A model generated the notes under the pieces. It worked only from the letters and a program-made list of their open reading frames with translations, searched no databases and was not told where the DNA came from. A stretch of 64,000 bases of DNA from Agapetus fuscipes (taxonomy: Eukaryota > Arthropoda > Insecta > Trichoptera > Glossosomatidae), in contig OX637337.1 in the NCBI GenBank assembly GCA_951799405.1, forward strand, positions 3,968,001 through 4,032,000. The letters run 5' to 3'. The position numbers and the translations under genes are program-made. Of the stretch, positions 1 to 64,000 are shown piece after piece (within the stretch, counting starts at the first letter, position 1; every line of letters starts with the position of its first letter).

Positions 1-299
1 TATATTGCCCTTCGTCGTCGTCATTCGTCGTCGAGTTTCGATTTTCAAAATCAATGCCATCACAGCAGATGAAACACATTCATGCTCTATAGCAAATTAA
101 TTTTTGTATATATGCTGCAATGCGGCGAGCTTACGCGTGTGTGTTTAGAAATGTATGAAAACTTTTAGGAATTAATCTGTTTGTTCATACTAAAAATGTA
201 TGGAACAATATTGACATCTAGCGGCAAAACGTAAAAGTTTTTTTTACATTTTCTTTTATTTCATGCAAATTAAAAATAAATAAAAAACCAAATAAAAAT

Positions 300-3200
300 G
301 GATTTCAATCTGTAATCTAAGTTGCAAACATATATAACATTTGAGATTCATATTACATGCATTCTTACGAGCAGACATGTATAAGTTCTAATCTAATCTA
401 ATCTAAGCTGCAAAGATATATATCATTTAAGATTTATATTAAATGCATTCCCACAAGCAGATATGTATAAGTTCCCGCTTACATATGCTGCATGTGTACT
501 TACAACATAACAGCCCATTCCAAATGAACATAAGCCCTGCAACTCTTGCCAACCTTCCCTGATACAAAGGTGAATTTGCAAAGTAAACCATTTTTTAAAG
601 TATGGGTGGTCAGCCTCATACCAACCTATAAGTCAAGAAAATTATTTTGTGTATTTCTTTACATAATCTAAGTTGCAAAGATACATACCATTTAAGATTC
701 ATATTAAATGCATTCCCACACGCAGACAGGTACAATTAGTTCACGCTTACAAATGCCCAATGTGGACTTGCAAAATAAAAAAAACTAATCTCAAATGAAC
801 ATAAGCCCTGCAACTTTTGCCGACTTTTCCTCAAACAGAGATACAATTTGCATGGTAAACCATTGCTTACAGTATGGGTGGTCAGCCACATACTAACCTT
901 TTAGTCAAGGAAATTATTTTGTTTAGTTCTATAATCTAAGTTGCAAAGATACACACCATTTGAGATTCATATTAAATGCATTCCCACAAGCAGACAGGTA
1001 CAAGTTCACGCTTACAAATGCCCAATGTGGACTTGCAAAATAAAAAAAACTAATCTCAAATGAACATAAGCCCTGCAACTCTTGCCGACTTTTCCTCAAA
1101 CAGAGATAAAATTTGCATTGTGAACCATTGCTTACAGTATGGGTGGTCAGCCACATACTAACCTATAAGTCAAGGAAATTATTTTATTAAGTTCTATAAT
1201 CTAAGTTGCAAAGATACATACCATTTGAGATTCATATTAAATGCATTCCCACACGCAGACAGGTACAAGTTCACGCTTACAAATGCCCAATGTGGACTTG
1301 CAAAATAAAAAAACTAATCTCAAATGAACATAAGCCCTGCAACTTTTGCCGACTTTTCCTCAAACAGAGATAAAATTTGCATGGTAAACCATTGCTTACA
1401 GTATGGGTGGTCAGCCACATACTAACCTTTTAGTCAAGGAAATTATTTTGTTTAGTTCTATAATCTAAGTTGCAAAGATACATACCATTTGAGATTCATA
1501 TTAAATGCATTCCCACAAGCAGACAGGTACAAGTTCACGCTTACAAATGCCCAATGTGGACTTGCAAAATAAAAAACTAATCTCAAATGAACATAAGCCC
1601 TGCAACTCTTGCCGACTTTTCCTCAAACAGAGATAAAATTTGCATTGTGAACCATTGCTTACAGTATGGGTGGTCAGCCACATACTAACCTTTTAGTCAA
1701 GGAAATTATTTTGTTTAGTTCATTAATCTAAGTTGCAAAGATACATACCATTTGAGATTCATATTAAATGCATTCCCACAAGCAGACAGGTATACTAACC
1801 TTTTAGTCAAGGAAATTATTTTGTTTAGTTCATTAATCTAAGTTGCAAAGATACATACCATTTGAGATTCATATTAAATGCATTCCCACAAGCAGACAGG
1901 TACAAGTTCACGCTTACAAATGCCCAATGTGGACTTGCAAAATAAAAAAAACTAATCTCAAATGAACATAAGCCCTGCAACTCTTGCCGACTTTTCCTCA
2001 AACAGAGATAAAATTTGCATTGTGAACCATTGCTTACAGTATGGGTGGTCAGCCACATACTAACCTTTTAGTCAAGGAAATTATTTTGTTTAGGTCATTA
2101 ATCTAAGTTGCAAAGATACATACCATTTGAGATTCATATTAAATGCATTCCCAGAAGCAGACAGGTATAAGTTCGCGCTTACAAATGCCCCATGTGGACT
2201 TATAAAATAAAAAACTAATCTCAAATGAACATAAGCCCTGCAACTCTTGCCGACTTTTCCTCAAACAGAGATAAAATTTGCATTGTGAACCATTCTTACA
2301 GTATGGGTGGTCAGCCACATACTAACCTTTTAGTCAAGGAAATTATTTTGTTTAGTTCTTTAATCTAAGTTGCAAAGATACATACCATTTGAGATTCATA
2401 TTAAATGCATTCCCACAAGCAGACAGGTATAAGTTCGCGCTTACAAATGCCCCATGTGGACTTATAAAATAAAAAACTAATCTCAAATGAACATAAGCCC
2501 TGCAACTCTTGCCGACTTTTCCTCAAACATAGATAAAATTTTCATTGTAAACCATTCTTACAGTATGGGTGGTCAGCCACATACTAACCTTTTAGTCAAG
2601 GAAATTATTTTGATTAGTTCTATAATCTAAGTTGCAAAGATACATACCATTTGAGATTCATATTAAATGCATTCCCACAAGCAGACAGGTACAAGTTCAC
2701 GCTTACAAATGCCCAATGTGGACTTGCAAAATAAAAAAACTAATCTCAAATGAACATAAGCCCTGCAACTCTTGCCGACTTTTCCTCAAACAGAGATAAA
2801 ATTTGCATTGTGAACCATTGCTTACAGTATGGGTGGTCAGCCACATACTAACCTTTTAGTCAAGGAAATTATTTTGTTTAGTTCTTTAATCTAAGTTGCA
2901 AAGATACATACCATTTGAGATTCATATTAAATGCATTCCCACAAGCAGACAGGTATAAGTTCGCGCTTACAAATGCCCCATGTGGACTTATAAAATAAAA
3001 AACTAATCTCAAATGAACATAAGCCCTGCAACTCTTGCCGACTTTTCCTCAAACAGAGATAAAATTTTCATGGTAAACCATTCTTACAGTATGGGTGGTC
3101 AGCCACATACTAACCTATAAGTCAAGGAAATTATTTTGTTAAGTTCTATAATCTAAGTTGCAAAGATACATACCAATCGAGATTCATATTAAATGCATTC

Positions 3201-3365
3201 CCGCAAGCAGACATTTATAAGTTCGCGCTTACACATAATGCATGTTGACTTACAACATAAAAACCCAATCTCAAATTAATATAAGCCCTGCAACTCTTGC
3301 CAATCTTCCCTGAAACACAGCTGAAATCTTCAAAGTGAACCATTTTTTAAACTATGGGTGGTCGA
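300..3365 (-). repeat. Tandem array of TREP retroposon units, about 264 bp each
   Basis: The anchor ATCTAAGTTGCAAAG recurs at about 664, 932, 1197, 1460, 1723, 1840, 2099, 2362, 2622, 2886 and 3148, giving a period of 261-268 bp. Two more divergent units lie at 311-640. Each unit is a complete TREP on the minus strand, and units are joined by a short linker (AATTATTTTGTTTAGTT-like). One unit near 1721-1840 is internally deleted. Most central units are nearly identical, while the first and last are more diverged, as expected for unequal exchange. Frames of 60-77 codons repeat in each unit, but they only reflect the repeat and are not genes. Confidence 0.9.
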
Positions 3366-3468
3366 TTTTCTTTTACAAAGGCTGCATGTTTTTATTTTAC
3401 ATGTTTTCCGAATTTTAACGCGAGGAAACTATGCGCAATATACACATTCACCAAATGTTAAGCGGTTG

Positions 3469-3500
3469 GGCTGCGTAGCAGCCAGGGGCAACGCCCCTAG
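3469..3500 (+). other. Double hairpin plus CTAG, Helitron-like 3' terminus
   Basis: Hairpin 1 occupies 3469-3483 with a 6 bp stem. Hairpin 2 occupies 3485-3497 with a 5 bp G+C stem. CTAG is at 3497-3500 and T follows. The short G+C-rich structure stands out against A+T-rich flanks. The assignment rests on the known Helitron end structure. Confidence 0.55.
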
Positions 3501-3667
3501 TATATTTAAAATAGAATAATTTTATTTCTCTGTACCTGCGTACAAACATATCAGTACTTTAAATGTCATGGTTGTTTCTTTTATTTTTTTATCGTAATAT
3601 ATTTTAAACTCTTGCCTGTCTTATTTGATGTGTGATTTATCATGTGAATAAACAATATTGTGTAGCA

Positions 3668-3945
3668 ATCACAACTGGTCATTGTCTAGTGGTTAAAGCT
3701 TCAGACTTGAAAACAAAAGGTAGTGGGCTCGAACACCAAGAAGAGCTCAAAAAAGAAATGGACTGTTGTTTAAAAAGTCAACAATATTGGATGAAGGATG
3801 AAGTTCAGTCGCCGTACAGATAGGATGTTCTCCTGAAGACGTCGGCTACGTCGCTGACGAAACGTAGAGAATAATGTAAGTTCTCACCGAACGGTTCGTT
3901 AAATATCCGAAAATTAATAGAATTGTCAAAATGTCAAACGACCGT
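3668..3945 (+). mobile_element. tRNA-derived SINE fragment with family E tail
   Basis: A tRNA-like head at about 3676-3740 shows an A-box-like TCTAGTGGTTAA and a B-box-like GGGCTCGAACACC. It is followed by family E sequence at 3820-3930 containing CTGAAGA, a 7 bp hairpin and GAAAC. The head recurs at 3988-4075. It does not fold into a clean cloverleaf and has no terminator, so it is a SINE rather than a tRNA gene. Confidence 0.6.
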
Positions 3946-3987
3946 AATTCTAACTTAAACCTAAAATAAAAATATATTGTCTGGTGC

Positions 3988-4075
3988 TGTAACTGGTCAT
4001 TGTCCAATGGTTAAAGCTTCAGACTTAAAGATAAAAGGTAATAGGTTCAAATACCTAGAAGAGCTCCAAAAATAA
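3988..4075 (+). mobile_element. Second copy of the 3.7 kb tRNA-like SINE head
   Basis: This repeats the head at 3676 (ACTGGTCATTGTC, then GGTTAAAGCTTCAGACTT) with scattered substitutions, including loss of the B-box consensus. The two copies lie about 310 bp apart in the same orientation. Confidence 0.6.
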
Positions 4076-4194
4076 TCGACGTATTTTGAAATATTCTGTG
4101 TACTGTTTTGAAGATCAATGTAATTTTATCAGAAAGAAATAAGGCTGGTTGAACCTGTGCGACCGGTCTTGGAAAAGCACTTTTATCTTCCCTG

Positions 4195-4310
4195 GCACTG
4201 AGTATTTTTTTTGTTTCTAGGGAGACTACCTAGATTTCAGATACTCTAAGAGTCTATAACACTTGTTGTAGTGCCGTAGAGGTGATGGTGATGTGGCACT
4301 TGATGTCCTG
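4195..4310 (-). mobile_element. SINE-A type 2 tail fragment
   Basis: Read on the minus strand this carries the module CACCTCTACGGCACTACAACA, then TAGACTCTTAGAGTATCTGA and AGGTAGTCTCCC. That order matches the 3' end of SINE-A copies at 10.8, 27.6-27.9 and 52.9 kb. It is degenerate and lacks the head. Confidence 0.6.
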
Positions 4311-4379
4311 ATCCTTTGTAGCAGGGCTGCTAGCTGCGTAGTGTTGTGTCGTGTGTTGCGTGAGTAAAAGTGCAGCTTG

Positions 4380-4880
4380 AGTTGAAAAATGGAACGTAGG
4401 GAAGTCCGAGAAGAGGATGGATTGATCAGATTACTGAAATTGTGAAAGAATGGGATGGAAGAAAAATAATTAAATGTTTGAGGAAGGTGATGAAATTTTA
4501 ATAATCAGGAAGTATATTGTTTAAGATTAATGGGTCGTGAAAGTTAACGTACAAAAAGAATGTGACCGGGGACTTTGAACATTTAGGAAGAATGGATTAG
4601 GAATAATCAAAAAAGTGTACAAACATACCAAAATAATGTGAAAGGAAGAAATAGAGAACTTAAAATTCAAGAAAAAACTGTCTTGATTAGATTAGTAAAA
4701 TTGTGAAAAAAATGTGGTATACAGAATAAAAGAAGGAAATTTATTTTTAAAAAATGATGGATATTAATGAATTGAAAATGTTATACTAGGATTGAAAGAA
4801 ATGTAGGCAACTCTGCGGAGGCTTTGGCCACCCTCAGCGGAATGGCAACAGAGCTACAGTTACATAAAATACTTTCACAG
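4380..4880 (+). pseudogene. LINE-G 3' end remnant (two partial copies)
   Basis: Two diverged segments (about 4385-4520 and 4665-4878) match the LINE-G 3' region best preserved at 23.03-23.34 kb. Shared words are AGATTGTGAAAGAATGGGAT-like, GATGGATATTAATGAATTGA, then GGCAACTCTGCGGAGGCT and ACAGTTACA at the end. Frames are broken throughout. LINE-G would encode the C-terminal end of a non-LTR polyprotein; its clade is not settled here. Confidence 0.6.
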
Positions 4881-5164
4881 CTTAAATATCTTCACGTACT
4901 TACTTAAAATTTATGTGAACTAAAATTCTAAACACGTATTAAGATATATGAAAAAAAATGCCATAAAGAAATTATTATTGCACAAGAACCTTTAGTGTGG
5001 ACGCACGAATTTTTAAAGTAGCTAATTGTTGCATTCAATTTATACATTTCTTCATACAAAGTCGTGATTGTATGCTCATAATAATTAGAATAATTACCAG
5101 CAAAACAGATCCAAGTGATATCAAACACAGCACCGAAAATGATTCTTGAGTATTGTAATATTTA
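4881..5164. other. No recognised feature
   Basis: A+T-rich sequence between the LINE-G remnant and the LTR. A 66-codon frame on the minus strand shows no motif I recognise and no match to any other part of the window. Confidence 0.5.
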
Positions 5165-5168
5165 AGAC

Positions 5169-6117
5169 TGTAACGCGCATACTGGGTGTGATGCATTTAT
5201 TGATTCTTTGCCTTTACATTTAATTCGTGAGTTCAATTGAATATAAAATGTACAGTATCAAAGCATATAAAACAGTAATCAGATCGATAATTGATCAGTT
5301 AACAATACAGTATGTTATCATCCCATGATCAGGGAAATTGCGGGGAAACCAACCCCTTACAATATTGTGATAATTACATTGAAAGAGAATGAACTCAAGC
5401 AGGTCATACTATGCATATTTTCGCCAGTCACAGGCGTGAGCATTATTAATTACCCTTTGACAATAGGATAATGATTATAATTGTGATAAAGAGGGAAAGG
5501 GTTCCACCCGTAAGCCAAGGAGGTCAAGAAAGCACGCTGCCTTGCTTGTGAGGTGTGGAAGGATGAATCTTAGGTCCAAGTTGTCCCAGAAAGGAAGCTC
5601 GCTTGTCCCTGTCGTTCAGGAGGTAAAAAGGGGTGAGCTATAGGGGTGAGAAGTCCTAGAAAAGAAGCTTGCTCGGCCTAGTTGCTCGGGAGGTACAGGG
5701 AGGTGAGCCATAGGTGTGAGAAGTCCTAGAAAAGAAGCTTGCTCGGCCTAGTTGCTCAAGGAGTGTGTGATATATAATATACATAAAATAACCCCTTCAG
5801 TCATGTATGTCCTGGCACAGAAGCATTATGACGTCGGGGGGAGAGAGAAGGTGGGTTGGAGCCCATAGGATCCTTCTCAACTGACGAGTTCGTCCACTGG
5901 TTGGCCTTTTATATGATTTGGGCAGCTGATCTCCCCCTGGAGGGGAAAACCTTCACTACCCTTGGCCCTCAAGCTTCCCTACTCCATCCCTTACAACAGG
6001 CGGGGATGAAGTCGGCCGCATAATATTATGTTCCAGATCCTTCTCTCTCCGAGCAGTAATAATATGAGTACAACAAAATCAAGTAAAATCTTAATAATAT
6101 AGATATGCTACGCTACA
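5169..6117. mobile_element. Solo LTR (LTR3, about 949 bp) with AGAC target duplication
   Basis: The block begins TGTAACGCGCA and ends ATGCTACGCTACA, so it has TG...CA termini and weakly inverted ends. AGAC occurs immediately before (5165-5168) and after (6118-6121). If the duplication is read as AAGAC the right edge shifts by one base. It contains tandem repeats of about 70 bp. No internal retroviral-like coding region adjoins either side, so a solo LTR is the simplest reading. Strand and clade are not determined. Confidence 0.65.
5560..5762 (+). repeat. About 70 bp tandem repeat inside LTR3, three units
   Basis: The core GAAGCTTGCTCGGCCTAGTTG occurs twice, at about 5662 and 5732, preceded by GGTGAG(C)...GTGAGAAGTCCTAGAAAA. 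A more diverged first unit lies at 5573-5632 (CCCAGAAAGGAAGCTCGCTTG). Short direct repeats are common in LTR U3 regions. Confidence 0.75.
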
Positions 6118-6364
6118 AGACTATTTTTCTGTGCACTCTAGATACACTTGGTTCTGGTGTTGAAATTGCTGAATCATCTTAAATGATTCTGTCACTTTCT
6201 TTCGGGTTAATTACGGACCATTGAGGCAATTACACCCTAATGTACATGTCTCTAATGGTCATTGTTGAACTGCTTTAGTCATTAGGATTTTTTTTTAATT
6301 CTTTTGTCGGTATAGGTGCGTTTTTACAGTTGTGCTTTAAATGAAAATTCGTAGGTATTAGGTA

Positions 6365-6500
6365 GGCTGACCTTATGTCCCTACTGAAGTGGTTGGCGAA
6401 AAGCAGGCCTCCTTAGCTATAAAAATAAATAGGCTCCACTCGTCACATGCAACCTCTTTGGTAAAAAACGCAGCGAGAAGTTACACCATATGTTTAGCTT
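6365..6500 (+). mobile_element. SINE-B 3' fragment
   Basis: Contains the SINE-B landmarks ACTGAAGTGGTTGG, AAAAATAAATAGGCTCCACT, CACATGCAACCTCTTTGG and GAAGTTACACCATATGTTTAGC in consensus order. The head and 5' body are absent. Confidence 0.75.
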
Positions 6501-6855
6501 AGGCCCGGTATATTGAAGTGTAGTAATATTTTAGTTAACTATTACTTGAACTTTTATTCAAAATACTCAAGTTCGAGTTAACTAAAACTGAAAATTACCG
6601 AAGTATGAAGCCACGCCCCCAAATCTTGGAAATAAATAAAATGCCATTCAAAAGCTTTAAAACAAACAACTATTCATAAAAATCATATACCCAACCTCCA
6701 TTAAGCTAGAAAACGACCCAAAAAGGATATATTATTCTCCGCAAAAGATAATAAAGCATATTTTAATCGAGCTACGATCCAATCAAGATGTTATTGAAAT
6801 CATAATTATGATGTTTTCTTCAATCATTTGTATGATTTATCACATAGGTACCATT
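6501..6855. other. A+T-rich spacer with a short inverted repeat
   Basis: AGTTAACTAAAA-type words face each other at about 6530-6545 and 6576-6590 within a roughly 100 bp segment, possibly a small degenerate foldback. Nothing else recognised. Confidence 0.35.
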
Positions 6856-7171
6856 GTCAACGACGATACCATGTTGAAAGCACCGGTTCTCATCAGATCA
6901 CCGAAGTTAAGCAACATTGGGCGCGAATGCTACTTGGATGGGTGACCGCTCAGGTACACCGCGTGTCGTTGGCATCTTGGACCGGTCCGTAGTCCTGTGG
7001 CAACACTTCGGACTCGTAAATGGAAGGTTGTGGATTCGAATCCTGGCGGAGCACAAAAATATACCGTTTATATTTCCAAATGTGCTCGTCGCTGGGTTGA
7101 AAAATTCATAAACCTTTACCAAAGACCGGTCACTGAAAGGTCCATCCAACCTTACAACAACAATAGTCGAT
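6856..7171 (+). mobile_element. Chimeric SINE: full-length 5S rRNA fused to SINE-A
   Basis: Positions 6856-6975 are a 120 bp 5S rRNA-like sequence. It opens GTCAACGACGATACCATG and keeps CATCAGATCACCGAAGTTAAGC and GGATGGGTGACCGC, close to the internal promoter of arthropod 5S genes. There is no T-run terminator. After CTTGG it passes directly into the SINE-A tRNA-like head at 6981 (GGTCCGTAGTC, GGATTCGAATCC) and body, ending near ACAACAACAA. The element therefore carries two kinds of RNA polymerase III promoter in tandem. 5S-derived SINEs (the SINE3 class) are known, and 5S joined to a tRNA head is unusual. Confidence 0.8.
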
Positions 7172-7205
7172 TAATATAGGTGTACATCGTAGGTAGTGAC
7201 AGTTA
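7172..7205 (+). repeat. LTR1 5' fragment next to a full LTR1
   Basis: GATTAATATAGGTGTACATC plus GTAGGTAGTGACAGTTAT matches the beginning of LTR1 as seen at 63.65 kb. It lies directly beside the complete LTR that starts at 7210, so either an older LTR fragment was the target or a local duplication occurred. Confidence 0.6.
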
Positions 7206-7209
7206 TTAT

Positions 7210-7583
7210 TGTATTATGTCAAAAATAGATTAATATAGGTGTACATCGTAGGTAGCAATAATTATAGGCCTAAGAAATCTAGAAATCGAATGATCCTTTT
7301 TACTCTTAAAGTTGGTAGAATGCTCGCGAATGTGCTGGCAAAATTAGTCACTGGATACTTCTGTCTGTGAAGTATATAAGGCGTAAAATTGAGTGCACTC
7401 AGCCAGTGAGATAGTTGCCTTTGATTTGAAGAGTGTAAGCGATACTAAACTGTGAAAACAAAAATTTGTGTAACAAAAAGTGTTAAAAATAAATAGAAAT
7501 TGTAAAAATAAATTAAGTGCAAATAAAGATCCTGAAAGAAGACCTGTGTGTTTTGATTTAGAGACTTTTCGAACGCAAAAACA
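7210..7583 (+). mobile_element. Solo LTR (LTR1, 374 bp) with TTAT target duplication
   Basis: Starts TGTATTATG and ends AAAAACA. TTAT flanks it at 7206-7209 and 7584-7587. Inside are a TATA-like GTATATAAGG at about 7372, an initiator-like GAGTGCACTCAGCCAGTGAG, and AATAAAGATCC followed by GAAAGAAGACC near the 3' side, a plausible poly(A) signal. A second copy begins at 63638 and a related one is at 32040. Four-base A+T-rich duplications fit Ty3/gypsy-like retrotransposons. No internal region follows. Confidence 0.8.
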
Positions 7584-7587
7584 TTAT

Positions 7588-7920
7588 AATATCAAACATA
7601 TGCATTTTTAACCATATCGAAATGGGAGCCTTTAAAGTTGACCTCATAATTAATCTAGTAAGTGCGATTGTGTTATCTAGGCTCTATTTATGTTTATGTG
7701 ACTAGAAGCGGCCTTCCACTTGTCATACGCTTGCACTGCGTTCACCGGTTTTGTTTTTGGCGGGCTCGGCGCCTGCGCAGGTGCGGTCGTGGGAACCGAG
7801 CCTCTCCCCTCTAGTGAGAAACCGCAAGCCTCACCCCTCCGCCCAAGAAATGAAAGGAGTTCCGCCTACTATAACAAATGAGTCTAAAAGCCAATGAGTA
7901 CCATAGTGGTTAAAAAAAAA
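7588..7920. other. Spacer with a G+C-rich patch
   Basis: About 7730-7860 is markedly richer in G+C than its surroundings (GGCGGGCTCGGCGCCTGCGC and nearby). It could be a fragment of a retroelement 5' untranslated region or of an old host promoter. No reading frame or shared repeat supports either. Confidence 0.3.
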
Positions 7921-7921
7921 C

Positions 7922-8400
7922 GTTAAACGTTACTAAGCTACACATATAATTTAAAAAATTGATTATTTTTCAATAAAACATTAAAAAATAAAAGAAATTA
8001 AAAACTTTGTTTTATTCCACTTTTATTGTTTTTGAGTATGTTACAAACGTTTTCGGAATACCTTCCATCATCGGGTTGTTGTTACCCGATGATGGAAGGT
8101 ATTCCGAAAACGTTTGTAACATACTCAAAAACAATAAAAGTGGAATAAAACAAAGTTTTTAATTTCTTTTATTTTTTAATGTTTTATTGAAAAATAATCA
8201 ATTTTTTAAAATGAATTTCCACAGTGTTTCACAAAAATCTTTTCAAAAAATATATAATTTAACTTATTGCCGGGTATTCCCAGTAGAGGTAGCATGTGCC
8301 AAGTACTCGTAGAACCTATTTATTTTTACAGGTATATGGACTAGCCTTACGTCAACCACTTCAGTTGAAGTAAGGGATTCCCAGCATCCGAGGAGGGATT
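7922..8400 (-). mobile_element. SINE-B fragment split by a palindromic insertion
   Basis: On the minus strand the SINE-B landmarks ACTGAAGTGGTTGACG, CCTGTAAAAATAAATAGG and AATAAGTTAAATTATAT appear at 8260-8385. The terminal TATGTGTAGCTTAG appears at 7925-7945. The gap holds the foldback at 7953-8251, flanked by ATATAATTT on both sides. Confidence 0.7.
7953..8251. mobile_element. Foldback element: perfect long palindrome with 9 bp TSD
   Basis: Positions 7950-8076 and 8084-8210 are exact reverse complements over 127 bp, separated by the 7 base loop TGTTGTT. ATATAATTT at 7944-7952 and 8252-8260 marks a 9 bp target duplication. The element proper is the palindrome plus a unique tail of about 41 bp. 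Each arm reads outward from the centre as ACCCGATGATGGAAGG, a short hairpin, then GAAAACG, which resembles part of a hammerhead ribozyme core. Inverted LTR copies of Penelope-like elements can look like this, but no Penelope coding region is present. Confidence 0.8.
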
Positions 8401-8404
8401 TTAT

Positions 8405-8612
8405 TTTATCTAAACTAATCTAATCTAAGTTGCAAAGATACGTTACATTGGAGATTCACATTACATGCATTCTCACAACCAGACACGTACAAGTTCGCGC
8501 TTGCACATGCCTCATGTGAACCTACAACATAAAAACCAAATCTCAAATGGACATACACCCTGCAACTCTTGCCGTCCTTCCTGTAACAGGGGTGACATTG
8601 GCAAAGTGAACC
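8405..8612 (-). mobile_element. TREP copy
   Basis: Minus-strand copy with TAATCTAATCTAAGTTGC at its 3' end, then the conserved CATGCCTCATGTGAACCTAC, CCTGCAACTCTTGCCG and CAGGGGTGACATTGGC blocks. The 5' end (TTCCTTGACTTATAGG) is missing. Confidence 0.85.
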
Positions 8613-8639
8613 ATTTTAGTTTTGACATAATCTTCGAAA

Positions 8640-8966
8640 TAGGAAATCATTTTTGACACCCTCGAAGGGATTCGAACCCGAGCTCTCGGCATGGAATGCA
8701 AATATTCTACCAACTGAGCTATCAATCGAACCTGGCCATCACTTCAAAACGCTGATTCTCAAGCAAGACACAGTTGCTGTAAGGCTGAATGGACCTTTGG
8801 TGAAAGGTATTTGGTAAAGGTATTACACATATGAATTTTTCAAACAAGCGAAGAGCATATTTGAAAACATGAATGGTATTTTTGTGTGCTCCACCGGGAT
8901 TTGAACCCATGGCCTAACATTTACAAGTAAGAAGCGCTTCCACTGGTCTACGGACTGGTCATTTTT
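8640..8966 (-). mobile_element. SINE-A joined to SINE-B head
   Basis: On the minus strand a SINE-A head and body run from 8966 to about 8740 (A-box region GTAGACCAGTGG; B-box GGGTTCAAATCCC). A SINE-B head follows at 8735-8650 (TAGCTCAGTTGG; GGGTTCGAATCCC). This is the same A-then-B order seen at 18.6, 39.9 and 62.7 kb, although the join here lacks the CAAGCTCG landmark and is degenerate. Confidence 0.7.
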
Positions 8967-10090
8967 TATACTAAATTGAAAACTTTAATACTCAATGCCT
9001 TATCTATATCAAGCATTCATTTACGTTAAGATTTAATATACATTTGAAAACGCAGTATCTATATATTTGTGTATCAAACTGGCACTGATTTATCTGAGTG
9101 TATTTTATACGTTTTTTTTTCGGTAATAATTCATACACAGGCAACCAAGCAATTATCGTCTCGAACCAATGACAATAAAATTACAAGTGATTCCACATGA
9201 GACCCGACCATTGTCTCGTAAAACCAAAGAGGCCAACCGGTTTCTAAATCCACCTTAACTCGAGCCCAAAACCTCACGTTCAACTCAACCAAAGCGTTTA
9301 CCAAAAAGATTACAGAAACTTAAATGCCAGCTGCAGGAGCTGTTTTAGTTTTAGTATAAAAAAGTAGATTGAGTTTGAATGTGAGTTTTTGTACTTGTTA
9401 ACAAAATACAGAGCCAATTATTGGAGTATCATTGGCTACTATAGCAATTACCATACAAGTTGAAGAATTCTGGTCACAAACCCGATGGTTAATGAGAACC
9501 GAGAGCCATTATGAAATTATGATGGAGTCAGTATAGGATACCTAATTGATGTCAGCGTTTTAGTATACAATGTTTTGAAAGATAGTTAGATATAAGTGTA
9601 TTTATACTTTATAGTGTATAGTGACTCATTTTCAGGGCTGGCATTTATGTTAAAATTCTTTTTAAAGGTTTTCATATGAAAAGATATGCATATCTCTCAT
9701 ACATTTAATATGGAAAAAATGACTAACAAAAATGTTTTTTAACCGATCGACATCAAACTCACATGATCGTTTTCTAGTGTAATTACACTTTTCTAAAAAA
9801 TCGGTTAAAATCTATAGAGTGGCTTTGCTATGCATAGACAAAACCTTTCAAAATCTCTTCCATACGTTTTATTAGAAAAAGAAACATGCTGTTAAAGTGA
9901 ATTCTGAAAAAAAAAACTTTTTAGACTTTTCAGTACGTGCAAACCTTTCCGTTATTTGAAATAATATATCTTGTTAATATGGCATTCATCTGTTTGATGG
10001 TTCTCGAGTTAGTAGGGCATTTACGGACAGACATGTTGTATGGAGGGTCTCTGAAAATTTTATGAATAAAGACGAAATAACTCTTTACAA
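8967..10090. other. No recognised feature
   Basis: More than 1.1 kb of A+T-rich sequence without a recognisable repeat, long frame or structured motif. It is the longest stretch in the window in which I saw no shared family, so it may be relatively unique host DNA. Confidence 0.5.
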
Positions 10091-10244
10091 CTCTTATTCT
10101 ATGAGAGTCATATCAGATCTTCTCGACGTTGGCTATCACTATCGAGAAAGCTTCTTTGTTCTACGCAACATGGAATATCTCTCTTATGCATTGTATTTTG
10201 ATTCACTCTAGAAAAAAACTTAAATGGGAAAATGTATATTATCA

Positions 10245-10365
10245 TTAATTTATTCAACCCCCTATCGTTGTGCAGAAAGCATGCCTCCTGAAGATATTGG
10301 TTAGCAAAACGCCGATATTCTCTCCCATTGCGGTTCATCTAATATCCTACACGTTTCTTTAGTTT
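10245..10365 (+). repeat. Family E copy
   Basis: TGCAGAAAGCATGCCTCCTG, then CTGAAGA, a hairpin (ATATTGG with CCGATAT) and CCCATTGCGGTTCATCTAAT. The same ordered blocks recur at 3.83, 10.45 and 21.08 kb. The hairpin is kept although its bases differ between copies. Confidence 0.65.
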
Positions 10366-10429
10366 TGTTTTATTTTAAAATGTTAATTATACTTTGTGAA
10401 TACTGTTAACCGTACGTTATTATTAATTG

Positions 10430-10548
10430 GTCAACCCTTAATCTTCTTGTAGAAAAGGTACCTCCTGAAGACGTTGGCTGCGAAATGTCCATAACAATGT
10501 AGGGTCTCCCATAACGGTTCGTCTAATATCCGACAAGTGTAATTATTT
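10430..10548 (+). repeat. Family E copy
   Basis: TAGAAAAGGTACCTCCTGAA, GACGTTGGCTGCG, CCCATAACGGTTCGTCTAAT and ATCCGACAAGTGTAA. It lies only about 180 bp after the copy at 10245 in the same orientation. Confidence 0.7.
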
Positions 10549-10580
10549 TTCATTTTTAAAGTTATTTATAAGTGGACCTT

Positions 10581-10902
10581 GGACTAGTCTGTAGTCCGTA
10601 GTGGCAACACTTCGGACTCGTAAATGGAAGGTTGTGGATTCGGATCCCGGCGGAGCACAAAAATATACCATTTATATTTCGAATGTGCTCTTCGCTGGGT
10701 TGAAAAATTCATAAACCTTTACCAATGACCGGTCACCAAAGGTCCATCCAGCCTTACAGCAACTGGGTCTTGCTTGAGTATTGGCGCTTTGTAGCGACGA
10801 CCAAGCTCGTACACCTCTGCGGCACTACAACAAGTGTCATAGACCCCTAGAGTCTTTTGAATCTAGGGAGTCTCCCGCACAGGATTTCTTAAAAAAAAAA
10901 AA
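10581..10902 (+). mobile_element. SINE-A, full length, type 2 tail
   Basis: The tRNA-like head includes GTCCGTAGTGGCAACACTTC and B-box GGATTCGGATCCC. The body runs through AAACCTTTACCAATGACCGG, GGTCCATCCAGCCTTACAGC and TTGGCGCTTTGTAGCGACG to CAAGCTCG. There it switches to the type 2 module CACCTCTGCGGCACTACAAC, the inverted pair CCCTAGAGTC/TCTAGGGAG, CCGCACAGGATTTCTT and a poly(A) run at 10891-10902. The same 3' module is the 3' end of the LINE at 32.9-33.6 kb. Confidence 0.85.
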
Positions 10903-10920
10903 GTATGTAAATATGGTTGA

Positions 10921-11190
10921 ACCCTGTTTTTGTTTCGATACGATGGTTATCTCGATAAGTTGGATAGAGTTATTGGCTATATCTGGGCTCGGTCCACAGA
11001 CAAGGTTGCCACAATCAATGAAACCCGTAATTACTGTCAACAATACTCCATGTGGGTAACCAACATCACGATTCCGCAGACAATGGACGCATTTTTCATC
11101 AATATTCGTGTAAAAACGTCCAACCTGGCAACTCGCCCGATCCATTATTGTTTTTGCTATTCTCTATATACTGCAGTGGTGCCTAACTAG
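10921..11190 (+). CDS. Unrecognised open frame of about 90 codons, possibly coding
   Basis: Lies in the only unique stretch between two SINE-A copies (10903-11268). The frame has no ATG at its start and is open from a TGA at 10918 to a TAG at about 11188. Its composition looks protein-like (RYDGYLDKLDRVIGYIWARS near the start, then WVTNITIPQ), with mixed third positions and C/G content above the flanks. The opposite strand also carries a frame of about 100 codons over the same span. I do not recognise either product. It could be a fragment of a host exon or of an old mobile element, or chance. Confidence 0.25.
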   Translation, partial: TLFLFRYDGYLDKLDRVIGYIWARSTDKVATINETRNYCQQYSMWVTNITIPQTMDAFFINIRVKTSNLATRPIHYCFCYSLYTAVVPN

Positions 11191-11268
11191 CAACCCGCGA
11201 ACCATAGATTGTCCAAGACAGATTCGGGAATGGGCAATGAGAAGATCAAACGGCATATAATAACAGCT

Positions 11269-11560
11269 GACCGGTACGTAGTCTAGTGGTAACGCTTCGG
11301 ACTCGTAAATTGAAGGTCTTGACTTCGAATCCCGGCGACGCACAAAAAAATTATAATTTTCATTTTCAAAAACGCTTTTCGCAGGCTTGAGATATTCATA
11401 TACCTCAACCGAAGACCGAGCAAAAAATGGTCCATCCAGCCTTCCAGCGACTAGGTCTTGTTTGAGAATTGGCGCTTTATATGGCGCTGACCAAGCTCGC
11501 AGAGGGCTTTTGAGGTGTAATTCACGCAAAATAAGCGCTCACACGAAATAAATCATACTA
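11269..11560 (+). mobile_element. SINE-A, full length, type 1 tail
   Basis: Head with GTAGTCTAGTGGTAACGCTT and B-box CTTCGAATCCC, body as in other copies, then CAAGCTCG followed by the type 1 module GAGGGCTTTTGAGGTGTAA, GCGCTCACACGAAATAAATC and a short A+T tail. This module matches LINE 3' ends at 15.5, 21.8 and 44.7 kb. Confidence 0.85.
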
Positions 11561-11849
11561 GTAGGTATTATTTATTTATGCCTTTTACAAAACATTTAAT
11601 TCGTAGGTAATCTATGGAACATAATTTTCTAATGAAAAATCCAGCTAAGGTGGAGGATGAGCCATAGATTTGTTGTATGTGAATAGCACCGTAATAGTTT
11701 TTTTTCGTATGGACAAATTGTGAAGTACTAACAATAATAAACCAAAATATTTAACGATACATCTAATACAATATATGTTAAAGGAACGCAATAAATATAT
11801 CAATCAAATAACATTCAGATTAGATTCAGATTTCAATATATGTGTCCGG

Positions 11850-12140
11850 AGGATAGATTGGTTGGGAAAAAACTTGCATTGCATTCGAGGGGGCTAGGGT
11901 TTAATCCCATCCAAGAGTGTTCCCGTTTCGATGTTTATTTCAACCCTAAAATAAAAATACCGTTAAGGCTTACTCAAACTTCACAAGAAATAGCAAACAG
12001 CCTCCTCGAAAGCTGGTGGGAACAAGCGAAGTGCAAACCCTGCAAACCCTTACCTGTTAAAATAAATAAAATCCACACAATTCGAACCGTGCTGCGACTA
12101 AGCGTTAAGATGATGCACTATGTGTGTAGCTAGATTGCAT
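11850..12140 (+). mobile_element. SINE-B copy
   Basis: Degenerate head (CTTGCATTGCATTCGAGG; B-box-like GGGTTTAATCCC), then the body blocks CCGTTTCGATGTTTATTTCA, AAGGCTTACTCAAACTTCAC, AAGCTGGTGGGAA, CCTGTTAAAATAAATAAAAT and the terminal ACTATGTGTGTAGC. Confidence 0.8.
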
Positions 12141-12715
12141 ATTTGATTGTTTTTTTTTTTCATGAAAATTTGTCCTTACTAGTTACTAGGGTCCTCTATA
12201 TTTTTCCGGGTGAAATGCAATTAAATATTCTGTTTGTTCTTTTAGTGGCAATAAAACAGTGAAAGTCCTTGGTAGAGAAAGGTTCAGATCCACTGCTTTA
12301 AGAGCTGTGTTATTCAAAATCAGTCATAGACTAAACTGTTACTTTTTTATTCTAGTTATTTTTGTAATTCATCAAGGATATTAAAATAAATAAAATTATT
12401 TGATGAGTCAGTTACACAAGTCATAAGTATGCAAAAAAAAATTTTTTTTTTACGTTTTGGATAAAATTTAATGAAGTAAATGATGGCTTAGTGTAGTATT
12501 GTCTATGAATAACACTGTATACGTTGATTTCATCATGGCTTCGATTGTTTATCATTCATTCTCTTATCTCAGATAATGTACGATAAATCAAACATTGACC
12601 GAATAAACTTTATGTTGCAACAAAAATAATATATTTTAATGTTTTGTTGTACCTACATCAATCATACAACAAAGATCGCCGAGCCTATGTAGGTATTTGT
12701 CTCGTTTATAAAAGT
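12141..12715. other. No recognised feature
   Basis: A+T-rich sequence with homopolymer runs. No shared family identified. Confidence 0.45.
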
Positions 12716-12721
12716 TTACTA

Positions 12722-13115
12722 AACCTTAGACGGCGCTATAGTCTTGTGGTTAACGCTACGGGCTTGTAATCGGAAAATCGTGAGCTCGATTTTTTTTTTT
12801 GGGTTTGTTTATTTGCTTTTACGAAAGATAGGTTACAGAAATTGTGTCTTGCTTGAGAATAGACGCTTTCTATTACGATGACTAAGCTTTATTTGTAAGT
12901 ACACAATCAGCATTTGTATGAATCTGCATACATCTGAAAGCTTTGAATGAATATATCCTTGCAACAGAGTATATAGATTATAGAAGCTTGCACAGGACTC
13001 TTGAGGTGTGATGCTGAGTTGAAAAAATAATTTGCCTGTACTAAAGATAGGTTACAGCAATTAGGTCTTGCTTGCTTGCTTAGGTCGAACAAGCTTGTAG
13101 AGAGCTCTTGAGGTG
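12722..13115 (+). mobile_element. Degenerate SINE-A head and type 1 tail fragments
   Basis: A tRNA-like head at 12727-12790 (GGCGCTATAGTCTTGTGGTT, TCGTGAGCTCGAT) is followed by scraps of body and tail: TGTCTTGCTTGAGAATAGACG, AGGACTCTTGAGGTGTGATG, and GGTCTTGCTTGCTTGC with AGAGCTCTTGAGGTGGTA. The order suggests several rearranged partial copies. Confidence 0.5.
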
Positions 13116-13870
13116 GTATTTAATAAAAACATTCCTTTTCACAAATCTTTTTTTTTTTTTTGGAAAATTCATTTGCCTTTTCAAATGACATTTATAAACT
13201 CAAAAGCTTAGCAGACCACATAAGAATCGAACCGGTGTTGTTTTATTTCAAATAAACGCTAAGACCATCACATTGATCGCCCGGCCATAGCGCCAGTAAA
13301 TGAAGGTTTTTAAATGAGATTGAAAGAATAAAGAAAACAATAATTTTCAAGAATGATTTGACAAAATATAGGAGCTTTTGGTAAAAAATATAATTTCATA
13401 AAAATTAAACATAAATTAAATTTAATGTTAAATTTCATCAACATCACACAAAAATTATTTTAAACTAATTAAATTATAATATAATGGCGTCAGTTCTAAA
13501 TTTATAAACTGTCAATTATTTATAGAATCCAGTTTTTTCTTTCTTGATTAATCAAACAAACGACAATATTTTATTTGCGATTGGCGAAAAAAAAGTCAAC
13601 ACTTTTAATGAATGCGGCAATTAAATCCTGATTAATATATAAAAATAGCAAAATTTATGCGAATCTTTTTGGCGCCAGACTTATAATTATTATGTGTCAA
13701 AATATTCGCAAGGAATTTTGTATAAATTTCTTATCGAAAACACCTTTTGCGCCATTAAAATGTTTTTTTGTTTTTAATTAACACTAAAAAAAACACTTTG
13801 ACAAATTTCAGCAATAAAGGAGAAATATTGGTCAATCGCTATAAAATATGCAAAATAAAAAAAAAAATCA
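13116..13870. other. Mostly unrecognised A+T-rich stretch
   Basis: A degenerate minus-strand tRNA-like head lies at about 13205-13295 (AGAATCGAACCGG with facing GCCATGGCCGGGCGATC-like bases). The rest is A+T-rich with no shared repeat seen. Confidence 0.4.
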
Positions 13871-14204
13871 TTCTCTCTCTTTTTTGCCTTCTCGATAATG
13901 GAAAGAGTTTTCGGTGTGTTGTTCCCACCTCAATTTAATCCTGGTCTATTCAAAAACAATATCAATCGCCACTTTTTTTCAGTGTCTCAAAACAAAGGCA
14001 ACACAACACACATCACAACATTACGCAGCTAACACCCCTGCTACAAAGGCTCAGGACGTCAACTTCTATCTCATCAACATTACGTGCATTCACTTTTATA
14101 GGTGAGATAGCCAGCCCCACACTAACCAATTTTTCAAAGACTGACAATGGTAATAATTGATTTATCTGTTGCATGTGAGGTTTTTTCCATTTTCCATTTA
14201 CATT

Positions 14205-14370
14205 AACTTCTTTTTGAGGTATTTGATGTTTTGTCCTGTGATGTTTTGGCATGTGATGTTTCGTCATGTGATGTTTTGTCATGTGATGTTTTTTTATGAG
14301 ATATTTTATCACGTGATATTTGGTCATTTTGATGTTAAACTGTCATGTGATGTTTTGTCATTCTGATCCT
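14205..14370 (+). repeat. 15 bp minisatellite (TGTTTTGTCATGTGA)n
   Basis: About ten degenerate 15-18 bp units of TGTTTTGTCATGTGA. The same unit forms arrays at 49.88-49.98, 50.99-51.20, 51.48-51.61 and, inverted, at 61.90-62.10 kb. Confidence 0.8.
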
Positions 14371-14379
14371 CTGTTATTG

Positions 14380-14482
14380 AGCTCCAACACTTACACCTCT
14401 GTGACACTCCAACAAGTGGCATAGACCTCCAAATTCCCTAAAATGTAGGGAGTATTCCACTCAGTATTCCTTGAAAAAAACT
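14380..14482 (+). mobile_element. SINE-A type 2 tail fragment
   Basis: CACCTCTGTGACACTCCAAC, GGCATAGACCTCCAAATTCC, AATGTAGGGAG and an A-run. The rest of the SINE is missing. Confidence 0.65.
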
Positions 14483-14524
14483 TTACACATTTTTCCTAAA
14501 GTTCTAATACTGTATTCAGCAAGT

Positions 14525-14615
14525 ACTTTTTTTTTAAATAGATTTGTGAAGAGAAAAACAATTCACCAACCTATTTTGTCTGGGCAGAGACAAGTATTAA
14601 CATTGTCAACTAATT
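14525..14615 (-). mobile_element. SINE-C 3' fragment
   Basis: On the minus strand: AATACTTGTCTCTGCCCAG, AATAGGTTGGTGAATTG and CTTCACAAATCTATTTAAA, the conserved SINE-C 3' end. Confidence 0.75.
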
Positions 14616-14619
14616 GCTC

Positions 14620-14812
14620 ATTATTTCATATATTTGGTCCATTCATGCCTTTCTCGGTCTTCCTCTACCACGACATCCATCTATATATTTGGAACTTAGC
14701 TTCCATTACATAACACCACCTTCTCTTCTGTCTATTAACCACTCACCTTCCACACTTGTTTTATTCATTCTCTTAAACCAACGTAATCATACATGGACCA
14801 TTTCGATAAATA
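14620..14812 (-). pseudogene. LINE-G coding remnant
   Basis: On the minus strand the run TTAAGAGAATGAATAAAACA, AGTGTGGAAGGTGAGTGG and GTCGTGGTAGAGGAAGACCG corresponds to the conserved RMNDDRL...GRPRK part of LINE-G seen intact at 23.04-23.17 kb. It is frameshifted. Confidence 0.6.
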
Positions 14813-15176
14813 AATATTGATAAATTGCAACTCTTCGTTTTTTTGCCTATTTTTATTTTTTGCGTTCACTCAATTTGCGCTGGCAAATTATTATTTTCGA
14901 TTCCGCCTTGTCTGCCGCAATAATTACGAGCATTTAAAAGCGGAGAGAGATGGGATTCGAACCGTGTGCCTCTCGGTTCACATGAGGTAACGCTTCCTGG
15001 ACAGTAAAAACACAAAATGCGACTCGACTGACCCAGAATTGGCGGTGAAATGATGTAGACTCAGTCACTTTTAGAGCAAGTATAGAGAATCGTGCAGCAA
15101 AAAAAAAACAGTCACTAAATCATGACGACGGGGAAAAACATTTACTATTATAGTTGATTGATTAATAATAAATATT
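14813..15176. other. Spacer with tRNA-like scrap
   Basis: GATGGGATTCGAACCGTGTG at about 14950 looks like a minus-strand B-box/T-arm of a SINE head. About 45 bp at 15108-15160 recur in direct orientation at 15787-15835, on the other side of the SINE-A/LINE nest. Confidence 0.4.
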
Positions 15177-15768
15177 AGGATGATTTATTTGGTGAGCGCT
15201 GTTTTTGTGTATCACACCTCAAGAGCCTTCTGCGAGCTTGGTCGTCCCTGTAGCCGTCGCTGATTTAATCAAATCAGTCACCCTCGGCAAAAAAAGCCTA
15301 ACACTGCGCTCGGCTGAGACTGGAGCCAAATGATTGAAGAACCTATAAGAAGAGTTAACACAGTGTTTGGAGAGCGTGCATTTGCAGTTGCTAGCCCTCT
15401 CGCCTGGAACCACCTGCCACATCATGTGAGAGAGCTAGAGGACCATGGAAAGTTCCGGAATGCACTGAAGACAAGCAAATTTCTGGCATCGTTTGCACCA
15501 GCGCCCTTGAAGTGACTACATCACGAAATGGCGCTATAAAGAAATCATCATCATCATGTAGAAAGCGCCAATTCTCAAGCAAGACCCAGTTGTTGTAAGG
15601 TTGTATGAACCTTTCAGTGACCGGTCTTTGGTAAAGGTTTATGAATTATTCAACCCAGCGAAGAGCACATTTGGAAATATAAATGGTATATTTTTTGTGC
15701 ACCGCCGGGATTCGAATCCCCAACCTTCCATTTACGAGTCCGAAGTGCTGCCACTGGTCGCGTCAAGA
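15177..15768 (-). mobile_element. SINE-A type 1, interrupted by a LINE insertion
   Basis: Minus-strand SINE-A: the tail (GTGAGCGCTGTTTTTGTG in plus) lies at 15177-15235 and the body and head at 15562-15765, ending in the tRNA-like GACCAGTGG...GGGATTCGAATCCC region. The break falls within CTGTAG|AAAGCGCC and holds a 303 bp LINE fragment flanked by TGTAG. Confidence 0.85.
15254..15556 (+). pseudogene. 5'-truncated LINE 3' end inserted in SINE-A
   Basis: Flanked by TGTAG at 15249-15253 and 15557-15561. The frame at 15330-15515 reads as the conserved C-terminus of a CR1/L2-type polyprotein (NTVFGERAFAVASPLAWNHL and HHVRELEDHGKFRNALKTSK). The 3' end reads CGCCCTTGAAGTGACTACAT, CACGAAATGGCGCT, AAGAAATCATCATCATC. 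This matches in order the type 1 tail of the SINE it entered, so host SINE and invader appear to share one retrotransposition signal. Confidence 0.85.
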
Positions 15769-15837
15769 TGTAAGAACGATCTCCAAACAGTCACTAAGCC
15801 ATGACTACGGGGAAAATATTTACTATTTTAGCTTTTC

Positions 15838-16050
15838 ATGTTAGACCGATCTCTTGTTTGTCTTATGTCCATCAGAGGTAATTGTTATGAGCAATGTTTG
15901 TATGTGCACTGGACCAATGTGCCTTATGAAAACTGGAAGCTTATTTTTAAAATATTTAAAACAACTCTCACATTTTTGTGTTTTACGTTTTTTCTTAGCT
16001 CAAATTATGTAGAATGTTATTAAGATAATTTCAATGAAAGTTTATGTTTG
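15838..16050 (+). repeat. Family C repeat
   Basis: CTTGTTTGTCTTATGTCCAT, GAGCAATGTTTGTATGTG, GGACCAATGTGCCTTATGAA, then CTCACATTTTTGTGTTTTAC. Also at 28.66, 51.24 and, inverted, 25.15 and 57.75 kb. No terminal repeats or coding region seen; class unknown. Confidence 0.75.
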
Positions 16051-16054
16051 CATC

Positions 16055-16210
16055 AAATGGTTCACATGCGGCATAAAAAGCTAAATCTCAAATGAGCATA
16101 AGCCCTGCAGCTCTTGCCGACCTTTCCTGAAAAAGGGGGGACTTTGTCAAAGTGAATCTTTTTTTACAATGTGGTTGGTCAACAACATACTAATCTGTAA
16201 GTTTAGGAAA
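16055..16210 (-). mobile_element. TREP fragment
   Basis: GTTCACATGCGGCATAAAAA, AAATCTCAAATGAGCATAAG, CCTGCAGCTCTTGCCGACC and ATACTAATCTGTAAG follow the TREP consensus on the minus strand. Confidence 0.75.
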
Positions 16211-16950
16211 AAATTTGGTAAAAAAGTAAATTGTTCTTTTTCAATTAAGCTAATAGCATACTTCGGGTGGTAATTCTAGCTAGATCACGATTAGCGTGAG
16301 GAATATAAACTGTAATCTTTAATCTAAGCTGCAAAGATATTAAACCCTAAAATAATAAATAACATTATAAATAAACAATACTCAAGTAAAAGTCTTCATG
16401 GGTTTGTTTATTAACATTGTGGAGATTCATTTTAAAATAATAAAAACGACTTGATTTGTTCTCTTGATAATGGTCCAATATCATCGAAAGCGCTCGAGGA
16501 AATAAATCAACTCGAGTGTCCAGGATGCAAAATATGACTCTAAAAACAAATGGCCGTGAAATTTAATGATAGGTTACAGTTTTATTACACACACACACAC
16601 ATTTATTTTAAATTTTCAATTGGCACCATAAACAAAAAAAACCGCCATTGAAAAACACAACCAAAAACAGCTCCGAGCTATGTGCCATATATATATTTTT
16701 AATTACATATTAATTAGTGTTGCTATGTACATTTTTTTATTCAATTTTAAATGCAATTTCCTTAATTCAATCTCGTGTTATCAATCATGAATAATTAAAA
16801 TAAATCATGTACCTAATTTAATTAGTATTGTTTACTTTAAAAAATTAAATCAAGGTGAACAATATGAAAAAAAAAATCGGAGCGTTTGAAATAAATAATT
16901 TTTCAACACGCTATGCGTTTTATTAAATAACAATTTACACATATGGTTCA
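16211..16950. other. No recognised feature except a TREP scrap
   Basis: Only AATCTTTAATCTAAGCTGC at about 16318 recalls the TREP 3' end. A short (CA)n run lies at 16589-16600. Confidence 0.45.
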
Positions 16951-16951
16951 A

Positions 16952-17465
16952 GTCTAATATAATCTTATCTAAGTTGCAAAGATATGTAACATTGAGGACT
17001 CACATTATATGCATTCTCACAAGCAAACACGTATAAGCCCATGGTTGCACATGCCGTATGTGAACCTACAATCTCAAATGAACGTACAGTATTGTTCGAA
17101 TTAATGTGAACACAAGTGAAAATTTAAAAAAAGCAACATTCATTAGTTATGGAACAAAAAAACAGATACATGAATACAATTTAAATTGTTTTAATAGAAA
17201 ATGTGTCCTCCCTTGACTTTTATAACTTCTTTAAAAGGCATAGAATCGACAAGTTTTTTTACAATTTTCTGATATGTGCTGGTCTCGAAACCATGTATGG
17301 ATTACAGCCTCAATCAGTTTTGTTTTTGTTGTGAACAATACTGTACACCCTGCAACTCTCGCTAACCTTCTCTGAAATAGGGGTTGTAATTGTAACCCCA
17401 ATGTGAACCATTTTCTACAGCATGGGTGGTCAGCCGCATACCAACCTATAAGTCAAGGAACATAC
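16952..17465 (-). mobile_element. TREP interrupted by a Tc1-like element
   Basis: TREP sequence at 16952-17086 and 17344-17465 joins perfectly across the insertion (AACG-TA-CACCCTGCAAC). It runs from TTATCTAAGTTGC to AACCTATAAGTCAAGGAAC. Confidence 0.85.
17087..17343 (-). pseudogene. Internally deleted Tc1/mariner element, transposase C-terminus
   Basis: Terminal inverted repeats CAGTATTGTTC face each other and TA is duplicated at 17085-17086 and 17344-17345, as in Tc1/mariner transposition. On the minus strand the sequence decodes to the Tc1-type C-terminus: LIEAVIHTWFRDQHISENCK, then after a one-base frameshift in an A-run LVDSMPFKEVIKVKGGHIFY and a stop. The SMP...V...KGGH...Y ending is characteristic of Tc1-like transposases. 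The DDE catalytic region is deleted, so it is inactive. Confidence 0.85.
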
Positions 17466-17534
17466 ACGACAAATTAATTTTTCATCAAATTCAAGAATAA
17501 GAGCAAAATATTTGCATCTGCGCTTTGCACGCGC

Positions 17535-17585
17535 CTGGTGCTCAGCCTCATACCGATTCATAAGTCAAGGAATGCCATGAATTAG
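17535..17585 (-). mobile_element. TREP 5' scrap
   Basis: GCTCAGCCTCATACCGATTC and CATAAGTCAAGGAA correspond to the TREP 5' end on the minus strand. Confidence 0.5.
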
Positions 17586-17925
17586 AACACAAACTTGCAA
17601 CACAATATGTCGCAGTTTTTAAACTATTTTTTTTTTGACCAGCAACGTTGCCGAACATTTTTTAGCTCTTACCTAATGATGTTCACTTTTGCCTTGCATC
17701 ACGCGCGGCACCTGTTTTAAAACATAATTTTTTTTCAATACTAAACAATTTATGCCATCGCCTAAATCTGTATTTAATAATTACTATTAATTCACGTATT
17801 CCCTAAACGCTGACATAATTAATGAGGCGCCATTACTTACGCCTCAAAGTAAAAGTTAACGCATAAATAAATACATACAATATTTATTTCTAAACACATT
17901 GCGTCACGATCATAGCAAGGAATTC
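17586..17925. other. No recognised feature
   Basis: A+T-rich spacer. Nothing shared with other regions was noticed. Confidence 0.45.
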
Positions 17926-18190
17926 AAATTTGATATCCAGAATGACTTGAAACTGGAGACTCGCTTTCCGGGATCTATGGGAGATAAAATACCGGCAAGG
18001 TTTACTCATCCTTCACAAGAAATGACTACCAACCCCTTGGTGGACTTGGGAACCTCCCATTTCAACTGAACTGGTGGGCGTAAATTCGCTCCCGTTTCCT
18101 GTAAAGGTATATAGGTTCCACTCGCCACATGCGAAACACTTCGGGAATAACGCGGAGAGAAGTTTCACCATATGTGTAGCTTAGCGTTGC
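17926..18190 (+). mobile_element. SINE-B, 5'-truncated
   Basis: AAATACCGGCAAGGTTTACT, TTCACAAGAAATGAC, CCTGTAAAGGTATATAGGTT, CGCCACATGCGAAACACTTC and ACCATATGTGTAGCTTAG. The tRNA-like head is lost. Confidence 0.8.
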
Positions 18191-18302
18191 AACTCTTGCC
18201 GCCCTTTCCTGAAACCGGAGTGGCATTGGCTCAAGTGAACCAAGTTTTGTACAGCATGGTAGTCGACCTCATACCAATCTATTAGTCAATGAGTAGTCTT
18301 TC
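18187..18302 (-). mobile_element. TREP 5' half
   Basis: GCAACTCTTGCCGCCCTTTC, CGGAGTGGCATTGG, ACAGCATGGTAGTCGACCTC and ATTAGTCAATGAG. It adjoins the SINE-B end without a visible gap. Confidence 0.7.
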
Positions 18303-18359
18303 CAGGTATTAAATTTGATTTCAGTAAATTAATTTGATTTCTATAATTCACATGAGAAG

Positions 18360-18550
18360 GTACATTACATCGCCACCTTAAAGGTAAAACTAAATAAGCG
18401 CTGATTTGAGAAATCATCGATAAAACATTTTATAGCGAGTAACTTCTCATAGTAAGTGAACCAATTAATTATTTATAAGACAGTGGTCATGAAAAACTTG
18501 TACCTGCATTACAGGATTTTTACTTCTTTAGTTGATTGGATTTTTACCTC
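18360..18550 (+). repeat. Family G repeat, left part
   Basis: TAAATAAGCGCTGATTTGAG, AAATCATCGATAAAACATT and AACTTCTCATAGTAAGTGAA recur at 21.52-21.79 and 55.80-56.23 kb. The family continues at 18916-19030 (TGATTGAGAAACCTATGTTA) after a SINE insertion. Class unknown. Confidence 0.65.
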
Positions 18551-18555
18551 TTTAG

Positions 18556-18915
18556 CTGAAAAAATCATAAACCTTTACCAATGACCGGACACCAAAGGTC
18601 CATCCAGCCTTACAGCAACTGGGTCTTGCTTGATGATTGGCGCTTTGTAGCAACGACGATCAAGCTCGTAAAAAGGTCGATGGCTCAATTGGTAGAATGC
18701 TTGCATTCCATGCCGAGAGCAAAGGTTCGTTTTCAAGGTTTACTCGAAATGAGAACCAGCCCCCCGGGAGCTGGGAAACCCCCACTTCAACTGAAAGCGG
18801 TTGGTGTGAGGCCGGCCCCCTTACCTGTAAAAATAAATAGGTCGCGAATTGCCACATGCGACTCCTTCAGGGATAACGCAGGCAAGAAGTTACACTATAT
18901 GTGAAGCTTAGTTGC
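18556..18915 (+). mobile_element. Dimeric SINE: SINE-A body plus SINE-B
   Basis: A 5'-truncated SINE-A body (AAATCATAAACCTTTACCAA to CAAGCTCG at 18661) continues through a short A-run into a SINE-B head at 18675 (GTCGATGGCTCAATTGGTAG). The SINE-B body follows to CACTATATGTGAAGCTTAGT. Joined A-to-B units of the same design occur at 39.9 and 62.7 kb. It interrupts family G. Confidence 0.85.
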
Positions 18916-19030
18916 ATTATAGTGTTTTTTTATCATAAAAAATGGGATTAAAGGTGCGTTTTGATTGAGAAACCTATGTTAGCAGAATATGCAATTTATT
19001 CAGTTTTACCTTTGAGGTGCGGATATCTAT

Positions 19031-19266
19031 ATATCTTCAATGATTTACTTTGCCTCCATGATACATTTCGTATTTGATGTGTATTTCAATTTTTTAATCC
19101 ACCGTTAAATTTGATGTTTTATATCAGACGTTAATGCGCTAACACGCTTTTAATTGTAGCTCACATACCAAACCGAGCAATTAATCCAATACATTTTGAG
19201 TTATGGGAAGTCAAATAAACGTGGATTGAAATCTAAAATCTGAAACCTAAATAATTGATCACACTA
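19031..19266. other. Short spacer, nothing recognised
   Basis: A+T-rich sequence between family G and TREP. Confidence 0.4.
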
Positions 19267-19267
19267 T

Positions 19268-19515
19268 AATTTATAATCTAAGTTGCAAGGATATATTCAT
19301 TTAAAGTTTTCAAATGCATGCCCACAAACAAACAAGTGTAGTTCGCGCTTACAAATGTTGAATGTGTACCTACTTACAAATAAAATCCAAACCTCAAAAG
19401 AACATAAGCCCTACAACTTTTGCCGACCTTCCCTGACACAGGGGTGACATTGGTAAAGTGAACCATTTATTACAGTGTGGGTGGTCAGCCTCATACCAAC
19501 CTATAAGTCACGACT
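19268..19515 (-). mobile_element. TREP copy downstream of LINE-G
   Basis: Near full length on the minus strand, from AATCTAAGTTGCAAGG to CATACCAACCTATAAGTCA. In the sense direction it follows the LINE-G 3' end at 19548 by about 30 bp, in the same orientation. Confidence 0.85.
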
Positions 19516-19547
19516 GTTGTAATGTATTTTTTAAATAATCCTGTACC

Positions 19548-20035
19548 AGAGACTGTAACTGTGAATGTAACTTTGTCACCATTCCACTAAGGGTGGCAAG
19601 AGCCCTTGTATTTCTTCGTTTCCATACATACCTCTTTCAAGTCATTCATATCCATCACTTTTTTTATAAATGTTTTTAGGCTTTCACGGCCGGATCTAGA
19701 TGCTAGATTTTCTGGTTCCGGGTTTTGACCGTGGTCCATGTTTTTGCTTGTAGACAAGAAGAAGACAAGCAAAAACATGGACCACGGTCAAAACCCGTAA
19801 CTTTTTTTATACATTTTCAACATTTATATTCACCTTCAACATCATTCTTTCACAATCTCCTCAATCTGTAAGCTCCATACTTTTCTCGGTCGTCTCATAC
19901 CTCATTTTCCTTTCACACTTCCTCAGTATATATACTTTGTTAGATTATTATCATGCATTCTTTCCACATGCCCAAACCATCTCATCACATTCTTTTGTAC
20001 CTTAACTTTCACATCCTCTTTCAACATTCTTTCCT
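19548..20035 (-). pseudogene. LINE-G 3' end, interrupted by a foldback
   Basis: Sense strand minus. GATGAGATGGTTTGGGCATG and GGAAAGAATGCATGATAAT near 19980, then GACGACCGAGAAAAGTATGG, AGATTGTGAAAGAATGATG, GATGGATATGAATGACTTGA, and an end in AGTTACATTCACAGTTACAG. The coding sense corresponds to the C-terminal RWFGHVERM...GRPRK...KDRKKW region. A foldback element at 19672-19800 splits it. Confidence 0.75.
19672..19800. mobile_element. Foldback element
   Basis: GGGTTTTGACCGTGGTCCAT plus GTTTTTGCTTGT pairs with its exact complement after a spacer of about 11 bases (19723-19753 with 19765-19797). The left flank TTTTTAGGCTTTCACGGCCGG is shared with the related element at 24.0 kb. Confidence 0.75.
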
Positions 20036-20290
20036 GTCATGCTTCTCAAATGCTTCATTTCCACCGTTTACACTTTATTCATTTTACTTTACTACATTTC
20101 TGTGAATCTAGAGGTCTATGACATTAGTTTAAGTGCCAGAGAGATGTTAAATATCCATAATTGGATGAGCAAGATGGTTCGATTTCGGGTGGTGCACACC
20201 AAATTATTTCAAACTTTTTAGGGTTTGTGTATTCACAATGTGAAAATTCATTCCAAAATTATTTTTTTCATTATAAAACTAAGCTCTTCG
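20036..20290. other. No recognised feature
   Basis: A short frame at 20039-20221 has no recognisable motif and probably arises by chance. Confidence 0.4.
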
Positions 20291-20430
20291 TGGCTTACTA
20301 AAAGGTTATTTAAAACAATCCAGTATTGCTTTAGAATTTGTGCTTTCTATCGTTACAACCGAGCTAACAGAGAGCTCGTTAGGTATGATTTGCGCAAACA
20401 CAGTTTTCAGCAAATAATTAATGAAACAAT
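20291..20430 (+). mobile_element. Degenerate SINE-A 3' end, type 1 tail
   Basis: CTTTCTATCGTTACAACCGA, AGAGAGCTCGTTAGGTATGA, AACACAGTTTTCAGCAAATA follow the type 1 order with many changes. Confidence 0.5.
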
Positions 20431-21055
20431 TCAGTTCATTGCGGTGTTTTCTATTAACAAATAAAGTACAGCCTTCAATAGAAATGAGATCCTTCTCCTT
20501 CGAGAACATGGAAATACCTTTGTTCTTTACAAACAGGGATAGTAAAGCTGTTTTGTACTTAAGTTTTAAGACGTCAAGTCAATGTTCTTCGCTTTTATGT
20601 GACTCACTTCGTTTTGTATCGTAAGCGAAGTCTTTCAAGTTTAAAATTTAACATTTAAACTCAACAATAAAGTTTTACATGAAAATCTATGAAACATTAA
20701 ACAGCACATCTGGTGAGCTTTTAAGTCTCTTTATATTTTTGTGATAAAACGGTTTAAAAGAAGGTTATTCAATACTTGGTACAGTTCATCCCACGCTAGT
20801 CTGCTGGTCTGATACACTGAGCCGTTTATTGGTCCTTATATATTATGTGACTTTAAAACTCCGTATATCTTGTCGGTACTAAAACAACGATAAGACAATA
20901 TCACCTGAGGCTTAGAAGATTTCCAGTTTCATCCATAAAGTCTTATCTAAGTTGCAAATATTATATATTTACATCTACAATAAACTCTTCCTCAATTGGG
21001 CACAAAATTCGAATTTAGATTTTTTTTGTTGTAGCCAATTTTTTTCTTTTGACAA
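20431..21055. other. Mostly unrecognised
   Basis: A TREP-like word (TCTTATCTAAGTTGCAAAT) occurs at about 20941. Otherwise nothing shared was found. Confidence 0.4.
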
Positions 21056-21185
21056 GTTCATCCTCTACTGTCACGCAGAAAAGGTGCATCGTAAAGACGT
21101 CGCTGATTGGCCGACGACATGTCGAGAATTATGTAAGTCTCCCATGACGGTTCGTCTCATACCCGAAAAGTGTAAATTAATATTG
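21056..21185 (+). repeat. Family E copy
   Basis: GCAGAAAAGGTGCATCGTAA, GACGTCGCTGATTGGCCGAC, then CCCATGACGGTTCGTCTCAT and ACCCGAAAAGTGTAA. Confidence 0.7.
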
Positions 21186-21344
21186 ATATTAATTATTATT
21201 TCGTGTTCTAAGGTAATATGTCAATGCTATAACATTAAGAAACCTTGTCACGTCTTGGAAACTGGTTTAAACACTGCTAGTTGGATTTGTAAATTTAAAA
21301 AAGACAGTAAATACGCACGGTAGGTTGTACCATATATGAAGATA

Positions 21345-21432
21345 GCCTCTGTAGATTTGCCTCTATTTTTTCCTATCCTTTCTCTTTCAATTCATTCACA
21401 TCCATCACCTTTTTCAGACTTTTCCTTCTTAG
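21345..21432 (-). pseudogene. LINE-G fragment
   Basis: On the minus strand: GGTGATGGATGTGAATGAAT, AGGATAGGAAAAAATAGAGG. Matches the extreme 3' coding part of LINE-G. Confidence 0.55.
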
Positions 21433-21519
21433 ACTAAATTGCGTACAAAAATATGACAAATATTTGTAACTTCCTCATATTTTCTTCTTTTACTCAGTTT
21501 AAGCCACTATGGTACTTAG

Positions 21520-21787
21520 TGCCATTTTTTAATCAACTAAATATGTAAGTGCTGATTCACTGATCTGAGAAATCGTGGATAAAACATTTCATTGGGTGTA
21601 ACTTCTCATAGTAAGTGAACTAATTATAAGAAAGTGCTTATAAATAACTTCTAAATAACAACATTTTCACACTTTTATAATGTTTCCTCATATAGAAAAT
21701 AGGGAAAAAGTTGCATTTATCTGAGAAACCCATTGACGGAGACACCCGTGTTAGCTAAATATGACCCTTATACAATTTTATCTCTAA
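21520..21787 (+). repeat. Family G repeat
   Basis: The longest uninterrupted copy: GTGCTGATTCACTGATCTGA, AACTTCTCATAGTAAGTGAA, TATAATGTTTCCTCATATAG, TTATCTGAGAAACCCATTG. Confidence 0.7.
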
Positions 21788-21794
21788 GGTACTG

Positions 21795-22385
21795 AAATGA
21801 TATGATGATGATGATGATGGATGATTTATTTCCGGTGGCGCCGTTTAATGATCACAGACCATCTCAAGGGCGCTGTGCCTTCGAAAACAGCATTTTCTTA
21901 AGTCCTCTTCTGAAGGCGATTATGGGCTAATCAGAGCGAAGGTCGACAGGCAGCTTATTCCAGGCAACTGGCCCGGCTACCCCAAAGCTCCTGTCCACAA
22001 AATTATATGTATTTGCTCTTATGGGTTCTTTGATCCTGTTGGTAGCAGTAAAAGCAGAGGGCAGTGGTTGCCTTGTAACGACATCTGCAGGACATAGTTC
22101 AGCGAGACATGGAAGTGCCGTACCCTTTAGGCCTTGTGGACTGTGAGACATAGCTTGAACTCAGCCCTCTCACGGACCCTCAGCCATTGCAGCTCACGCA
22201 GCAGCGGGGAGATGTGGCAGTATTTACCCTTTTTGTATATTATCTTTGAAGCAGCGTTGAAGGCCATCTGCAGATGATCAAATAGCTTCTGGGGTAGCCC
22301 TGTGTAGATAATATTGCAATAGTCAAGACGAGAGACAACTAAGGCAGCCACCAAGCTCTTTAAGGCGTCTACGTTATAATGCAAT
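21795..22385 (-). pseudogene. LINE 3' end (CR1/L2-type reverse transcriptase C-terminus)
   Basis: On the minus strand, about 150 codons keep the family pattern: LVAALVVSRLDYCNIIYTGL, then FNAASKIIYKKGKYCHISPL, LRELQWLRVRERAEFKLCLT, then across a frameshift near 22140 NFVDRSFGVAGPVAWNKLPV. These follow the catalytic domain in CR1/L2-like non-LTR elements; the YADD motif itself is absent. The 3' end reads GCGCCCTTGAGATGGTCTGT, AAACGGCGCC and AAATAAATCATCCATCATC. It is the same design as the SINE-A type 1 tail. It is 5'-truncated at about 22385. Confidence 0.85.
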
Positions 22386-22848
22386 GACCACATCGTACAC
22401 ACCATTTGCAAGCACAGAAAAAAAATAAGAACATTCGACGTGTTCGTGTCCACTCGAAATGTGTGGATCGTGACCATTGGGAGCCATTGGATTGACACAA
22501 GCTGTTCATCAGACCCTGTTTCGACTATCTCTTTAATAATTAATGTCTTGCCACCAAAAGGTACCCAAGTATACAACTCAATCAAAACGTTAACCAAAAA
22601 GTGTACAAAAATTGAAACGCTCACAGAACGCGCTGTTTAAGTTGATGTAGTTTTTTTTTCTGTTAACGTTTATGGTGTCTGTGTTTCTCTTTCGGGTGAT
22701 TGTGCAATAATTCGTGCCGTTTGCTTCTAAATCGAACGACGCTGTGTGAAAGGAGCCCCACACCAGATAAATCATCGATTTGTAAATATAGTTAATTAAT
22801 ATTATAGATGTTCCGTGGGTGTTTTGTTTCTATTTCACATAAGATGCC
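22386..22848. other. Unassigned
   Basis: The minus strand carries GTCTGATGAACAGC close to GTCGAAAC, recalling motifs in other foldback repeats here. No repeat partner was identified with confidence. Confidence 0.35.
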
Positions 22849-23024
22849 AAAGGTTCATCCAGCCTCACAGAAAATTGGTCTATTTTTTTAAATAGATTTG
22901 TGAGGAGTAGTGCAGTTCACCAACATATTTTTCCTGGCCAGAAACAGGTATTAAGATCGTCAATGAATAATTTGTAATTTAATACTTTTAATGAATATTA
23001 ATACATAATTACCCAATGACATCT
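22849..23024 (-). mobile_element. SINE-C 3' part, split by LINE-G
   Basis: After a SINE-A scrap at 22849-22885 (GGTTCATCCAGCCTCACAG), the minus strand carries AATACCTGTTTCTGGCCAGG and the TTCACAAATC end. SINE-C resumes at 23338 beyond the insertion. Confidence 0.75.
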
Positions 23025-23337
23025 ACAAAAGAATATGATGAGATGGTTTGGGCATGTGGAAAGAATGAATGATGATAGACTGACAAAGTATGTATTCCGA
23101 GGTAGTGTGAAAGGTAAAAGAGGTAAGGGACGACCGAGAAAAGTATGGAGTGATCAGATTGTGGAGATTGTGAAAGAATGGGATGTACAAAGCGAGCGTA
23201 AAAGAAGATAATGCATGATAAAGGTGATGGATATGAATGAATTAAAGGAGGTATGTAAGGATAGGAAAAAATGGAGGCAGCTCTGCAGAGGCTCTGGTCA
23301 CCCCTAGCGGAATGACGACAAAGTAACAGTTACAGTT
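23025..23337 (+). pseudogene. LINE-G 3' end, best preserved copy
   Basis: Flanked by ACATCT at 23019-23024 and 23338-23343, a clear target duplication. The plus frame reads MRWFGHVERMNDDRLTKYVF, then KGKRGKGRPRKVWSDQIVEI and, after a stop, MDMNELKEVCKDRKKWRQLC. It ends in AGTAACAGTTACAGTT. This C-terminal pattern is common at the end of non-LTR polyproteins; the exact clade cannot be set without the reverse transcriptase domain. It is 5'-truncated, as expected for target-primed insertion. Confidence 0.85.
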
Positions 23338-23465
23338 ACATCTGTTGAACCAGGATCGAAGTTACAGTCGATATAGCATGGCGTAGGCGGGGTTCGAACC
23401 ATCGTTAGTGCCAATAACGTGAATTCGAGCGCCGACGCCTCTCAACCATCACAGCGACCAGCGAC
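23338..23465 (-). mobile_element. SINE-C-like head region
   Basis: Continues the SINE-C broken at 23024: TCTGTTGAACCAGGATCGAA, then GGCGGGGTTCGAACC as the complement of a B-box. The tRNA-like part differs from the 25.5 kb copy, so this may be a sister family. Confidence 0.55.
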
Positions 23466-23546
23466 TTGCTTGAGTATTGGCGCTTTCTATGGTGACGATA
23501 AAGCTTGCAGAAGACTCTTTAGTTGTGATTCTAAAAAACCAACTGG
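23466..23546 (+). mobile_element. SINE-A fragment with type 1 tail
   Basis: CTTGCTTGAGTATTGGCGCT, AAGCTTGCAGAAGACTCTTT, AGTTGTGATTC. Confidence 0.55.
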
Positions 23547-23895
23547 GCCAATCGCCGACCGTAGGTACTACAACAAGGAGCGCAACCCGATCAAGGTGTT
23601 GCAATGAACAGTGTCAATAAACAACCATAGTGCAAAGGCGACACAGTTACAGTTACAGAGGCAGAAGTTTATCATTGTTATTGATTGATATTTTTATTAA
23701 CATATTCTCTGTTATCTGGAACCGCTTTGTCATGTTGGGTGACATTTAATGAGCTTTTATAGACACAAAACAAACATTATTCTCCTTATCATTCACTTCA
23801 GAGTGCTAATCTCTGTAAGCGACAAATATCGGCGATAAAATGTTATTAAACAATAAACTTAATACATTGTCATCATATCATATGCCCTGATTCAA
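23547..23895. other. No recognised feature
   Basis: Includes ACACAGTTACAGTTACAG at about 23640, the signature of a LINE-G end, without a recognisable body. Otherwise A+T-rich. Confidence 0.4.
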
Positions 23896-23996
23896 GGAAG
23901 GGCGGCAAAGGTTCACATGCGGCATGTGCAAGCGCGAACTTAAACATGTCTGCTAGTGAAGATGAATATAATCTGAATGCACATACAAATCTTCAT
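23896..23996 (+). mobile_element. TREP fragment
   Basis: CAAGGAAGGGCGGCAAAGG jumps to GGTTCACATGCGGCATGTGC and GCGCGAACTTAAACATGTC: an internally deleted TREP. Confidence 0.65.
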
Positions 23997-24262
23997 TTTT
24001 AGGCTTTCACGACCGGATTCGGATGCTTGATTTTTTAGTTCCGGGTTTGGACAGTGGTCCATATTTTTGCTTCTTTTTTCTTTTTCTTCTTTCTTGATAC
24101 TTCTTGAAGACCTTCAGCTGACGTTTCGTCTCATGTGAGCAGAGTTCCGAACAAGTCACCCACAGAGTAGACGAAACGTCAGCTGAAAGTCTTCAAGAAG
24201 TATCAAGAAAAAGAAAAAAAAAAAAAAATGGACCACGGTCAAAACTCGGAACCAAAAAATCG
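23997..24262. mobile_element. Foldback element, related to the one at 19.7 kb
   Basis: Outer arms carry GGACAGTGGTCCATATTTTT and its near complement TGGACCACGGTCAAAACTCG. Inner arms carry TTGATACTTCTTGAAGACCT, CAGCTGACGTTTCGTCT and their complements, around a core of about 45 bp. It begins with TTTTTAGGCTTTCACGACCGG as at 19.68 kb. Confidence 0.8.
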
Positions 24263-24298
24263 AACACATATCGTTGTAATTTAGATTAGATTATAAAG

Positions 24299-24452
24299 TA
24301 TCGCAACTATCGCAACTAAGCTACACATATAGTGTAACTTCTTGCCTGCGTTATCCTCGAAGGAGTCGCATGTGGCGCTTCGGGACCTATTTTTTTTTAC
24401 AGGTAAGGGGGCCGGCCTCACACCAACCTCTTTCAGTTGAAGTGTGAGAAAA
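24299..24452 (-). mobile_element. SINE-B 3' part
   Basis: On the minus strand: CTGAAAGAGGTTGGTGTGAG, GCCGGCCCCCTTACCTG, CCACATGCGACTCCTTCGAG, ATAACGCAGGCAAGAAGTTA, CACTATATGTGTAGCTTAG. Confidence 0.85.
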
Positions 24453-24560
24453 AATGAAAATGCATTAGACTTTATTATTCTTCTTAATTTTGATTGCAGC
24501 ATCGTAGGACTTAATTGTCTTTTATTGCCTTCAAAAGGGACGAAGAAAAAAAAATACAAT

Positions 24561-24670
24561 CTAGGGGTTTGCGATAGGCGCACGTCTGTCAAAGTGACAG
24601 TTGACAGTCGGAGGCGAATAAGGGCGCAATTAACGGCCATTTTGGATCTTGGCGGGATCAACCCCTAATG
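24561..24670. mobile_element. Possible short MITE with TAGGGGTT ends
   Basis: CTAGGGGTTTGCGATAG at the left faces GATCAACCCCTAATG at the right over about 108 bp, and the interior is richer in G+C. Only 8 bp of inverted repeat are clear, so this is tentative. Confidence 0.35.
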
Positions 24671-25144
24671 GAAATAACACGTTAGATATCGGGGAGGAAG
24701 GAAAAACGTCCCTTAGGATCGGGGGTAATGAAAATATACTTCATTTGAGACGAGAAAAATAAGGGGAAATTAGTGGGGTATGCTCTCAAATAGCCGTTAA
24801 GAATTACGATAAGGGTAGCGAATTTCGTGAATATTTTTCCAAATTTTCATTATTTTTTTCTTGCTTATTCTTAAGTGTTCTTCGCATCAGTGAAATGTGT
24901 AACCTAAGATTAAAAAATGTGGGAAAATTTAAGATTCAGATTTAATGCACTCATGCAAAAAGACATGCATCAGTTGGTCCTTACTTTTGTTGCTTGTGTA
25001 TTTACAAAATAATAAAGAAACAAACCCTCGAATCGTCTGCCATCTGATTCAAAGATGAGCTTTCCATGAAATAAATAAAAATAAAAATCGTTATAACAAG
25101 CCAATGTTAGAGAAGTTTTAAATATTTTTCAAATCAGTTTTCAG
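24671..25144. other. Largely unrecognised, with a TREP 3' scrap
   Basis: AAATTTAAGATTCAGATTTA, TGCACTCATGC at about 24925-24960 resemble a degenerate TREP. The rest is unassigned. Confidence 0.4.
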
Positions 25145-25240
25145 TTTTCCTAAGACACATTAGTCCAATACACATACTAAAAATGCTCATGTGAAATTAC
25201 CTCTGATGGAGATAAGACAAACTAGCACTAAGGACACGTA
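25145..25240 (-). repeat. Family C, inverted partial copy
   Basis: TAAGACACATTAGTCCAATA, TGCTCATGTGAAATTACCTC and AAGACAAACTAGCACTAAGG are the complement of family C. It separates two TREP pieces. Confidence 0.7.
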
Positions 25241-25242
25241 AT

Positions 25243-25348
25243 GATGCCCTGCAACTCTTGCCGCCCTTTCTTGAAACAGAGGTGAATCTGGAAAAAATTA
25301 AATAAAATTCAAATTATAGGTGGTTAGCCTCAATCCAACCTATAAGTT
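25243..25348 (-). mobile_element. TREP 5' part
   Basis: CCCTGCAACTCTTGCCGCCC, CAGAGGTGAATCTGG, GGTGGTTAGCCTCAATCC and CTATAAGTTAAGGAAA. Confidence 0.65.
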
Positions 25349-25510
25349 AAGGAAAACTTTAGAAAAATTGATAAATTAAATCTCCTTTGTTTTTTTCTGA
25401 AGCAGGATTGATTAGATTAATCTAAGTATTTCGTCATGACATTTTTTTTAGTTGCAGTGGTCAGCCTCATATCAACGTATAAATTTTAAAAAACTTATAA
25501 AAATTTAGTT

Positions 25511-26026
25511 GGTGTTATGGCCGAGGGGTCAAGTGGGCTGATCTTTCTAGCGTGTTTGGAATAGAGCAACGTTGGTTCGATCGCCACTTAGGTCATTTGA
25601 CCATAACTTTGAACCTGGAACATTGGGTAATTATTAATTAATAATGAATTCAAATAAACAATAATGAATTATTGATTGATGATATTAATACCTGTTTCTG
25701 GCCAGGCAGAATAGGTTGGTGAATTGCATTCCTCTTCACAAATCTAATCTAATCTAAGTTGCAAAGATATGTTACATTGGAGATTCACATTACATGCATT
25801 CTCACAACCAGACACGTACAAGTTCGCGCTTGCACATGCCTCATGTGAACCTACAACATAAAAACCAAATGTCAAATGGACATACACCCTGCAACTCTTG
25901 CTGTCCTTCCCTGAGACAGGGGTGACATTGGCAAAGTGAACCATTTTTACAGCATAGGTGGTCAGCCGCATACCAACCTATAAGTCAAGGAACTCACACA
26001 AATCTGTTTAAAAAAAAAAAAAACAT
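25511..26026 (+). mobile_element. SINE-C, full length, interrupted by TREP
   Basis: The head GTTATGGCCGAGGGGTCAAG has the extended A-box of Ser/Leu-type tRNAs, and the B-box is GGTTCGATCGCC. A long A+T body leads to AATACCTGTTTCTGGCCAGG and TTCACAAATCT, then a poly(A) run at 26012-26024 after the insertion. TREP sits in the 3' end with CACAAATCT on both sides. Confidence 0.85.
25746..25996 (-). mobile_element. TREP, full length with 9 bp target duplication
   Basis: CACAAATCT at 25737-25745 and 25997-26005 defines the edges. In its own sense the element starts near GTTCCTTGACTTATAGG and ends GCAACTTAGATTAGATT. This copy fixes TREP as a retroposon of about 250 bp with a pentanucleotide tail. 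No A/B-box pair is convincing, so it is not an ordinary tRNA-derived SINE. Confidence 0.9.
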
Positions 26027-26354
26027 TACAAAAGGACAACCACACTTTGAAATAAATAAATATTATTAACTAACATCATTTCTAAATATTTTGATGAATG
26101 GCCTCATATTTTCCACGCTTTCAAAAAAATGCTACTAAACTTGTCAAACTAGCCACTAAATAACTTACCGAATATATTATATGCCGAAAAGATATCGTGA
26201 GACTCGATACAAAATCTGTAACATACACTCATCAAATATATTAGACATAAACACACATCTGTGACGATCATCGTAACGATTTAGGTTATCGGGGTAATCG
26301 GTTATGGCTTTGAAAAAATTATATGCACCTACTGTTCAGCTGTTTAACGAATTT
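26027..26354. other. No recognised feature
   Basis: About 30 bp (ACATACACTCATCAAATATA) at 26222 recur at 27394, but no larger repeat is evident. Confidence 0.4.
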
Positions 26355-26357
26355 ATT

Positions 26358-26541
26358 TTTGACACAACAATCACTTTTTTTGGGCTATGTAGCCGTGGTC
26401 TGGTTGAGTCTTTCCGGACAGTTTCGCCCAGTGCTCCGATGTGCATTATCAGCGGTTGGCTAGTTGCTGTGATCTTCTTATCAAGAAGAAAGAATCAACC
26501 AGACGACGGCTACATAGCCCGAAAAAAGTGATTGTTGTGTC
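26358..26541. mobile_element. Foldback element
   Basis: GACACAACAATCACTTTTTT, GGGCTATGTAGCCGTGGTCT, GGTTGA faces its near-perfect complement (AATCAACCAGACGACGGCTA, CATAGCCCG, AAAAAAGTGATTGTTGTGTC). Arms are about 47-50 bp and the central part about 90 bp. Confidence 0.8.
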
Positions 26542-26781
26542 AACAAGAACCGCCCGTGAAAGCTTGAATGAATTTATTTTTGTCTGTCAGCTGTTTTTTT
26601 AAGTGTTATATTTCAAAAATATATCCAATAAATAACCCAGTTGTTGGAAAGCTTTTGTGCAAAGAAAAAAAAATAGTTCTCAAACCTGGCATGATTCCCT
26701 GTTTTGGTGTTTTATTTCAACACTCGTCTACAATCAAAAGTTGCAAAAATATATTGAAGTGTAAATTCTAGAAAGTCGTAT

Positions 26782-27152
26782 TGTTATATTTTTAGCGGAT
26801 CCTTGAATATAAATACTTCTGTTTATTTATTTTACACAATTTATTTATTAACTTTCGGTACCGACAGAGTTTTACAGCACCACGGTTGATCAATATCTGA
26901 TCTTACAAGGGGTCTTGGTCCTAATTTATACAGATTATTAAGAAAATTCTCGAAACATGGAGAATTGCTTTATACCACCATGCTGGATTTTACTAGAATA
27001 TTCGATTCAACACTTAAATAATCTCGAACAAATACAAATTATTATCAGGTACCTACCTAAGTATATACTCATTTCTAGCGACTTCAAAGACTTGTTATTA
27101 AATAACACAGACAAATTTATCACAAATACTAAGATCTTGCATATTCGTAACA
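26782..27152. mobile_element. Solo LTR (LTR2, 371 bp) with GTAT target duplication
   Basis: Starts TGTTATATTTTTAGCGG and ends ATATTCGTAACA. GTAT lies at 26778-26781 and 27153-27156. A homologous LTR at 34748-35075 shares ATTCTCGAAACATGGAGAAT, AATAATCTCGAAC-like and ATATTCGTAACA, and has the same flanking GTAT. AATAAA-like signals are on the minus strand, which suggests minus orientation. Confidence 0.75.
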
Positions 27153-27162
27153 GTATGCTTAA

Positions 27163-27345
27163 GAGTTGCAGGGCTTAGTTCATTTGAGATTGGGTTTTAA
27201 TATTGTAGGTCCACCTGCGGCATGTGTTAGCGCGAAATTATACATGTCTGCTTGTGGGAATGCATTTAAAATAAATCTTTAAATGATATATATCTTTGCA
27301 GCTTAGATTAGATTAGATTAGATTAGATTAGATTAGATGCTTGTA
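27163..27345 (+). mobile_element. TREP, 5'-truncated, with long GATTA tail
   Basis: Begins at AAGAGTTGCAGGGCTTAG and runs through GCGGCATGTGTTAGCGCG to GCAGCTTAGATTAGATTAG with six or more pentamers. It directly follows the LTR2 target duplication. Confidence 0.85.
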
Positions 27346-27590
27346 AGTGAGAAGTGGCAACTTGTTGGCCGATAGCTTAGCACCGGTATAACATACACTC
27401 ATCAAAATATATTAGACAAGACGCGTGAGACAAATACACTTTTATAGATCCACTTTTTATTATCACATACACCTCCCGTACCGTATATTTACTAGCCTTA
27501 CCTTACAACAGTACGTCAAGTATACAAATTCACGTTCAAACTAGATCATAACGTTAACAACAAAATTGTACTACAATTTCAACGCTCGTT
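27346..27590. other. No recognised feature
   Basis: A+T-rich spacer. Confidence 0.4.
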
Positions 27591-28146
27591 TTTTTTTTTT
27601 TTAATCCTGTGCGGGAGACTCCCTAGATTCTAGAGACTCTAGGGGTCTATTTTTTTTAAGTGATTTGTGAAGAGGAATGCAATTCACCAACCTATCCTGC
27701 CTGGCCAGAAACAGGTATTAATATCATCAATTAAAAATTCATTATTGATTTATATTAATGAATTATTTATTAATAATTAACCAATAACATCTGTTGAACC
27801 AGGGTCAAAGTTAAAGTCAAGTGACCCAAGCGGGGATCGAACAAACGTTATTCTATTCCAAATACGTTAGAAAGAATGACACTTGACATGACACTTGTTG
27901 TAGTGCCGCAGAGGTGTACGAGCTTGGTCGTCGCTACAAAGCGCCAATACTCAAGCAAGACCCAGTGCTGTAAGGCTGGATGGACCTTTGGTGACCGGTC
28001 ATTGGTAAAGGTTTATGAATTTTTCAACTCAGCGAGGAGCAAATTTTAAAATATAAATGGTATTTTTTTGTGCTCCGCCGGGATTCGAACCCACAACCTT
28101 CCCGTTCAGAGTCCGCAGTGTTACCACTGAGCTACAGACCGGTCAA
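27591..28146 (-). mobile_element. SINE-A type 2, interrupted by SINE-C
   Basis: On the minus strand: head with GGTCTGTAGCTCAGTGGTAA and B-box GGGTTCGAATCCC, a complete body, CAAGCTCG, then CACCTCTGCGGCACTACAAC. The type 2 tail continues on the far side of a SINE-C (27651-27887) with TAGACCCCTAGAGTCTCTAG, AATCTAGGGAGTCTCCCGC, CACAGGATT and poly(A). Confidence 0.85.
27651..27887 (-). mobile_element. SINE-C, 5'-truncated, inside SINE-A
   Basis: On the minus strand it begins at GTCAAGTGTCATTCTTTCTA within the tRNA-like head and ends AATTGCATTCCTCTTCACAA, ATCACTTAAAAAAA. It lacks the first bases of the head, as expected from incomplete reverse transcription. Confidence 0.8.
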
Positions 28147-28360
28147 AGTTGTTTAGTTTCAGTATATACATATATATTTTTGGTTAACGCTATCTATTGT
28201 TAAGTTAAAACGAAATGTTTTATACATACTTAGGTAAGAATCGAAACAACAGTCGTAATAATATGATAGTATTATATTATTTGTTCCCACAGTGTTACCT
28301 AAGCGTATTAATAAAAATAATTATAATTTTTTAAAGCCTCCAACTTGACAACTCGTCTCC
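28147..28360. other. No recognised feature
   Basis: A+T-rich spacer before the MITE. Confidence 0.4.
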
Positions 28361-28363
28361 TAA

Positions 28364-28654
28364 GGGGCCGTCCATAAATAACGTCATCGATTTTGGCCGA
28401 TTTTCGACCCCCCTTCCCCTTACAATCATCCTATAGTCATTATCTAATGACCCCCTCCCCCCTCTTGCTGAAATAATGGATGAACTTAATAATTAATAAT
28501 GTTATATTACTTACATAATATTTTGTATATTTTGTAGAAATTGGTATTTACAAGAACGACGTCACTTTTGGTACTCGTACATCATTTGCCATCATCCGCA
28601 GACCAGACTCCCCCCCCCCCCTTAATGAGAATGACGTAATATATAGACAGTCCC
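28364..28654. mobile_element. MITE with GGGGCCGTCCATAAA ends and TAA target duplication
   Basis: The left end GGGGCCGTCCATAAATAACG faces the right end ACGTAATATATAGACAGTCC, with TAA at 28361-28363 and 28655-28657. A CCCCCCTTCCCC-rich block near each end is typical of this widely distributed arthropod MITE group. A TWA duplication suggests PIF/Harbinger-like mobilisation, but there is no coding region to confirm it. Confidence 0.75.
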
Positions 28655-28880
28655 TAAGTGCTTGTTTGTCTTATGTCCGACAGAGGTAATTTCACGTGAG
28701 CAATGTTTGTATGTGTACTGAACCAATGTGTCTTATGAAAACTGGAAATTGATTTTGAAAATTTTAAAAAACAAGTCTCACATTATCGTGTTTTACTTTT
28801 TGTTTCTAAGCTCAGATTGTGTAGAATGTGATTTCAAGGTCATATTTGAGTCAAATGGTAGATAAGCCAAACAAGCACGT
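28655..28880 (+). repeat. Family C repeat
   Basis: TAAGTGCTTGTTTGTCTTAT, AGAGGTAATTTCACGTGAGC, GAACCAATGTGTCTTATGAA, CTCACATTATCGTGTTTTAC. It abuts the MITE end, so the MITE probably inserted at the family C edge. Confidence 0.75.
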
Positions 28881-28969
28881 GGGAGAGGAATAATCTGCAT
28901 CATGTGGAAGATCAGATTTTTTCGTCATATCCAATATATTTATCTCATTTCAAAATAACGCCTCACAAG

Positions 28970-29125
28970 AAATGAGAACCAGTTACCCCGGGAGCTGGGA
29001 AACCCCCGCTTCAACTGAGTGGTTGGTGTGAGGCCGGCCCCCTTACCTGTAAAAATAAATAGGTCCCGAAGCGCCACATGCGACTCCTTCGGGGATAACG
29101 CAGGCAAGAAGTTAAACTATAATAA
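28970..29125 (+). mobile_element. SINE-B 3' part
   Basis: CACAAGAAATGAGAACCAG, GGGAGCTGGGAAACCCCCGC, GTTGGTGTGAGGCCGGCCCC, CGCCACATGCGACTCCTTCG, AACGCAGGCAAGAAGTTAAA. Very close to consensus. Confidence 0.85.
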
Positions 29126-29795
29126 AAAAATTGCGTTTTGCCCTAGATTTCCGTGTTTGATTTTATACGACTCATATAGTAAATGCGAGGGTCGTATAAA
29201 ATGTTCGAGACATTGTTGCCGCTGTTTTTTTCTGTCTTTGTTTTATCTACAGGCACAACAAAAAATCCAAACATTAATTCAAATCTTTGTTGATTCACAG
29301 CAGTTAATTAATCCAATTAAAGTTTTTGATCACAATCTCTTCTTTATATTGTTCGGTCGCTTGTTTTACCACCACGAGGTATTTTTATGCATACATATTT
29401 TTTTACTTCTCTCCATTTTGAGTTTATTATGAGACACCAAGAACAAAAAGTCATTGTGTTGAATATGATTTTTTTTATTATCATTCTTTTTTTTTCAAGG
29501 CAATTGTTAAAATTGAAAAGAAAAAGATGTCTCCGAGATTCATTATCTTTATTTTTGTATTTTTTGAATGAATGAAAAAAAGACACTGTGTGAAACACGG
29601 AAACGTGCTGTTTTGTTTCCACTTTAATGAATAGATAGGTACTGTAATATGTTATTTTTTCTTGAATGAAATTTTAATTACAACCTTCTTATATGGTCGA
29701 CAATAAAATGTACTCAAAGCAGACTTATAAAAAAACGTAAAAAAATGCGGATTATAATGTACTAATAACCACAGAGCTGACAGAATTCACTGTTT
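29126..29795. other. No recognised feature
   Basis: A+T-rich, with overlapping frames of 60-137 codons on both strands that show no motif; these are attributed to low complexity. Confidence 0.45.
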
Positions 29796-29797
29796 TG

Positions 29798-30030
29798 TCG
29801 ATAGCTCAATTGGTAGATTGGTTGCACTCTTTATCGAGAGCTAGGGTTCAATCTACCCCGAGTTAGTCAGAAATTATTTCCGTTTCGGTGGTGTTTTCAA
29901 ACCCAAAATAAATACCGGCAAAGAGCTGGGAATCCCTAAATTCAAATGTAGAGATGGGCTTTCTTATCTGTAAAAATGAATAGGTTTTGCTTGCCGCATG
30001 CGACTTCTTCGGAGACAATGTTTGAATTTT
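29798..30030 (+). mobile_element. SINE-B copy
   Basis: Head GTCGATAGCTCAATTGGTAG and B-box-like GGGTTCAATCTACC, then AATTATTTCCGTTTCGGTGG, AATAAATACCGGCAAAGAGC and CCGCATGCGACTTCTTCGG. Confidence 0.8.
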
Positions 30031-30071
30031 TCGGCATGTAGCGAAATGCATATTTGAAAAATAATTGTTTT

Positions 30072-30152
30072 TTTTTCTCCGCCGGGAATCAAACCCACGA
30101 CCTTCCCATTGCAAGTGCGAGTTGCTAACCACTAAACTTTGGACCTGTCGTG
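30072..30152 (-). mobile_element. SINE-A head fragment
   Basis: TCTCCGCCGGGAATCAAACC and CACGACCTTCCCATTG, then CTAACCACTAAACTTTGGAC, the complement of a SINE-A tRNA-like head. No body attached. Confidence 0.7.
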
Positions 30153-30605
30153 ATGTACATTGAAAATACAAAGAAAACCAGATTGCCGCATACAATAGGA
30201 TACGCGTGGGAAGATTCGAGTCCCAAAATCTGATTAATTTGAATTTTATGGGAGCGTTATTAAATTATAAACTAGTATTTTAGACTTTTGGGTCGCCTCC
30301 CCGTTTATGGTCATTGTAAATATAATGGCGCGTCATGACGACCCTAAAACAAGGTCAGGGTCATAAAAGGTAACGGCAGAGACCGTTTCTTATTTTATTG
30401 CCGGACAATCAATGTGTCTCCGACATGTCACTTACTCTCTAGCTGTGCCTCGACCTGACAGGACTATGTGACTGAATCTAGAAAGGCGGTCAACACTTTT
30501 ATTTTAATACTTTTTTATTATTTGATTTATTAAAAATGTGTCATTTTTTTGTAGACTTTATTCTGAATATGTAAGAATAAATTTATTTACATATATTTTA
30601 ACGAT
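30153..30605. other. No recognised feature
   Basis: Moderate-complexity spacer with no shared family noticed. Confidence 0.4.
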
Positions 30606-30609
30606 ATTT

Positions 30610-30890
30610 ATCAAAGGAAAATATCAAGACACCTTTTTAAGGAAGAAGGAAGTAACTCCGAAATTGAGGTTTTTGACTTATTTCCATTTGTGAAGGTAAC
30701 AAATCATTATATTCATTCCAAGATGACAGCCGTCTCTGTTATCTCTTTTAAATTCATTTATAAATTAATGTAAAAAATAGTTTAGGCATTGTTCTCCTTG
30801 GAATAAAAAACATTCAATTGGCTCTCCTGCAAAATTATCTTTTCTGACTTAGTGCTGTCTTCCTTGGTGCAGTCGATATGTGAATTCTAA
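30610..30890 (+). repeat. Family F repeat
   Basis: GGAAGAAGGAAGTAACTCCG, CATTCCAAGATGACAGCCGT, AACATTCAATTGGCTCTCCT and TGACTTAGTGCTGTCTTCCT. All appear in inverted orientation at 53.50-53.76 kb over about 270 bp. Confidence 0.75.
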
Positions 30891-31004
30891 TCTCGATTGT
30901 AAAAATATTATATGTTGTTTTTTTCCAATAAAAAAAAAAAAAAAAAATTTAAATAAATATTCCATTGATTTCTTTCCTGATCCCTATTTTTGTGAGCATC
31001 GTTG

Positions 31005-31155
31005 ACTTCTAGGTGGGTATGAGGCTGACCACTTTTGACCAAGGTTGGAAAAATATGAAAAGTCTATGTTCATTTGTGGCTTAGATTTTAATTTGTAACT
31101 ACACATGCAGCATTTGTTTGTGGGCATGTTTTTAATATGAATTTTAAAATGTTAA
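31005..31155 (+). mobile_element. Degenerate TREP
   Basis: GGTGGGTATGAGGCTGACCA, TATGTTCATTTGTGGCTTAG, CTACACATGCAGCATTTG and TGTGGGCATGTTTTTAATAT in TREP order with deletions. Confidence 0.55.
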
Positions 31156-31340
31156 TATATATTGGCAACACAGATTATAGTCTCATTAAGCCCGCAATAA
31201 TTATGTCCAATCTCATATTTCAAACTATTTTTTTTTACTCTGCTACGGATGATTTAACTCTCTTGTTGAGAGCTAAACAACAGCGGATTATTGGTGAGTC
31301 CTATCTCTGTTTCCTAGACTCCAATCCTTATTGATTACAC
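31156..31340. other. No recognised feature
   Basis: A 65-codon plus-strand frame here shows no motif. Confidence 0.4.
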
Positions 31341-31425
31341 TGGCCTGATTGGGCTCTTGAGGTGTGATACACACAAAAACAGCGCTCACCATTATAAATC
31401 ATCCTAATGTTATTGTTTAAACGGC
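31341..31425 (+). mobile_element. Type 1 tail alone (LINE or SINE 3' end)
   Basis: GGCCTGATTGGGCTCTTGAG, GTGTGATACACACAAAAACA, GCGCTCACCATTATAAATCA. The upstream word GGCCTGATT is not SINE-A sequence and recurs at 53764, so this is probably a 5'-truncated partner LINE rather than a SINE. Confidence 0.6.
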
Positions 31426-31840
31426 ATAACAGATCTTTCAATAAAGCGAAACAGAATCTTACTTTTTTAGTTAAATTTATGTTAACGTCAAAAATACTAA
31501 TATTGTATCAAAAATTGTGAGAAATGAAATATATAATATTTCTTTCATTCTATGATGCAACATGAAAATAAGAAATATTAAACATAGGTGAATTTTGTTT
31601 GATCTTAAATCTTTCATGTCTTTGGTTAGCTCGATTGAGACCACTTGAGATTTGAATGTATCAATTTATAATTCAGTATTAGATATTTCCTTATCTCCTA
31701 ATGTATGTGCAGCCATACTACTAAGATTCAAACGGAAACGAACTAGACTCTGAAATAGTTTAAAGTCTTATCTTTAACCACTGCTCTAAGTGGCACGCGA
31801 CAAAACAAATCGAAAATCTAATTTAGACATTACTTTTATT
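31426..31840. other. No recognised feature
   Basis: A+T-rich spacer. Confidence 0.4.
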
Positions 31841-31844
31841 TTAT

Positions 31845-32035
31845 TGTTATGTTTGTACGCGGGTTCAATTAATTATTAAATTAAAGCTGCAGTTATTTAT
31901 TTTACACAATTTACTTCAGATACAGAGTCACGTCACACCTTTGCAATACTACAGTCACATCCTGGAGATGAAGCTAATCCCCGTCTATGGAGCAAGGAGT
32001 GTCACGTCGATGATGATGTATGTATATCTCCTAAT
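31845..32035. mobile_element. LTR2 fragment
   Basis: TGTTATGTTTGTACGCGGG, then ATTTATTTTACACAATTTAC, matching the start of LTR2 at 26.8 kb. The far end is missing and LTR1 begins at 32040. Confidence 0.55.
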
Positions 32036-32039
32036 ATAT

Positions 32040-32457
32040 TGTTATGTAAATAACAAATAGGTACTATAAATGTTAGGTAGGTAAGTAGGTGTATTAATAG
32101 CCGATGAGAGTTGGAGTAATTATTATAGGTACCTAGGAAGGAGACATTCAATTATGTAACTACTGCAAGCTTTTTGTTCTGGAAGGTTCTAGCAAAGTTG
32201 GCTTCTAGCTACTACTGTCTTTAGGAGTATAAAGGGCTGCAAGCGGCTCGCAAGAGTCAGTCGATATACGTCGCTCTGCTTCTGAACAAGATAGACATTG
32301 AAGACCATCTGTGAAGTAAATGTAAAGTGCTAAACCATAAATGTGAATTGTTAAAAGTAAATATAAATTGTTAAATAAATCTAAGTGTAAAATAAATATC
32401 CATGAAAGAAGACCAGTTTTATTTATTAAAAGACTTTTGACCCCTAAAAATACAACA
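32040..32457 (+). mobile_element. Solo LTR (LTR1-related, 418 bp) with ATAT target duplication
   Basis: Starts TGTTATGTAAATA and ends AAATACAACA. ATAT lies at 32036-32039 and 32458-32461. TATA-like GAGTATAAAGGGC at about 32225, then AAATAAATATCCATGAAAGA and AGACCAG near the 3' side parallel the layout of the 7.2 kb LTR. The middle is diverged, so this is a sister subfamily. No internal coding region remains. Confidence 0.8.
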
Positions 32458-32461
32458 ATAT

Positions 32462-32875
32462 TATATAGGTACCTTTTCACTTAAATCATTATTTTTTTGT
32501 TATTTCAAGCCCATGTTTACAAGATGTTTTCTAGATTTTTAGCAAATCACTATAATAAATTGCCGTATGATCTATTTAGCAACGCTTCTTTTAGCGCAAA
32601 ACGCAATAAATAATCACGGCTAACACTAAAATATTGCTAAAAACAATAAATCAACGAGTGTTTATCGAAAATCAATGATCTATTGCAAATATTATCCAAA
32701 TCCGGGAAGCGGTTTTTTTTTTGCTTTTGATTAATAACTTTCGCACAAAATTTAATGTAGGTAATCGTAGCTGGTGCAAAGGTGATGAAATGTATTGAGA
32801 AAAATACATATATTCATTGAATGTTTAAATACTGAAGAAGTCCAACGCAGATATGAGTGAAACATAATATCGCAC
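32462..32875. other. No recognised feature
   Basis: A+T-rich spacer. Confidence 0.45.
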
Positions 32876-32878
32876 GCT

Positions 32879-33580
32879 TTTTTTTTTTTTTTTTTAAGGA
32901 ATCCTGTGCGGGAGGCTCCCCAATTCTTGTGAGTCTTGGGGGTCTATGTCACCCTGGAAGGGTGCCGCAGAGGTGTTGCTTGAGTTCTTGGTTCTGTCGT
33001 GAGGCGCTGCAAGGAAGTGGTGATTGGTGTTGGTTTTGAATAAAACCGGATTAAATTGGGAAGGGAACACAGATACTGGTAGACCATTCCATAAACGGGC
33101 AGTTTGGCAAAGGAATGAGTCATGAAAACGCCAAGTTCTCATAGTTTTCAGATCGACTGCAAAGGGATGAATGAGAGTCGTACTACGAGTTTCCCTTTCT
33201 GAAAAGCGAGGGGGAGGGATTAATGAATGGAGCTCATTAGAACAAGCTCCGTGGTAATATCGATAAAAAAAGACTGAGCATTCCAACTTTTCTTCTGTGC
33301 TGGAGCGGCTGCAGATCGGATGTCAGAGAAGGATCATTGATCAACCTCACTGCCCTCCTTTGCACAGAATCAAGTTGGTCACTCAACTTCTTGGACATAC
33401 CACACCAGAGATGGCTGCCATACTCGATAATGGGGCGGATTTGGGATTTATACAGAGTCAATAACTGGGCTGAAGTAAAAACCTACGGGCTCTGTATAAT
33501 ATGCCGAGTCGCCGGAAAGCGGAAGTTGTGCGAGACTCAATAGCATCATGGTATTTTAACTCTGATGACAGAGAAACACC
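32879..33580 (-). pseudogene. LINE 3' end with poly(A), reverse transcriptase C-terminal region
   Basis: On the minus strand three overlapping frames read in order: VGVSLSSELKYHDAIESRTT, then TLYKSQIRPIIEYGSHLWCG with SVQRRAVRLINDPSLTSDLQ, then YRYYHGACSNELHSLIPPPR and FHDSFLCQTARLWNGLPVSV. This series is the part downstream of the catalytic domain in jockey/CR1-group non-LTR elements. Frameshifts lie near 33460 and in the A-run near 33265. The 3' end carries CACCTCTGCGGCACCCTTCC, CATAGACCCCCAAGACTC, ATTGGGGAGCCTCCCGCAC, AGGATTCCTT and a poly(A) run. This is the SINE-A type 2 tail. Confidence 0.85.
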
Positions 33581-33581
33581 A

Positions 33582-33833
33582 ACACGCTTAATCATAAAGA
33601 GCAATAACTCAAAAAATAAGAATGTTGGGAAATCACGTTTGAAGTTCAGACAACCAGTACAACTTGTATGGGATGAAAAAGGCGGCCGATGTTTTATCTC
33701 GGTCATATTCGTCCAAATTGAACGGCTGTTACATTATACCTATTCTTCTCGCATTGTTCTTGCGTTTTATTACAAAATCTCGATTTTCCCAATTTTTGAG
33801 TTATTGCTCTTTATAATTAAACGTGCGATATGT
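33582..33833. mobile_element. MITE-like element with about 30 bp terminal inverted repeats
   Basis: GCTTAATCATAAAGAGCAAT plus AACTCAAAAAAT faces ATTTTTGAGTTATTGCTCTT plus TATAATTAAACG. Total about 250 bp with no coding capacity. It sits at the upstream edge of the LINE fragment. Confidence 0.7.
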
Positions 33834-34114
33834 AAGCTTTAGCTGCAATGGAATATGGCAACGTTTGTACTATTTCGATTTACAGTTTACGAGCGCACAC
33901 AGTTTGTTCAAAAGGAATAACAATGGAATGACACACAGGTCAAGTAGCTCAGAATTCGAAGTTATTTTGCATTACCTGCATCGTGATCCTATAATTGGAT
34001 ACATCTTTTAAGTCTAAAAAATCCAATACATTTCCATTTTTTTACCCACTCTGTCCCCTTCTTCAAATCAGATCAGCCTTTAAAAGGCCTCTGTATCCTG
34101 GCTTATTTTATAAA

Positions 34115-34300
34115 TGGTGACCCAGGAAGTCCAAACAGGGAGAAAGGAAACCTCAATTGAGGTGGCTGGACGAAATCAAGGAAACTGCGAATGTCTGAGC
34201 AAAGCAGACGATAGAAAGCCATCAAGAAGATTGGAGGAGACTTTCTTCCGAGAGTGGACTGGAAAAGGTTGAGGAAGAAGAAAGAAGAATATGCTCAAGT
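34115..34300 (+). pseudogene. RTE-like LINE 3' fragment
   Basis: Reading the plus strand with frameshifts gives ...PRKSKQGERKPQLRWLDEIK and HQEDWRRL...EEEERR, matching the segment at 50.1-50.3 kb. The D-I-K/R...W-R-L pattern is typical of the extreme C-terminus of RTE-type non-LTR elements. Confidence 0.6.
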
Positions 34301-34745
34301 GCGTTTAGGTCGGGATTGAGGACATGTTTGTTTCGGTTGAATATTGAAAAGTTGAATTTGAATTGAATTTGAAGTTGAATATTGAAAGTTGAATAGTGCG
34401 TTTGCAGTGATTTATCACAAAACGGCACTATAAATATTCTCTTATTATAAATATGCACTTTGCCAGTCTTTCGTCATTGGGGTGAACCTAAAATATCTAT
34501 ATTCATGGATGAGTCAATCAATGTTTATTCGACACTTGAAGAGGCACGGCTTATCTTAAAATATGAGCAGTTCCAAGAGACCAACGTTCATTTTAGAGTT
34601 ATTTCTGGGTCTCTTGAAAGCACGAGTCAAATGATAAGTAACTTCTAAAAATATGAAGCACTCACCGAGAGGAATTCCTGCGTATTGATTACTCATTTTT
34701 CATAATCACAGTCGTAAAATAATCAACAGTAAAAGAGTTTTACGT
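34301..34745. other. No recognised feature
   Basis: Short internal duplication GAATTTGAATTGAATTTGAA at about 34355. A 62-codon frame at 34460-34648 has no recognisable motif. Confidence 0.4.
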
Positions 34746-34747
34746 AT

Positions 34748-35075
34748 TTTTATGTTTTTATGCGAGTTCAAACTGCGTTGATTTATTTCACATTCGATCC
34801 GTACACGGAGTCACTTTACACTTGAGCAAAACAGGGTTTTAATCATCTGAAGCACGAGAGCAATTCGCTCCCTATTTCATATTAAAAATATAGATCATTC
34901 TCGAAACATGGAGAATCGATACTTGATAGATTTTGCCAGAACATTTTACCTAGCGCTCAAGTAATCTCGAACTAATGCAAATCCTTATAAGTACCTAACA
35001 TATATTTATTTCAGGAGAGACTTATACAGACACTAACATGGACAATCTACAACACACAATTAAATATTCGTAACA
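34748..35075. mobile_element. Solo LTR2, diverged, GTAT target duplication
   Basis: Homologous to 26782-27152 (ATTCTCGAAACATGGAGAAT; TCAAGTAATCTCGAACTAAT; ATATTCGTAACA). GTAT precedes at 34744-34747 and follows at 35076-35079. The left terminus has lost the TG. Confidence 0.65.
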
Positions 35076-35254
35076 GTATGTCAAAGTAAGAAATAAAAAA
35101 AGAACTCGAAGCAGAACATACTGAAGTTTGGTGAGTTCTGCAAAGCCTGGATAGCCTGCGACTCTGGCAGATTTACCGTAAAAAAAACACCTCGATTTTC
35201 TTTCTATTTTCATTTAAAGAATTAGAATTTAAAACCATTATCTTCATAATTTAT
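35076..35254. other. Short spacer
   Basis: Nothing recognised. Confidence 0.4.
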
Positions 35255-35460
35255 ATACAAAAAATATGTGGAAGGAACAGTTGAAAAGGAAAACCAAGAA
35301 AGAAGTGCTGGATCAGATTGGTGACATTGTGAAAGAAAGGGATAAACAAAGCAAATGTACAAAAAAGCAATGTATGGGAAAGGAGATGGGTATGAATGAA
35401 GGTAAAGAGCTATGCAGGGATAGGAAAAAATGGAAAGGCTCTGACCATATTTGGTTCTTC
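35255..35460 (+). pseudogene. LINE-G coding remnant
   Basis: The plus frame reads QLKRKTKKEVLDQIGDIVKE, then MGMNEGKELCRDRKKWKGSD, the same order as the 23.1-23.3 kb copy. No GTTACA tail remains. Confidence 0.65.
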
Positions 35461-35950
35461 AAAATTTGGCGTCACCAATCATATTAGCGGTTTCAAAACG
35501 TAACAAAGATTGTGACAGTCGGTATAGTGTTCCAACATCGATTCATGTGTGATCATTAGTGACTCTTTGGATTTGGGTTATCATGGGATTGAGCTCCTAA
35601 AGCTTTGATTTATACCACAAATGCTCACATTCGAGATGACCTATGGCTCACGGCGCCTTTTAGCGGTGCTTTTTGTGGGAAAAAGACGAGTTCGCGGCAG
35701 ATTTGTGAGCGGGTCTGCACCGCACAATCAGTAGCTGTCGTTTTTTAATTAATACCGCTTGTTCCAAGTCATCCGAGAGAGATTACAACCAGAAATATCG
35801 ACCGCTGACTTATGGCAAGTTGGGGAATAAATTATGTCTCGCAGCTCTAAAAGTTGTTTTCACAACGGTGAAAATATGTGATGCCATTAGTTTTGTGTGG
35901 ATTAGTCACCACGGATTAAATCTCCTTTCTTTTCTTGTTTCGTGTCATCT
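35461..35950. other. No recognised feature
   Basis: Includes a region with more balanced composition at 35630-35720; no frame or repeat was identified. Confidence 0.4.
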
Positions 35951-36049
35951 ATGATCTAACATTTAAGATTCATATTTCATGCAAGTCTACAAGAAGATAC
36001 AGTATACTCAAATCTTCCTTATACGTATCCTGAAATAGGTATGTGTCAG

Positions 36050-36570
36050 AAGTTATTTTTTTCTCTAGTTTCAATCCTGAGATTGGCTTGCAACAATTTC
36101 TTTCACTCTTCTCCTCCATTCTTCCCTGTCTTGTGCGGCTCTTAAGGTCTGCATATGATGAGCAGCGCACGTCCACCAACAGGTCCTCCAGGTATTCTTG
36201 GCGTAGGCGTCCCTAGAGTTGGTCCCCTCGGTCATCCCCTCCATTATGACATGCAAGATACCTTCCTGTTGTATTACATGGCCGATCCATCATGCACACC
36301 TTTTGGACAAGGTCCTGAGCAGATGCCTTCCTCCTTGGATTCTTTGGAGAACCTCCTCATTTGTAGTGTGGTCTCTCCAGGAAATTCCTAGTAGTCTTCT
36401 ATATGACCACATCTCGAAAGCCTCTAGTCTCCGTTTATCTCTATGGATAGGCACCATGTTTCGCAGCCGTACATCAAGATACTCCATACATGGACGCTCA
36501 TACTTAGCTGTATATTTTCTCAAAAGGTGGAAGTCCTTAGGATGAAGTAAAAAGCATCGGCACGACAAAA
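36050..36570 (-). pseudogene. LINE 3' coding fragment (second RTE-like family)
   Basis: On the minus strand: YGCETW-type motif near 36460, RRLEAFEMWSYRRLLGISWR, DHTTNEEVLQRIQGGRHLL, then after frameshifts CHVIMEGMTEGTNSRDAYAK and AAQDREEWRRRVKEIVASQ. The AFEMW.YRR..I.W.D..TNEEVL block is a hallmark of the C-terminal region of many animal non-LTR polyproteins. The fragment at 47.88-48.09 kb is from the same or a sister family. Confidence 0.8.
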
Positions 36571-36649
36571 CAAGAATCTTGAGGTCTCAGAACTTTCCCC
36601 ATGACATCATTGCACAAACCCTCATACCCGTTCCGTGCACACGCCTCAT

Positions 36650-36833
36650 GTAATTTCGCGCTTAGAAATACTGCATGTGCAATTAATAACTAAAATCCAA
36701 ACCTCAAATGGACATAAGCCCTGCAACTTTTGTTGACCTTCCCTCAAACAGAGGTGTCAATGAAAAAGTTAACCAATATGTACAGCATAGGATGTCAACC
36801 TCATATCAACCTATAAGTCAAGGAACCTGTAAC
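36650..36833 (-). mobile_element. TREP, directly downstream of LINE-G
   Basis: From CGCGCTTAGAAATACTGC to ACCTATAAGTCAAGGAAC on the minus strand. Its 5' end abuts the (GTTACA) end of LINE-G at 36834 without spacer. Confidence 0.85.
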
Positions 36834-37020
36834 TGTAACTCTGTCACCATTCCACTAGGGGTGGCCAGAGCATCTGCAGAGCTGCCTCCATTTCTTCCTA
36901 TCCTTACATACCTCTTTCAATTCATTCATATCCATCACCTTTTTCATGCATTGTCTTCTTTTAAACCAGCTTTGTATATCCCATTATTTCACAATCTCCT
37001 CCGATTATTTATATTTTTTA
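36834..37020 (-). pseudogene. LINE-G 3' end
   Basis: On the minus strand: AAGGTGATGGATATGAATGA, ATTGAAAGAGGTATGTAAGG, GGAGGCAGCTCTGCAGATGC, CCACCCCTAGTGGAATGGTG, ACAGAGTTACAGTTACAG. Confidence 0.75.
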
Positions 37021-37021
37021 A

Positions 37022-37740
37022 TTTCTTTGCCTCCTGTGAAAAGTGATACAACTCGAGTTATACCCTTTTTGAGTTTTTTGCATATAAATAATCAGAAAAA
37101 AATTAGCATTTTTTTGGTCTTACTCACATTCTTTTATCTGCTATAGTTAAGGAGATAATTTGGTGAAAAGTGATATAACTGGCAGGATTTTGGCAAAAAA
37201 AAAGTGAAAATAGATATAAGTCAAGTTGTACCGCTTTAAGGTGTATTTGAGACCAAAAACAACTTTGGCTATTCAAAAAAATATTTATAGGGTTAGCTTT
37301 CTATATATTTAAAAGAATTGAAAATATTTTTTTTTATTTTTTTTTCCTTCAAATCAGCTGGTAATATGCCAAAAACCATTTAAAAAAGGCTGACTTTCCA
37401 GCGCGACTCACTTGTTATTCATAAATATTTCAATGCCAAATATTTCATTTTTCGATAAAGTATTTATTCAGTTAAATTGAGACGATTTTCGAAAATTCAT
37501 TTTTTACTTATTTACTGAGTTATAAATTTTGTTTCAAAATGTGTTTACGTAATATTTTTTTGTACGCGTTTTTAGTTCCTCCTGATCATTTTCCGCAAAT
37601 ATCACATCGTGGTTAAGTGAAACAAATGTTTTTAATTGTTTTCGTACATATTTTATTTGTCTAACAAAAAGAGGTAACATGTAAAGGCCTCTTGTAATTT
37701 TCGATTTTTGTTAATTTTCTATTTTTTACATAGATGGCGT
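37022..37740 (+). repeat. Family I repeat, plus copy
   Basis: GCCTCCTGTGAAAAGTGATA and AGTGATACAACTCGAGTTAT with further AAAGTGATATAACT-like words at 37163 and 37206. An inverted relative occupies 42.24-42.87 kb. The two copies bracket the satellite and SINE block. Class unknown. Confidence 0.55.
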
Positions 37741-37999
37741 TGGCCTATCCAATTTGATGGTTAGGCCGACAGAGGTGAAAAAACAGTTTTCTTGAAGACC
37801 GATCGGGACACATGTATACATTATGTTCACATATTATATACGTATAAAATATGCAATAGGTATATGTGTAAATAAAATATACAGAATACGCGTAAAAATT
37901 CCGATATATGTTGACGGTACGACGGAAAAGAGACATGAACACCATGTCGAGTCGATAGAGTCGATAATAATATAATTTTGTATTCATTTTCAGGATTCC

Positions 38000-39360
38000 A
38001 CGACATATCGATAAAAGACAATTCGTCCAACGATTACTCGGCCATAGACAAATCGGTCACACGACACTTCGTCCTCACGACTTTTCGGCAAACGAAATTT
38101 CGGTCAAAGACAAATCGGTCAACGACAACTCGTCCAACAACAACTCGGCCATAGACAAATCGGTCACACGACACTTCGTCTACACGACTTTTCGGCCAAC
38201 GACATTTCGGTCAAAGACAAATCGGTCAACGACAACCCGTCCAAAGACAACTCGGCCATAGACAAATCGGTCACACGACACTTCGTCCACACGACTTTTC
38301 GACCAACGACTTTTCGGTCAACGACATTTCGGTCAAAGACAAATCGGTCAACGACAGCCCGTCCAAAGACCCGGCCATAGACAAGTCGGTCACACGACAC
38401 TCCGTCCACACGACTTTTCGGCCAACAACATTTCGGTCAAAGACAAATCGGTCAACGACAACCCGTCCAAAGACAAGTCGGTCACACGACACTCCGTCCA
38501 CACGACTTTTCGGCCAATGACATTTCGGTCAAAGACAAATCGGTCAACGACAACCCGTCCAAAGACAAGTCGGTCACATGACACTCCGTCCACACGACTT
38601 TTCGGCCAATGACATTTCGGTCAAAGACAAATCGGTCAACGACAACCCGTCCAAAGACAAGTCGGTCACATGACACTCCGTCCACACGACTTTTCGGCCA
38701 ATGACATTTCGGTCAAAGACAAATCGGTCAACGACAACCCGTCCAAAGACAAGTCGGTCACACGACACTCCGTCCACACGACTTTTCGGCCAATGACATT
38801 TCGGTCAAAGACAAATCGGTCAACGACAACCCGTCCAAAGACAAGTCGGTCACACGACACTCCGTCCACACGACTTTTCGGCCAACGACATTTCGGTCAA
38901 AGACAAATCGGTCAACGACAACCTGTCCAAAGACAACTCGGCCATAGACAAGTCGGTCACACGACACTCCGTCCACACGACTTTTCGGCAAACGACATTT
39001 CGGTCAAAGACAAATCGGTCAACGACAGCCCGTCCAAAGACCCGGCCATAGACAAGTCGGTCACACGACACTCCGTCCACACGACTTTTCGGCCAACGAC
39101 ATTTCGGTCCAAGACAAATCGGTCAACGACAACCCGTCCAAAGACCCGGCCATAGACAAGTCGGTCACACGACACTCCGTCCACACGACTTTTCGGCTAA
39201 CGACATTTCGGTCAAAGACAAATCGGTCAACGACAACCCGTTCAAAGACAACTCGGCCATAGACAAATCGGTCACACGACACTTCGTCCACACGACTTTT
39301 CGGCCAACGACTTTTCGGTCAACGACATTTCGGTCAATGACATTTCGGTCACATACAATA
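38000..39360 (+). repeat. Satellite: 92/104-107 bp units made of 15 bp monomers
   Basis: The region 38400-38870 repeats with an exact 92 bp period. Flanking units are 104-107 bp or longer, because one more monomer such as AACTCGGCCATAGAC is present. Every monomer is a variant of about 15 bp on the pattern GACAaaTCGGTCAAC. Because 92 is not a multiple of 3 and stop codons are rare, all frames stay open and give repetitive 67-161 codon frames; these are artefacts. The array ends at GGTCACATACAATATATGG, a border shared with the short outpost at 55.79 kb. Confidence 0.9.
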
Positions 39361-39370
39361 TATGGTATTC

Positions 39371-39750
39371 AACCGGTCCGTAGTCTTATGATTTACACTT
39401 CTGACTCGTAAATGGAAGATTGTGTTTAGAGGGCTCTTGAGGTGTGATACACAAAAAAACAGCGCTCACCAAATAAATCATCCTAATTTTATTATTATTA
39501 TTGTGGGTTCGAATTCCAGCGGAGCACAAAAAAATATAAGTACCATTTATATTTTCAAATATGCCCTTTGCTTGGTGACAAAAAATCATATACCTTTCCC
39601 AAAGCCCGGTCACTAAAGGTCCATCCAGCATTAGAGCAACTGGGTCTTGCTTAAGAATTGGTAATTTCTACAGCGACGACCAAGCTCGCAGAGGGCTCTT
39701 GAGGTGTGATACACACAAAAACAACGCTCACCAAATAAATCATTATTTTT
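39371..39750 (+). mobile_element. SINE-A type 1 with an insertion in its B-box region
   Basis: Head (GGTCCGTAGTCTTATGATTT), a 75 bp insertion at 39425-39499, then GGGTTCGAATTCC, the full body, CAAGCTCG and the type 1 tail (GAGGGCTCTTGAGGTGTGAT). Confidence 0.85.
39425..39499 (+). mobile_element. 75 bp type 1 tail inserted on its own
   Basis: Consists of little more than GAGGGCTCTTGAGGTGTGAT, the hairpin region, AACAGCGCTCACCAAATAAA and (ATT)n. ATTGTG flanks it at 39419-39424 and 39500-39505. It is an extremely 5'-truncated SINE or LINE copy. Confidence 0.85.
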
Positions 39751-39966
39751 TTTTAATTGTCGAAATAACGAATCGTGAAAATAAATAGTTTGTTAACGAA
39801 CAGGTTTTCTAAGATATTCTGTGGAGCACATCTATATGTGACCGAAAGTCGTTTGAACGAAATTTCGTGTGAACGAAAAAACCTTTCCCAATGACCGGTC
39901 ACCAAAGGTCCATCCAGCTTTACTTTATCCAGCAACTGGGTCTTGCTTGACAATTGGCGCTTTGTA
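39672..39966 (+). repeat. Duplicated block, copy 1
   Basis: About 295 bp nearly identical to 41671-41964, differing visibly only in the length of a T-run. It spans the SINE-A 3' body, a type 1 tail, a 110 bp unique linker and the start of the next SINE-A body with the odd doubled CTTTACTTTATCCAGC. Confidence 0.9.
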
Positions 39967-40276
39967 GCGACGATGACCAAGCTCGTAAAAATGTCGATAG
40001 CTCAATTGGTAGAATGCTTGCATTCCATGCCGAGAGCAAGGGTTCGATCTCAAGGCTTACTCAGCCTTCACAAGAAATGAGAACCAGCCCCCTCGGGAGC
40101 TGGGAAACCCCCACTTCAAATGAAGTGGTTGGTGTAAAGCCGGCCACTTTACCTCTAAAAATAAATAGGTCCCGAATCCCGAAGTGACACTAAATACTGT
40201 AACTTCTAACTATAAAAAATAACTATGTAACTACTAACTTTATAGTGTAACTACACATAATGTGTAGCTTAGTTGC
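39889..40276 (+). mobile_element. Dimeric SINE: SINE-A body plus SINE-B
   Basis: A 5'-truncated SINE-A body to CAAGCTCG (about 39978-39985), then GTAAAAAT and a SINE-B head at 39993 (GTCGATAGCTCAATTGGTAG; GGGTTCGATCTC). The body follows to CACATAATGTGTAGCTTAG. A 35 bp local duplication (AACTTCTAACTATAAAAAAT-like) disturbs the end. Confidence 0.85.
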
Positions 40277-40358
40277 GTTCTGTGCTCCGCCGGGAATTGA
40301 ACTTACAACCTTCCGATTAAGAGTTGGAAGCGTAGTCAATAGACTAAGGACCGATCTT
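40277..40358 (-). mobile_element. SINE-A head fragment
   Basis: GTGCTCCGCCGGGAATTGAA, CTTACAACCTTCCGATTAAG and AGACTAAGGACCG: complement of a tRNA-like head. Confidence 0.7.
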
Positions 40359-40605
40359 TTTGCACGCATTTGGAAAAAAAATGTCGAATTCTAAGAAATA
40401 TTATTATTTATTATACAAGAAGTAGGTAGGTACCTTTTGTTGGTATAACTTTTTCCTCGCTGACGATATTCTGCTGGCCATGTTGTGCTATTATTGTTAT
40501 TTGAGATGCAGGTGTTTTCTTATGTAGGGCTGTCAAAAATATATTGTCTTCATGCGTGAAATTAATTTTAATTTTTTTTTTCATTACTTTGGTTTAGCTC
40601 AAAAT
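40359..40605. other. No recognised feature
   Basis: A+T-rich spacer with a TAGGTAGGTACCT motif at about 40424. Confidence 0.4.
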
Positions 40606-40606
40606 C

Positions 40607-41165
40607 TATAATCTATAAATCGCTATTGCCATTTACGGCTCATATTTAATGCATAACCACAAGCAGGCACATTTAAGTTCGTGTTTACACATGTTGTACA
40701 ATAACAGTAAAAAATATAATATCAGGATGATTTATTCGGTGAGCGCTGTTTTTGTGTGAATCACACCCTCCTCCTTCGAGCCCTCTGCGAGCTTGGTCGT
40801 CGCTGTAGAAAGCTCCAATTCTCATGCAAGACCCAGTTGGTGTAAAGCCGGATCGACCTATGGTGACCGACCTTTGACAAAGACAGATTAATTTTGCAAC
40901 CCAACGAAGAGCAAATATTAAAAATGAAATCTTTTTTTTGAGCTCCGCCGGAATTCGAACCCACTTCCTTCCGATCCGGATTCAAAGTTTTAACCACTAG
41001 ACTGCGGGCCGGTCTGCCTTTTTATGTGTCTTTATCTACAAAATAAACCAAATCTCACATGAACATGAACTTAGCAACTCTTATCGCCCTGTTTTGAAAT
41101 CGGGGTGGCAATTGCAAAAGTGAACCAAGTTTTTTTCTGTATGGTTGTCAGCCTCATACCAAACA
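40607..41165 (-). mobile_element. TREP interrupted by SINE-A
   Basis: TREP 3' half at 40607-40710 (AATCTATAAATCGC, CCACAAGCAGGCACATTTAA) and 5' half at 41015-41165 (ACAAAATAAACCAAATCTCA, GTTGTCAGCCTCATACC). Confidence 0.75.
40720..41014 (-). mobile_element. SINE-A type 1 inside TREP
   Basis: The plus strand reads the tail first (GGATGATTTATTCGGTGAGC), then CGAGCTTGGTCGTCGCTG in complement, the body, and the head with TAACCACTAGACTGCGGGCC. Confidence 0.8.
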
Positions 41166-41460
41166 ACTAGTTAAGGTTAATAATTATAGGCATTATTTCT
41201 TTTAAAATTACTCACCTTTGATATCTCTTTAAATATTAATTTATATTGACAGACTGCATTTGCGTCAACCCTTGTGAGTGATAAAAAATATATGCATGTG
41301 TCAGTTTGTGTAGTGGTGTGAGAAAAACTAACACACTGTTTTTTTTTTTGTACATTGATGGGATAGCTCCAAAACTTAATATATACATTTTGTATTATTT
41401 TCAAAACAATTCAAAGATTTCAATTAATGATATTTCAAAATAAAATTGACAGTTAATTGT
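41166..41460. other. No recognised feature
   Basis: A+T-rich spacer. Confidence 0.4.
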
Positions 41461-41752
41461 GACCGGTTTGTAGTTCAGTAGTAACACTTCGAACTCTGAA
41501 TGGAAGGTTGTGGGTACGATTCCCGGTGGAGCAAAAAAAAAAACATTTATATTTTCAAATTTTCTCGTCGCTGGGTTGAAAATTCATAAACCTTGACCAA
41601 AGACCGGTCATCAAAAGGTCTATCCAGCCTTACAGCCACTGGGTCTTGCTTGAGAATTGGCGCTTTCTAGAGCGACGACCAAGCTCGCAGAGGGCTCTTG
41701 AGGTGTGATACACACAAAAACAACGCTCACCAAATAAATCATTTTTTTTTTT
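41461..41752 (+). mobile_element. SINE-A, full length, type 1 tail
   Basis: Head GACCGGTTTGTAGTTCAGTA, B-box GGGTACGATTCCC, complete body, CAAGCTCG then GAGGGCTCTTGAGGTGTGAT, AACGCTCACCAAATAAATC and a T-run. Confidence 0.85.
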
Positions 41753-41964
41753 AATTGTCGAAATAACGAATCGTGAAAATAAATAGTTTGTTAACGAACA
41801 GGTTTTCTAAGATATTCTGTGGAGCACATCTATATGTGACCGAAAGTCGTTTGAACGAAATTTCGTGTGAACGAAAAAACCTTTCCCAATGACCGGTCAC
41901 CAAAGGTCCATCCAGCTTTACTTTATCCAGCAACTGGGTCTTGCTTGACAATTGGCGCTTTGTA
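41671..41964 (+). repeat. Duplicated block, copy 2
   Basis: Near-identical partner of 39672-39966, about 2 kb downstream. Beyond 41964 the copies part: copy 1 proceeds to CAAGCTCG and SINE-B, whereas this one jumps to ACACATAAAAACAGCGCTCA, a shortened type 1 tail. Confidence 0.9.
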
Positions 41965-41989
41965 ACACATAAAAACAGCGCTCACCAAT

Positions 41990-42240
41990 TAAATCAGCCT
42001 ATTTTTTATTTTTTTAAATAACCTCGATTTGGAGCTCCCTACGTTTGACAGTATGCCAATGTATTATAATGACCGGATAGCAGACAAAGTGAATAATATC
42101 AATGTATTGGTAGGGTCTGGCCGTCTTAGTGTGGAATTGTAGAAAAAAATATTATTATTTTAGCTAGCACATCTGCCGGCACACAGTCAAAGTTAAACAT
42201 TATAAAAAAGTGCTAACCTTATTTAGTTACGACATTTATC
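41990..42240. other. No recognised feature
   Basis: A+T-rich spacer. Confidence 0.4.
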
Positions 42241-42870
42241 AACAGATTACGAATTTTACGATTTTTTACGAATTCCGTGTATCTATAACTCCCTCTTAAG
42301 TAATTGCTCTACTCACCGGTTTTTACAAATTCATCGTGAATACTGATACATCTAGAGTTATATCACTTTACACCAATTTTTGACTAGAAATTTAGCAAAG
42401 TGATCCGATTCAGGTAAATTATGAAAATATCACTATTATAAGTATAACAATTGAATCTTTGGGGTAGTACTTTTATAATTGGTTTGAGAAACATTCTGTT
42501 AGGAATATTATCTTACGAGTTATTAGATTTTTAAACTTTTTGTGTATCACTTTACACAAAGACAACTTATAGGTGCAATATAATATAACTCGACTTGTAT
42601 CATTTATCACGTAATAAATGATACAAGTACAGGCAAAAAAGGTACAACTGACAGAGTTTAATAAATTACTTTAAAACTATAATATTTACCATAAAAATTA
42701 AAATGCACAGTGAAAGTGAATGTTTTTATCTACAAAATAAGGTACTTATGTGTAACCTAGCCCACTTAGTTCATGAATTAGAATTTTTTAAATCTTGTTT
42801 TTGCTCTCCTGTAAAATGATGATTTTTGAGTTGTATCACTTTTCACAGGAGGCACAGATTTAATTCAAAC
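42241..42870 (-). repeat. Family I repeat, minus copy
   Basis: TTTTGAGTTGTATCACTTTT and CACAGGAGGCACAGATTTAA at 42828-42865 are the complement of the 37.03 kb start. Further GTATCACTTTACAC words are at 42367 and 42543. A small perfect hairpin, ATCATTTATC-ACGTAATA-type with AATGATACAAG, lies at 42597-42627. Confidence 0.5.
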
Positions 42871-43190
42871 GGTCAATTCACTCCTGGTTGTGGGCCTCAC
42901 TCACACAAGCTCATTTCAATAAATTACATTCTCTTAATTGATAAATAACAAGTGCAATCATTTAAGAGTCGTCACATATCTCAACAAATTTATTCATCAG
43001 AAAAATATGTGTGTCAAAACGGGGAAATAAATTACGGAGTGAACCAACCACGCCTTTGCGGTGTTTGGAATTATAGAGTTGGCAGAAATGTAAAGTCGTG
43101 TATGGGTAATTATAGGAATCGGATTAAAAAGTCGTTTGTGGGAACTACGAGTAAGATAGGATTTTATAAATCAAAAAAAAATATAAACGT
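42871..43190. other. No recognised feature
   Basis: A 90-codon plus frame at 42952-43224 runs into TREP and shows no motif; it is not supported as a gene. Confidence 0.4.
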
Positions 43191-43191
43191 G

Positions 43192-43456
43192 TGTTCCTTG
43201 ACTTATAGGTTGGTATGCGGCTGACCACCCATGCTGTAAAAATGGTTCACTTTGCCAATGTCACCCCTGTCTCAGGGAAGGACGGCAAGAGTTGCAGGGT
43301 GTATGTCCATTTGAGATTTGATTTTTATGTTGTAGGTTCACATGAGGCATGTGCAAGCGCGAACTTGTACGTGTCTGGTTGTGAGAATGCATGTAATGTG
43401 AATCTTCAATGTAACATATCCTTGCAACTTAGATTAGATTAGATTAGATTAGATTA
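43192..43456 (+). mobile_element. TREP, full length
   Basis: From TTCCTTGACTTATAGGTTGG to CTTGCAACTTAGATTAGATT and five pentamers. Carries the open 75-codon frame common to the subfamily, which starts ATGCGGCTGACC. Confidence 0.9.
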
Positions 43457-43549
43457 GTTTGTCAAATACTCAATCTGTGTTTATCAGAATCATTACTGAG
43501 TCAATAATGTTTTTTTGAATAGGATAGGCAAGTCCAAATTTCAATTCAA

Positions 43550-43668
43550 ATCCAAACCTCAAATGAAGCGATGCAACTTTTGCCAAAGTTCCCCTGAAAT
43601 TGGGAAAGTAAACCATTTTTACAGTTTGGGTGGTCAGCCTTATGCCAACCTATAAGTCAAGGAATCTC
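43550..43668 (-). mobile_element. TREP 5' half
   Basis: CAAACCTCAAATGAAGCGAT, GCAACTTTTGCCAAAG, GGTGGTCAGCCTTATGCCAA and CCTATAAGTCAAGGAA. Confidence 0.75.
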
Positions 43669-44035
43669 ATTTCCAAAAAAATGATCATTGATTTCTGGTT
43701 TTGGTTCTATACGAAAAATAAAATAATATGGGCTGATTTATTTGGTTAGAGCTGTTTAGTTACGATCAAAGTCACAGGGTTACGGTTCGATTCCTACCAT
43801 AACGCTACTGAAAACTCTACTAAAAATATATACATTTTCTTTAATTTTCATTTCTAAAAAATCCTAGATATAATTCAGTCTTATTTTTACACTTAATTTA
43901 AAAAAAAAACAGCTCATTAGCCAAACTATTGTCTTTTAATTGGTCCACATTTTGAGTTCCCACACACGTATTTCCTTGTCCCTCCTGTGACATAATGTTT
44001 TTTGAGTTATTATAGCCACACAATATTTTTGTCCG
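43669..44035. other. No recognised feature
   Basis: A tRNA-like word (GGGTTACGGTTCGATTCC) at about 43777 may be a SINE head scrap. Confidence 0.4.
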
Positions 44036-44039
44036 CTCT

Positions 44040-44690
44040 GTGGCTTCCTGATGCTATCTCGGGGAGATTTTAAATTCAACCGTAGAAAGGTTCAGTTCTA
44101 GAAAATCCGATGACTTGAGAGCTGGACGAGGTGACCGATTGAAACTGCTGAACCAGATATTTCTTTATTTGTTCATAGCTCAAGTGTAAAATGAAATATT
44201 TGTTGGGTAGTATCCAAGAGGTGTTTATCACAGATCACATTATAATCAAGCGCACTTTGAAGTCGATGCGCTCTGGGACATGGAGCCAGTGAAGTTTCTG
44301 GAGAAGAGGAGTAATGTGATTGAATGTCGACTGACCAGCGATCATGTGAGCGCATGCATTGATGAGCACTTGTATTCTGTTTAATTGGTTGGCTTTTTGG
44401 TTGAAATCCATAAAAGCTATTGCAATAGTCTATTTTTGACACCACGTAGGCATTAGCAAGTGCTTTTAATGCCACAATTGACAGTTATGGAAAAGCTTGA
44501 TCTGCCGTAGTCCATAGAAGCTCGAACTGACGATCTTATTTATTGACTTGACGAGCAATTTATACGGTGCTGTTTTCTATCAGGTGCTATTTTCCATAGT
44601 AATCCCCAGTACTTCAGTATTTTGGTTTAGCATCAGCCAATGCGGAGACACCCAAAACCATTACATCTTGAAAGGAATCTCTCACTTTGC
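44040..44690 (-). pseudogene. LINE fragment, CR1/L2-type
   Basis: On the minus strand with several frameshifts: LNQNTEVLGITMENST near 44640, LKALANAYVVSKIDYCNSF, then FNHITPLLQKLHWLHVPERI and DFKVRLI. The order matches the segment after the catalytic domain in the LINEs at 22 and 45 kb, but the sequence is more decayed and lacks a recognisable tail. Confidence 0.75.
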
Positions 44691-44699
44691 TCAGCATAT

Positions 44700-45483
44700 A
44701 TATTATATATGAGGATAATTTATTTAATTAAAAGTTAATACATGACAAAAGAGCGCCGTTTTTGTGTATGTCACACCTCAAGGGCCCTCCTAATCATGAA
44801 TGAGATATTTTAAAAAGGTGCTGTTTGAGTGCTTTCTTAAAAATGCCAACAGATTCCGAAACCCTCACTCTGGGTGGCAGTCTGTTCCACTCCACTGGTC
44901 CCGCAAACCGGAAAGCGCGATCCCCAAAATTAGTGCATATTTGACGGCGAGGCTGCACCAACCTGACAGCTCGACACTCCGCTGACCTAAGTGTCCGCCC
45001 CCTCACACTCACCTCAACGGGGGAAAACATGTCTGCCAGATATGATGGAGCCAAACCATTTAGGGCTTTAAATACCATCAAACACACACGGTAGACCACC
45101 CTCTCAGGAAAACGAAGCCAATGTAGTTCTTTCAACAGCGTAGTGATGTGAGAGAATTTGGACATCCCGAAGATCAGTCTTGCGGCCGCATTCAAAAGAG
45201 ACTGAAATCTGTTCAGTTGCTTCTTTGACTGGCCGATATAAAGTGTGGAACAATAATCAATTCGGGACATCACAAAAGCACTCACCAATGTTTTAACCAC
45301 ACCCGGCATATCTGTTGTATCTTCTGGTCTACAGTGTGCGTATATTTGGCAATCATCTGCATACATATGCATTTGAACTCTCCAGCTCTGTGCAAAGCTT
45401 TTCAGTTCCCTAATATACATTATAAAGAACAGTGGTCCCAAGACGGAGCCCTGTGGAACTCCTGTATCCATATCAGCCATATC
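44700..45483 (-). pseudogene. LINE 3' half with YADD motif and intact 228-codon frame
   Basis: The minus-strand frame (44794-45480) begins in the reverse transcriptase palm: TGVPQGSVLGPLFFIMYI, then MYADDCQIYAH with the catalytic YADD. At EDTTDMPGVVKTLVSAFV it jumps directly to the thumb/C-terminal part (MSRIDYCSTLYIG; KFSHITTLLKELHWLRFPER; ICTNFGDRAFRFAGPVEWNR). Related elements carry more residues between, so an in-frame internal deletion is likely. No stop or frameshift interrupts it, suggesting youth. The 3' end reads AGGGCCCTTGAGGTGTGACA, TACACAAAAACGGCGCTC and AAATAAATTATCCTCAT, the same design as the SINE-A type 1 tail. Confidence 0.85.
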
Positions 45484-46000
45484 TCATATTTTGTTCTTCG
45501 TAGACCTTAATTAATTAATAACAATAATACCATGTTATAATCATGTTTTACAATAACTTCAATGGTTACTAGAAAAAAATATACGACGATTGTTGTCTTC
45601 AGCTCTGGTCTCGTTTGGGTGACCATATAAATATTCATGTGATGAAAAAGACCCGCAACGTAAAATACAAGACGCAAATAAAAACAGGAAACGTTTTTAG
45701 ATGACTTATATGTGTAAAAAGTGTGTCTTATCTAAGATAATGTGTACAGTATAAGTGTATATTAAGCTGTGTGTGTTAGCTTAGATAGTAGACGAGCTGT
45801 GTGTGTTAGCTAAGATAATGTATTCGTGGAGAGGCGACCTGTCACGGTGGATTGTCACTGCTGTGTGGTCATTACTATACTGTAACGCTAGGTGACCAAC
45901 ATGTGAACAGAGAACAAAGAACCGAAACCGTAATTAACCCGTCGAATTAAAACAAAAACAACAAAAAACTTTGCATATCGATATACATAGATCTATAATA
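45484..46000. other. Unrecognised, short internal duplication
   Basis: GCTGTGTGTGTTAGCT(T)A is repeated at about 45767 and 45797 with TAAGATAATGT words around it. No larger repeat is evident. Confidence 0.4.
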
Positions 46001-46004
46001 AATC

Positions 46005-46140
46005 TATAATCTAAGTTGCAAAGATATATTAATAGTGGAAAATTCTCATTAAAAGCTTGCCCACAAACAAACACATGCACGCCTACAAATGCTGCATGCG
46101 TACTTAAAAATTAAAATCCAACCCTACTCTTACAGACAAC
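46005..46140 (-). mobile_element. TREP 3' half
   Basis: ATAATCTAAGTTGCAAAGAT, CTTGCCCACAAACAAACACA, GCTGCATGCGTACTT. Confidence 0.65.
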
Positions 46141-46164
46141 CTGCGGTCCTTCGAGCATAGAAGT

Positions 46165-46490
46165 TTTTTTTACTAAGCTGCACATATAGTGTAAACTATA
46201 ACCGCGTTGTTCCTAAAGAGGTGACCCCTTTTTACGTGAGAAACGTATTTATTGTTACAGGTAAGACGCCGATCACTTTAGTTGAAGGGGGATTTCCCGT
46301 GGAGGGCTGATTCTCATTTCTTGTGAAGGTTGAGTAACTGGGCCGGTATTTTATTATGGATTTAAAATAAACTCCGAAATAGATATATGCAGTTGGTAGA
46401 GTACCTATATGCATTTCATGCAGAGAGCTCGGGTTCGATACCCACTTAGGGTTTCAGAAATGATTTTCCATTTTGATGATGCAAAGCTAT
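46165..46490. mobile_element. SINE-B body and head in head-to-head inversion
   Basis: 46165-46385 is SINE-B body on the minus strand (CACATATAGTGTAA at the tail end, TTACAGGTAAGACGCCGATC, TCATTTCTTGTGAAGGTTGA). 46388-46490 is a SINE-B head and proximal body on the plus strand (GCAGTTGGTAGAGTACC; GGGTTCGATACCC). An inversion or two adjacent insertions would explain it. Confidence 0.7.
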
Positions 46491-46499
46491 GATTGAATC

Positions 46500-46630
46500 T
46501 CTCAGCTAATCTAATTTAAGTTGCAAATATATGTATCTAACATTAAAGATTCACATTAAATGCATTTTCACAAACAGTCACGTATAAGTTCGCGCTACAG
46601 AAATTCATAATGAGACACATTACAAATTAA
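46500..46630 (-). mobile_element. TREP 3' half
   Basis: CTAATCTAATTTAAGTTGC, CATTAAATGCATTTTCACAA, ACGTATAAGTTCGCGCT. Confidence 0.7.
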
Positions 46631-46684
46631 AATTAAAATAAAGTAAAATTAAAATTAAACTTAATATTAAACTTAGAATTAATA

Positions 46685-46860
46685 TAACATAAAAAATAAT
46701 TTTCAATGTGTTATAATCTATAATAATATGTTCAAAAATGAAAAAAATATGTCACTTAACATAAAAAAACATTTTCACTGTGTTCATGTTCAAAGATGAA
46801 AAAATATGTCACTTACATAAAAAATCATTTTCACTGTTTTCATGTTCAAACACACAAAAT
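46685..46860 (+). repeat. Tandem repeat of about 60-65 bp, three units
   Basis: Units contain AACATAAAAAA(T/C)A(T/A)TTTTCA, TGTTCA...AATGAAAAAATATGTCACTTA. Strongly A+T-rich. Confidence 0.7.
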
Positions 46861-47665
46861 CTAAAAAGTTCAAATAAAAAAATATATTGGCATATTTATC
46901 AATGAATTAGTAACCAGGAAACACTATGAGTAATTCTTTTACAATAAAAAATATCAACGACAATCGCCCATTAATTTCTTTGTATTTGCCAAAAAATGCA
47001 CAGAATGTTTTTTTTGCATAATATATTATCGTATAAAAAATAGTTAATTACTAGTTATTATTTTTACCAAGTAAATTTAATAGAATACACATGATTTTTT
47101 TTTAAACTTCTCGTATGTATCTATTAAATAAATAATTGATATAATATTATTTCAAAAACTTGTGTCCAATATAATATATACCTACGGGTATTATGAATTA
47201 ATTATTTACCAATGATTTTTTTAATGATTTTATTGGCGGGTTTTTAGGATCTATTTGTTGTAAAATGATAAATGATCATTTTACATGGAATAGATCGCAC
47301 ATTTCATATTCTCCTCCTATGCAGACACTTTTAATAAATGTATTTAGAATCTGCTCTTTTTCTCGGTAGGCAAACATCACACTTTTGTGTAAGAATAGGG
47401 TCCTAAGCAATCAATAATAAAATATTTGTTGGTTTTTTTCCTAGCAGGGTTGCTATCAATTTATTTACAAACCTCTTTGATGGGGTAAAATTATGACAAT
47501 AAACTAAAGAAACGTATAAAGAGTAATGTTTTTGTTTTCTCTACCAGAAATCAAACTCATGACCTTTTGATTACTAGTCCGATTATTGTCACTTATTCTT
47601 CTTCTATTGGTGCCACTTCTATCGAAGATCGGCGATCTTCATAACTATTTTGACCTTGGATGCTG
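46861..47665. other. No recognised feature
   Basis: Long A+T-rich stretch; a tRNA-like T-arm scrap at 47545 (AGAAATCAAACTCATGACC). Confidence 0.45.
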
Positions 47666-47667
47666 CT

Positions 47668-47875
47668 GGTTCACTTTGCCAATGTCACCCCTGTTTCAGG
47701 GAAGGACGGCAAGAGTTGCAGGGCTTATGTTCATTTGAGATTGGGTTTTTATAATGTAGGTCCACATGCGGCATGTGTTAGCGCGAAATTATAAATGTCT
47801 GCTTGTGGTAATGCATTTAATATAAATCTTAAATGATATATATCTTTTCAGCTTAGATTAGATTAGATGCTGCGG
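47668..47875 (+). mobile_element. TREP, 5'-truncated
   Basis: Begins GGTTCACTTTGCCAATGTCA and runs intact to TTCAGCTTAGATTAGATTAG. Confidence 0.9.
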
Positions 47876-48092
47876 CTTGAAACAGGGACTTGGTGCTGTT
47901 TGTTGTTGGAGCATTGTCACAGTCATTTTCCTCATTTGGAGATCTTCTCCCCTCAATCTAACCCTGCATGATAAGATGAAGAAGGCGGTATTTCTCATTT
48001 CTCATAACGTGACCGAAGTACATCAGCTTTCTCTGCTTAATGGTTGGCAGAAGTCCCTTTGTGGTGTGCAAACATCCGAAGACTTTTTGTCA
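47876..48092 (-). pseudogene. LINE coding fragment, family of 36.1-36.6 kb
   Basis: On the minus strand: KQRKLMYFGHVMRNEKYRLL, HLIMQG, IEGRRSPNEEN. The K-L-x-Y-F-G-H-V-M-R...L-I-x-x-G-x-I-E-G-R-R string is the usual C-terminal motif of RTE/jockey-group elements. Confidence 0.75.
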
Positions 48093-48099
48093 TTGGTGT

Positions 48100-48265
48100 A
48101 ATTTTTAGTGTAAATGTGATATTGCAAATGACTAGAACCTGCAGAGTGAGAAAATAGAAGAGCGTGCATGAAGAAAGTGATGAATGACGAGAAGATCAAA
48201 GAAGTGTGTATGGAAAGAACAGAGTGGAGACACATCTACGGAGCTATTGACCCCCCCTAGAGTAA
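48100..48265 (+). pseudogene. LINE-G remnant upstream of TREP
   Basis: GAAGAGCGTGCATGAAGAAA, GTGTGTATGGAAAGAACAGA, GAGACACATCTACGGAGC in LINE-G order. A TREP of the same orientation starts about 25 bp downstream. Confidence 0.55.
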
Positions 48266-48288
48266 AAGCAGCTGCATACAAGTTGGTT

Positions 48289-49137
48289 CCTTGACTTGTA
48301 GTTTAGTATGCGGCTGACTTCACTCTGCCAATGTCACCCCTGTTTCAGGGAAGGTCGGCAGGAGTTGCAGGGTGTATGTTCATTTGAGATTCGGGTTCGT
48401 ATACTGTAGGACTACATGCGGCATGTTTAAGCGCGAACTTAAACATGTCTTTTTTAACTGGCCACGGAAACTTTAAAGCCAAACTACACCAGCTGGGTAT
48501 CCCATCCATCTTATCAGCAGAGTGCCCTTGCGGCGCCAGCTCCCAGGACGTGCCTCATATATTATGGTACTGTCCATTGCGACACTCTGATCGGGTTGCG
48601 CTCCTTGCTGCAGTACGGCCGGCCATTGGCCCAGTCGGTTACGCAGACTTTGTTGCTACAAAATCAAATTTCTCCGCTTTTGAGCGATTTTGCGCTTCAT
48701 TTTGCCAAGCTGCATCCGCAGCGGATTCACAGTAATCCTGTCCTTAGATTTAAATTATTATTATTTCGTATTATGTGTATCATTATTCACGCTACTCGTG
48801 ATCTAGCAACAATCCCACAAGGAGTGCCACCCGAGGTATGCTATTAGCTTCAGTAACATCGAACCATTTACTTTTAGAGTCATGGGCACGCCTCTGACCT
48901 AGAGGTTCTTGTTTTGTCGTGCCGTTGCTTTCACTTCACGGGAAGGCCTTTCGCCACTTGAGAAAATATATAGCTTTGCATGAGCGTCCATGTGCTGTGG
49001 GTCCTTCTGACACATACATACAGGACGGGTACGAGGAGGGTTTGAGCATACATGTCATGTCTGTTTTGTGAAAATGCATGTGATGTGAATCTCTGATGTT
49101 ACTTATATTTTGCAACTTAGATTAGATTAGATACAAG
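48289..49137 (+). mobile_element. TREP interrupted by an R1-like LINE 3' end
   Basis: TREP 5' part at 48289-48450 (TTCCTTGACTTGTAGTTTAG to GCGCGAACTTAAACATGTCT) and 3' part at 49056-49137 (CATGTCTGTTTTGTGAAAAT to CAACTTAGATTAGATTAG). Confidence 0.85.
48451..49055 (+). pseudogene. R1/I-like LINE C-terminus and 3' UTR
   Basis: Flanked by CATGTCT at 48444-48450 and 49056-49062. The plus frame to 48735 reads FLTGHGNFKAKLHQLGIPSI, then CPCGASSQDVPHILWYCPLR. This combines the FLTGHG motif and the CxC...H...C zinc knuckle that close the polyproteins of R1, TRAS and I-group elements. About 320 bp of presumed 3' UTR follow without an obvious A-tail. Confidence 0.85.
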
Positions 49138-49878
49138 TACAAGTACTGTATATTCACTTGTACTAACAACATGCTCAAATTTCAACGCAATGTCAGCAAT
49201 CTACGCAACTATGAAATGCTGTCTATTTCAACTTGACGAGATTATTATTAAAGCATTTTTTTTATTTCATTTCTTGACCATTTTCCCACCGAACTCTGTT
49301 TCACCTTCCACCTTATCAACTTTAACACACACATCAACCAAAAAAGCCTCCAAACACCACGCCAAAATCACCTCTATCACACACCGCTTAAAGGTCATCT
49401 TTAAAATGCTTTTTTTTGGTCGCATGCATCATTATAGATTGGTGTTTGGGACCACAAGCTGACTAGACAAGGTCTCTCATGGCAAAATGACCTCGTGTAC
49501 CTATTTGTAATCTTGACCTTTGTGACCCGACTTGGTACCAGGGCTGATGGCGACCCGAAATTAAATGATAGTCATTGGGAAGTAATTACGTGTGTGGGTA
49601 TAAAATATTCAATAAAAAATAATGGACTTTTTCACTTCTCCTTCCCACGTTTTTATCCACATTTTTTGTAGTGATCAACTCTTTTCTAAATTGTCATCCT
49701 TTAAATATCGCTTTCCATCCAGCTAGGAAAATGTTTTTTTCTATTGAGTTTTAGTTCAACAATTACATATTATCTACTCTATATTTTCCTTCTATTTTTC
49801 ATATTCTCTTGTACAAAAATATCCTTCGCGGTATCATTGTTTTGCTTTAGTTTGGCAAAAAACCTCGTAGTAGATTTT
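49138..49878. other. No recognised feature
   Basis: A 90-codon plus frame at 49190-49462 shows only a Ser/Thr/Lys-rich run and no motif. Confidence 0.4.
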
Positions 49879-49980
49879 AATGTTGGTTGTGTCGTGTTGA
49901 TTTTGTCATGGTGATCTACTGTCATTGGGTTGTTCTGTCATGTGTCGTTATGTCATGTGTCGTTTTGTCACTGTTCCATT
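49879..49980 (+). repeat. 15 bp minisatellite array
   Basis: GTTGTGTCGTGTTGATTTTG, GTCATGTGTCGTTATGTCAT, GTGTCGTTTTGTCA: variant units of the family at 14.2 kb. Confidence 0.65.
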
Positions 49981-49989
49981 CTTCATTGA

Positions 49990-50335
49990 AAACTTAACAC
50001 AGCCCGATGTGATCGGAGGAGGTTTCTGGGAATCAGTCTCAGAGACAGGGTTCCAAACCAGGAGATCCGTAAACGCACTGGTGTCACTGATGTCATACAA
50101 CGAGTGACCTGTTTAAAACGGCACTGGGCTGGTCACCATGACGGGTGGCTGAAAAGGATCGTTCCGTGGTGACCCAGGATTTCCAAGCGAGAAGCAGGGA
50201 GACCCCAACTAAGCTTGCTGGATGAAATCAAGAGAACTACTGGCACAGCAGCCGATAGACAAGAGTGGAGAGGATTGGAGGAGGCCTACGTCTAAGAGTG
50301 GACTGAGGAAGGCTGAGGATGAAGAAGAAGAAGGT
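49990..50335 (+). pseudogene. RTE-like LINE 3' end
   Basis: The plus strand reads RDRVPNQEIRKRTGVTDVIQ, RVTCLKRHWAGHHDGWLKRI, then REAGRPQLSLLDEIKRTTGT, AADRQEWRGLEEAY and ends in (GAA)n. The order RTGVTDV...LKW.WAGH...GRP...D.IKR...W...EAY is diagnostic of RTE-type 3' ends. A few stops and frameshifts. The 34.1 kb fragment is the same family. Confidence 0.85.
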
Positions 50336-50339
50336 ATCG

Positions 50340-50660
50340 AGATAATAAGGTGTAAAATAAATAAATGAAAAATAAATTAAATTCAGATTTCGTAGACCCT
50401 GTGGGTCATTAAGGCGCCGTCAGTTTGGTTGATTTGTACGACAAACGTGGTTCCATAGATGATTGATGTTGAGGTCTATCACAAATAGCCCCACGCAAAA
50501 AATACACACACAAGCAATCTATCTGAGAGAGCAAAGATATTGGGAATATTTCGGCTCCTTCGAGGTCATTTGCACAATCACATGTTACATGCGATTCCGT
50601 TAATACAAATCTCATCAGTGTCTTGTACCAACAAAATAAACATGTGAAACTAAATCATGT
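50340..50660. other. No recognised feature
   Basis: Spacer; nothing shared was noticed. Confidence 0.4.
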
Positions 50661-50664
50661 CGAT

Positions 50665-50740
50665 ACGAAGCTGGAGATATAGTGCAACTTCTTCTCTCCA
50701 ATGTGGTTGAATGTAGCGTGTGAAACCTATGTAAGTATTT
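50665..50740 (-). mobile_element. Degenerate SINE-B 3' end
   Basis: GAAGCTGGAGATATAGTGCA, ACTTCTTCTCTCC and GCGTGTGAAACCTAT loosely follow the complement of the SINE-B tail. Confidence 0.4.
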
Positions 50741-50744
50741 GCTG

Positions 50745-50945
50745 ATATAATCGAGCGGCAAGTTCGAACCCCGCTTGCACCGTGTCCTATCGAAAATAAC
50801 TGCGACCCTGGTTCAACAGATGTTATTGCGTACTTATGAATTAACATTTCACTAAAATACGTGTTAACTAATAGGTACCTGTTTCTGGTCAGGTAAAATA
50901 TCTTGGTAAATTGTATTACTGTTCACAAATCTATTTAAAATATTA
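50745..50945 (+). mobile_element. SINE-C copy
   Basis: B-box-like AAGTTCGAACCCC, CCTGGTTCAACAGATGTTAT, AGGTACCTGTTTCTGGTCAG, TTGGTAAATTG and TTCACAAATCTATTTAAA. Confidence 0.75.
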
Positions 50946-50984
50946 AAGGTAATGGGCCTGGCCTTCCGCCAACAACTTGAATTG

Positions 50985-51200
50985 GCAGTGATGTTTTGTC
51001 GTGTGATGTTTTTTCATGTGCCTTTTACGGTATGTTTTGTTTTAGGTAGGTGATGTTTTGTCATGTAACGTTTTTTCTTGTGATGTTTTGTCATTTGATG
51101 TACTTTCCTGTGATGTATTGTCACTGAAATGTTTTGTCATGTGATGTATTGTAATTGTGATTAAATGGCATGTGACGTTTTTTCATGTGCCGTTTATGTT
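50985..51200 (+). repeat. 15 bp minisatellite array, first part
   Basis: Repeated GATGTTTTGTCATGT words with variants; ends where family C begins and resumes at 51475. Confidence 0.75.
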
Positions 51201-51239
51201 ATGTTCTTTATTAGGTATGTCGCTGCCTTAGTTTTTCTT

Positions 51240-51480
51240 TGCCGTATAGACCATTCAGCTAATTTTACATGTGCAATGTTTGCATATGTACTGGACCAAT
51301 GTGTCTGATGAAAACAGGAAATTGATTTAAAAAATATTTAAAATAACTCTCACATTATCGAGTTTTACGTTTTTTCTTAGCTCAGATTGTGTAGAATTTG
51401 ATTTTTAAGACAACTGCATTAAAAAGTCACGTTTGACAGAATTGGTCAATACGGCAAACAAGAACTGGGGGAGCGATGTG
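51240..51480 (+). repeat. Family C repeat between minisatellite arrays
   Basis: CATGTGCAATGTTTGCATAT, GACCAATGTGTCTGATGAAA, CTCACATTATCGAGTTTTAC, TAGCTCAGATTGTGTAGAAT. Confidence 0.75.
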
Positions 51481-51612
51481 ATGTTTTGTCATGTACGTTT
51501 TGTGTTGTGATGTTTTGCCATCGTAATGTATTGTCGATGTGATGAAATGTCATGTAATTTTTTGTCTATCATTTGATGTACATTCATGTGACGTTAAATC
51601 ATGTGTTTTTTT
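51475..51612 (+). repeat. 15 bp minisatellite array, second part
   Basis: GTGATGTTTTGTCATGTACG and further units to 51605. Confidence 0.7.
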
Positions 51613-51649
51613 TATCACTCCCGTTCCACAATGGAACCGATCCGTGTTA

Positions 51650-51825
51650 GAGCCCGTTCCCACTTGTCAGGTGTCGGATTCGTATATTCATCGGAGGTTC
51701 CAGTTGCAGAACATTTCGGACAAAATCGGTTTCCGACAAGTGTGAATAGCTCCATACATAATGTTTTGCCTTTGGAACCTCCGATTAATATACGGATCCG
51801 ACACCCGACAAGTGGGAACGGACTC
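51650..51825. mobile_element. MITE with long inverted ends and TA target duplication
   Basis: GAGCCCGTTCCCACTTGTCA, GGTGTCGGATTCGTAT faces ATACGGATCCGACACCCGAC, AAGTGGGAACGGACTC over about 55 bp. TA at 51648-51649 and 51826-51827. TA duplication and size fit a Tc1/mariner-type MITE. Confidence 0.8.
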
Positions 51826-51829
51826 TAAC

Positions 51830-52184
51830 AATATAAGAATAAGCCTTTTTCATCGCAACAAAATCCAAGTAAATCATCTCTAATTGAAATGGAATGCAAG
51901 CAAAATTAAGATTATTTTCCTGCCTTTGCGGTACAAATATAATTCGCACATATTTTTTTCCAGTAGCAGATTAAACACACGATAATGTTGTCATACTAAT
52001 GAAGAAATATTTTTTCATTCCACTTTACAATTTTTCATCGACTCTCTCAACCGTACCAACAACGTACTTATGTATGAGAGTTTACTGTTATACAATGATT
52101 ATTTTAATCACATAACAGATACCTAATGTGGATATTATTTTATGTTAATATACTTACTTACCGATTCCTTGACATTTAGGTAGG
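51830..52184. other. No recognised feature
   Basis: A+T-rich spacer. Confidence 0.4.
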
Positions 52185-52645
52185 TAAAATAAAAGAAGAG
52201 CTTGTATGAAGAAGGTTATGACTCTGGAGGAAATGAAAGAAGTATGTAAGGATAGAAAGAAATGGCGGTTGATCTGTAATGTTGGCGGCTAGGGTTTATT
52301 AAAGTGAAATTGGTTTTATGTTTTAGTGTTTTTGATGTCTATGTATTTATTATTATTTATTGATTTAAAAAATGTAACTTGTCTTGTATGTTCCTTGACT
52401 TATAGGTTGGTATGCGGCTGGCCACCCATGCTGTAAAAATGGTTCACTTTGCCAATGTCACCCCTGTCTCAGGGAAGGACGGCAAGAGTTGCAGGGTGTA
52501 TGTCCATTTGAGATTTGGTTTTTATGTTGTAGGTTCACCTGAGGCATGTGAAAGCGCGAACTTGTACGTGTCTGGTTGTGAGAATGCATGTAATGTGAAT
52601 CTTCAATGTAACACATCATTGCAACTTAGATTAGGTTAGATTATA
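52185..52645 (+). mobile_element. LINE-G 3' end continuous with TREP
   Basis: LINE-G coding remnant (GAGCTTGTATGAAGAAGGTT; GAAGTATGTAAGGATAGAAA; ATGGCGGTTGATCTGT) is followed by about 120 bp of A+T-rich linker and then a complete TREP starting TTCCTTGACTTATAGG at 52392. The same linker, GTTGGCGGCTAGGGTTTATT and onward, precedes TREP at 56.83 kb. Confidence 0.85.
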
Positions 52646-52669
52646 TTATTTTATGTTAATTTACTTACT

Positions 52670-53132
52670 TATCGATTCCTTGACTTATAGGTTGGTATGA
52701 GGCTGACCACCCATACTGTAAAAAATGGTTCACTTTGCCAATATTTTCAAATTTGCTCTTCCCTGGGTTGAAAAATTCATAAACCTTTACCAATGACCGG
52801 TCACCAAAGGTCCATCCAGCCTTACAGCAACTGGGTCTTGCTTGGGTATTGATGCTTTGTAGCGACGACCAAGCTCGTATACCTCTGCGGCACTACAACA
52901 AGTGTCATAGACCCCTAGAGTCTCTAAAATCTAGGGAGTCTCCCGCGCAGGATTTCTTAAAAAAAATGTCACCCCTGTTTCAGGGAAGGTCGGCAAGAGT
53001 TGCAGGGCTTATATTCATTTGAGATTGGGGTTTTATATTGTAGTTCCACATGCGGCATGTGTTTGTGGGAATGCGTTTAATACGAATCTTAAATGATATA
53101 TATATCTTTGTAGCTTGGATTCAGATTTAGAT
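52670..53132 (+). mobile_element. TREP interrupted by SINE-A type 2
   Basis: TREP at 52676-52739 and 52969-53132 joins as TTTGCCAAT|GTCACCCCTG. The end is degenerate (TTTGTAGCTTGGATTCAGAT). Confidence 0.85.
52741..52968 (+). mobile_element. SINE-A type 2, 5'-truncated, inside TREP
   Basis: Starts in the body at TTTTCAAATTTGCTC, passes CAAGCTCG into CACCTCTGCGGCACTACAAC, TAGACCCCTAGAGTCTC, AATCTAGGGAGTCTCCCGC and an A-run. Target duplication is at most 2-3 bases (AAT). Confidence 0.85.
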
Positions 53133-53134
53133 GT

Positions 53135-53410
53135 ACCTACTAATCCAGCCATTCTGGGAACATAAACCTCCTCCATATTTCTCTAGAAGCAATATTCTGC
53201 TAGAATTCTTACACTTTGGATATCCATCCAAGTCGAAGCTTGCAAAAGAGCTCCATGGATAAAAAAAATCACACATCACCTTGTTTATGGACAGGAATCG
53301 GTATCTCGTCGCCTTTAGGTCGTAAGGAATTTGGCAGAATAGTGCTTTAGGCATCTCTACCCTGGACCGCTGCATCCAGTCACAAGCAATCCTTTTAAAG
53401 TCGTCTGATA
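53135..53410 (-). other. Unassigned open stretch
   Basis: The minus strand is open for about 90 codons (SDDFKRIACDWMQRSRVEMP at its start). The first dozen residues loosely resemble the D-x-K-R-x-A...W end motif of RTE elements, the remainder does not. Not convincing as a gene. Confidence 0.25.
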
Positions 53411-53412
53411 GC

Positions 53413-53492
53413 CCGGTCCGTATTCCAGTGGTAACTCTTCGTACTCGTGATTCGAAGGTAGTGGGCTCGAATCCCAGCAGAGCACGAAACAA
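53413..53492 (+). mobile_element. SINE-A-like tRNA head
   Basis: CCGGTCCGTATTCCAGTGGT and GTGGGCTCGAATCCCAGCAG. Directly followed by an inverted family F copy. Confidence 0.65.
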
Positions 53493-53499
53493 ATTTCAT

Positions 53500-53763
53500 A
53501 TTTCATATCCACTGCTCCAAGGAAGACAGCACTAAGTCAAAAAGGATAGTTTTGCAGGAAAGCCAATTGAATGTTATTTATTCCATAGAATACAATGCAT
53601 AAACTATTTTTTACATTTATTTATTAACGAATTTAAAAGAGACAGAGACACGGCTGTCATCTTGGAATGAAGATAATGATTTGTTACCTTCAGAAATGGA
53701 GATAAGTCAAAAACCTAAATTTCGGAGTTACTTCCTTCTTTCGTGGAGCAGTTGATATTTTCT
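53500..53763 (-). repeat. Family F repeat, inverted copy
   Basis: AAGGAAGACAGCACTAAGTC, GGAAAGCCAATTGAATGTTA, CGGCTGTCATCTTGGAATGA, TCGGAGTTACTTCCTTCTTT: complement of 30610-30890. Confidence 0.75.
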
Positions 53764-53838
53764 GTGGCCTGATTGGGCTCTTGAGTTGTGATTCACTCAA
53801 GAACAGCGCTCACCAAATAAAATATTCTTATGATTATA
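53764..53838 (+). mobile_element. Type 1 tail alone
   Basis: GGCCTGATTGGGCTCTTGAG, TTGTGATTCACTCAAGAACA, GCGCTCACCAAATAAAAT. Shares the GGCCTGATT lead with 31344. Confidence 0.65.
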
Positions 53839-54185
53839 TATTTTTTTTATCTAGGTACAAATGATGCATGGATATTTTCATCTCTGTACAACTGTTCGCG
53901 TGTCGGTTGACCATAAAGCTTGCTCACATAAAATGATTTAATTACTCCATTAATATTTATTTAATTGAGAATAGCACTGGATCGTATTCTCTACGATTGG
54001 TAGCGTATTGCCAGCAATAATTGCCAGTGCACCTACCCGAGGTATTGTCTGAACGATAATTTATAAACAATTCGATTGTTATCTCAGTTCGCAGCAGATT
54101 AAAATGTTCATTTCGATAATTGTTGTGTTTAACAATTATTGTATACTTGTCAATTGATGTTGATTTAATTGTTATGATTTTACTG
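53839..54185. other. No recognised feature
   Basis: A+T-rich spacer; a 90-codon minus frame has no motif. Confidence 0.4.
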
Positions 54186-54187
54186 GG

Positions 54188-54602
54188 ATATAATCTAAGT
54201 TGCAAAGGGATGTAACATTGGGGATTCATTCACATTAGGTATATGCATTTTCACCATGCAGCGTGTGAACAACTTACAATATAAAAACCCAAATCTCAAA
54301 TAAACATACACCCTGCAACTCCTGCCGACCTTTCCTGAAACAGGGGTCTAATCTTATCTAATCTAAGCTGCAAGGATATATATCATTTAAGATTTATATT
54401 AAATGTATTCCCACAAGCAAACATGTATAATTTCGCGATAACACATGCCGCATGTGGACCTACAATATAAAAACCCAATCTCAAATGAACATAAGCACTG
54501 CAACTCTTGCCGTCCTTCCCTGAAACAGGGGTGACATTGGCAAAGTGAATCATTTTATACAGCATGGGTGGTCAGCCGCATACCAACCTATAAGTCAAGG
54601 AA
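54188..54602 (-). mobile_element. Two TREP copies in tandem
   Basis: First copy 54188-54345 (internally deleted, ends CAGGGG), second 54346-54602 complete from TCTAATCTTATCTAATCTAA to CTATAAGTCAAGGAACT. They join without spacer, a small-scale version of the array at 0.3-3.4 kb. Confidence 0.85.
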
Positions 54603-54908
54603 CTTATCATTTTAATTAAACTCCGTGCTTGTATATATAGGTAAGAGAGAGACGATTCTTGCGTGTTTGAGATTATTCTGTAATGGATTATACCACAGCA
54701 GTCTACTATCATCGATTTTATCACTACACCAGCTGTTTGACACTACTCCAGTTACGCACACCAGCAAACTACGTGCCTAGGTAGGTACCTACATGTACAC
54801 AAAAAAACTCATAGTTTGTAACAATATTGTTTGAGTCATATAGAATCAAACACGGCAATCTATTTTTATGTGATAAGATTTAGATTTAAGAAATAAGGTA
54901 ATGAGATA
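54603..54908. other. No recognised feature
   Basis: Contains CCTAGGTAGGTACCTAC at about 54776, a motif frequent in lepidopteran genomes; otherwise unassigned. Confidence 0.4.
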
Positions 54909-54911
54909 GTC

Positions 54912-55036
54912 CGGTCGATAGCTCAGTTGGTAGATTGCTTGCATTCTATGCCGAGATCTAGGGTTCAAATGGCACCGAGTGTGGCCTGTGGATCCTATCT
55001 TTTTTACATGAAGGGGGCCGGTTTTGCGTGAACAAC
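54912..55036 (+). mobile_element. SINE-B, head and short body
   Basis: GTCGATAGCTCAGTTGGTAG and GGGTTCAAATGGC, then GGATCCTATC and AAGGGGGCCGG. More SINE-B-like words appear past the MITE at 55300-55440 in mixed orientation. Confidence 0.7.
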
Positions 55037-55038
55037 TT

Positions 55039-55283
55039 ACGGGGCTATTCTTAGACATTTTAGTCATCGGTTGAGCCCACGCTTTGACAAACTAATGATG
55101 CCTGGGCTCGAAGTTTCATCACAACGGTCACTCCTACCTACCTAATTTGGTAATATTTGTATGAAGACAAATCAGATGTTCGCTTGTGGCCATCTTGGGC
55201 TGGCAATTCTTCATACAAATGCATCATTAGTTTGTCAAAGCGTGGGCTCAACTGACGACTAAAATGTCTAAGAATAGCCCCGT
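55039..55283. mobile_element. MITE with 63 bp terminal inverted repeats
   Basis: 55039-55101 and 55221-55283 are inverted copies differing at about two positions, beginning ACGGGGCTATTCTTAGACAT. The middle of about 120 bp is unique and non-coding. The target duplication is unclear. Confidence 0.85.
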
Positions 55284-55680
55284 TTGAGTTTAAGTGGGAA
55301 TTTCTCAGCTCCCGAGGGGGAGGCTCTCATTTCACCTTAAAAACTGGTCCTACGAGCTAGAATCAGATGAAGAAGAAAAACACTACCTAGTCGGTCACCT
55401 TAATTGTAAAAATAAACAGGTATTACACGCAAAGAACTATCACTTACATGTAGACATGGTATTATGCTATACTTAAGAAGCTATCACATTTATAAAATTA
55501 CCTATACATTACACGTCTTGTTTAGGTATCTCATTAAGAGGACTGCACCCCTTTTTTTTCTTGACTTTCTTTTATGACTTTTCTTTCCGATTTAACGGAA
55601 AGGAGGGACAGGGGGTAGTTGTCAAAATAACACGCTTTCAAGCAAATTAACAGGCATCCTTTGATACTTTTATGTCGGTT
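55284..55680. other. Rearranged SINE-B words and spacer
   Basis: CTCAGCTCCCGAGGGGGAGG, CTCATTTC (minus sense) then TTGTAAAAATAAACAGGT (plus sense) suggest a rearranged SINE-B. The rest is unassigned. Confidence 0.4.
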
Positions 55681-55685
55681 TTAAT

Positions 55686-55800
55686 GGTGCTACGACAACT
55701 CGTCCACAGACAGATCATCCATGGACAAATTGGTCACACGATGGTCCTCCTTCACGACTTTCCGATCAACTACATTATGGTCACATACAACAAATGGATA
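55686..55800 (+). repeat. Outpost of the 15 bp-monomer satellite
   Basis: ACGACAACTCGTCCACAGAC, TCATCCATGGACAAATTGGT, CACACGATGGTCC, and the border GGTCACATACAACAAATGG that also ends the main array at 39360. Confidence 0.75.
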
Positions 55801-56235
55801 CCTTAAGCTGAAACTGAATAAGTGTTTATTCACTGATTGGAGAAATTGTAAATAAAACATATTTTAACGGTAGGTACTCGTACTTCTGTTAACACAGTGA
55901 AAGTTCATTGTCTTTCTTTATAAATTCAATGGAAAAAAACAAAGTTTGAATTCAATTTTATTTCTTTTTTTGCTCAAACGTTTTCGCATAATAAGGCATT
56001 TTCAGGAGCACAATTATTTAAAACGTTTAAGCAAAAAAAAGTGAATTAAAACTTTATTTATTCCTATTGAGTTTATAAAAAAAACAGTGAATAAAACATT
56101 TTATTTGGTGTAACTTCTCATAGTAAGTGAACTAATTTTAAGAAAGTGCTCATGAAAAACTTCTAAACTACACGATTTTTACACTTTTTTGGTGTTTTCT
56201 CTTTCAAAAAATTGTAAAATTAATCTGAATTACAA
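55801..56235 (+). repeat. Family G repeat with an internal foldback
   Basis: GAATAAGTGTTTATTCACTG at the left, and AACTTCTCATAGTAAGTGAA, AGTGCTCATGAAAAACTTCT after 56115. Between them (about 55875-56090) lies a foldback whose arms contain TTTGCTCAAACGTTTT and AAAACGTTTAAGCAAA around CGCATAATAAGGCATTTTCA, related in wording to the palindrome at 8.0 kb. Confidence 0.65.
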
Positions 56236-56324
56236 CAGCACTCACTATATACAAAGGTTTTTTGTTAAGCAAGTTTTTTTGCGATGGAGTTGTTTTTAGA
56301 TCTATATAGTATAATTATGACCAA

Positions 56325-56450
56325 AATATCTTTGACCAAAAAGTCGTGTGGACAGACTATTGTGTGACCGATTTGCTCATAGACAAGCTGTCTGTGGACG
56401 AGTTATCAATGACTGAATTATCGTTAGACGAGCTTTAATACAAAAAACGT
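56325..56450 (-). repeat. Second outpost of the 15 bp-monomer satellite, inverted
   Basis: TTGACCAAAAAGTCGTGTGG, GTGTGACCGATTTGCTCATA, GACAAGCTGTCTGTGGACGA: degenerate monomers on the opposite strand. Confidence 0.7.
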
Positions 56451-56591
56451 CTCCGGACATTTCGTCCCCTCGTTCATTTTTTTTTACCAATAACATCTTA
56501 TCACGCGATACAAATTGACACACCTTTATATGGATTATATAATTATGTTGACGCTCCCTTAATCACGATACCAGCCCTTAACGAGAAGCGA

Positions 56592-56670
56592 TACCGGTCC
56601 GTACTCTAGTGGTTAACGCTTCGGACTCATAATAAAAAAGCAGTGAACTCGATTCCCAGCGAAACTCAAA
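56592..56670 (+). mobile_element. SINE-A-like tRNA head
   Basis: CCGGTCCGTACTCTAGTGGT, TAACGCTTCGGACTC and TGAACTCGATTCCCAGCG. Body missing. Confidence 0.65.
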
Positions 56671-57086
56671 AAGAAGTATGTAAGGATAGAAAGAAATGGC
56701 GGTCAATCTGTAATGTTGGCGGCTAGGGTTTATTAAAGTGAAATTGGTTTTATGATTTAGTTTTTTTTAGTGTCCATGTTTATATTATTGTTTATTGATT
56801 TAAAAAATGTAATTTGCGATGTTTGTTCCTTGACTTATAGGTTGGTATGCGGCTGGCCACCCATGCTGTAAAAATGGTTCACTTTGCCAATGTCACCCCT
56901 GTTTCAGGGAAGGACGGCAAGAGTTGCAGAGCTTATGTTCATTTGAGATTGGATTTTTATATTGTAGGTCTACATGCGGTATGTGTTAGCGCGAAATTAT
57001 ACATGTCTGCTTGTGGGAATGCATTTAATATAAATCTTTAATGATATATATCTTTGCAGCTTAGATTAGATTAGATTAGATTAGAC
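56671..57086 (+). mobile_element. LINE-G 3' end continuous with TREP, second copy
   Basis: AAGTATGTAAGGATAGAAAG, the same linker as at 52.28 kb, then TREP from TTCCTTGACTTATAGG (56826) to GCAGCTTAGATTAGATTAG. Upstream and 5' TREP halves agree with the 52 kb copy, but the 3' half belongs to a different TREP subfamily. Confidence 0.85.
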
Positions 57087-57111
57087 TCAAAAATTAATGT
57101 TTCATTTTAGA

Positions 57112-57253
57112 TCGGTCGCAAAAGGTTCATGAAGCCCTAACCAACCGGTCAGTAGTCTAGTAGTTAACGCTACGGACTAGTTGGTCGCAAAAAGTCCACG
57201 CAACCCTACACAACCGGTTCGTTATCTAGTAGTTAACGCCAAGGACTCGCGAT
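57112..57253 (+). repeat. Tandem duplication of a SINE-A head, about 70 bp
   Basis: GGTCGCAAAAGGTTCATGAA ... CTAGTAGTTAACGCTACGGA is followed by GGTCGCAAAAAGTCCACGCA ... CTAGTAGTTAACGCCAAGGA. Confidence 0.75.
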
Positions 57254-57710
57254 CGGAAGGTCTAGAGTTCAATTCGCGGCGGAGCAAAAAAACGAAAATC
57301 CTCTTTGCTGGGTTATAAAATTCATATGCCTTTAATTCCTTGACTTATAGGTTGGTATGCGGCTGACCACCCATGCTGTAGAAAATGGTTCACTTTGCCA
57401 ATGTCAACCCTGTTTCAGGGAAGGACGGCAAGAGTTGCAGGGTGCAAGCGCGAACTTGTACGTATCTGGTTGTGAGAATGCATGTAATATGAATCTCCAA
57501 TGTAACATATTTTGCAACTTAGATTAGATTAGATTAGATTAGCCTGTACCAAAGACCGGTCACTAATAAAGTCTTTGTAGTTTTACAGTAACTGGGTCTC
57601 GCTTGAGACTTGGCGCCTTCTACAGCTACGACCAACCTCGCAAAGGTGTTTTTGAGGTGTGATTCACACGAAAATAGATCACACCAAATAAATAATCCCA
57701 TAATTATGAT
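57212..57710 (+). mobile_element. SINE-A type 1 interrupted by TREP
   Basis: Head with GTTATCTAGTAGTTAACGCC and B-box GAGTTCAATTCGC, body to CCTTTA (57335). After TREP it resumes CCTGTACCAAAGACCGG, GGCGCCTTCTACAGC, then GGTGTTTTTGAGGTGTGATT and ACCAAATAAATAATCC. Confidence 0.8.
57336..57543 (+). mobile_element. TREP inside SINE-A, internally deleted
   Basis: ATTCCTTGACTTATAGG to GCAACTTAGATTAGATTAG with about 45 bp missing after TTGCAGGGTG. Flanks CCTTTA/CCTGTA are consistent with a diverged target duplication. Confidence 0.85.
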
Positions 57711-57748
57711 ATTAGAGTTGGTTTATATCTTGAAAAAAAAACAATTTA

Positions 57749-57848
57749 CATAAGACACATTGGTTCAGCACACATTCAAACATTGCTCATGTGAAATTTT
57801 CTCTGATGGGCATAAGACAAACAAGAACTAAGGGTACGTTGTGTAACC
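57749..57848 (-). repeat. Family C, inverted partial copy
   Basis: CATAAGACACATTGGTTCAG, AACATTGCTCATGTGAAATT, GACAAACAAGAACTAAGGGT. Confidence 0.7.
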
Positions 57849-57935
57849 GCAAACGTACACGTGGTTGCTTGTGCATATGCGTGTATAATGAACCTCAACT
57901 TTTAGTTTTTTTTGCAGCTTAGATTTTAGACTGAA
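57849..57935 (+). mobile_element. TREP 3' scrap
   Basis: GTACACGTGGTTGCTTGTG, ATATGCGTGTATAATGAACC and TTTGCAGCTTAGATTTTAG. Confidence 0.55.
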
Positions 57936-58243
57936 TGTGTTTTTAGATTCATTTTTTTACGTGTCATCATTGTATTATTCGATCCCAATCAAGTCCACAC
58001 AGCCCCATTGTTTGTTCCAATTAAATGAGATATTTTTTAAACGCTCGTATCTCTCACGAAACGCCACAAAAAAAATTACCAGACCATGATGGGGGGAAGA
58101 AACGAGAGAAAGAAGCCAGAACAATCTCATAAATGGACCGTCAGGAGGGGCGTCGTAAATCATCAGAAGGTAAAAACACATCGTAAGACACACCTTTTCA
58201 TTAAAAAGCGAAACCACTAATCTGTCGTCCACCAGTCGGGTCT
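57936..58243. other. No recognised feature
   Basis: A minus-strand frame of 85 codons (57975-58232) is hydrophobic in part but has no recognisable motif; not supported as a gene. Confidence 0.4.
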
Positions 58244-58377
58244 GTTGCGGTCAGGCCTGGATTAAAAGCGGTTCAAGCTGTGTGACTGCACCAGGGCCCC
58301 CTATTCCAAAGGATTTTCAAAGACTTGGACTTAGTAATTCCAAAGAAAAATTAAGTATTAAAAAGCATTTGAATAAT

Positions 58378-58632
58378 ATCTATAATCTAAGATGCAGAGA
58401 TATATGTATTAACATTCAAAACTCATATCAAATGCATGCCCACAAACAGACACGAGGAAGTTCGCACTTTTAAATGCTGAATGTGTACTTACAAATAAAA
58501 ACCAAACCTCAAAAAACATACACCTTACAACTTTTGCAGACCTCCCCTAAAACAGGGGTGACATTGGTACAGCGAAACATTTTCTACAGCATGTGTGGTC
58601 AGCCGCATACCAACGTATAAGTTAAGGAACAA
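58378..58632 (-). mobile_element. TREP copy
   Basis: ATAATCTAAGATGCAGAGAT at the tail end, CACAAACAGACACGAGGAAG, CAGGGGTGACATTGGTAC, GTCAGCCGCATACCAACGTA, TAAGTTAAGGAAC. Confidence 0.85.
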
Positions 58633-58664
58633 TATATCAAATAAGTTTAATGATAATTGTAATA

Positions 58665-59144
58665 TTAGGATGATTTATTTGGTGAGCGCTGTTTTGTGTG
58701 AATCATACCTCAAAAGTGCTGTGCGAGCTTAATCGTCGTCTGTAGAAAGCCCCAATCCTCAATCAATATCCAGGTGCTGTAAGGCTGGATGGATCTTTGG
58801 TTACCGGTCTGTGTTTTTTTTTTAAATATAAATTAATTTCTCATCCCCACGAAGAGCACATTTGAAAATATAAATGGAGTATTTTTTGTGCTTCGCCGGG
58901 ATTCGAACCCACTTTAATCTATAATGTAAATTGCCAAAATATATTACAGTTAAGATTCATTTTAAATGCAAACCCAAAAGCAGGCGCGTGTAAGTTCACG
59001 CCTACACATGCCGCATGTGGACTTACAACCAAAAACCCAATCTCAAATAAACATAAACCCTGCAACTCTTGCCGATCTTCCCTGAAACAGAGGTGATATT
59101 GGCAACCCACGACCTTCCATTTTCGAGCTAAGTACAGACCGGTT
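58665..59144 (-). mobile_element. SINE-A type 1 interrupted by TREP
   Basis: Tail GATGATTTATTTGGTGAGCG (58669), body, then the B-box complement GGGATTCGAACCCAC. After TREP the head continues GACCTTCCATTTTCGAGC and GTACAGACCGG. Confidence 0.85.
58913..59103 (-). mobile_element. TREP, 5'-truncated, with 7 bp target duplication
   Basis: AACCCAC flanks at 58906-58912 and 59104-59110. In its own sense it starts at GCCAATATCACCTCTG, missing the first 70 or so bases, and ends ATAGATTAAA. 5' truncation plus target duplication is the signature of target-primed reverse transcription. Confidence 0.9.
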
Positions 59145-59193
59145 GTTTATCTCTCCTTGGACCAGGGCCCCCGGTGGGCTTAATGCGGACCTG

Positions 59194-59858
59194 GCCGTGG
59201 TCTTCCTTTAATCGTTGCGTCCGTCAAATTAAAATCCAGCGTCTAGTAAGGAACGCTGCTCCACACTGGTCGCTCCGCAGTCCACTCCCTGTTATTAGGT
59301 TCGTCTCTTACGGCGTGATTGATGGCATTTTTTTTTTGTCCAGTACGAAAATCCCACATTATTATTGTGTGCAGTGTGGACCGAGACATTATGGCCGGTT
59401 TGGCTAGCTATTTCTAGATATTTCATTTCCTAAAATTAAGGATAATAATAAATAAAACTTTATTCCAGCCCGGTCACGCGGAGGGTGCAATACGTGACCA
59501 CTGACCAGCCATATAAAAAAAACATTGAATCGAAGGAAACATTTAAGAAAATAGAAACAGATAAAAATAGAAACAGAAAACAGATGACAGCGTGAAGATG
59601 AAGAATGTGTTGTTGCTGAAAAACCTATGCTAACGGTTTAACAAAAGCATCAAATGCCTATTGTGAGTTGCAGCATCTCAGTCACATTGGTGTATCCTTG
59701 TCAGCCTCAGCATTAATAAAAAAAAGAATTTAAAAAAACTTCTTCTTCTTCTCATTTATGAAGACCACCGATCTGTTTTTGCAAATGGTGTGAGCTACTT
59801 TTGGGAGGCTGCAAAGTCTAGTTATATTTTGAGCTCTTTGACAGAATTCAAGATAGAT
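59194..59858. other. No recognised feature
   Basis: Includes AATAAATAAAACTTTATTCC at about 59450, possibly a retroposon 3' end in the minus sense, and CTTCTTCTTCTTCTCATT at 59738. Nothing assigned. Confidence 0.4.
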
Positions 59859-59859
59859 A

Positions 59860-60112
59860 ACACATAGAGAGTAACTTCTTGCCACGTTATCCCTAAAGGG
59901 ATCTTTTACTTTTAAGGGGACCTATTTATTTTTACAGGAACTGGTATTCGTTTATTGTGAAGACTGAGTAAGCCTTGCCGGTATATTATTTTGTGTTTGA
60001 AATAAACGCCGAAACGAGAAATCATTTCTGACATCATCGGTGGGATTTGAACCCGAGGTGTGGTCATGGAATGCAAGCACTCTACCAACTAAGCTATCGA
60101 TTGGACTTGTTT
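59860..60112 (-). mobile_element. SINE-B, near full length
   Basis: On the minus strand: TCGATAGCTTAGTTGGTAGA, B-box GGGTTCAAATCCC, GAAATGATTTCTCGTTTCGG, CAAGGCTTACTCAGTCTTCA, CCTGTAAAAATAAATAGG, ATAACGTGGCAAGAAGTTAC. It defines the complete SINE-B consensus head plus proximal body. Confidence 0.85.
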
Positions 60113-60800
60113 TGAACTGTGAGTTCTGCTTACTGAACGAGTGGCATGGATTTTAATCCATAACTAAAAGCAGTCCTATTTTCTGTAAAAAAATAATAGT
60201 TACCACACACCAATGCTGATAAACTTTGAAGACAAACCACATCAAATTATCATTAGGTTTAGATTCTAAATAATTTGAATCAACATTTTTTTTTTTAACT
60301 TTTTATTTCGCCGAAGTGTCGGCACTAAACAAACCGAAGTCTTCTTCCAACATGACCTAACCGCACAAGACCTCTACTTCTGTATAGTTATAGTATAGTT
60401 CTAGTACATACATAGAACAGCACGTTTTTCTTAAGTTGCCTTATATACTTAGCGCAACTTCTCATATAATATAAGTGATACTTACGACATTATAAATTTG
60501 AGATAATCGCTCTCAAACCACACAGATTATTGTGGTCAAGCCACGGTCTGATCGTAGATCTGGGTAAAACACGATCTTTCCATGTGTTTCATGAAATAGC
60601 TAAATTTTTAGTTAAAGAAGACGTTAAAGCTGGATGTATACGTTAAACTTACCCGCAGACGTTCATCAATATTTCAATTAACATAAAAAGAAAACCAACC
60701 ATCCAGCGGAGAACAACACTGTCTCAGGATGCGATGCACGCATAAAGTAGAGATAAATGCAAGTTCTAGAAGTTTGAGGACTATGAAGGGAAGCGGCACA
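60113..60800. other. No recognised feature
   Basis: Spacer without repeat matches that I noticed; a TATAGTTATAGTATAGTTCT run at about 60387. Confidence 0.45.
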
Positions 60801-60810
60801 ATACAGAAAG

Positions 60811-61068
60811 TCATGGACTTATAGCTTGGTATGAGGCTGACCACCCATACTGTAAAAAATGGTTTATTTTTGCAATGTCACCCCTTTTTCAGGGAATGTC
60901 GGCAAGAGTTGCAGGGCTTATGTTCATTTGAGGTTTGGATTTTATTTGTAAGTACACATTCAGCATTTGTAAGCGCGAACTACACGTGTTTGTTGGTGGG
61001 CATACATCTGAGAGCTTTGAATGAATATATCCTTGCAACTTAGATTATAGATTATAGATAGATGGACA
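60811..61068 (+). mobile_element. TREP copy with variant tail
   Basis: CATGGACTTATAGCTTGGTA to TTGCAACTTAGATTATAGAT: the tail is (ATTATAG)n instead of (GATTA)n. Confidence 0.8.
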
Positions 61069-61258
61069 GGAGCGTGCATAGGGTACAGGCAAAAACATTT
61101 CAAAATAAATATTTTCTCCTATTCGTTTACAATAATTCAACTTAAATTGTCTGAAGTGAAAGCGATGGCTCCCATCGAACTTAAATTTTGAATTTTAAAT
61201 ATGAATATCAAGCTTAAATGGTTTTTTCCTATACATTGCCTACCTGTCCTGGAGGATT
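61069..61258. other. No recognised feature
   Basis: A+T-rich spacer. Confidence 0.4.
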
Positions 61259-61259
61259 A

Positions 61260-61557
61260 TAGTATTTGGATGATGTATTTGGTGAGCGCTATTTTTTGTG
61301 TGAATCACACCTCAAGAACCCTCTGCGAACTCAGTATTTGCTATAGAAAGCATCGATTCTCAAGCAAGACCCAATTGCTGTAAGGTTGGATGGTGCTTTA
61401 GTATCCGGTCATTGGTAAAGGTATATGAATAGTTCAACCAGCGAAGAGCATATTTTGAAAATATAAATGCTGTTTTTTTTTTGCTCCGCCGGGATTCGAG
61501 CCCACAACCTTCCATTTACGCGTCAAAAGTGTTAATCACTAGACTATGGACCGGTCA
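61260..61557 (-). mobile_element. SINE-A, full length, type 1 tail
   Basis: TGATGTATTTGGTGAGCGC at the tail, CACACCTCAAGAACCCTCTG, body, GGGATTCGAGCCCACAACC and TAATCACTAGACTATGGACC at the head. Confidence 0.85.
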
Positions 61558-61898
61558 TCGCATATTGTAACCATGGATACTTAACCAAATCTTTGTCAGA
61601 CACCATACCACCAGAGATATCTCAGTCTTTTGCTAAGCATCATCCATCCTTAACAAGTAGAAACGCATTAGCTAGACACTTTATGAAACAACCAGGCACA
61701 TCGCTATTCTACAATCAGCCTGCAACACGCATAGTGCCATAACTTACCGTTTGTATATTGCGAAATTTAATAACTGCGTCCAGTTACTCGTCCATTACTT
61801 AACTAGCGGACTGCGTGACTCTTTCGCCGCTTTATTTTGATGACTTAAATTTTCAGATGTGTCTTCACATTCGTTATACAACGCTAGCTCGGCATTTC
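61558..61898. other. No recognised feature
   Basis: More balanced composition than the flanks but no frame or repeat identified. Confidence 0.4.
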
Positions 61899-61899
61899 G

Positions 61900-62098
61900 A
61901 TGGGATCAATTGTAGAACGGCGCAGTGACAAAACGATACATGATATAACGACACATTTTAGAACGACACAATGACAGTACATCACATAACGAAACATCAC
62001 CATGACAGAGCATCACAGAGAAGTACATAACAATGACAAAAAATCACAAGACAGTTCATCAACTGACAAAACATCACATACCTAAAACAGAGCTCTGA
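61900..62098 (-). repeat. 15 bp minisatellite array, inverted
   Basis: CATCACATAACGAAACATCA, CCATGACAGAGCATCACAGA, CTGACAAAACATCACATACC: complement of the units at 14.2 and 51 kb. Confidence 0.75.
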
Positions 62099-62116
62099 CG
62101 CGTTAACCCTCGACCA

Positions 62117-62375
62117 TCTAATCTAATGTAATCTAAGTTGCAAATATATGTAACATTAAAGACTCACATTAAATGCATCTTCACAAGCAGACACGTATAA
62201 GTTCTCGCTTAAACATGCCGCATGTAGACCTACAATATTAAAACCCGAATCTTAAATGAACAAACACCTCGCAACTCTTGCCGACCTTCCCTGAAACAGG
62301 GGTGACATTGGTAAAGTGGACCATTTTCTACAGCATGGGTGGTCAGCCGCATACCAACCTATAAGTCAAGGAACC
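62117..62375 (-). mobile_element. TREP, full length
   Basis: TCTAATCTAATGTAATCTAA, then all consensus blocks to CATACCAACCTATAAGTCAA and GGAAC. Confidence 0.9.
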
Positions 62376-62466
62376 ATCCCAGCGACTTCTGAAGAATACT
62401 GCAGAAACAAACGGATACCAGTGAATCAGGTGATTCGGCTACAGTCACACATTCAGTTCTTGTCAG

Positions 62467-63110
62467 TGTTATGGCCGAGGGGGCCAAGTGGGCTGATCTT
62501 TCTAACGTATTTGGAATAGAATAACGTTGGTTCGATCCCCGCCTGGGTCATTTCACCATAGCTTTGACCGCGGTTCAACAGATGTTATTGGGTAGTTATT
62601 TATTAATAATTCATTAAAATAAACAATAATGAATGATTAATTGGTGATATTATAGGAGACCGGTCCGTAGTTCAGTGATAACACTTCGGACTCTGAATGG
62701 AAGGTTGTGGGTTCGAATCCCGGCGGAGCACAAAAAATAAACCATTTAGATTATCAACTTTGCTCTTCGCTGGGTTGAAAAATTCATAAACCTTTACCAA
62801 TGACCGGTCACCAAAGGTACATCCAGCCTAACAGCAACTGGGTCTTGCTTGAGAATTGGCGCTTTGTAGCGACGACGACCAACCTCGTAAAAAAGGTCGA
62901 TAGCTCAATTGGTAGAATGCTTGCATTCCATGCCAAGAGCAAGTGTTCGATCTCAAGGTTTGCTCCGAATCGCCACACATGCAACCCCCTTCGGGAATAT
63001 CTCAGGTAAGAAGTTACACTATATGTGTAGCTTAGTTGTAAATGTGAATACCTGTTTCTAGCAAGGCAGAATAGGTTGGTGAATTGCATTCCTCTTCACT
63101 TTTTTTTTGA
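62467..63110 (+). mobile_element. SINE-C interrupted by a dimeric SINE
   Basis: Head GTTATGGCCGAGGGGGCCAA, B-box GGTTCGATCCCC and body to GGTGATATTA (62652). The 3' end AATACCTGTTTCTAGCAAGG and TTCCTCTTCAC resumes at 63047. Confidence 0.85.
62657..63044 (+). mobile_element. Complete dimeric SINE (SINE-A head and body plus SINE-B)
   Basis: SINE-A head GACCGGTCCGTAGTTCAGTG with B-box GGGTTCGAATCCC, full body, AACCTCG (the CAAGCTCG landmark), GTAAAAAA, then SINE-B head GTCGATAGCTCAATTGGTAG, a shortened body, and ACACTATATGTGTAGCTTAG. Both edges fall cleanly inside SINE-C, so the dimer moved as one unit. Confidence 0.9.
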
Positions 63111-63580
63111 AAAAAAAAGATAAAATAAATACTGCAGATACATACAGATGCCAGTGAATCAGATGGTTTGGATACAGTCACACATTCAGTTCTTAACCCT
63201 CGCATACCCGTACGGAACAAAACACATTCAGAGATGATAATTACTGAGCGTGCGTGTTTACTGGTTATATATTACGCTAGCAATCGCATTATTATTGGGT
63301 TCCTCGACTGGGGGGACTTTTTGTAAAGATCACTCTTAATTAAAACGCAATTATCCGCCTGCCTTGTGATCCTACAACTTAAGTGTATCAATGTGATATG
63401 AATCCCTCCTCGCCTTTGGTTTGAAAGTTGAAATGGCGGATAGCGCAGCGGGCCACTAGACATAAAATATACTATGTTCAGAATGGAATACGAAAACGTC
63501 TTGTAAAAAAACATCACTTTCATCTGTACCCGTAGTACGAGTTTTTCACAATACTCCAAGTATTGAGGTTCATCAAGGTT
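63111..63580. other. Spacer with a repeated 65 bp word block
   Basis: 63125-63195 (TACTGCAGATACATACAGAT; CACACATTCAGTTCTT) repeats 62394-62460 in direct orientation on the other side of SINE-C. The remaining bases are unassigned. Confidence 0.45.
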
Positions 63581-63582
63581 CA

Positions 63583-63637
63583 TTTCTATAATCTATAATC
63601 TAAGTTGCAAAGATATATTAACATTTAAAGCTCATAT
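63583..63637 (-). mobile_element. TREP 3' end cut by LTR1
   Basis: TATAATCTATAATCTAAGTT, GCAAAGATATATTAAC, AAAGCTCATAT, after which LTR1 begins. The rest of TREP would lie beyond the window. Confidence 0.8.
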
Positions 63638-64000
63638 TGTTATGTAAATAGTAGATTAATATAGGTGTACATCGTAGGTAGTGATAGTTATAGGCTTAAG
63701 AAATCTAGAAATTAAATGATCCTTTTGTACTCTTGAAGTTGGTAGAATGTTCGTGAGCTTACTGGCAAAATTACCTCCTAAAGAATTCTGTCACTACAGT
63801 ATATAAGGAGCAAAATTGAGTGCACTAAGACAGTGAGACAGTTGCCTTTGATTGAAGAGTGTAAGCGATACTGAACTGTGAAAATAAATTTGAGTTACTG
63901 AAAGTGTTAAAAATAAATAAAAAAATTGTAAAAAAAAATTAAGTTAAAATAGAGATCCCAAAAGAAGACCTGTATGTTTTAATTAAGAGACTTTCCGAAC
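63638..64000 (+). mobile_element. LTR1, truncated by the window edge
   Basis: Starts TGTTATGTAAATAGTAG after ATAT (63634-63637) and follows the 7.2 kb LTR: GATTAATATAGGTGTACATC, GTATATAAGGAGC, TGAGTGCACTAAGACAGTGA, AAGAAGACCTG, GAGACTTTCCGAAC at the edge. Whether it is solo or the left LTR of a full element cannot be seen. Confidence 0.85.

Follow-up and report, generated by a model that had tools for sequence, protein, structure and literature searches.

One SINE body, three alternative 3' tails and a common joint in Agapetus fuscipes (Trichoptera)

Background

How does one SINE body come to end in three different tails at the same position? The question is raised by a stretch of 64,000 nucleotides of the Agapetus fuscipes genome (C5:3,968,001-4,032,000, here called the window), in which copies of one element, SINE-A, share a body that runs to the landmark GACGACCAAGCTCG and then continues as tail T1, T2 or T3. 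The initial annotation had explained this by repeated template switching at a fixed RNA position, giving one SINE access to more than one LINE.

A conserved central domain with various heads and LINE tails is found in the CORE-, V-, Deu-, Ceph- and MetaSINE superfamilies, in AmnSINE1 and in the mollusc "jigsaw" SINEs. SINE-A, which can be likened to the CORE-, V-, Deu-, Ceph- and MetaSINEs by description only, has a similar architecture, namely a central part with varying heads and tails.

We hereby analyzed the window together with the genome that contains it (618 Mb searched, 148 contigs). The reading that we consider probable is that of three subfamilies of one modular tRNA/5S-headed SINE, each going back to one or a few chimeric founders and amplified presumably by the tail's LINE or by the SINE-B helper; a stop and jump of the LINE enzyme would be the mechanism that made the founders.

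Results

SINE-A copies in the window

The copies and their parts are the following.

10578..10692, plus strand: tRNA-related head of a T2 copy, with A-box-like (10592-10604) and B-box-like (10636-10647) stretches read by eye; probably 5' truncated just within a 5S-tRNA head
10693..10809, plus strand: shared SINE-A body, type B2, the landmark at 10796-10809 being its end
10810..10902, plus strand: tail T2, the 3' stem-loop of LINE-2 with poly(A)
11268..11572, plus strand: T1 copy, joint 11499/11500
39501..39743, plus strand: T1 copy, joint 39688/39689
41460..41742, plus strand: T1 copy, joint 41687/41688, with a CTGAATGG-type tRNA head
40716..40972, minus strand: T1 copy, tail start rearranged
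15163..15260, minus strand: T1 tail with just the last body bases (upper limit by eye)
61256..61557, minus strand: T1 copy, diverged
57543..57710, plus strand: T1 copy, absent from the initial annotation
58653..58912, minus strand: T1 copy, likewise absent from it
52741..52966, plus strand: T2 copy, truncated at its 5' end
27888..28159, minus strand: T2 copy, with the remainder of its tail at 27589-27650; a subsequent insertion probably broke the tail in two
18554..18918, plus strand: T3 copy (body, TAAAAA, SINE-B)
39879..40279, plus strand: T3 copy (body, TAAAAA, SINE-B)
62658..63038, plus strand: T3 copy, SINE-B internally deleted
6856..7159, plus strand: 5S rRNA head (Rfam RF00001, 6856-6974), tRNA-related part and body start, without a tail
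32886..33286, minus strand: 3' end of a T2-type LINE, the end of an open reading frame (short piece, 33286-32897, no Pfam match) followed by a T2-like tail (32976-32886)
44751..45480, minus strand: 3' part of a T1-type LINE, a reverse transcriptase-like frame (45480-44797; RVT_1 29.5 bits, just below the Pfam cut-off of 29.6) followed by the tail (44789-44751)
39428..39499, plus strand: tail-only T1 insert in another SINE copy, starting with AGAGGG, with a possible ATTGTG duplication
14392..14480, plus strand: tail-only T2-like stretch, 78% identity

In a pattern search of the window the landmark was recovered together with its T1, T2 and T3 continuations, in or close to the places reported for them: T1 at 11.5, 39.7 and 41.7 kb and, on the minus strand, at 15.2 and 40.8 kb; T2 at 10.8 and 52.9 kb and at 27.9 kb (minus); T3 at 18.66, 39.98 and 62.89 kb. 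The T1 copy reported at 61.3 kb (minus) is also present, with a diverged landmark. T1-like copies not reported before lie at 57.6 kb and 58.7 kb (minus); others, at 13.1 and 23.5 kb, have diverged further.

Several segments are compound. The multi-SINE segment at 39.4-42.0 kb of the window is repeated at C1:95-99 kb (L002) and near C1:1.184-1.187 Mb (L051/L052). At 41877-42001 (the 41.96-kb copy) the 5' flank is that of the 39.98-kb T3 copy and at ..CTTTGTA the sequence passes from the body to the mid-part of a T1 tail, giving an off-joint chimera in a duplicated segment. Two T1 tails of the window, at 31341-31417 and 53765-53845, have GGCCTGATT in common before GGGCTC and perhaps represent another T1-bearing family. 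Elsewhere, L005 (C1:2,475,001-2,485,000) is made of 1,709-bp tandem units, each with T1 SINE pieces in both orientations, and in C1:10.2-15.4 Mb nearly identical T1 copies, which read AGACCAACCTCGCAGAGGG, stand in a dense run that forms a local expansion or an array.

One joint and three tails across the genome

The landmark has 27,085 exact matches in the 618 Mb, dispersed and at high copy number, and its pattern read backwards, used as a control, has none. Followed by the T1 start CAGAGGGC (22-mer in all) it is found 9,959 times, and followed by the T2 start TACACCTCTGCGGC (28-mer) 4,912 times; as exact-match counts, these are lower bounds. A sample of 80 loci, chosen on the landmark as sole criterion, was taken around 81 of 100 listed landmark places, all within C1:0.22-2.62 Mb. 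These loci hold 82 exact-landmark copies, which continue as T1 in 42 cases, T2 in 30 and T3 in 10. The script labelled 77 of these tails, and the five others were sorted by eye (L058, L080 and L087 as damaged T1, L071 as old T2, L043 as old T3-like). No fourth tail occurs among the 82 exact-landmark copies of this C1 sample.

The T1 tail is 65-70 nt long and ends in ATT repeats; T2 is about 80 nt long and is followed by poly(A); T3 consists of TAAAAA and then a complete second SINE, SINE-B. T3 is a fusion with another SINE and no direct LINE tail. It forms a dimeric SINE whose second unit has free-standing copies of its own: 28 of 39 SINE-B 5' ends, counted by eye in 264 kb, have no SINE-A in the preceding 60 nt. 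The 3' end of SINE-B has a stable predicted fold (z -4.9).

The claim that the switch falls at the same position every time holds in that one sharp joint is seen in 82 of the 82 copies read; it needs correction in that the bases directly after CTCG vary and the 41.96-kb copy lies off the joint. A single sharp breakpoint with three downstream sequences is what the 82 copies display, and high copy number was counted for T1 and T2.

The tails and their LINEs

Judged from their sequence, T1 and T2 are the 3' ends of two different LINEs, and have the stringent-type feature of a tail common to the 3' ends of SINE and LINE. In 264 kb, T1 follows LINE sequence at two places (LINE-1) and T2 at eight (LINE-2), counts that include the reference pieces themselves (one of the two and three of the eight, respectively). 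The 659-aa frame of L020, followed by a T2 tail, matches RVT_1 in Pfam with an E value of 1.2e-30, and its nearest sequence relatives in the PDB are LINE-1 ORF2 proteins, an RNA-directed DNA polymerase and then R2 proteins. The frames of the two LINEs are distantly alike (48% over 44 aa, 25% over 170 aa), and the named relatives of one LINE frame include Loxostege, Chilo, Tuta, Euphydryas and further Lepidoptera; crab and beetle names occur among them too. Of the proposed access of one SINE to more than one LINE, it is supported that the tails T1 and T2 belong to two LINEs; T3 carries SINE-B.

In one copy (L020 5690-7666, minus strand) the LINE reading frame continues into the T2 tail, which is there partly coding. 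Tails of the T2-type LINEs are of two types or more and show compensating changes in the stem (window 4220-4287 and 32886-32976, both minus strand; L006; L017).

In both T1 and T2 the joint lies 2-4 nt ahead of a predicted terminal stem-loop. The T2 stem-loop starts 4 nt into the tail (z -4.8), and among 14 distinct SINE and LINE tails 92.6% of the cells of the stem are paired and six pairs have both sides changed. The observed pairing or covariation score was matched by none of 500 shuffles, the number of double-change pairs by 10 and the number of pair types by 495. When the T2 structure is slid along the tails, the paired fraction drops to 20-49%, a comparison biased in favour of the unslid structure because this was derived from one of the 14 tails. 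The T1 fold starts 2 nt into the tail (z -2.9; 88.1% paired); its covariation is weak, a slide of +2 having seven double-change pairs vs three, and an alignment-based fold finds little for T1. When the adjoining LINE sequence is included in the fold, the two T1 tails tried pair upstream past the joint, and of two T2 LINE tails one adopts another fold. A joint at the stem base fits the tail modules in SINEs, the LINE RNAs less clearly so.

Tails inserted without a body

Tails also occur on their own, mainly T1. A 304-kb survey covered the window, L001-L020 and L157-L160, L001-L005 having been picked to include landmarks. Seven of its ten tail-only T1 sequences start within +1..+6 of the tail and four of four tail-only T2 sequences at +1..+3. 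These counts leave out, for T1, L017 5793 and L160 7236, both of which look by eye like diverged bodies, as well as L002 3550 (a duplicate of window 39428), and, for T2, window 27650, which is the other part of the 27.9-kb copy. A genome pattern for T1 that excluded the canonical joint and showed the 19 bases before an inner motif gave 1,611 matches, 100 of them listed; 33 of these were removed (23 with a body, 9 with a LINE by 5-mer, 1 repeat), which leaves 67 that are tail-only by letters. Among these listed matches, 41 of the 67 start exactly at AGAGGG (+1), as do two more by eye (script "+15"); the other 24 start at +2..+7 (22) or at +13/+14 (2). Twenty seemingly body-free loci, hand-picked from listed matches of a pattern requiring AGAGGG, comprise 13 tail-only inserts, 5 with a body and 2 with a LINE, so that some "+1" rows may be diverged bodies. 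Short candidate target duplications flank the inserts of L140, L143 and L148. Among the T2 genome matches listed, 2 of 36 look tail-only. A literature search did not find tail-only inserts at a joint; we do not claim that they are unpublished.

Since these inserts are strong evidence in T1 and sparse in T2, a stop at the stem base is a good explanation for T1 and is suggested for T2. The joint base may thus be where the LINE enzyme stops or jumps, which is well supported for T1 only. The tail-only T1 inserts could also have been copied from a tail RNA that was cleaved off or transcribed by itself, or belong to other SINEs with the same joint, with no reverse transcriptase stops involved. The tails at 31351 and 53775 of the window, both preceded by GGCCTGATT, would agree with this, as would the C or T that stands before AGAGGG in most inserts listed, where the LINE copies L013, L151 and L153 have G. 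However, at 13 of the 20 loci the flanks match no other compared sequence across the tail boundary or sit in unrelated repeats, and we regard this origin as rather doubtful.

The bases at the joint

After CTCG, 67 T1 copies read C (55) or T (2), 10 being unparsed, and no A stub was seen at the T1 joint in these copies; the stub is limited to T2 and T3. The 39 T2 copies read TAC (27), TAT (3), TGC (2), TAAAC (2) or one of four other forms once each, with one unparsed, and the canonical T2 joint is CTCG-TAC-ACC (27/39). As the bases after CTCG vary, the true joint of T2 and T3 lies about 2-6 nt past it. A genome search for T2 joints with the canonical one excluded gave 2,690 matches, and 36 sequences were read among 100 places listed: 10 have CTCG-TAAA-CAACACC, 11 CTCG-TAA-ACACC or close to it and 2 CTCG-TAAAA-CACC; the remaining ones are LINE-like (6), have a joint deletion (3), are canonical with an indel (2) or are otherwise different (2). 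CAACACC is also read in five of eight LINE tails. From these two observations, the older T2 joint was probably a TAAA stub joined to the CAACACC of the LINE. The present joint looks like a shortened form of it, and the graded series of T2 joints (TAAACAAC, TAAAC, TAC) looks like one origin followed by small deletions. In three of the 36 sequences (C1:2642861, 2877411, 5455261) the stretch between two CTC repeats spanning the joint is absent, a small recurrent deletion.

The 20 T3 joints read TAAAAA (9), TAAAAAGTCC (3) or similar forms (6), with two unparsed. Older T3 copies retain the 5' start of SINE-B (GTCC, or an intact GTCCGG), and T3 comprises an older form and a shortened young form. Since older T2 joints read TAAA and T3 joints TAAAAA, the RNA of the body probably had a short A stub at its end and acted as acceptor.

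An origin in DNA, in which a SINE copy recombined or underwent gene conversion with a copy of a LINE or of SINE-B, might also explain the founder chimeras, which would then have been amplified without any RNA jump. The 41.96-kb off-joint chimera does sit in a duplicated segment, and some mixed copies may be conversion products; but the A-rich stub of T2 and T3 and the intact GTCCGG of older T3 copies favour an end-to-end RNA junction, and the tail-only T1 inserts end at one same base. We therefore hold a recombinational origin of the founders to be unlikely.

Linkage between body and tail

Body and tail are not combined freely. The usual body variant is GAATTGGCGCTTTCTACAGCGACGACC with T1, GTATTGGCGCTTTGTAGCGACGACC with T2 and GAATTGGCGCTTTGTAGCGACGACGACC with young T3. 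By script label the 82 copies comprise 39 B1-T1, 27 B2-T2, 4 B3-T3, 2 B1-T3 and 1 B2-T3, with body or tail unassigned in nine rows; none of the 66 typed copies crosses B1 or B2 bodies with the other of the T1 and T2 tails (Fisher p = 4e-19). Genome-wide, the exact B2 body was found with a T1 tail 19 times, where T1 and T2 joints number in the thousands, and such copies are probably well under 1% of the T1 copies. An alignment of 110 copies (7 of 117 were left out as identical) extends the pattern: at column 188, 52 of 53 T1 copies have A and 36 of 38 T2 copies have T; at column 200, 46 of 53 T1 copies have C and all 38 T2 copies have G. Further 5', in columns 103-161, the linkage is partial, T1 itself being mixed there. 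In the same alignment the median divergence from the own consensus is 3.8% for T2, 8.5% for T1 and 8.9% for T3, and T2 looks the youngest of the three.

This linkage is a founder-subfamily pattern and no free exchange; any one tail was probably acquired on a single occasion or on a few, and amplified afterwards. Later exchange or recombination does occur, because off-diagonal copies exist by script label (L078, L057, L030, L043), of which L078 is a clear mixed copy with a B1 body end, a young T3 tail and a 5S head. L078 and the 19 exact B2xT1 copies are also what could be said for ongoing repeated switching at a fixed RNA position, in which any body would join any tail at any time. That explanation, which the initial annotation had preferred, has against it the absence of T1/T2 crossings among the 66 typed copies, the rarity of B2xT1 copies and the graded series of T2 joints; switching that is both free and repeated was rejected on the linkage and the genome-wide count, and we consider the ongoing process very improbable.

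Sequence beyond the tails

If tails had been dropped into a longer body, the copies would be expected to share the sequence after the tail. Among the 80 loci, the 3' flanks of T1 and T2 copies resemble each other in 3 of 2,415 pairs: one is due to a duplicated segment, another to a repeat inside a single locus, and the third pair stands at 84%. In longer loci the figure is 18 of 666, mostly duplicated segments, with 14 pairs in register: 11 of these belong to known repeated segments (window 39-42 kb, L002, L005), and three, at 73-81%, lie outside them (L003/L019, L013/L019, and the 27.9-kb T2 copy with the T3 copy of L002). There is no general continuation. Nested insertion, with independent tail elements landing at a preferred site in an existing body, is scarcely credible: tail-only T1 elements do insert independently, but the joint is the same in all 82 copies read and what follows the tail is not common to the copies compared, on which grounds this explanation was rejected.

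Heads and target sites

SINE-A has a pol III-type head, with putative A and B boxes read by eye. A full 5S rRNA (RF00001) lies immediately 5' of the tRNA-like part at 6856-6974 of the window and in L004, L010, L011 and L019 (five of eight sources, Rfam). ARAGORN found no tRNA in the window and Rfam no tRNA family at gathering score in the eight sources, the likeness to tRNA being seen by eye. Among landmark copies, 5S heads precede T1 in 7, T2 in 9 and T3 in 1. The T2 copies have a 5S with a GTAAATGG-type tRNA (9) or a CTGAATGG-type without 5S (11); of the other 18, four have GTAAATGG and no 5S, five have a different head, and in nine no head was found. As heads differ within T2 and across tails, modules vary on both sides of the body. 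Plausible target-site duplications are present in few of the copies examined (L015 +6208, about 10 bp), and none is evident at the 10.58-kb copy.

A prokaryote collection gave no matches. The bare 16-mer is matched by 36 viral contigs, with the body in front in none of them, and four viral rows flagged "TAIL" by a loose pattern were judged from their letters to be chance. A full-text search with four 13-14-mers of these sequences had a sole match, in an unrelated paper on hexosamine kinases.

Discussion

The three subfamilies can be accounted for most simply by template jumping, end to end, from the stem base (or from the 5' end of SINE-B) to the CTCG-TAAA end of the body RNA. The LINE enzyme would prime at the target and copy its own 3' stem-loop, would often halt at the 5' base of that stem-loop, and would occasionally jump to a body RNA close by, whose 3' end reads ...AAGCTCG-TAAA(AA). 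The acceptor side of the joint would be set by where the body RNA ends, and the donor side by the stop site of the enzyme or, for T3, by the 5' end of SINE-B. The joint, the tails with their LINE links, the linkage between body and tail, the A stub of T2 and T3 and the tail-only inserts (mainly T1) are observations; we infer the jump, its direction and the dependence on each LINE.

A wider reading, which we put forward tentatively and as less than probable, is that the base of a LINE 3' stem-loop is a built-in stop-and-jump point. Letting go there would leave tail-only inserts, and an end-to-end jump onto a short pol III RNA would make new SINEs; a body RNA with an A stub would be a standing acceptor, so that one lineage could take new tails from one SINE and no fewer than two LINEs and outlive any single helper.

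Tail-swapped SINEs are already published, Lepidoptera included (PMC8010984, PMC3272025, in the parts available). The relation of the SINE-A body to PxSE4/PxSE5, ObSE2 and HaSE was compared by published description only. In the available part of their description, the lepidopteran PxSE4 and PxSE5 are 5S-headed and have 250 bp of 5' sequence in common with different 3' ends, one of them LINE-derived, and the tRNA-headed ObSE2 has its centre in common with PxSE4 (PMC8010984). They are like SINE-A in the 5S head and in one 5' part with different 3' ends, but have two tails where SINE-A has three; a common joint position, a stub, tail-only inserts and body-tail linkage are features of SINE-A not found for PxSE4/PxSE5 in that part of the source (PMC8010984).

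As far as the accessible text goes, HaSE1, HaSE2 and HaSE3 of Helicoverpa armigera have a tRNA head and central domain in common, with 3' parts from an RTE LINE or mariner; their authors proposed template switching, and a 5S-headed version of the same body exists (PMC3272025). One body, differing 3' parts and a 5S-headed version are thus found in HaSE as in SINE-A, but in HaSE3 the 5S replaces the tRNA head, whereas in SINE-A it precedes the tRNA-related head, and the 3' parts differ in kind from the SINE-A tails (PMC3272025, same extent).

The chimeric LINE/SINE retrogenes of Magnaporthe grisea arose by template switching at recurrent nucleotides near predicted hairpins; 33 bipartite chimeras and one tripartite are described, with the motif GCC*A/U, in the section of the paper available (PMC2104539). 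Recurrent, hairpin-associated switch sites are common to that system and SINE-A; according to the same section, however, the chimeras are not amplified families, and their motif is unlike the SINE-A joints (PMC2104539). In stringent-type recognition, as outlined in the available part of one account, a structured 3' end is common to SINE and LINE (PMC3747384); compared with the SINE/LINE pairs outlined there, SINE-A has two such tails plus a SINE on one body (PMC3747384). What is added here is the coincidence in one genome of one acceptor end, structured donors and tail-only products.

The way in which a SINE acquires the tail of a LINE usually has to be deduced from one finished product. The present genome offers three outcomes on one body, intermediate joints, free donors (two LINEs and SINE-B) and tail-only inserts that end at the same base, and a model in which the enzyme stops at its own stem-loop and jumps becomes testable by counting in a single genome and by a simple in vitro assay. 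One body with different borrowed endings at a near-identical spot hints at how such parasites switch helpers.
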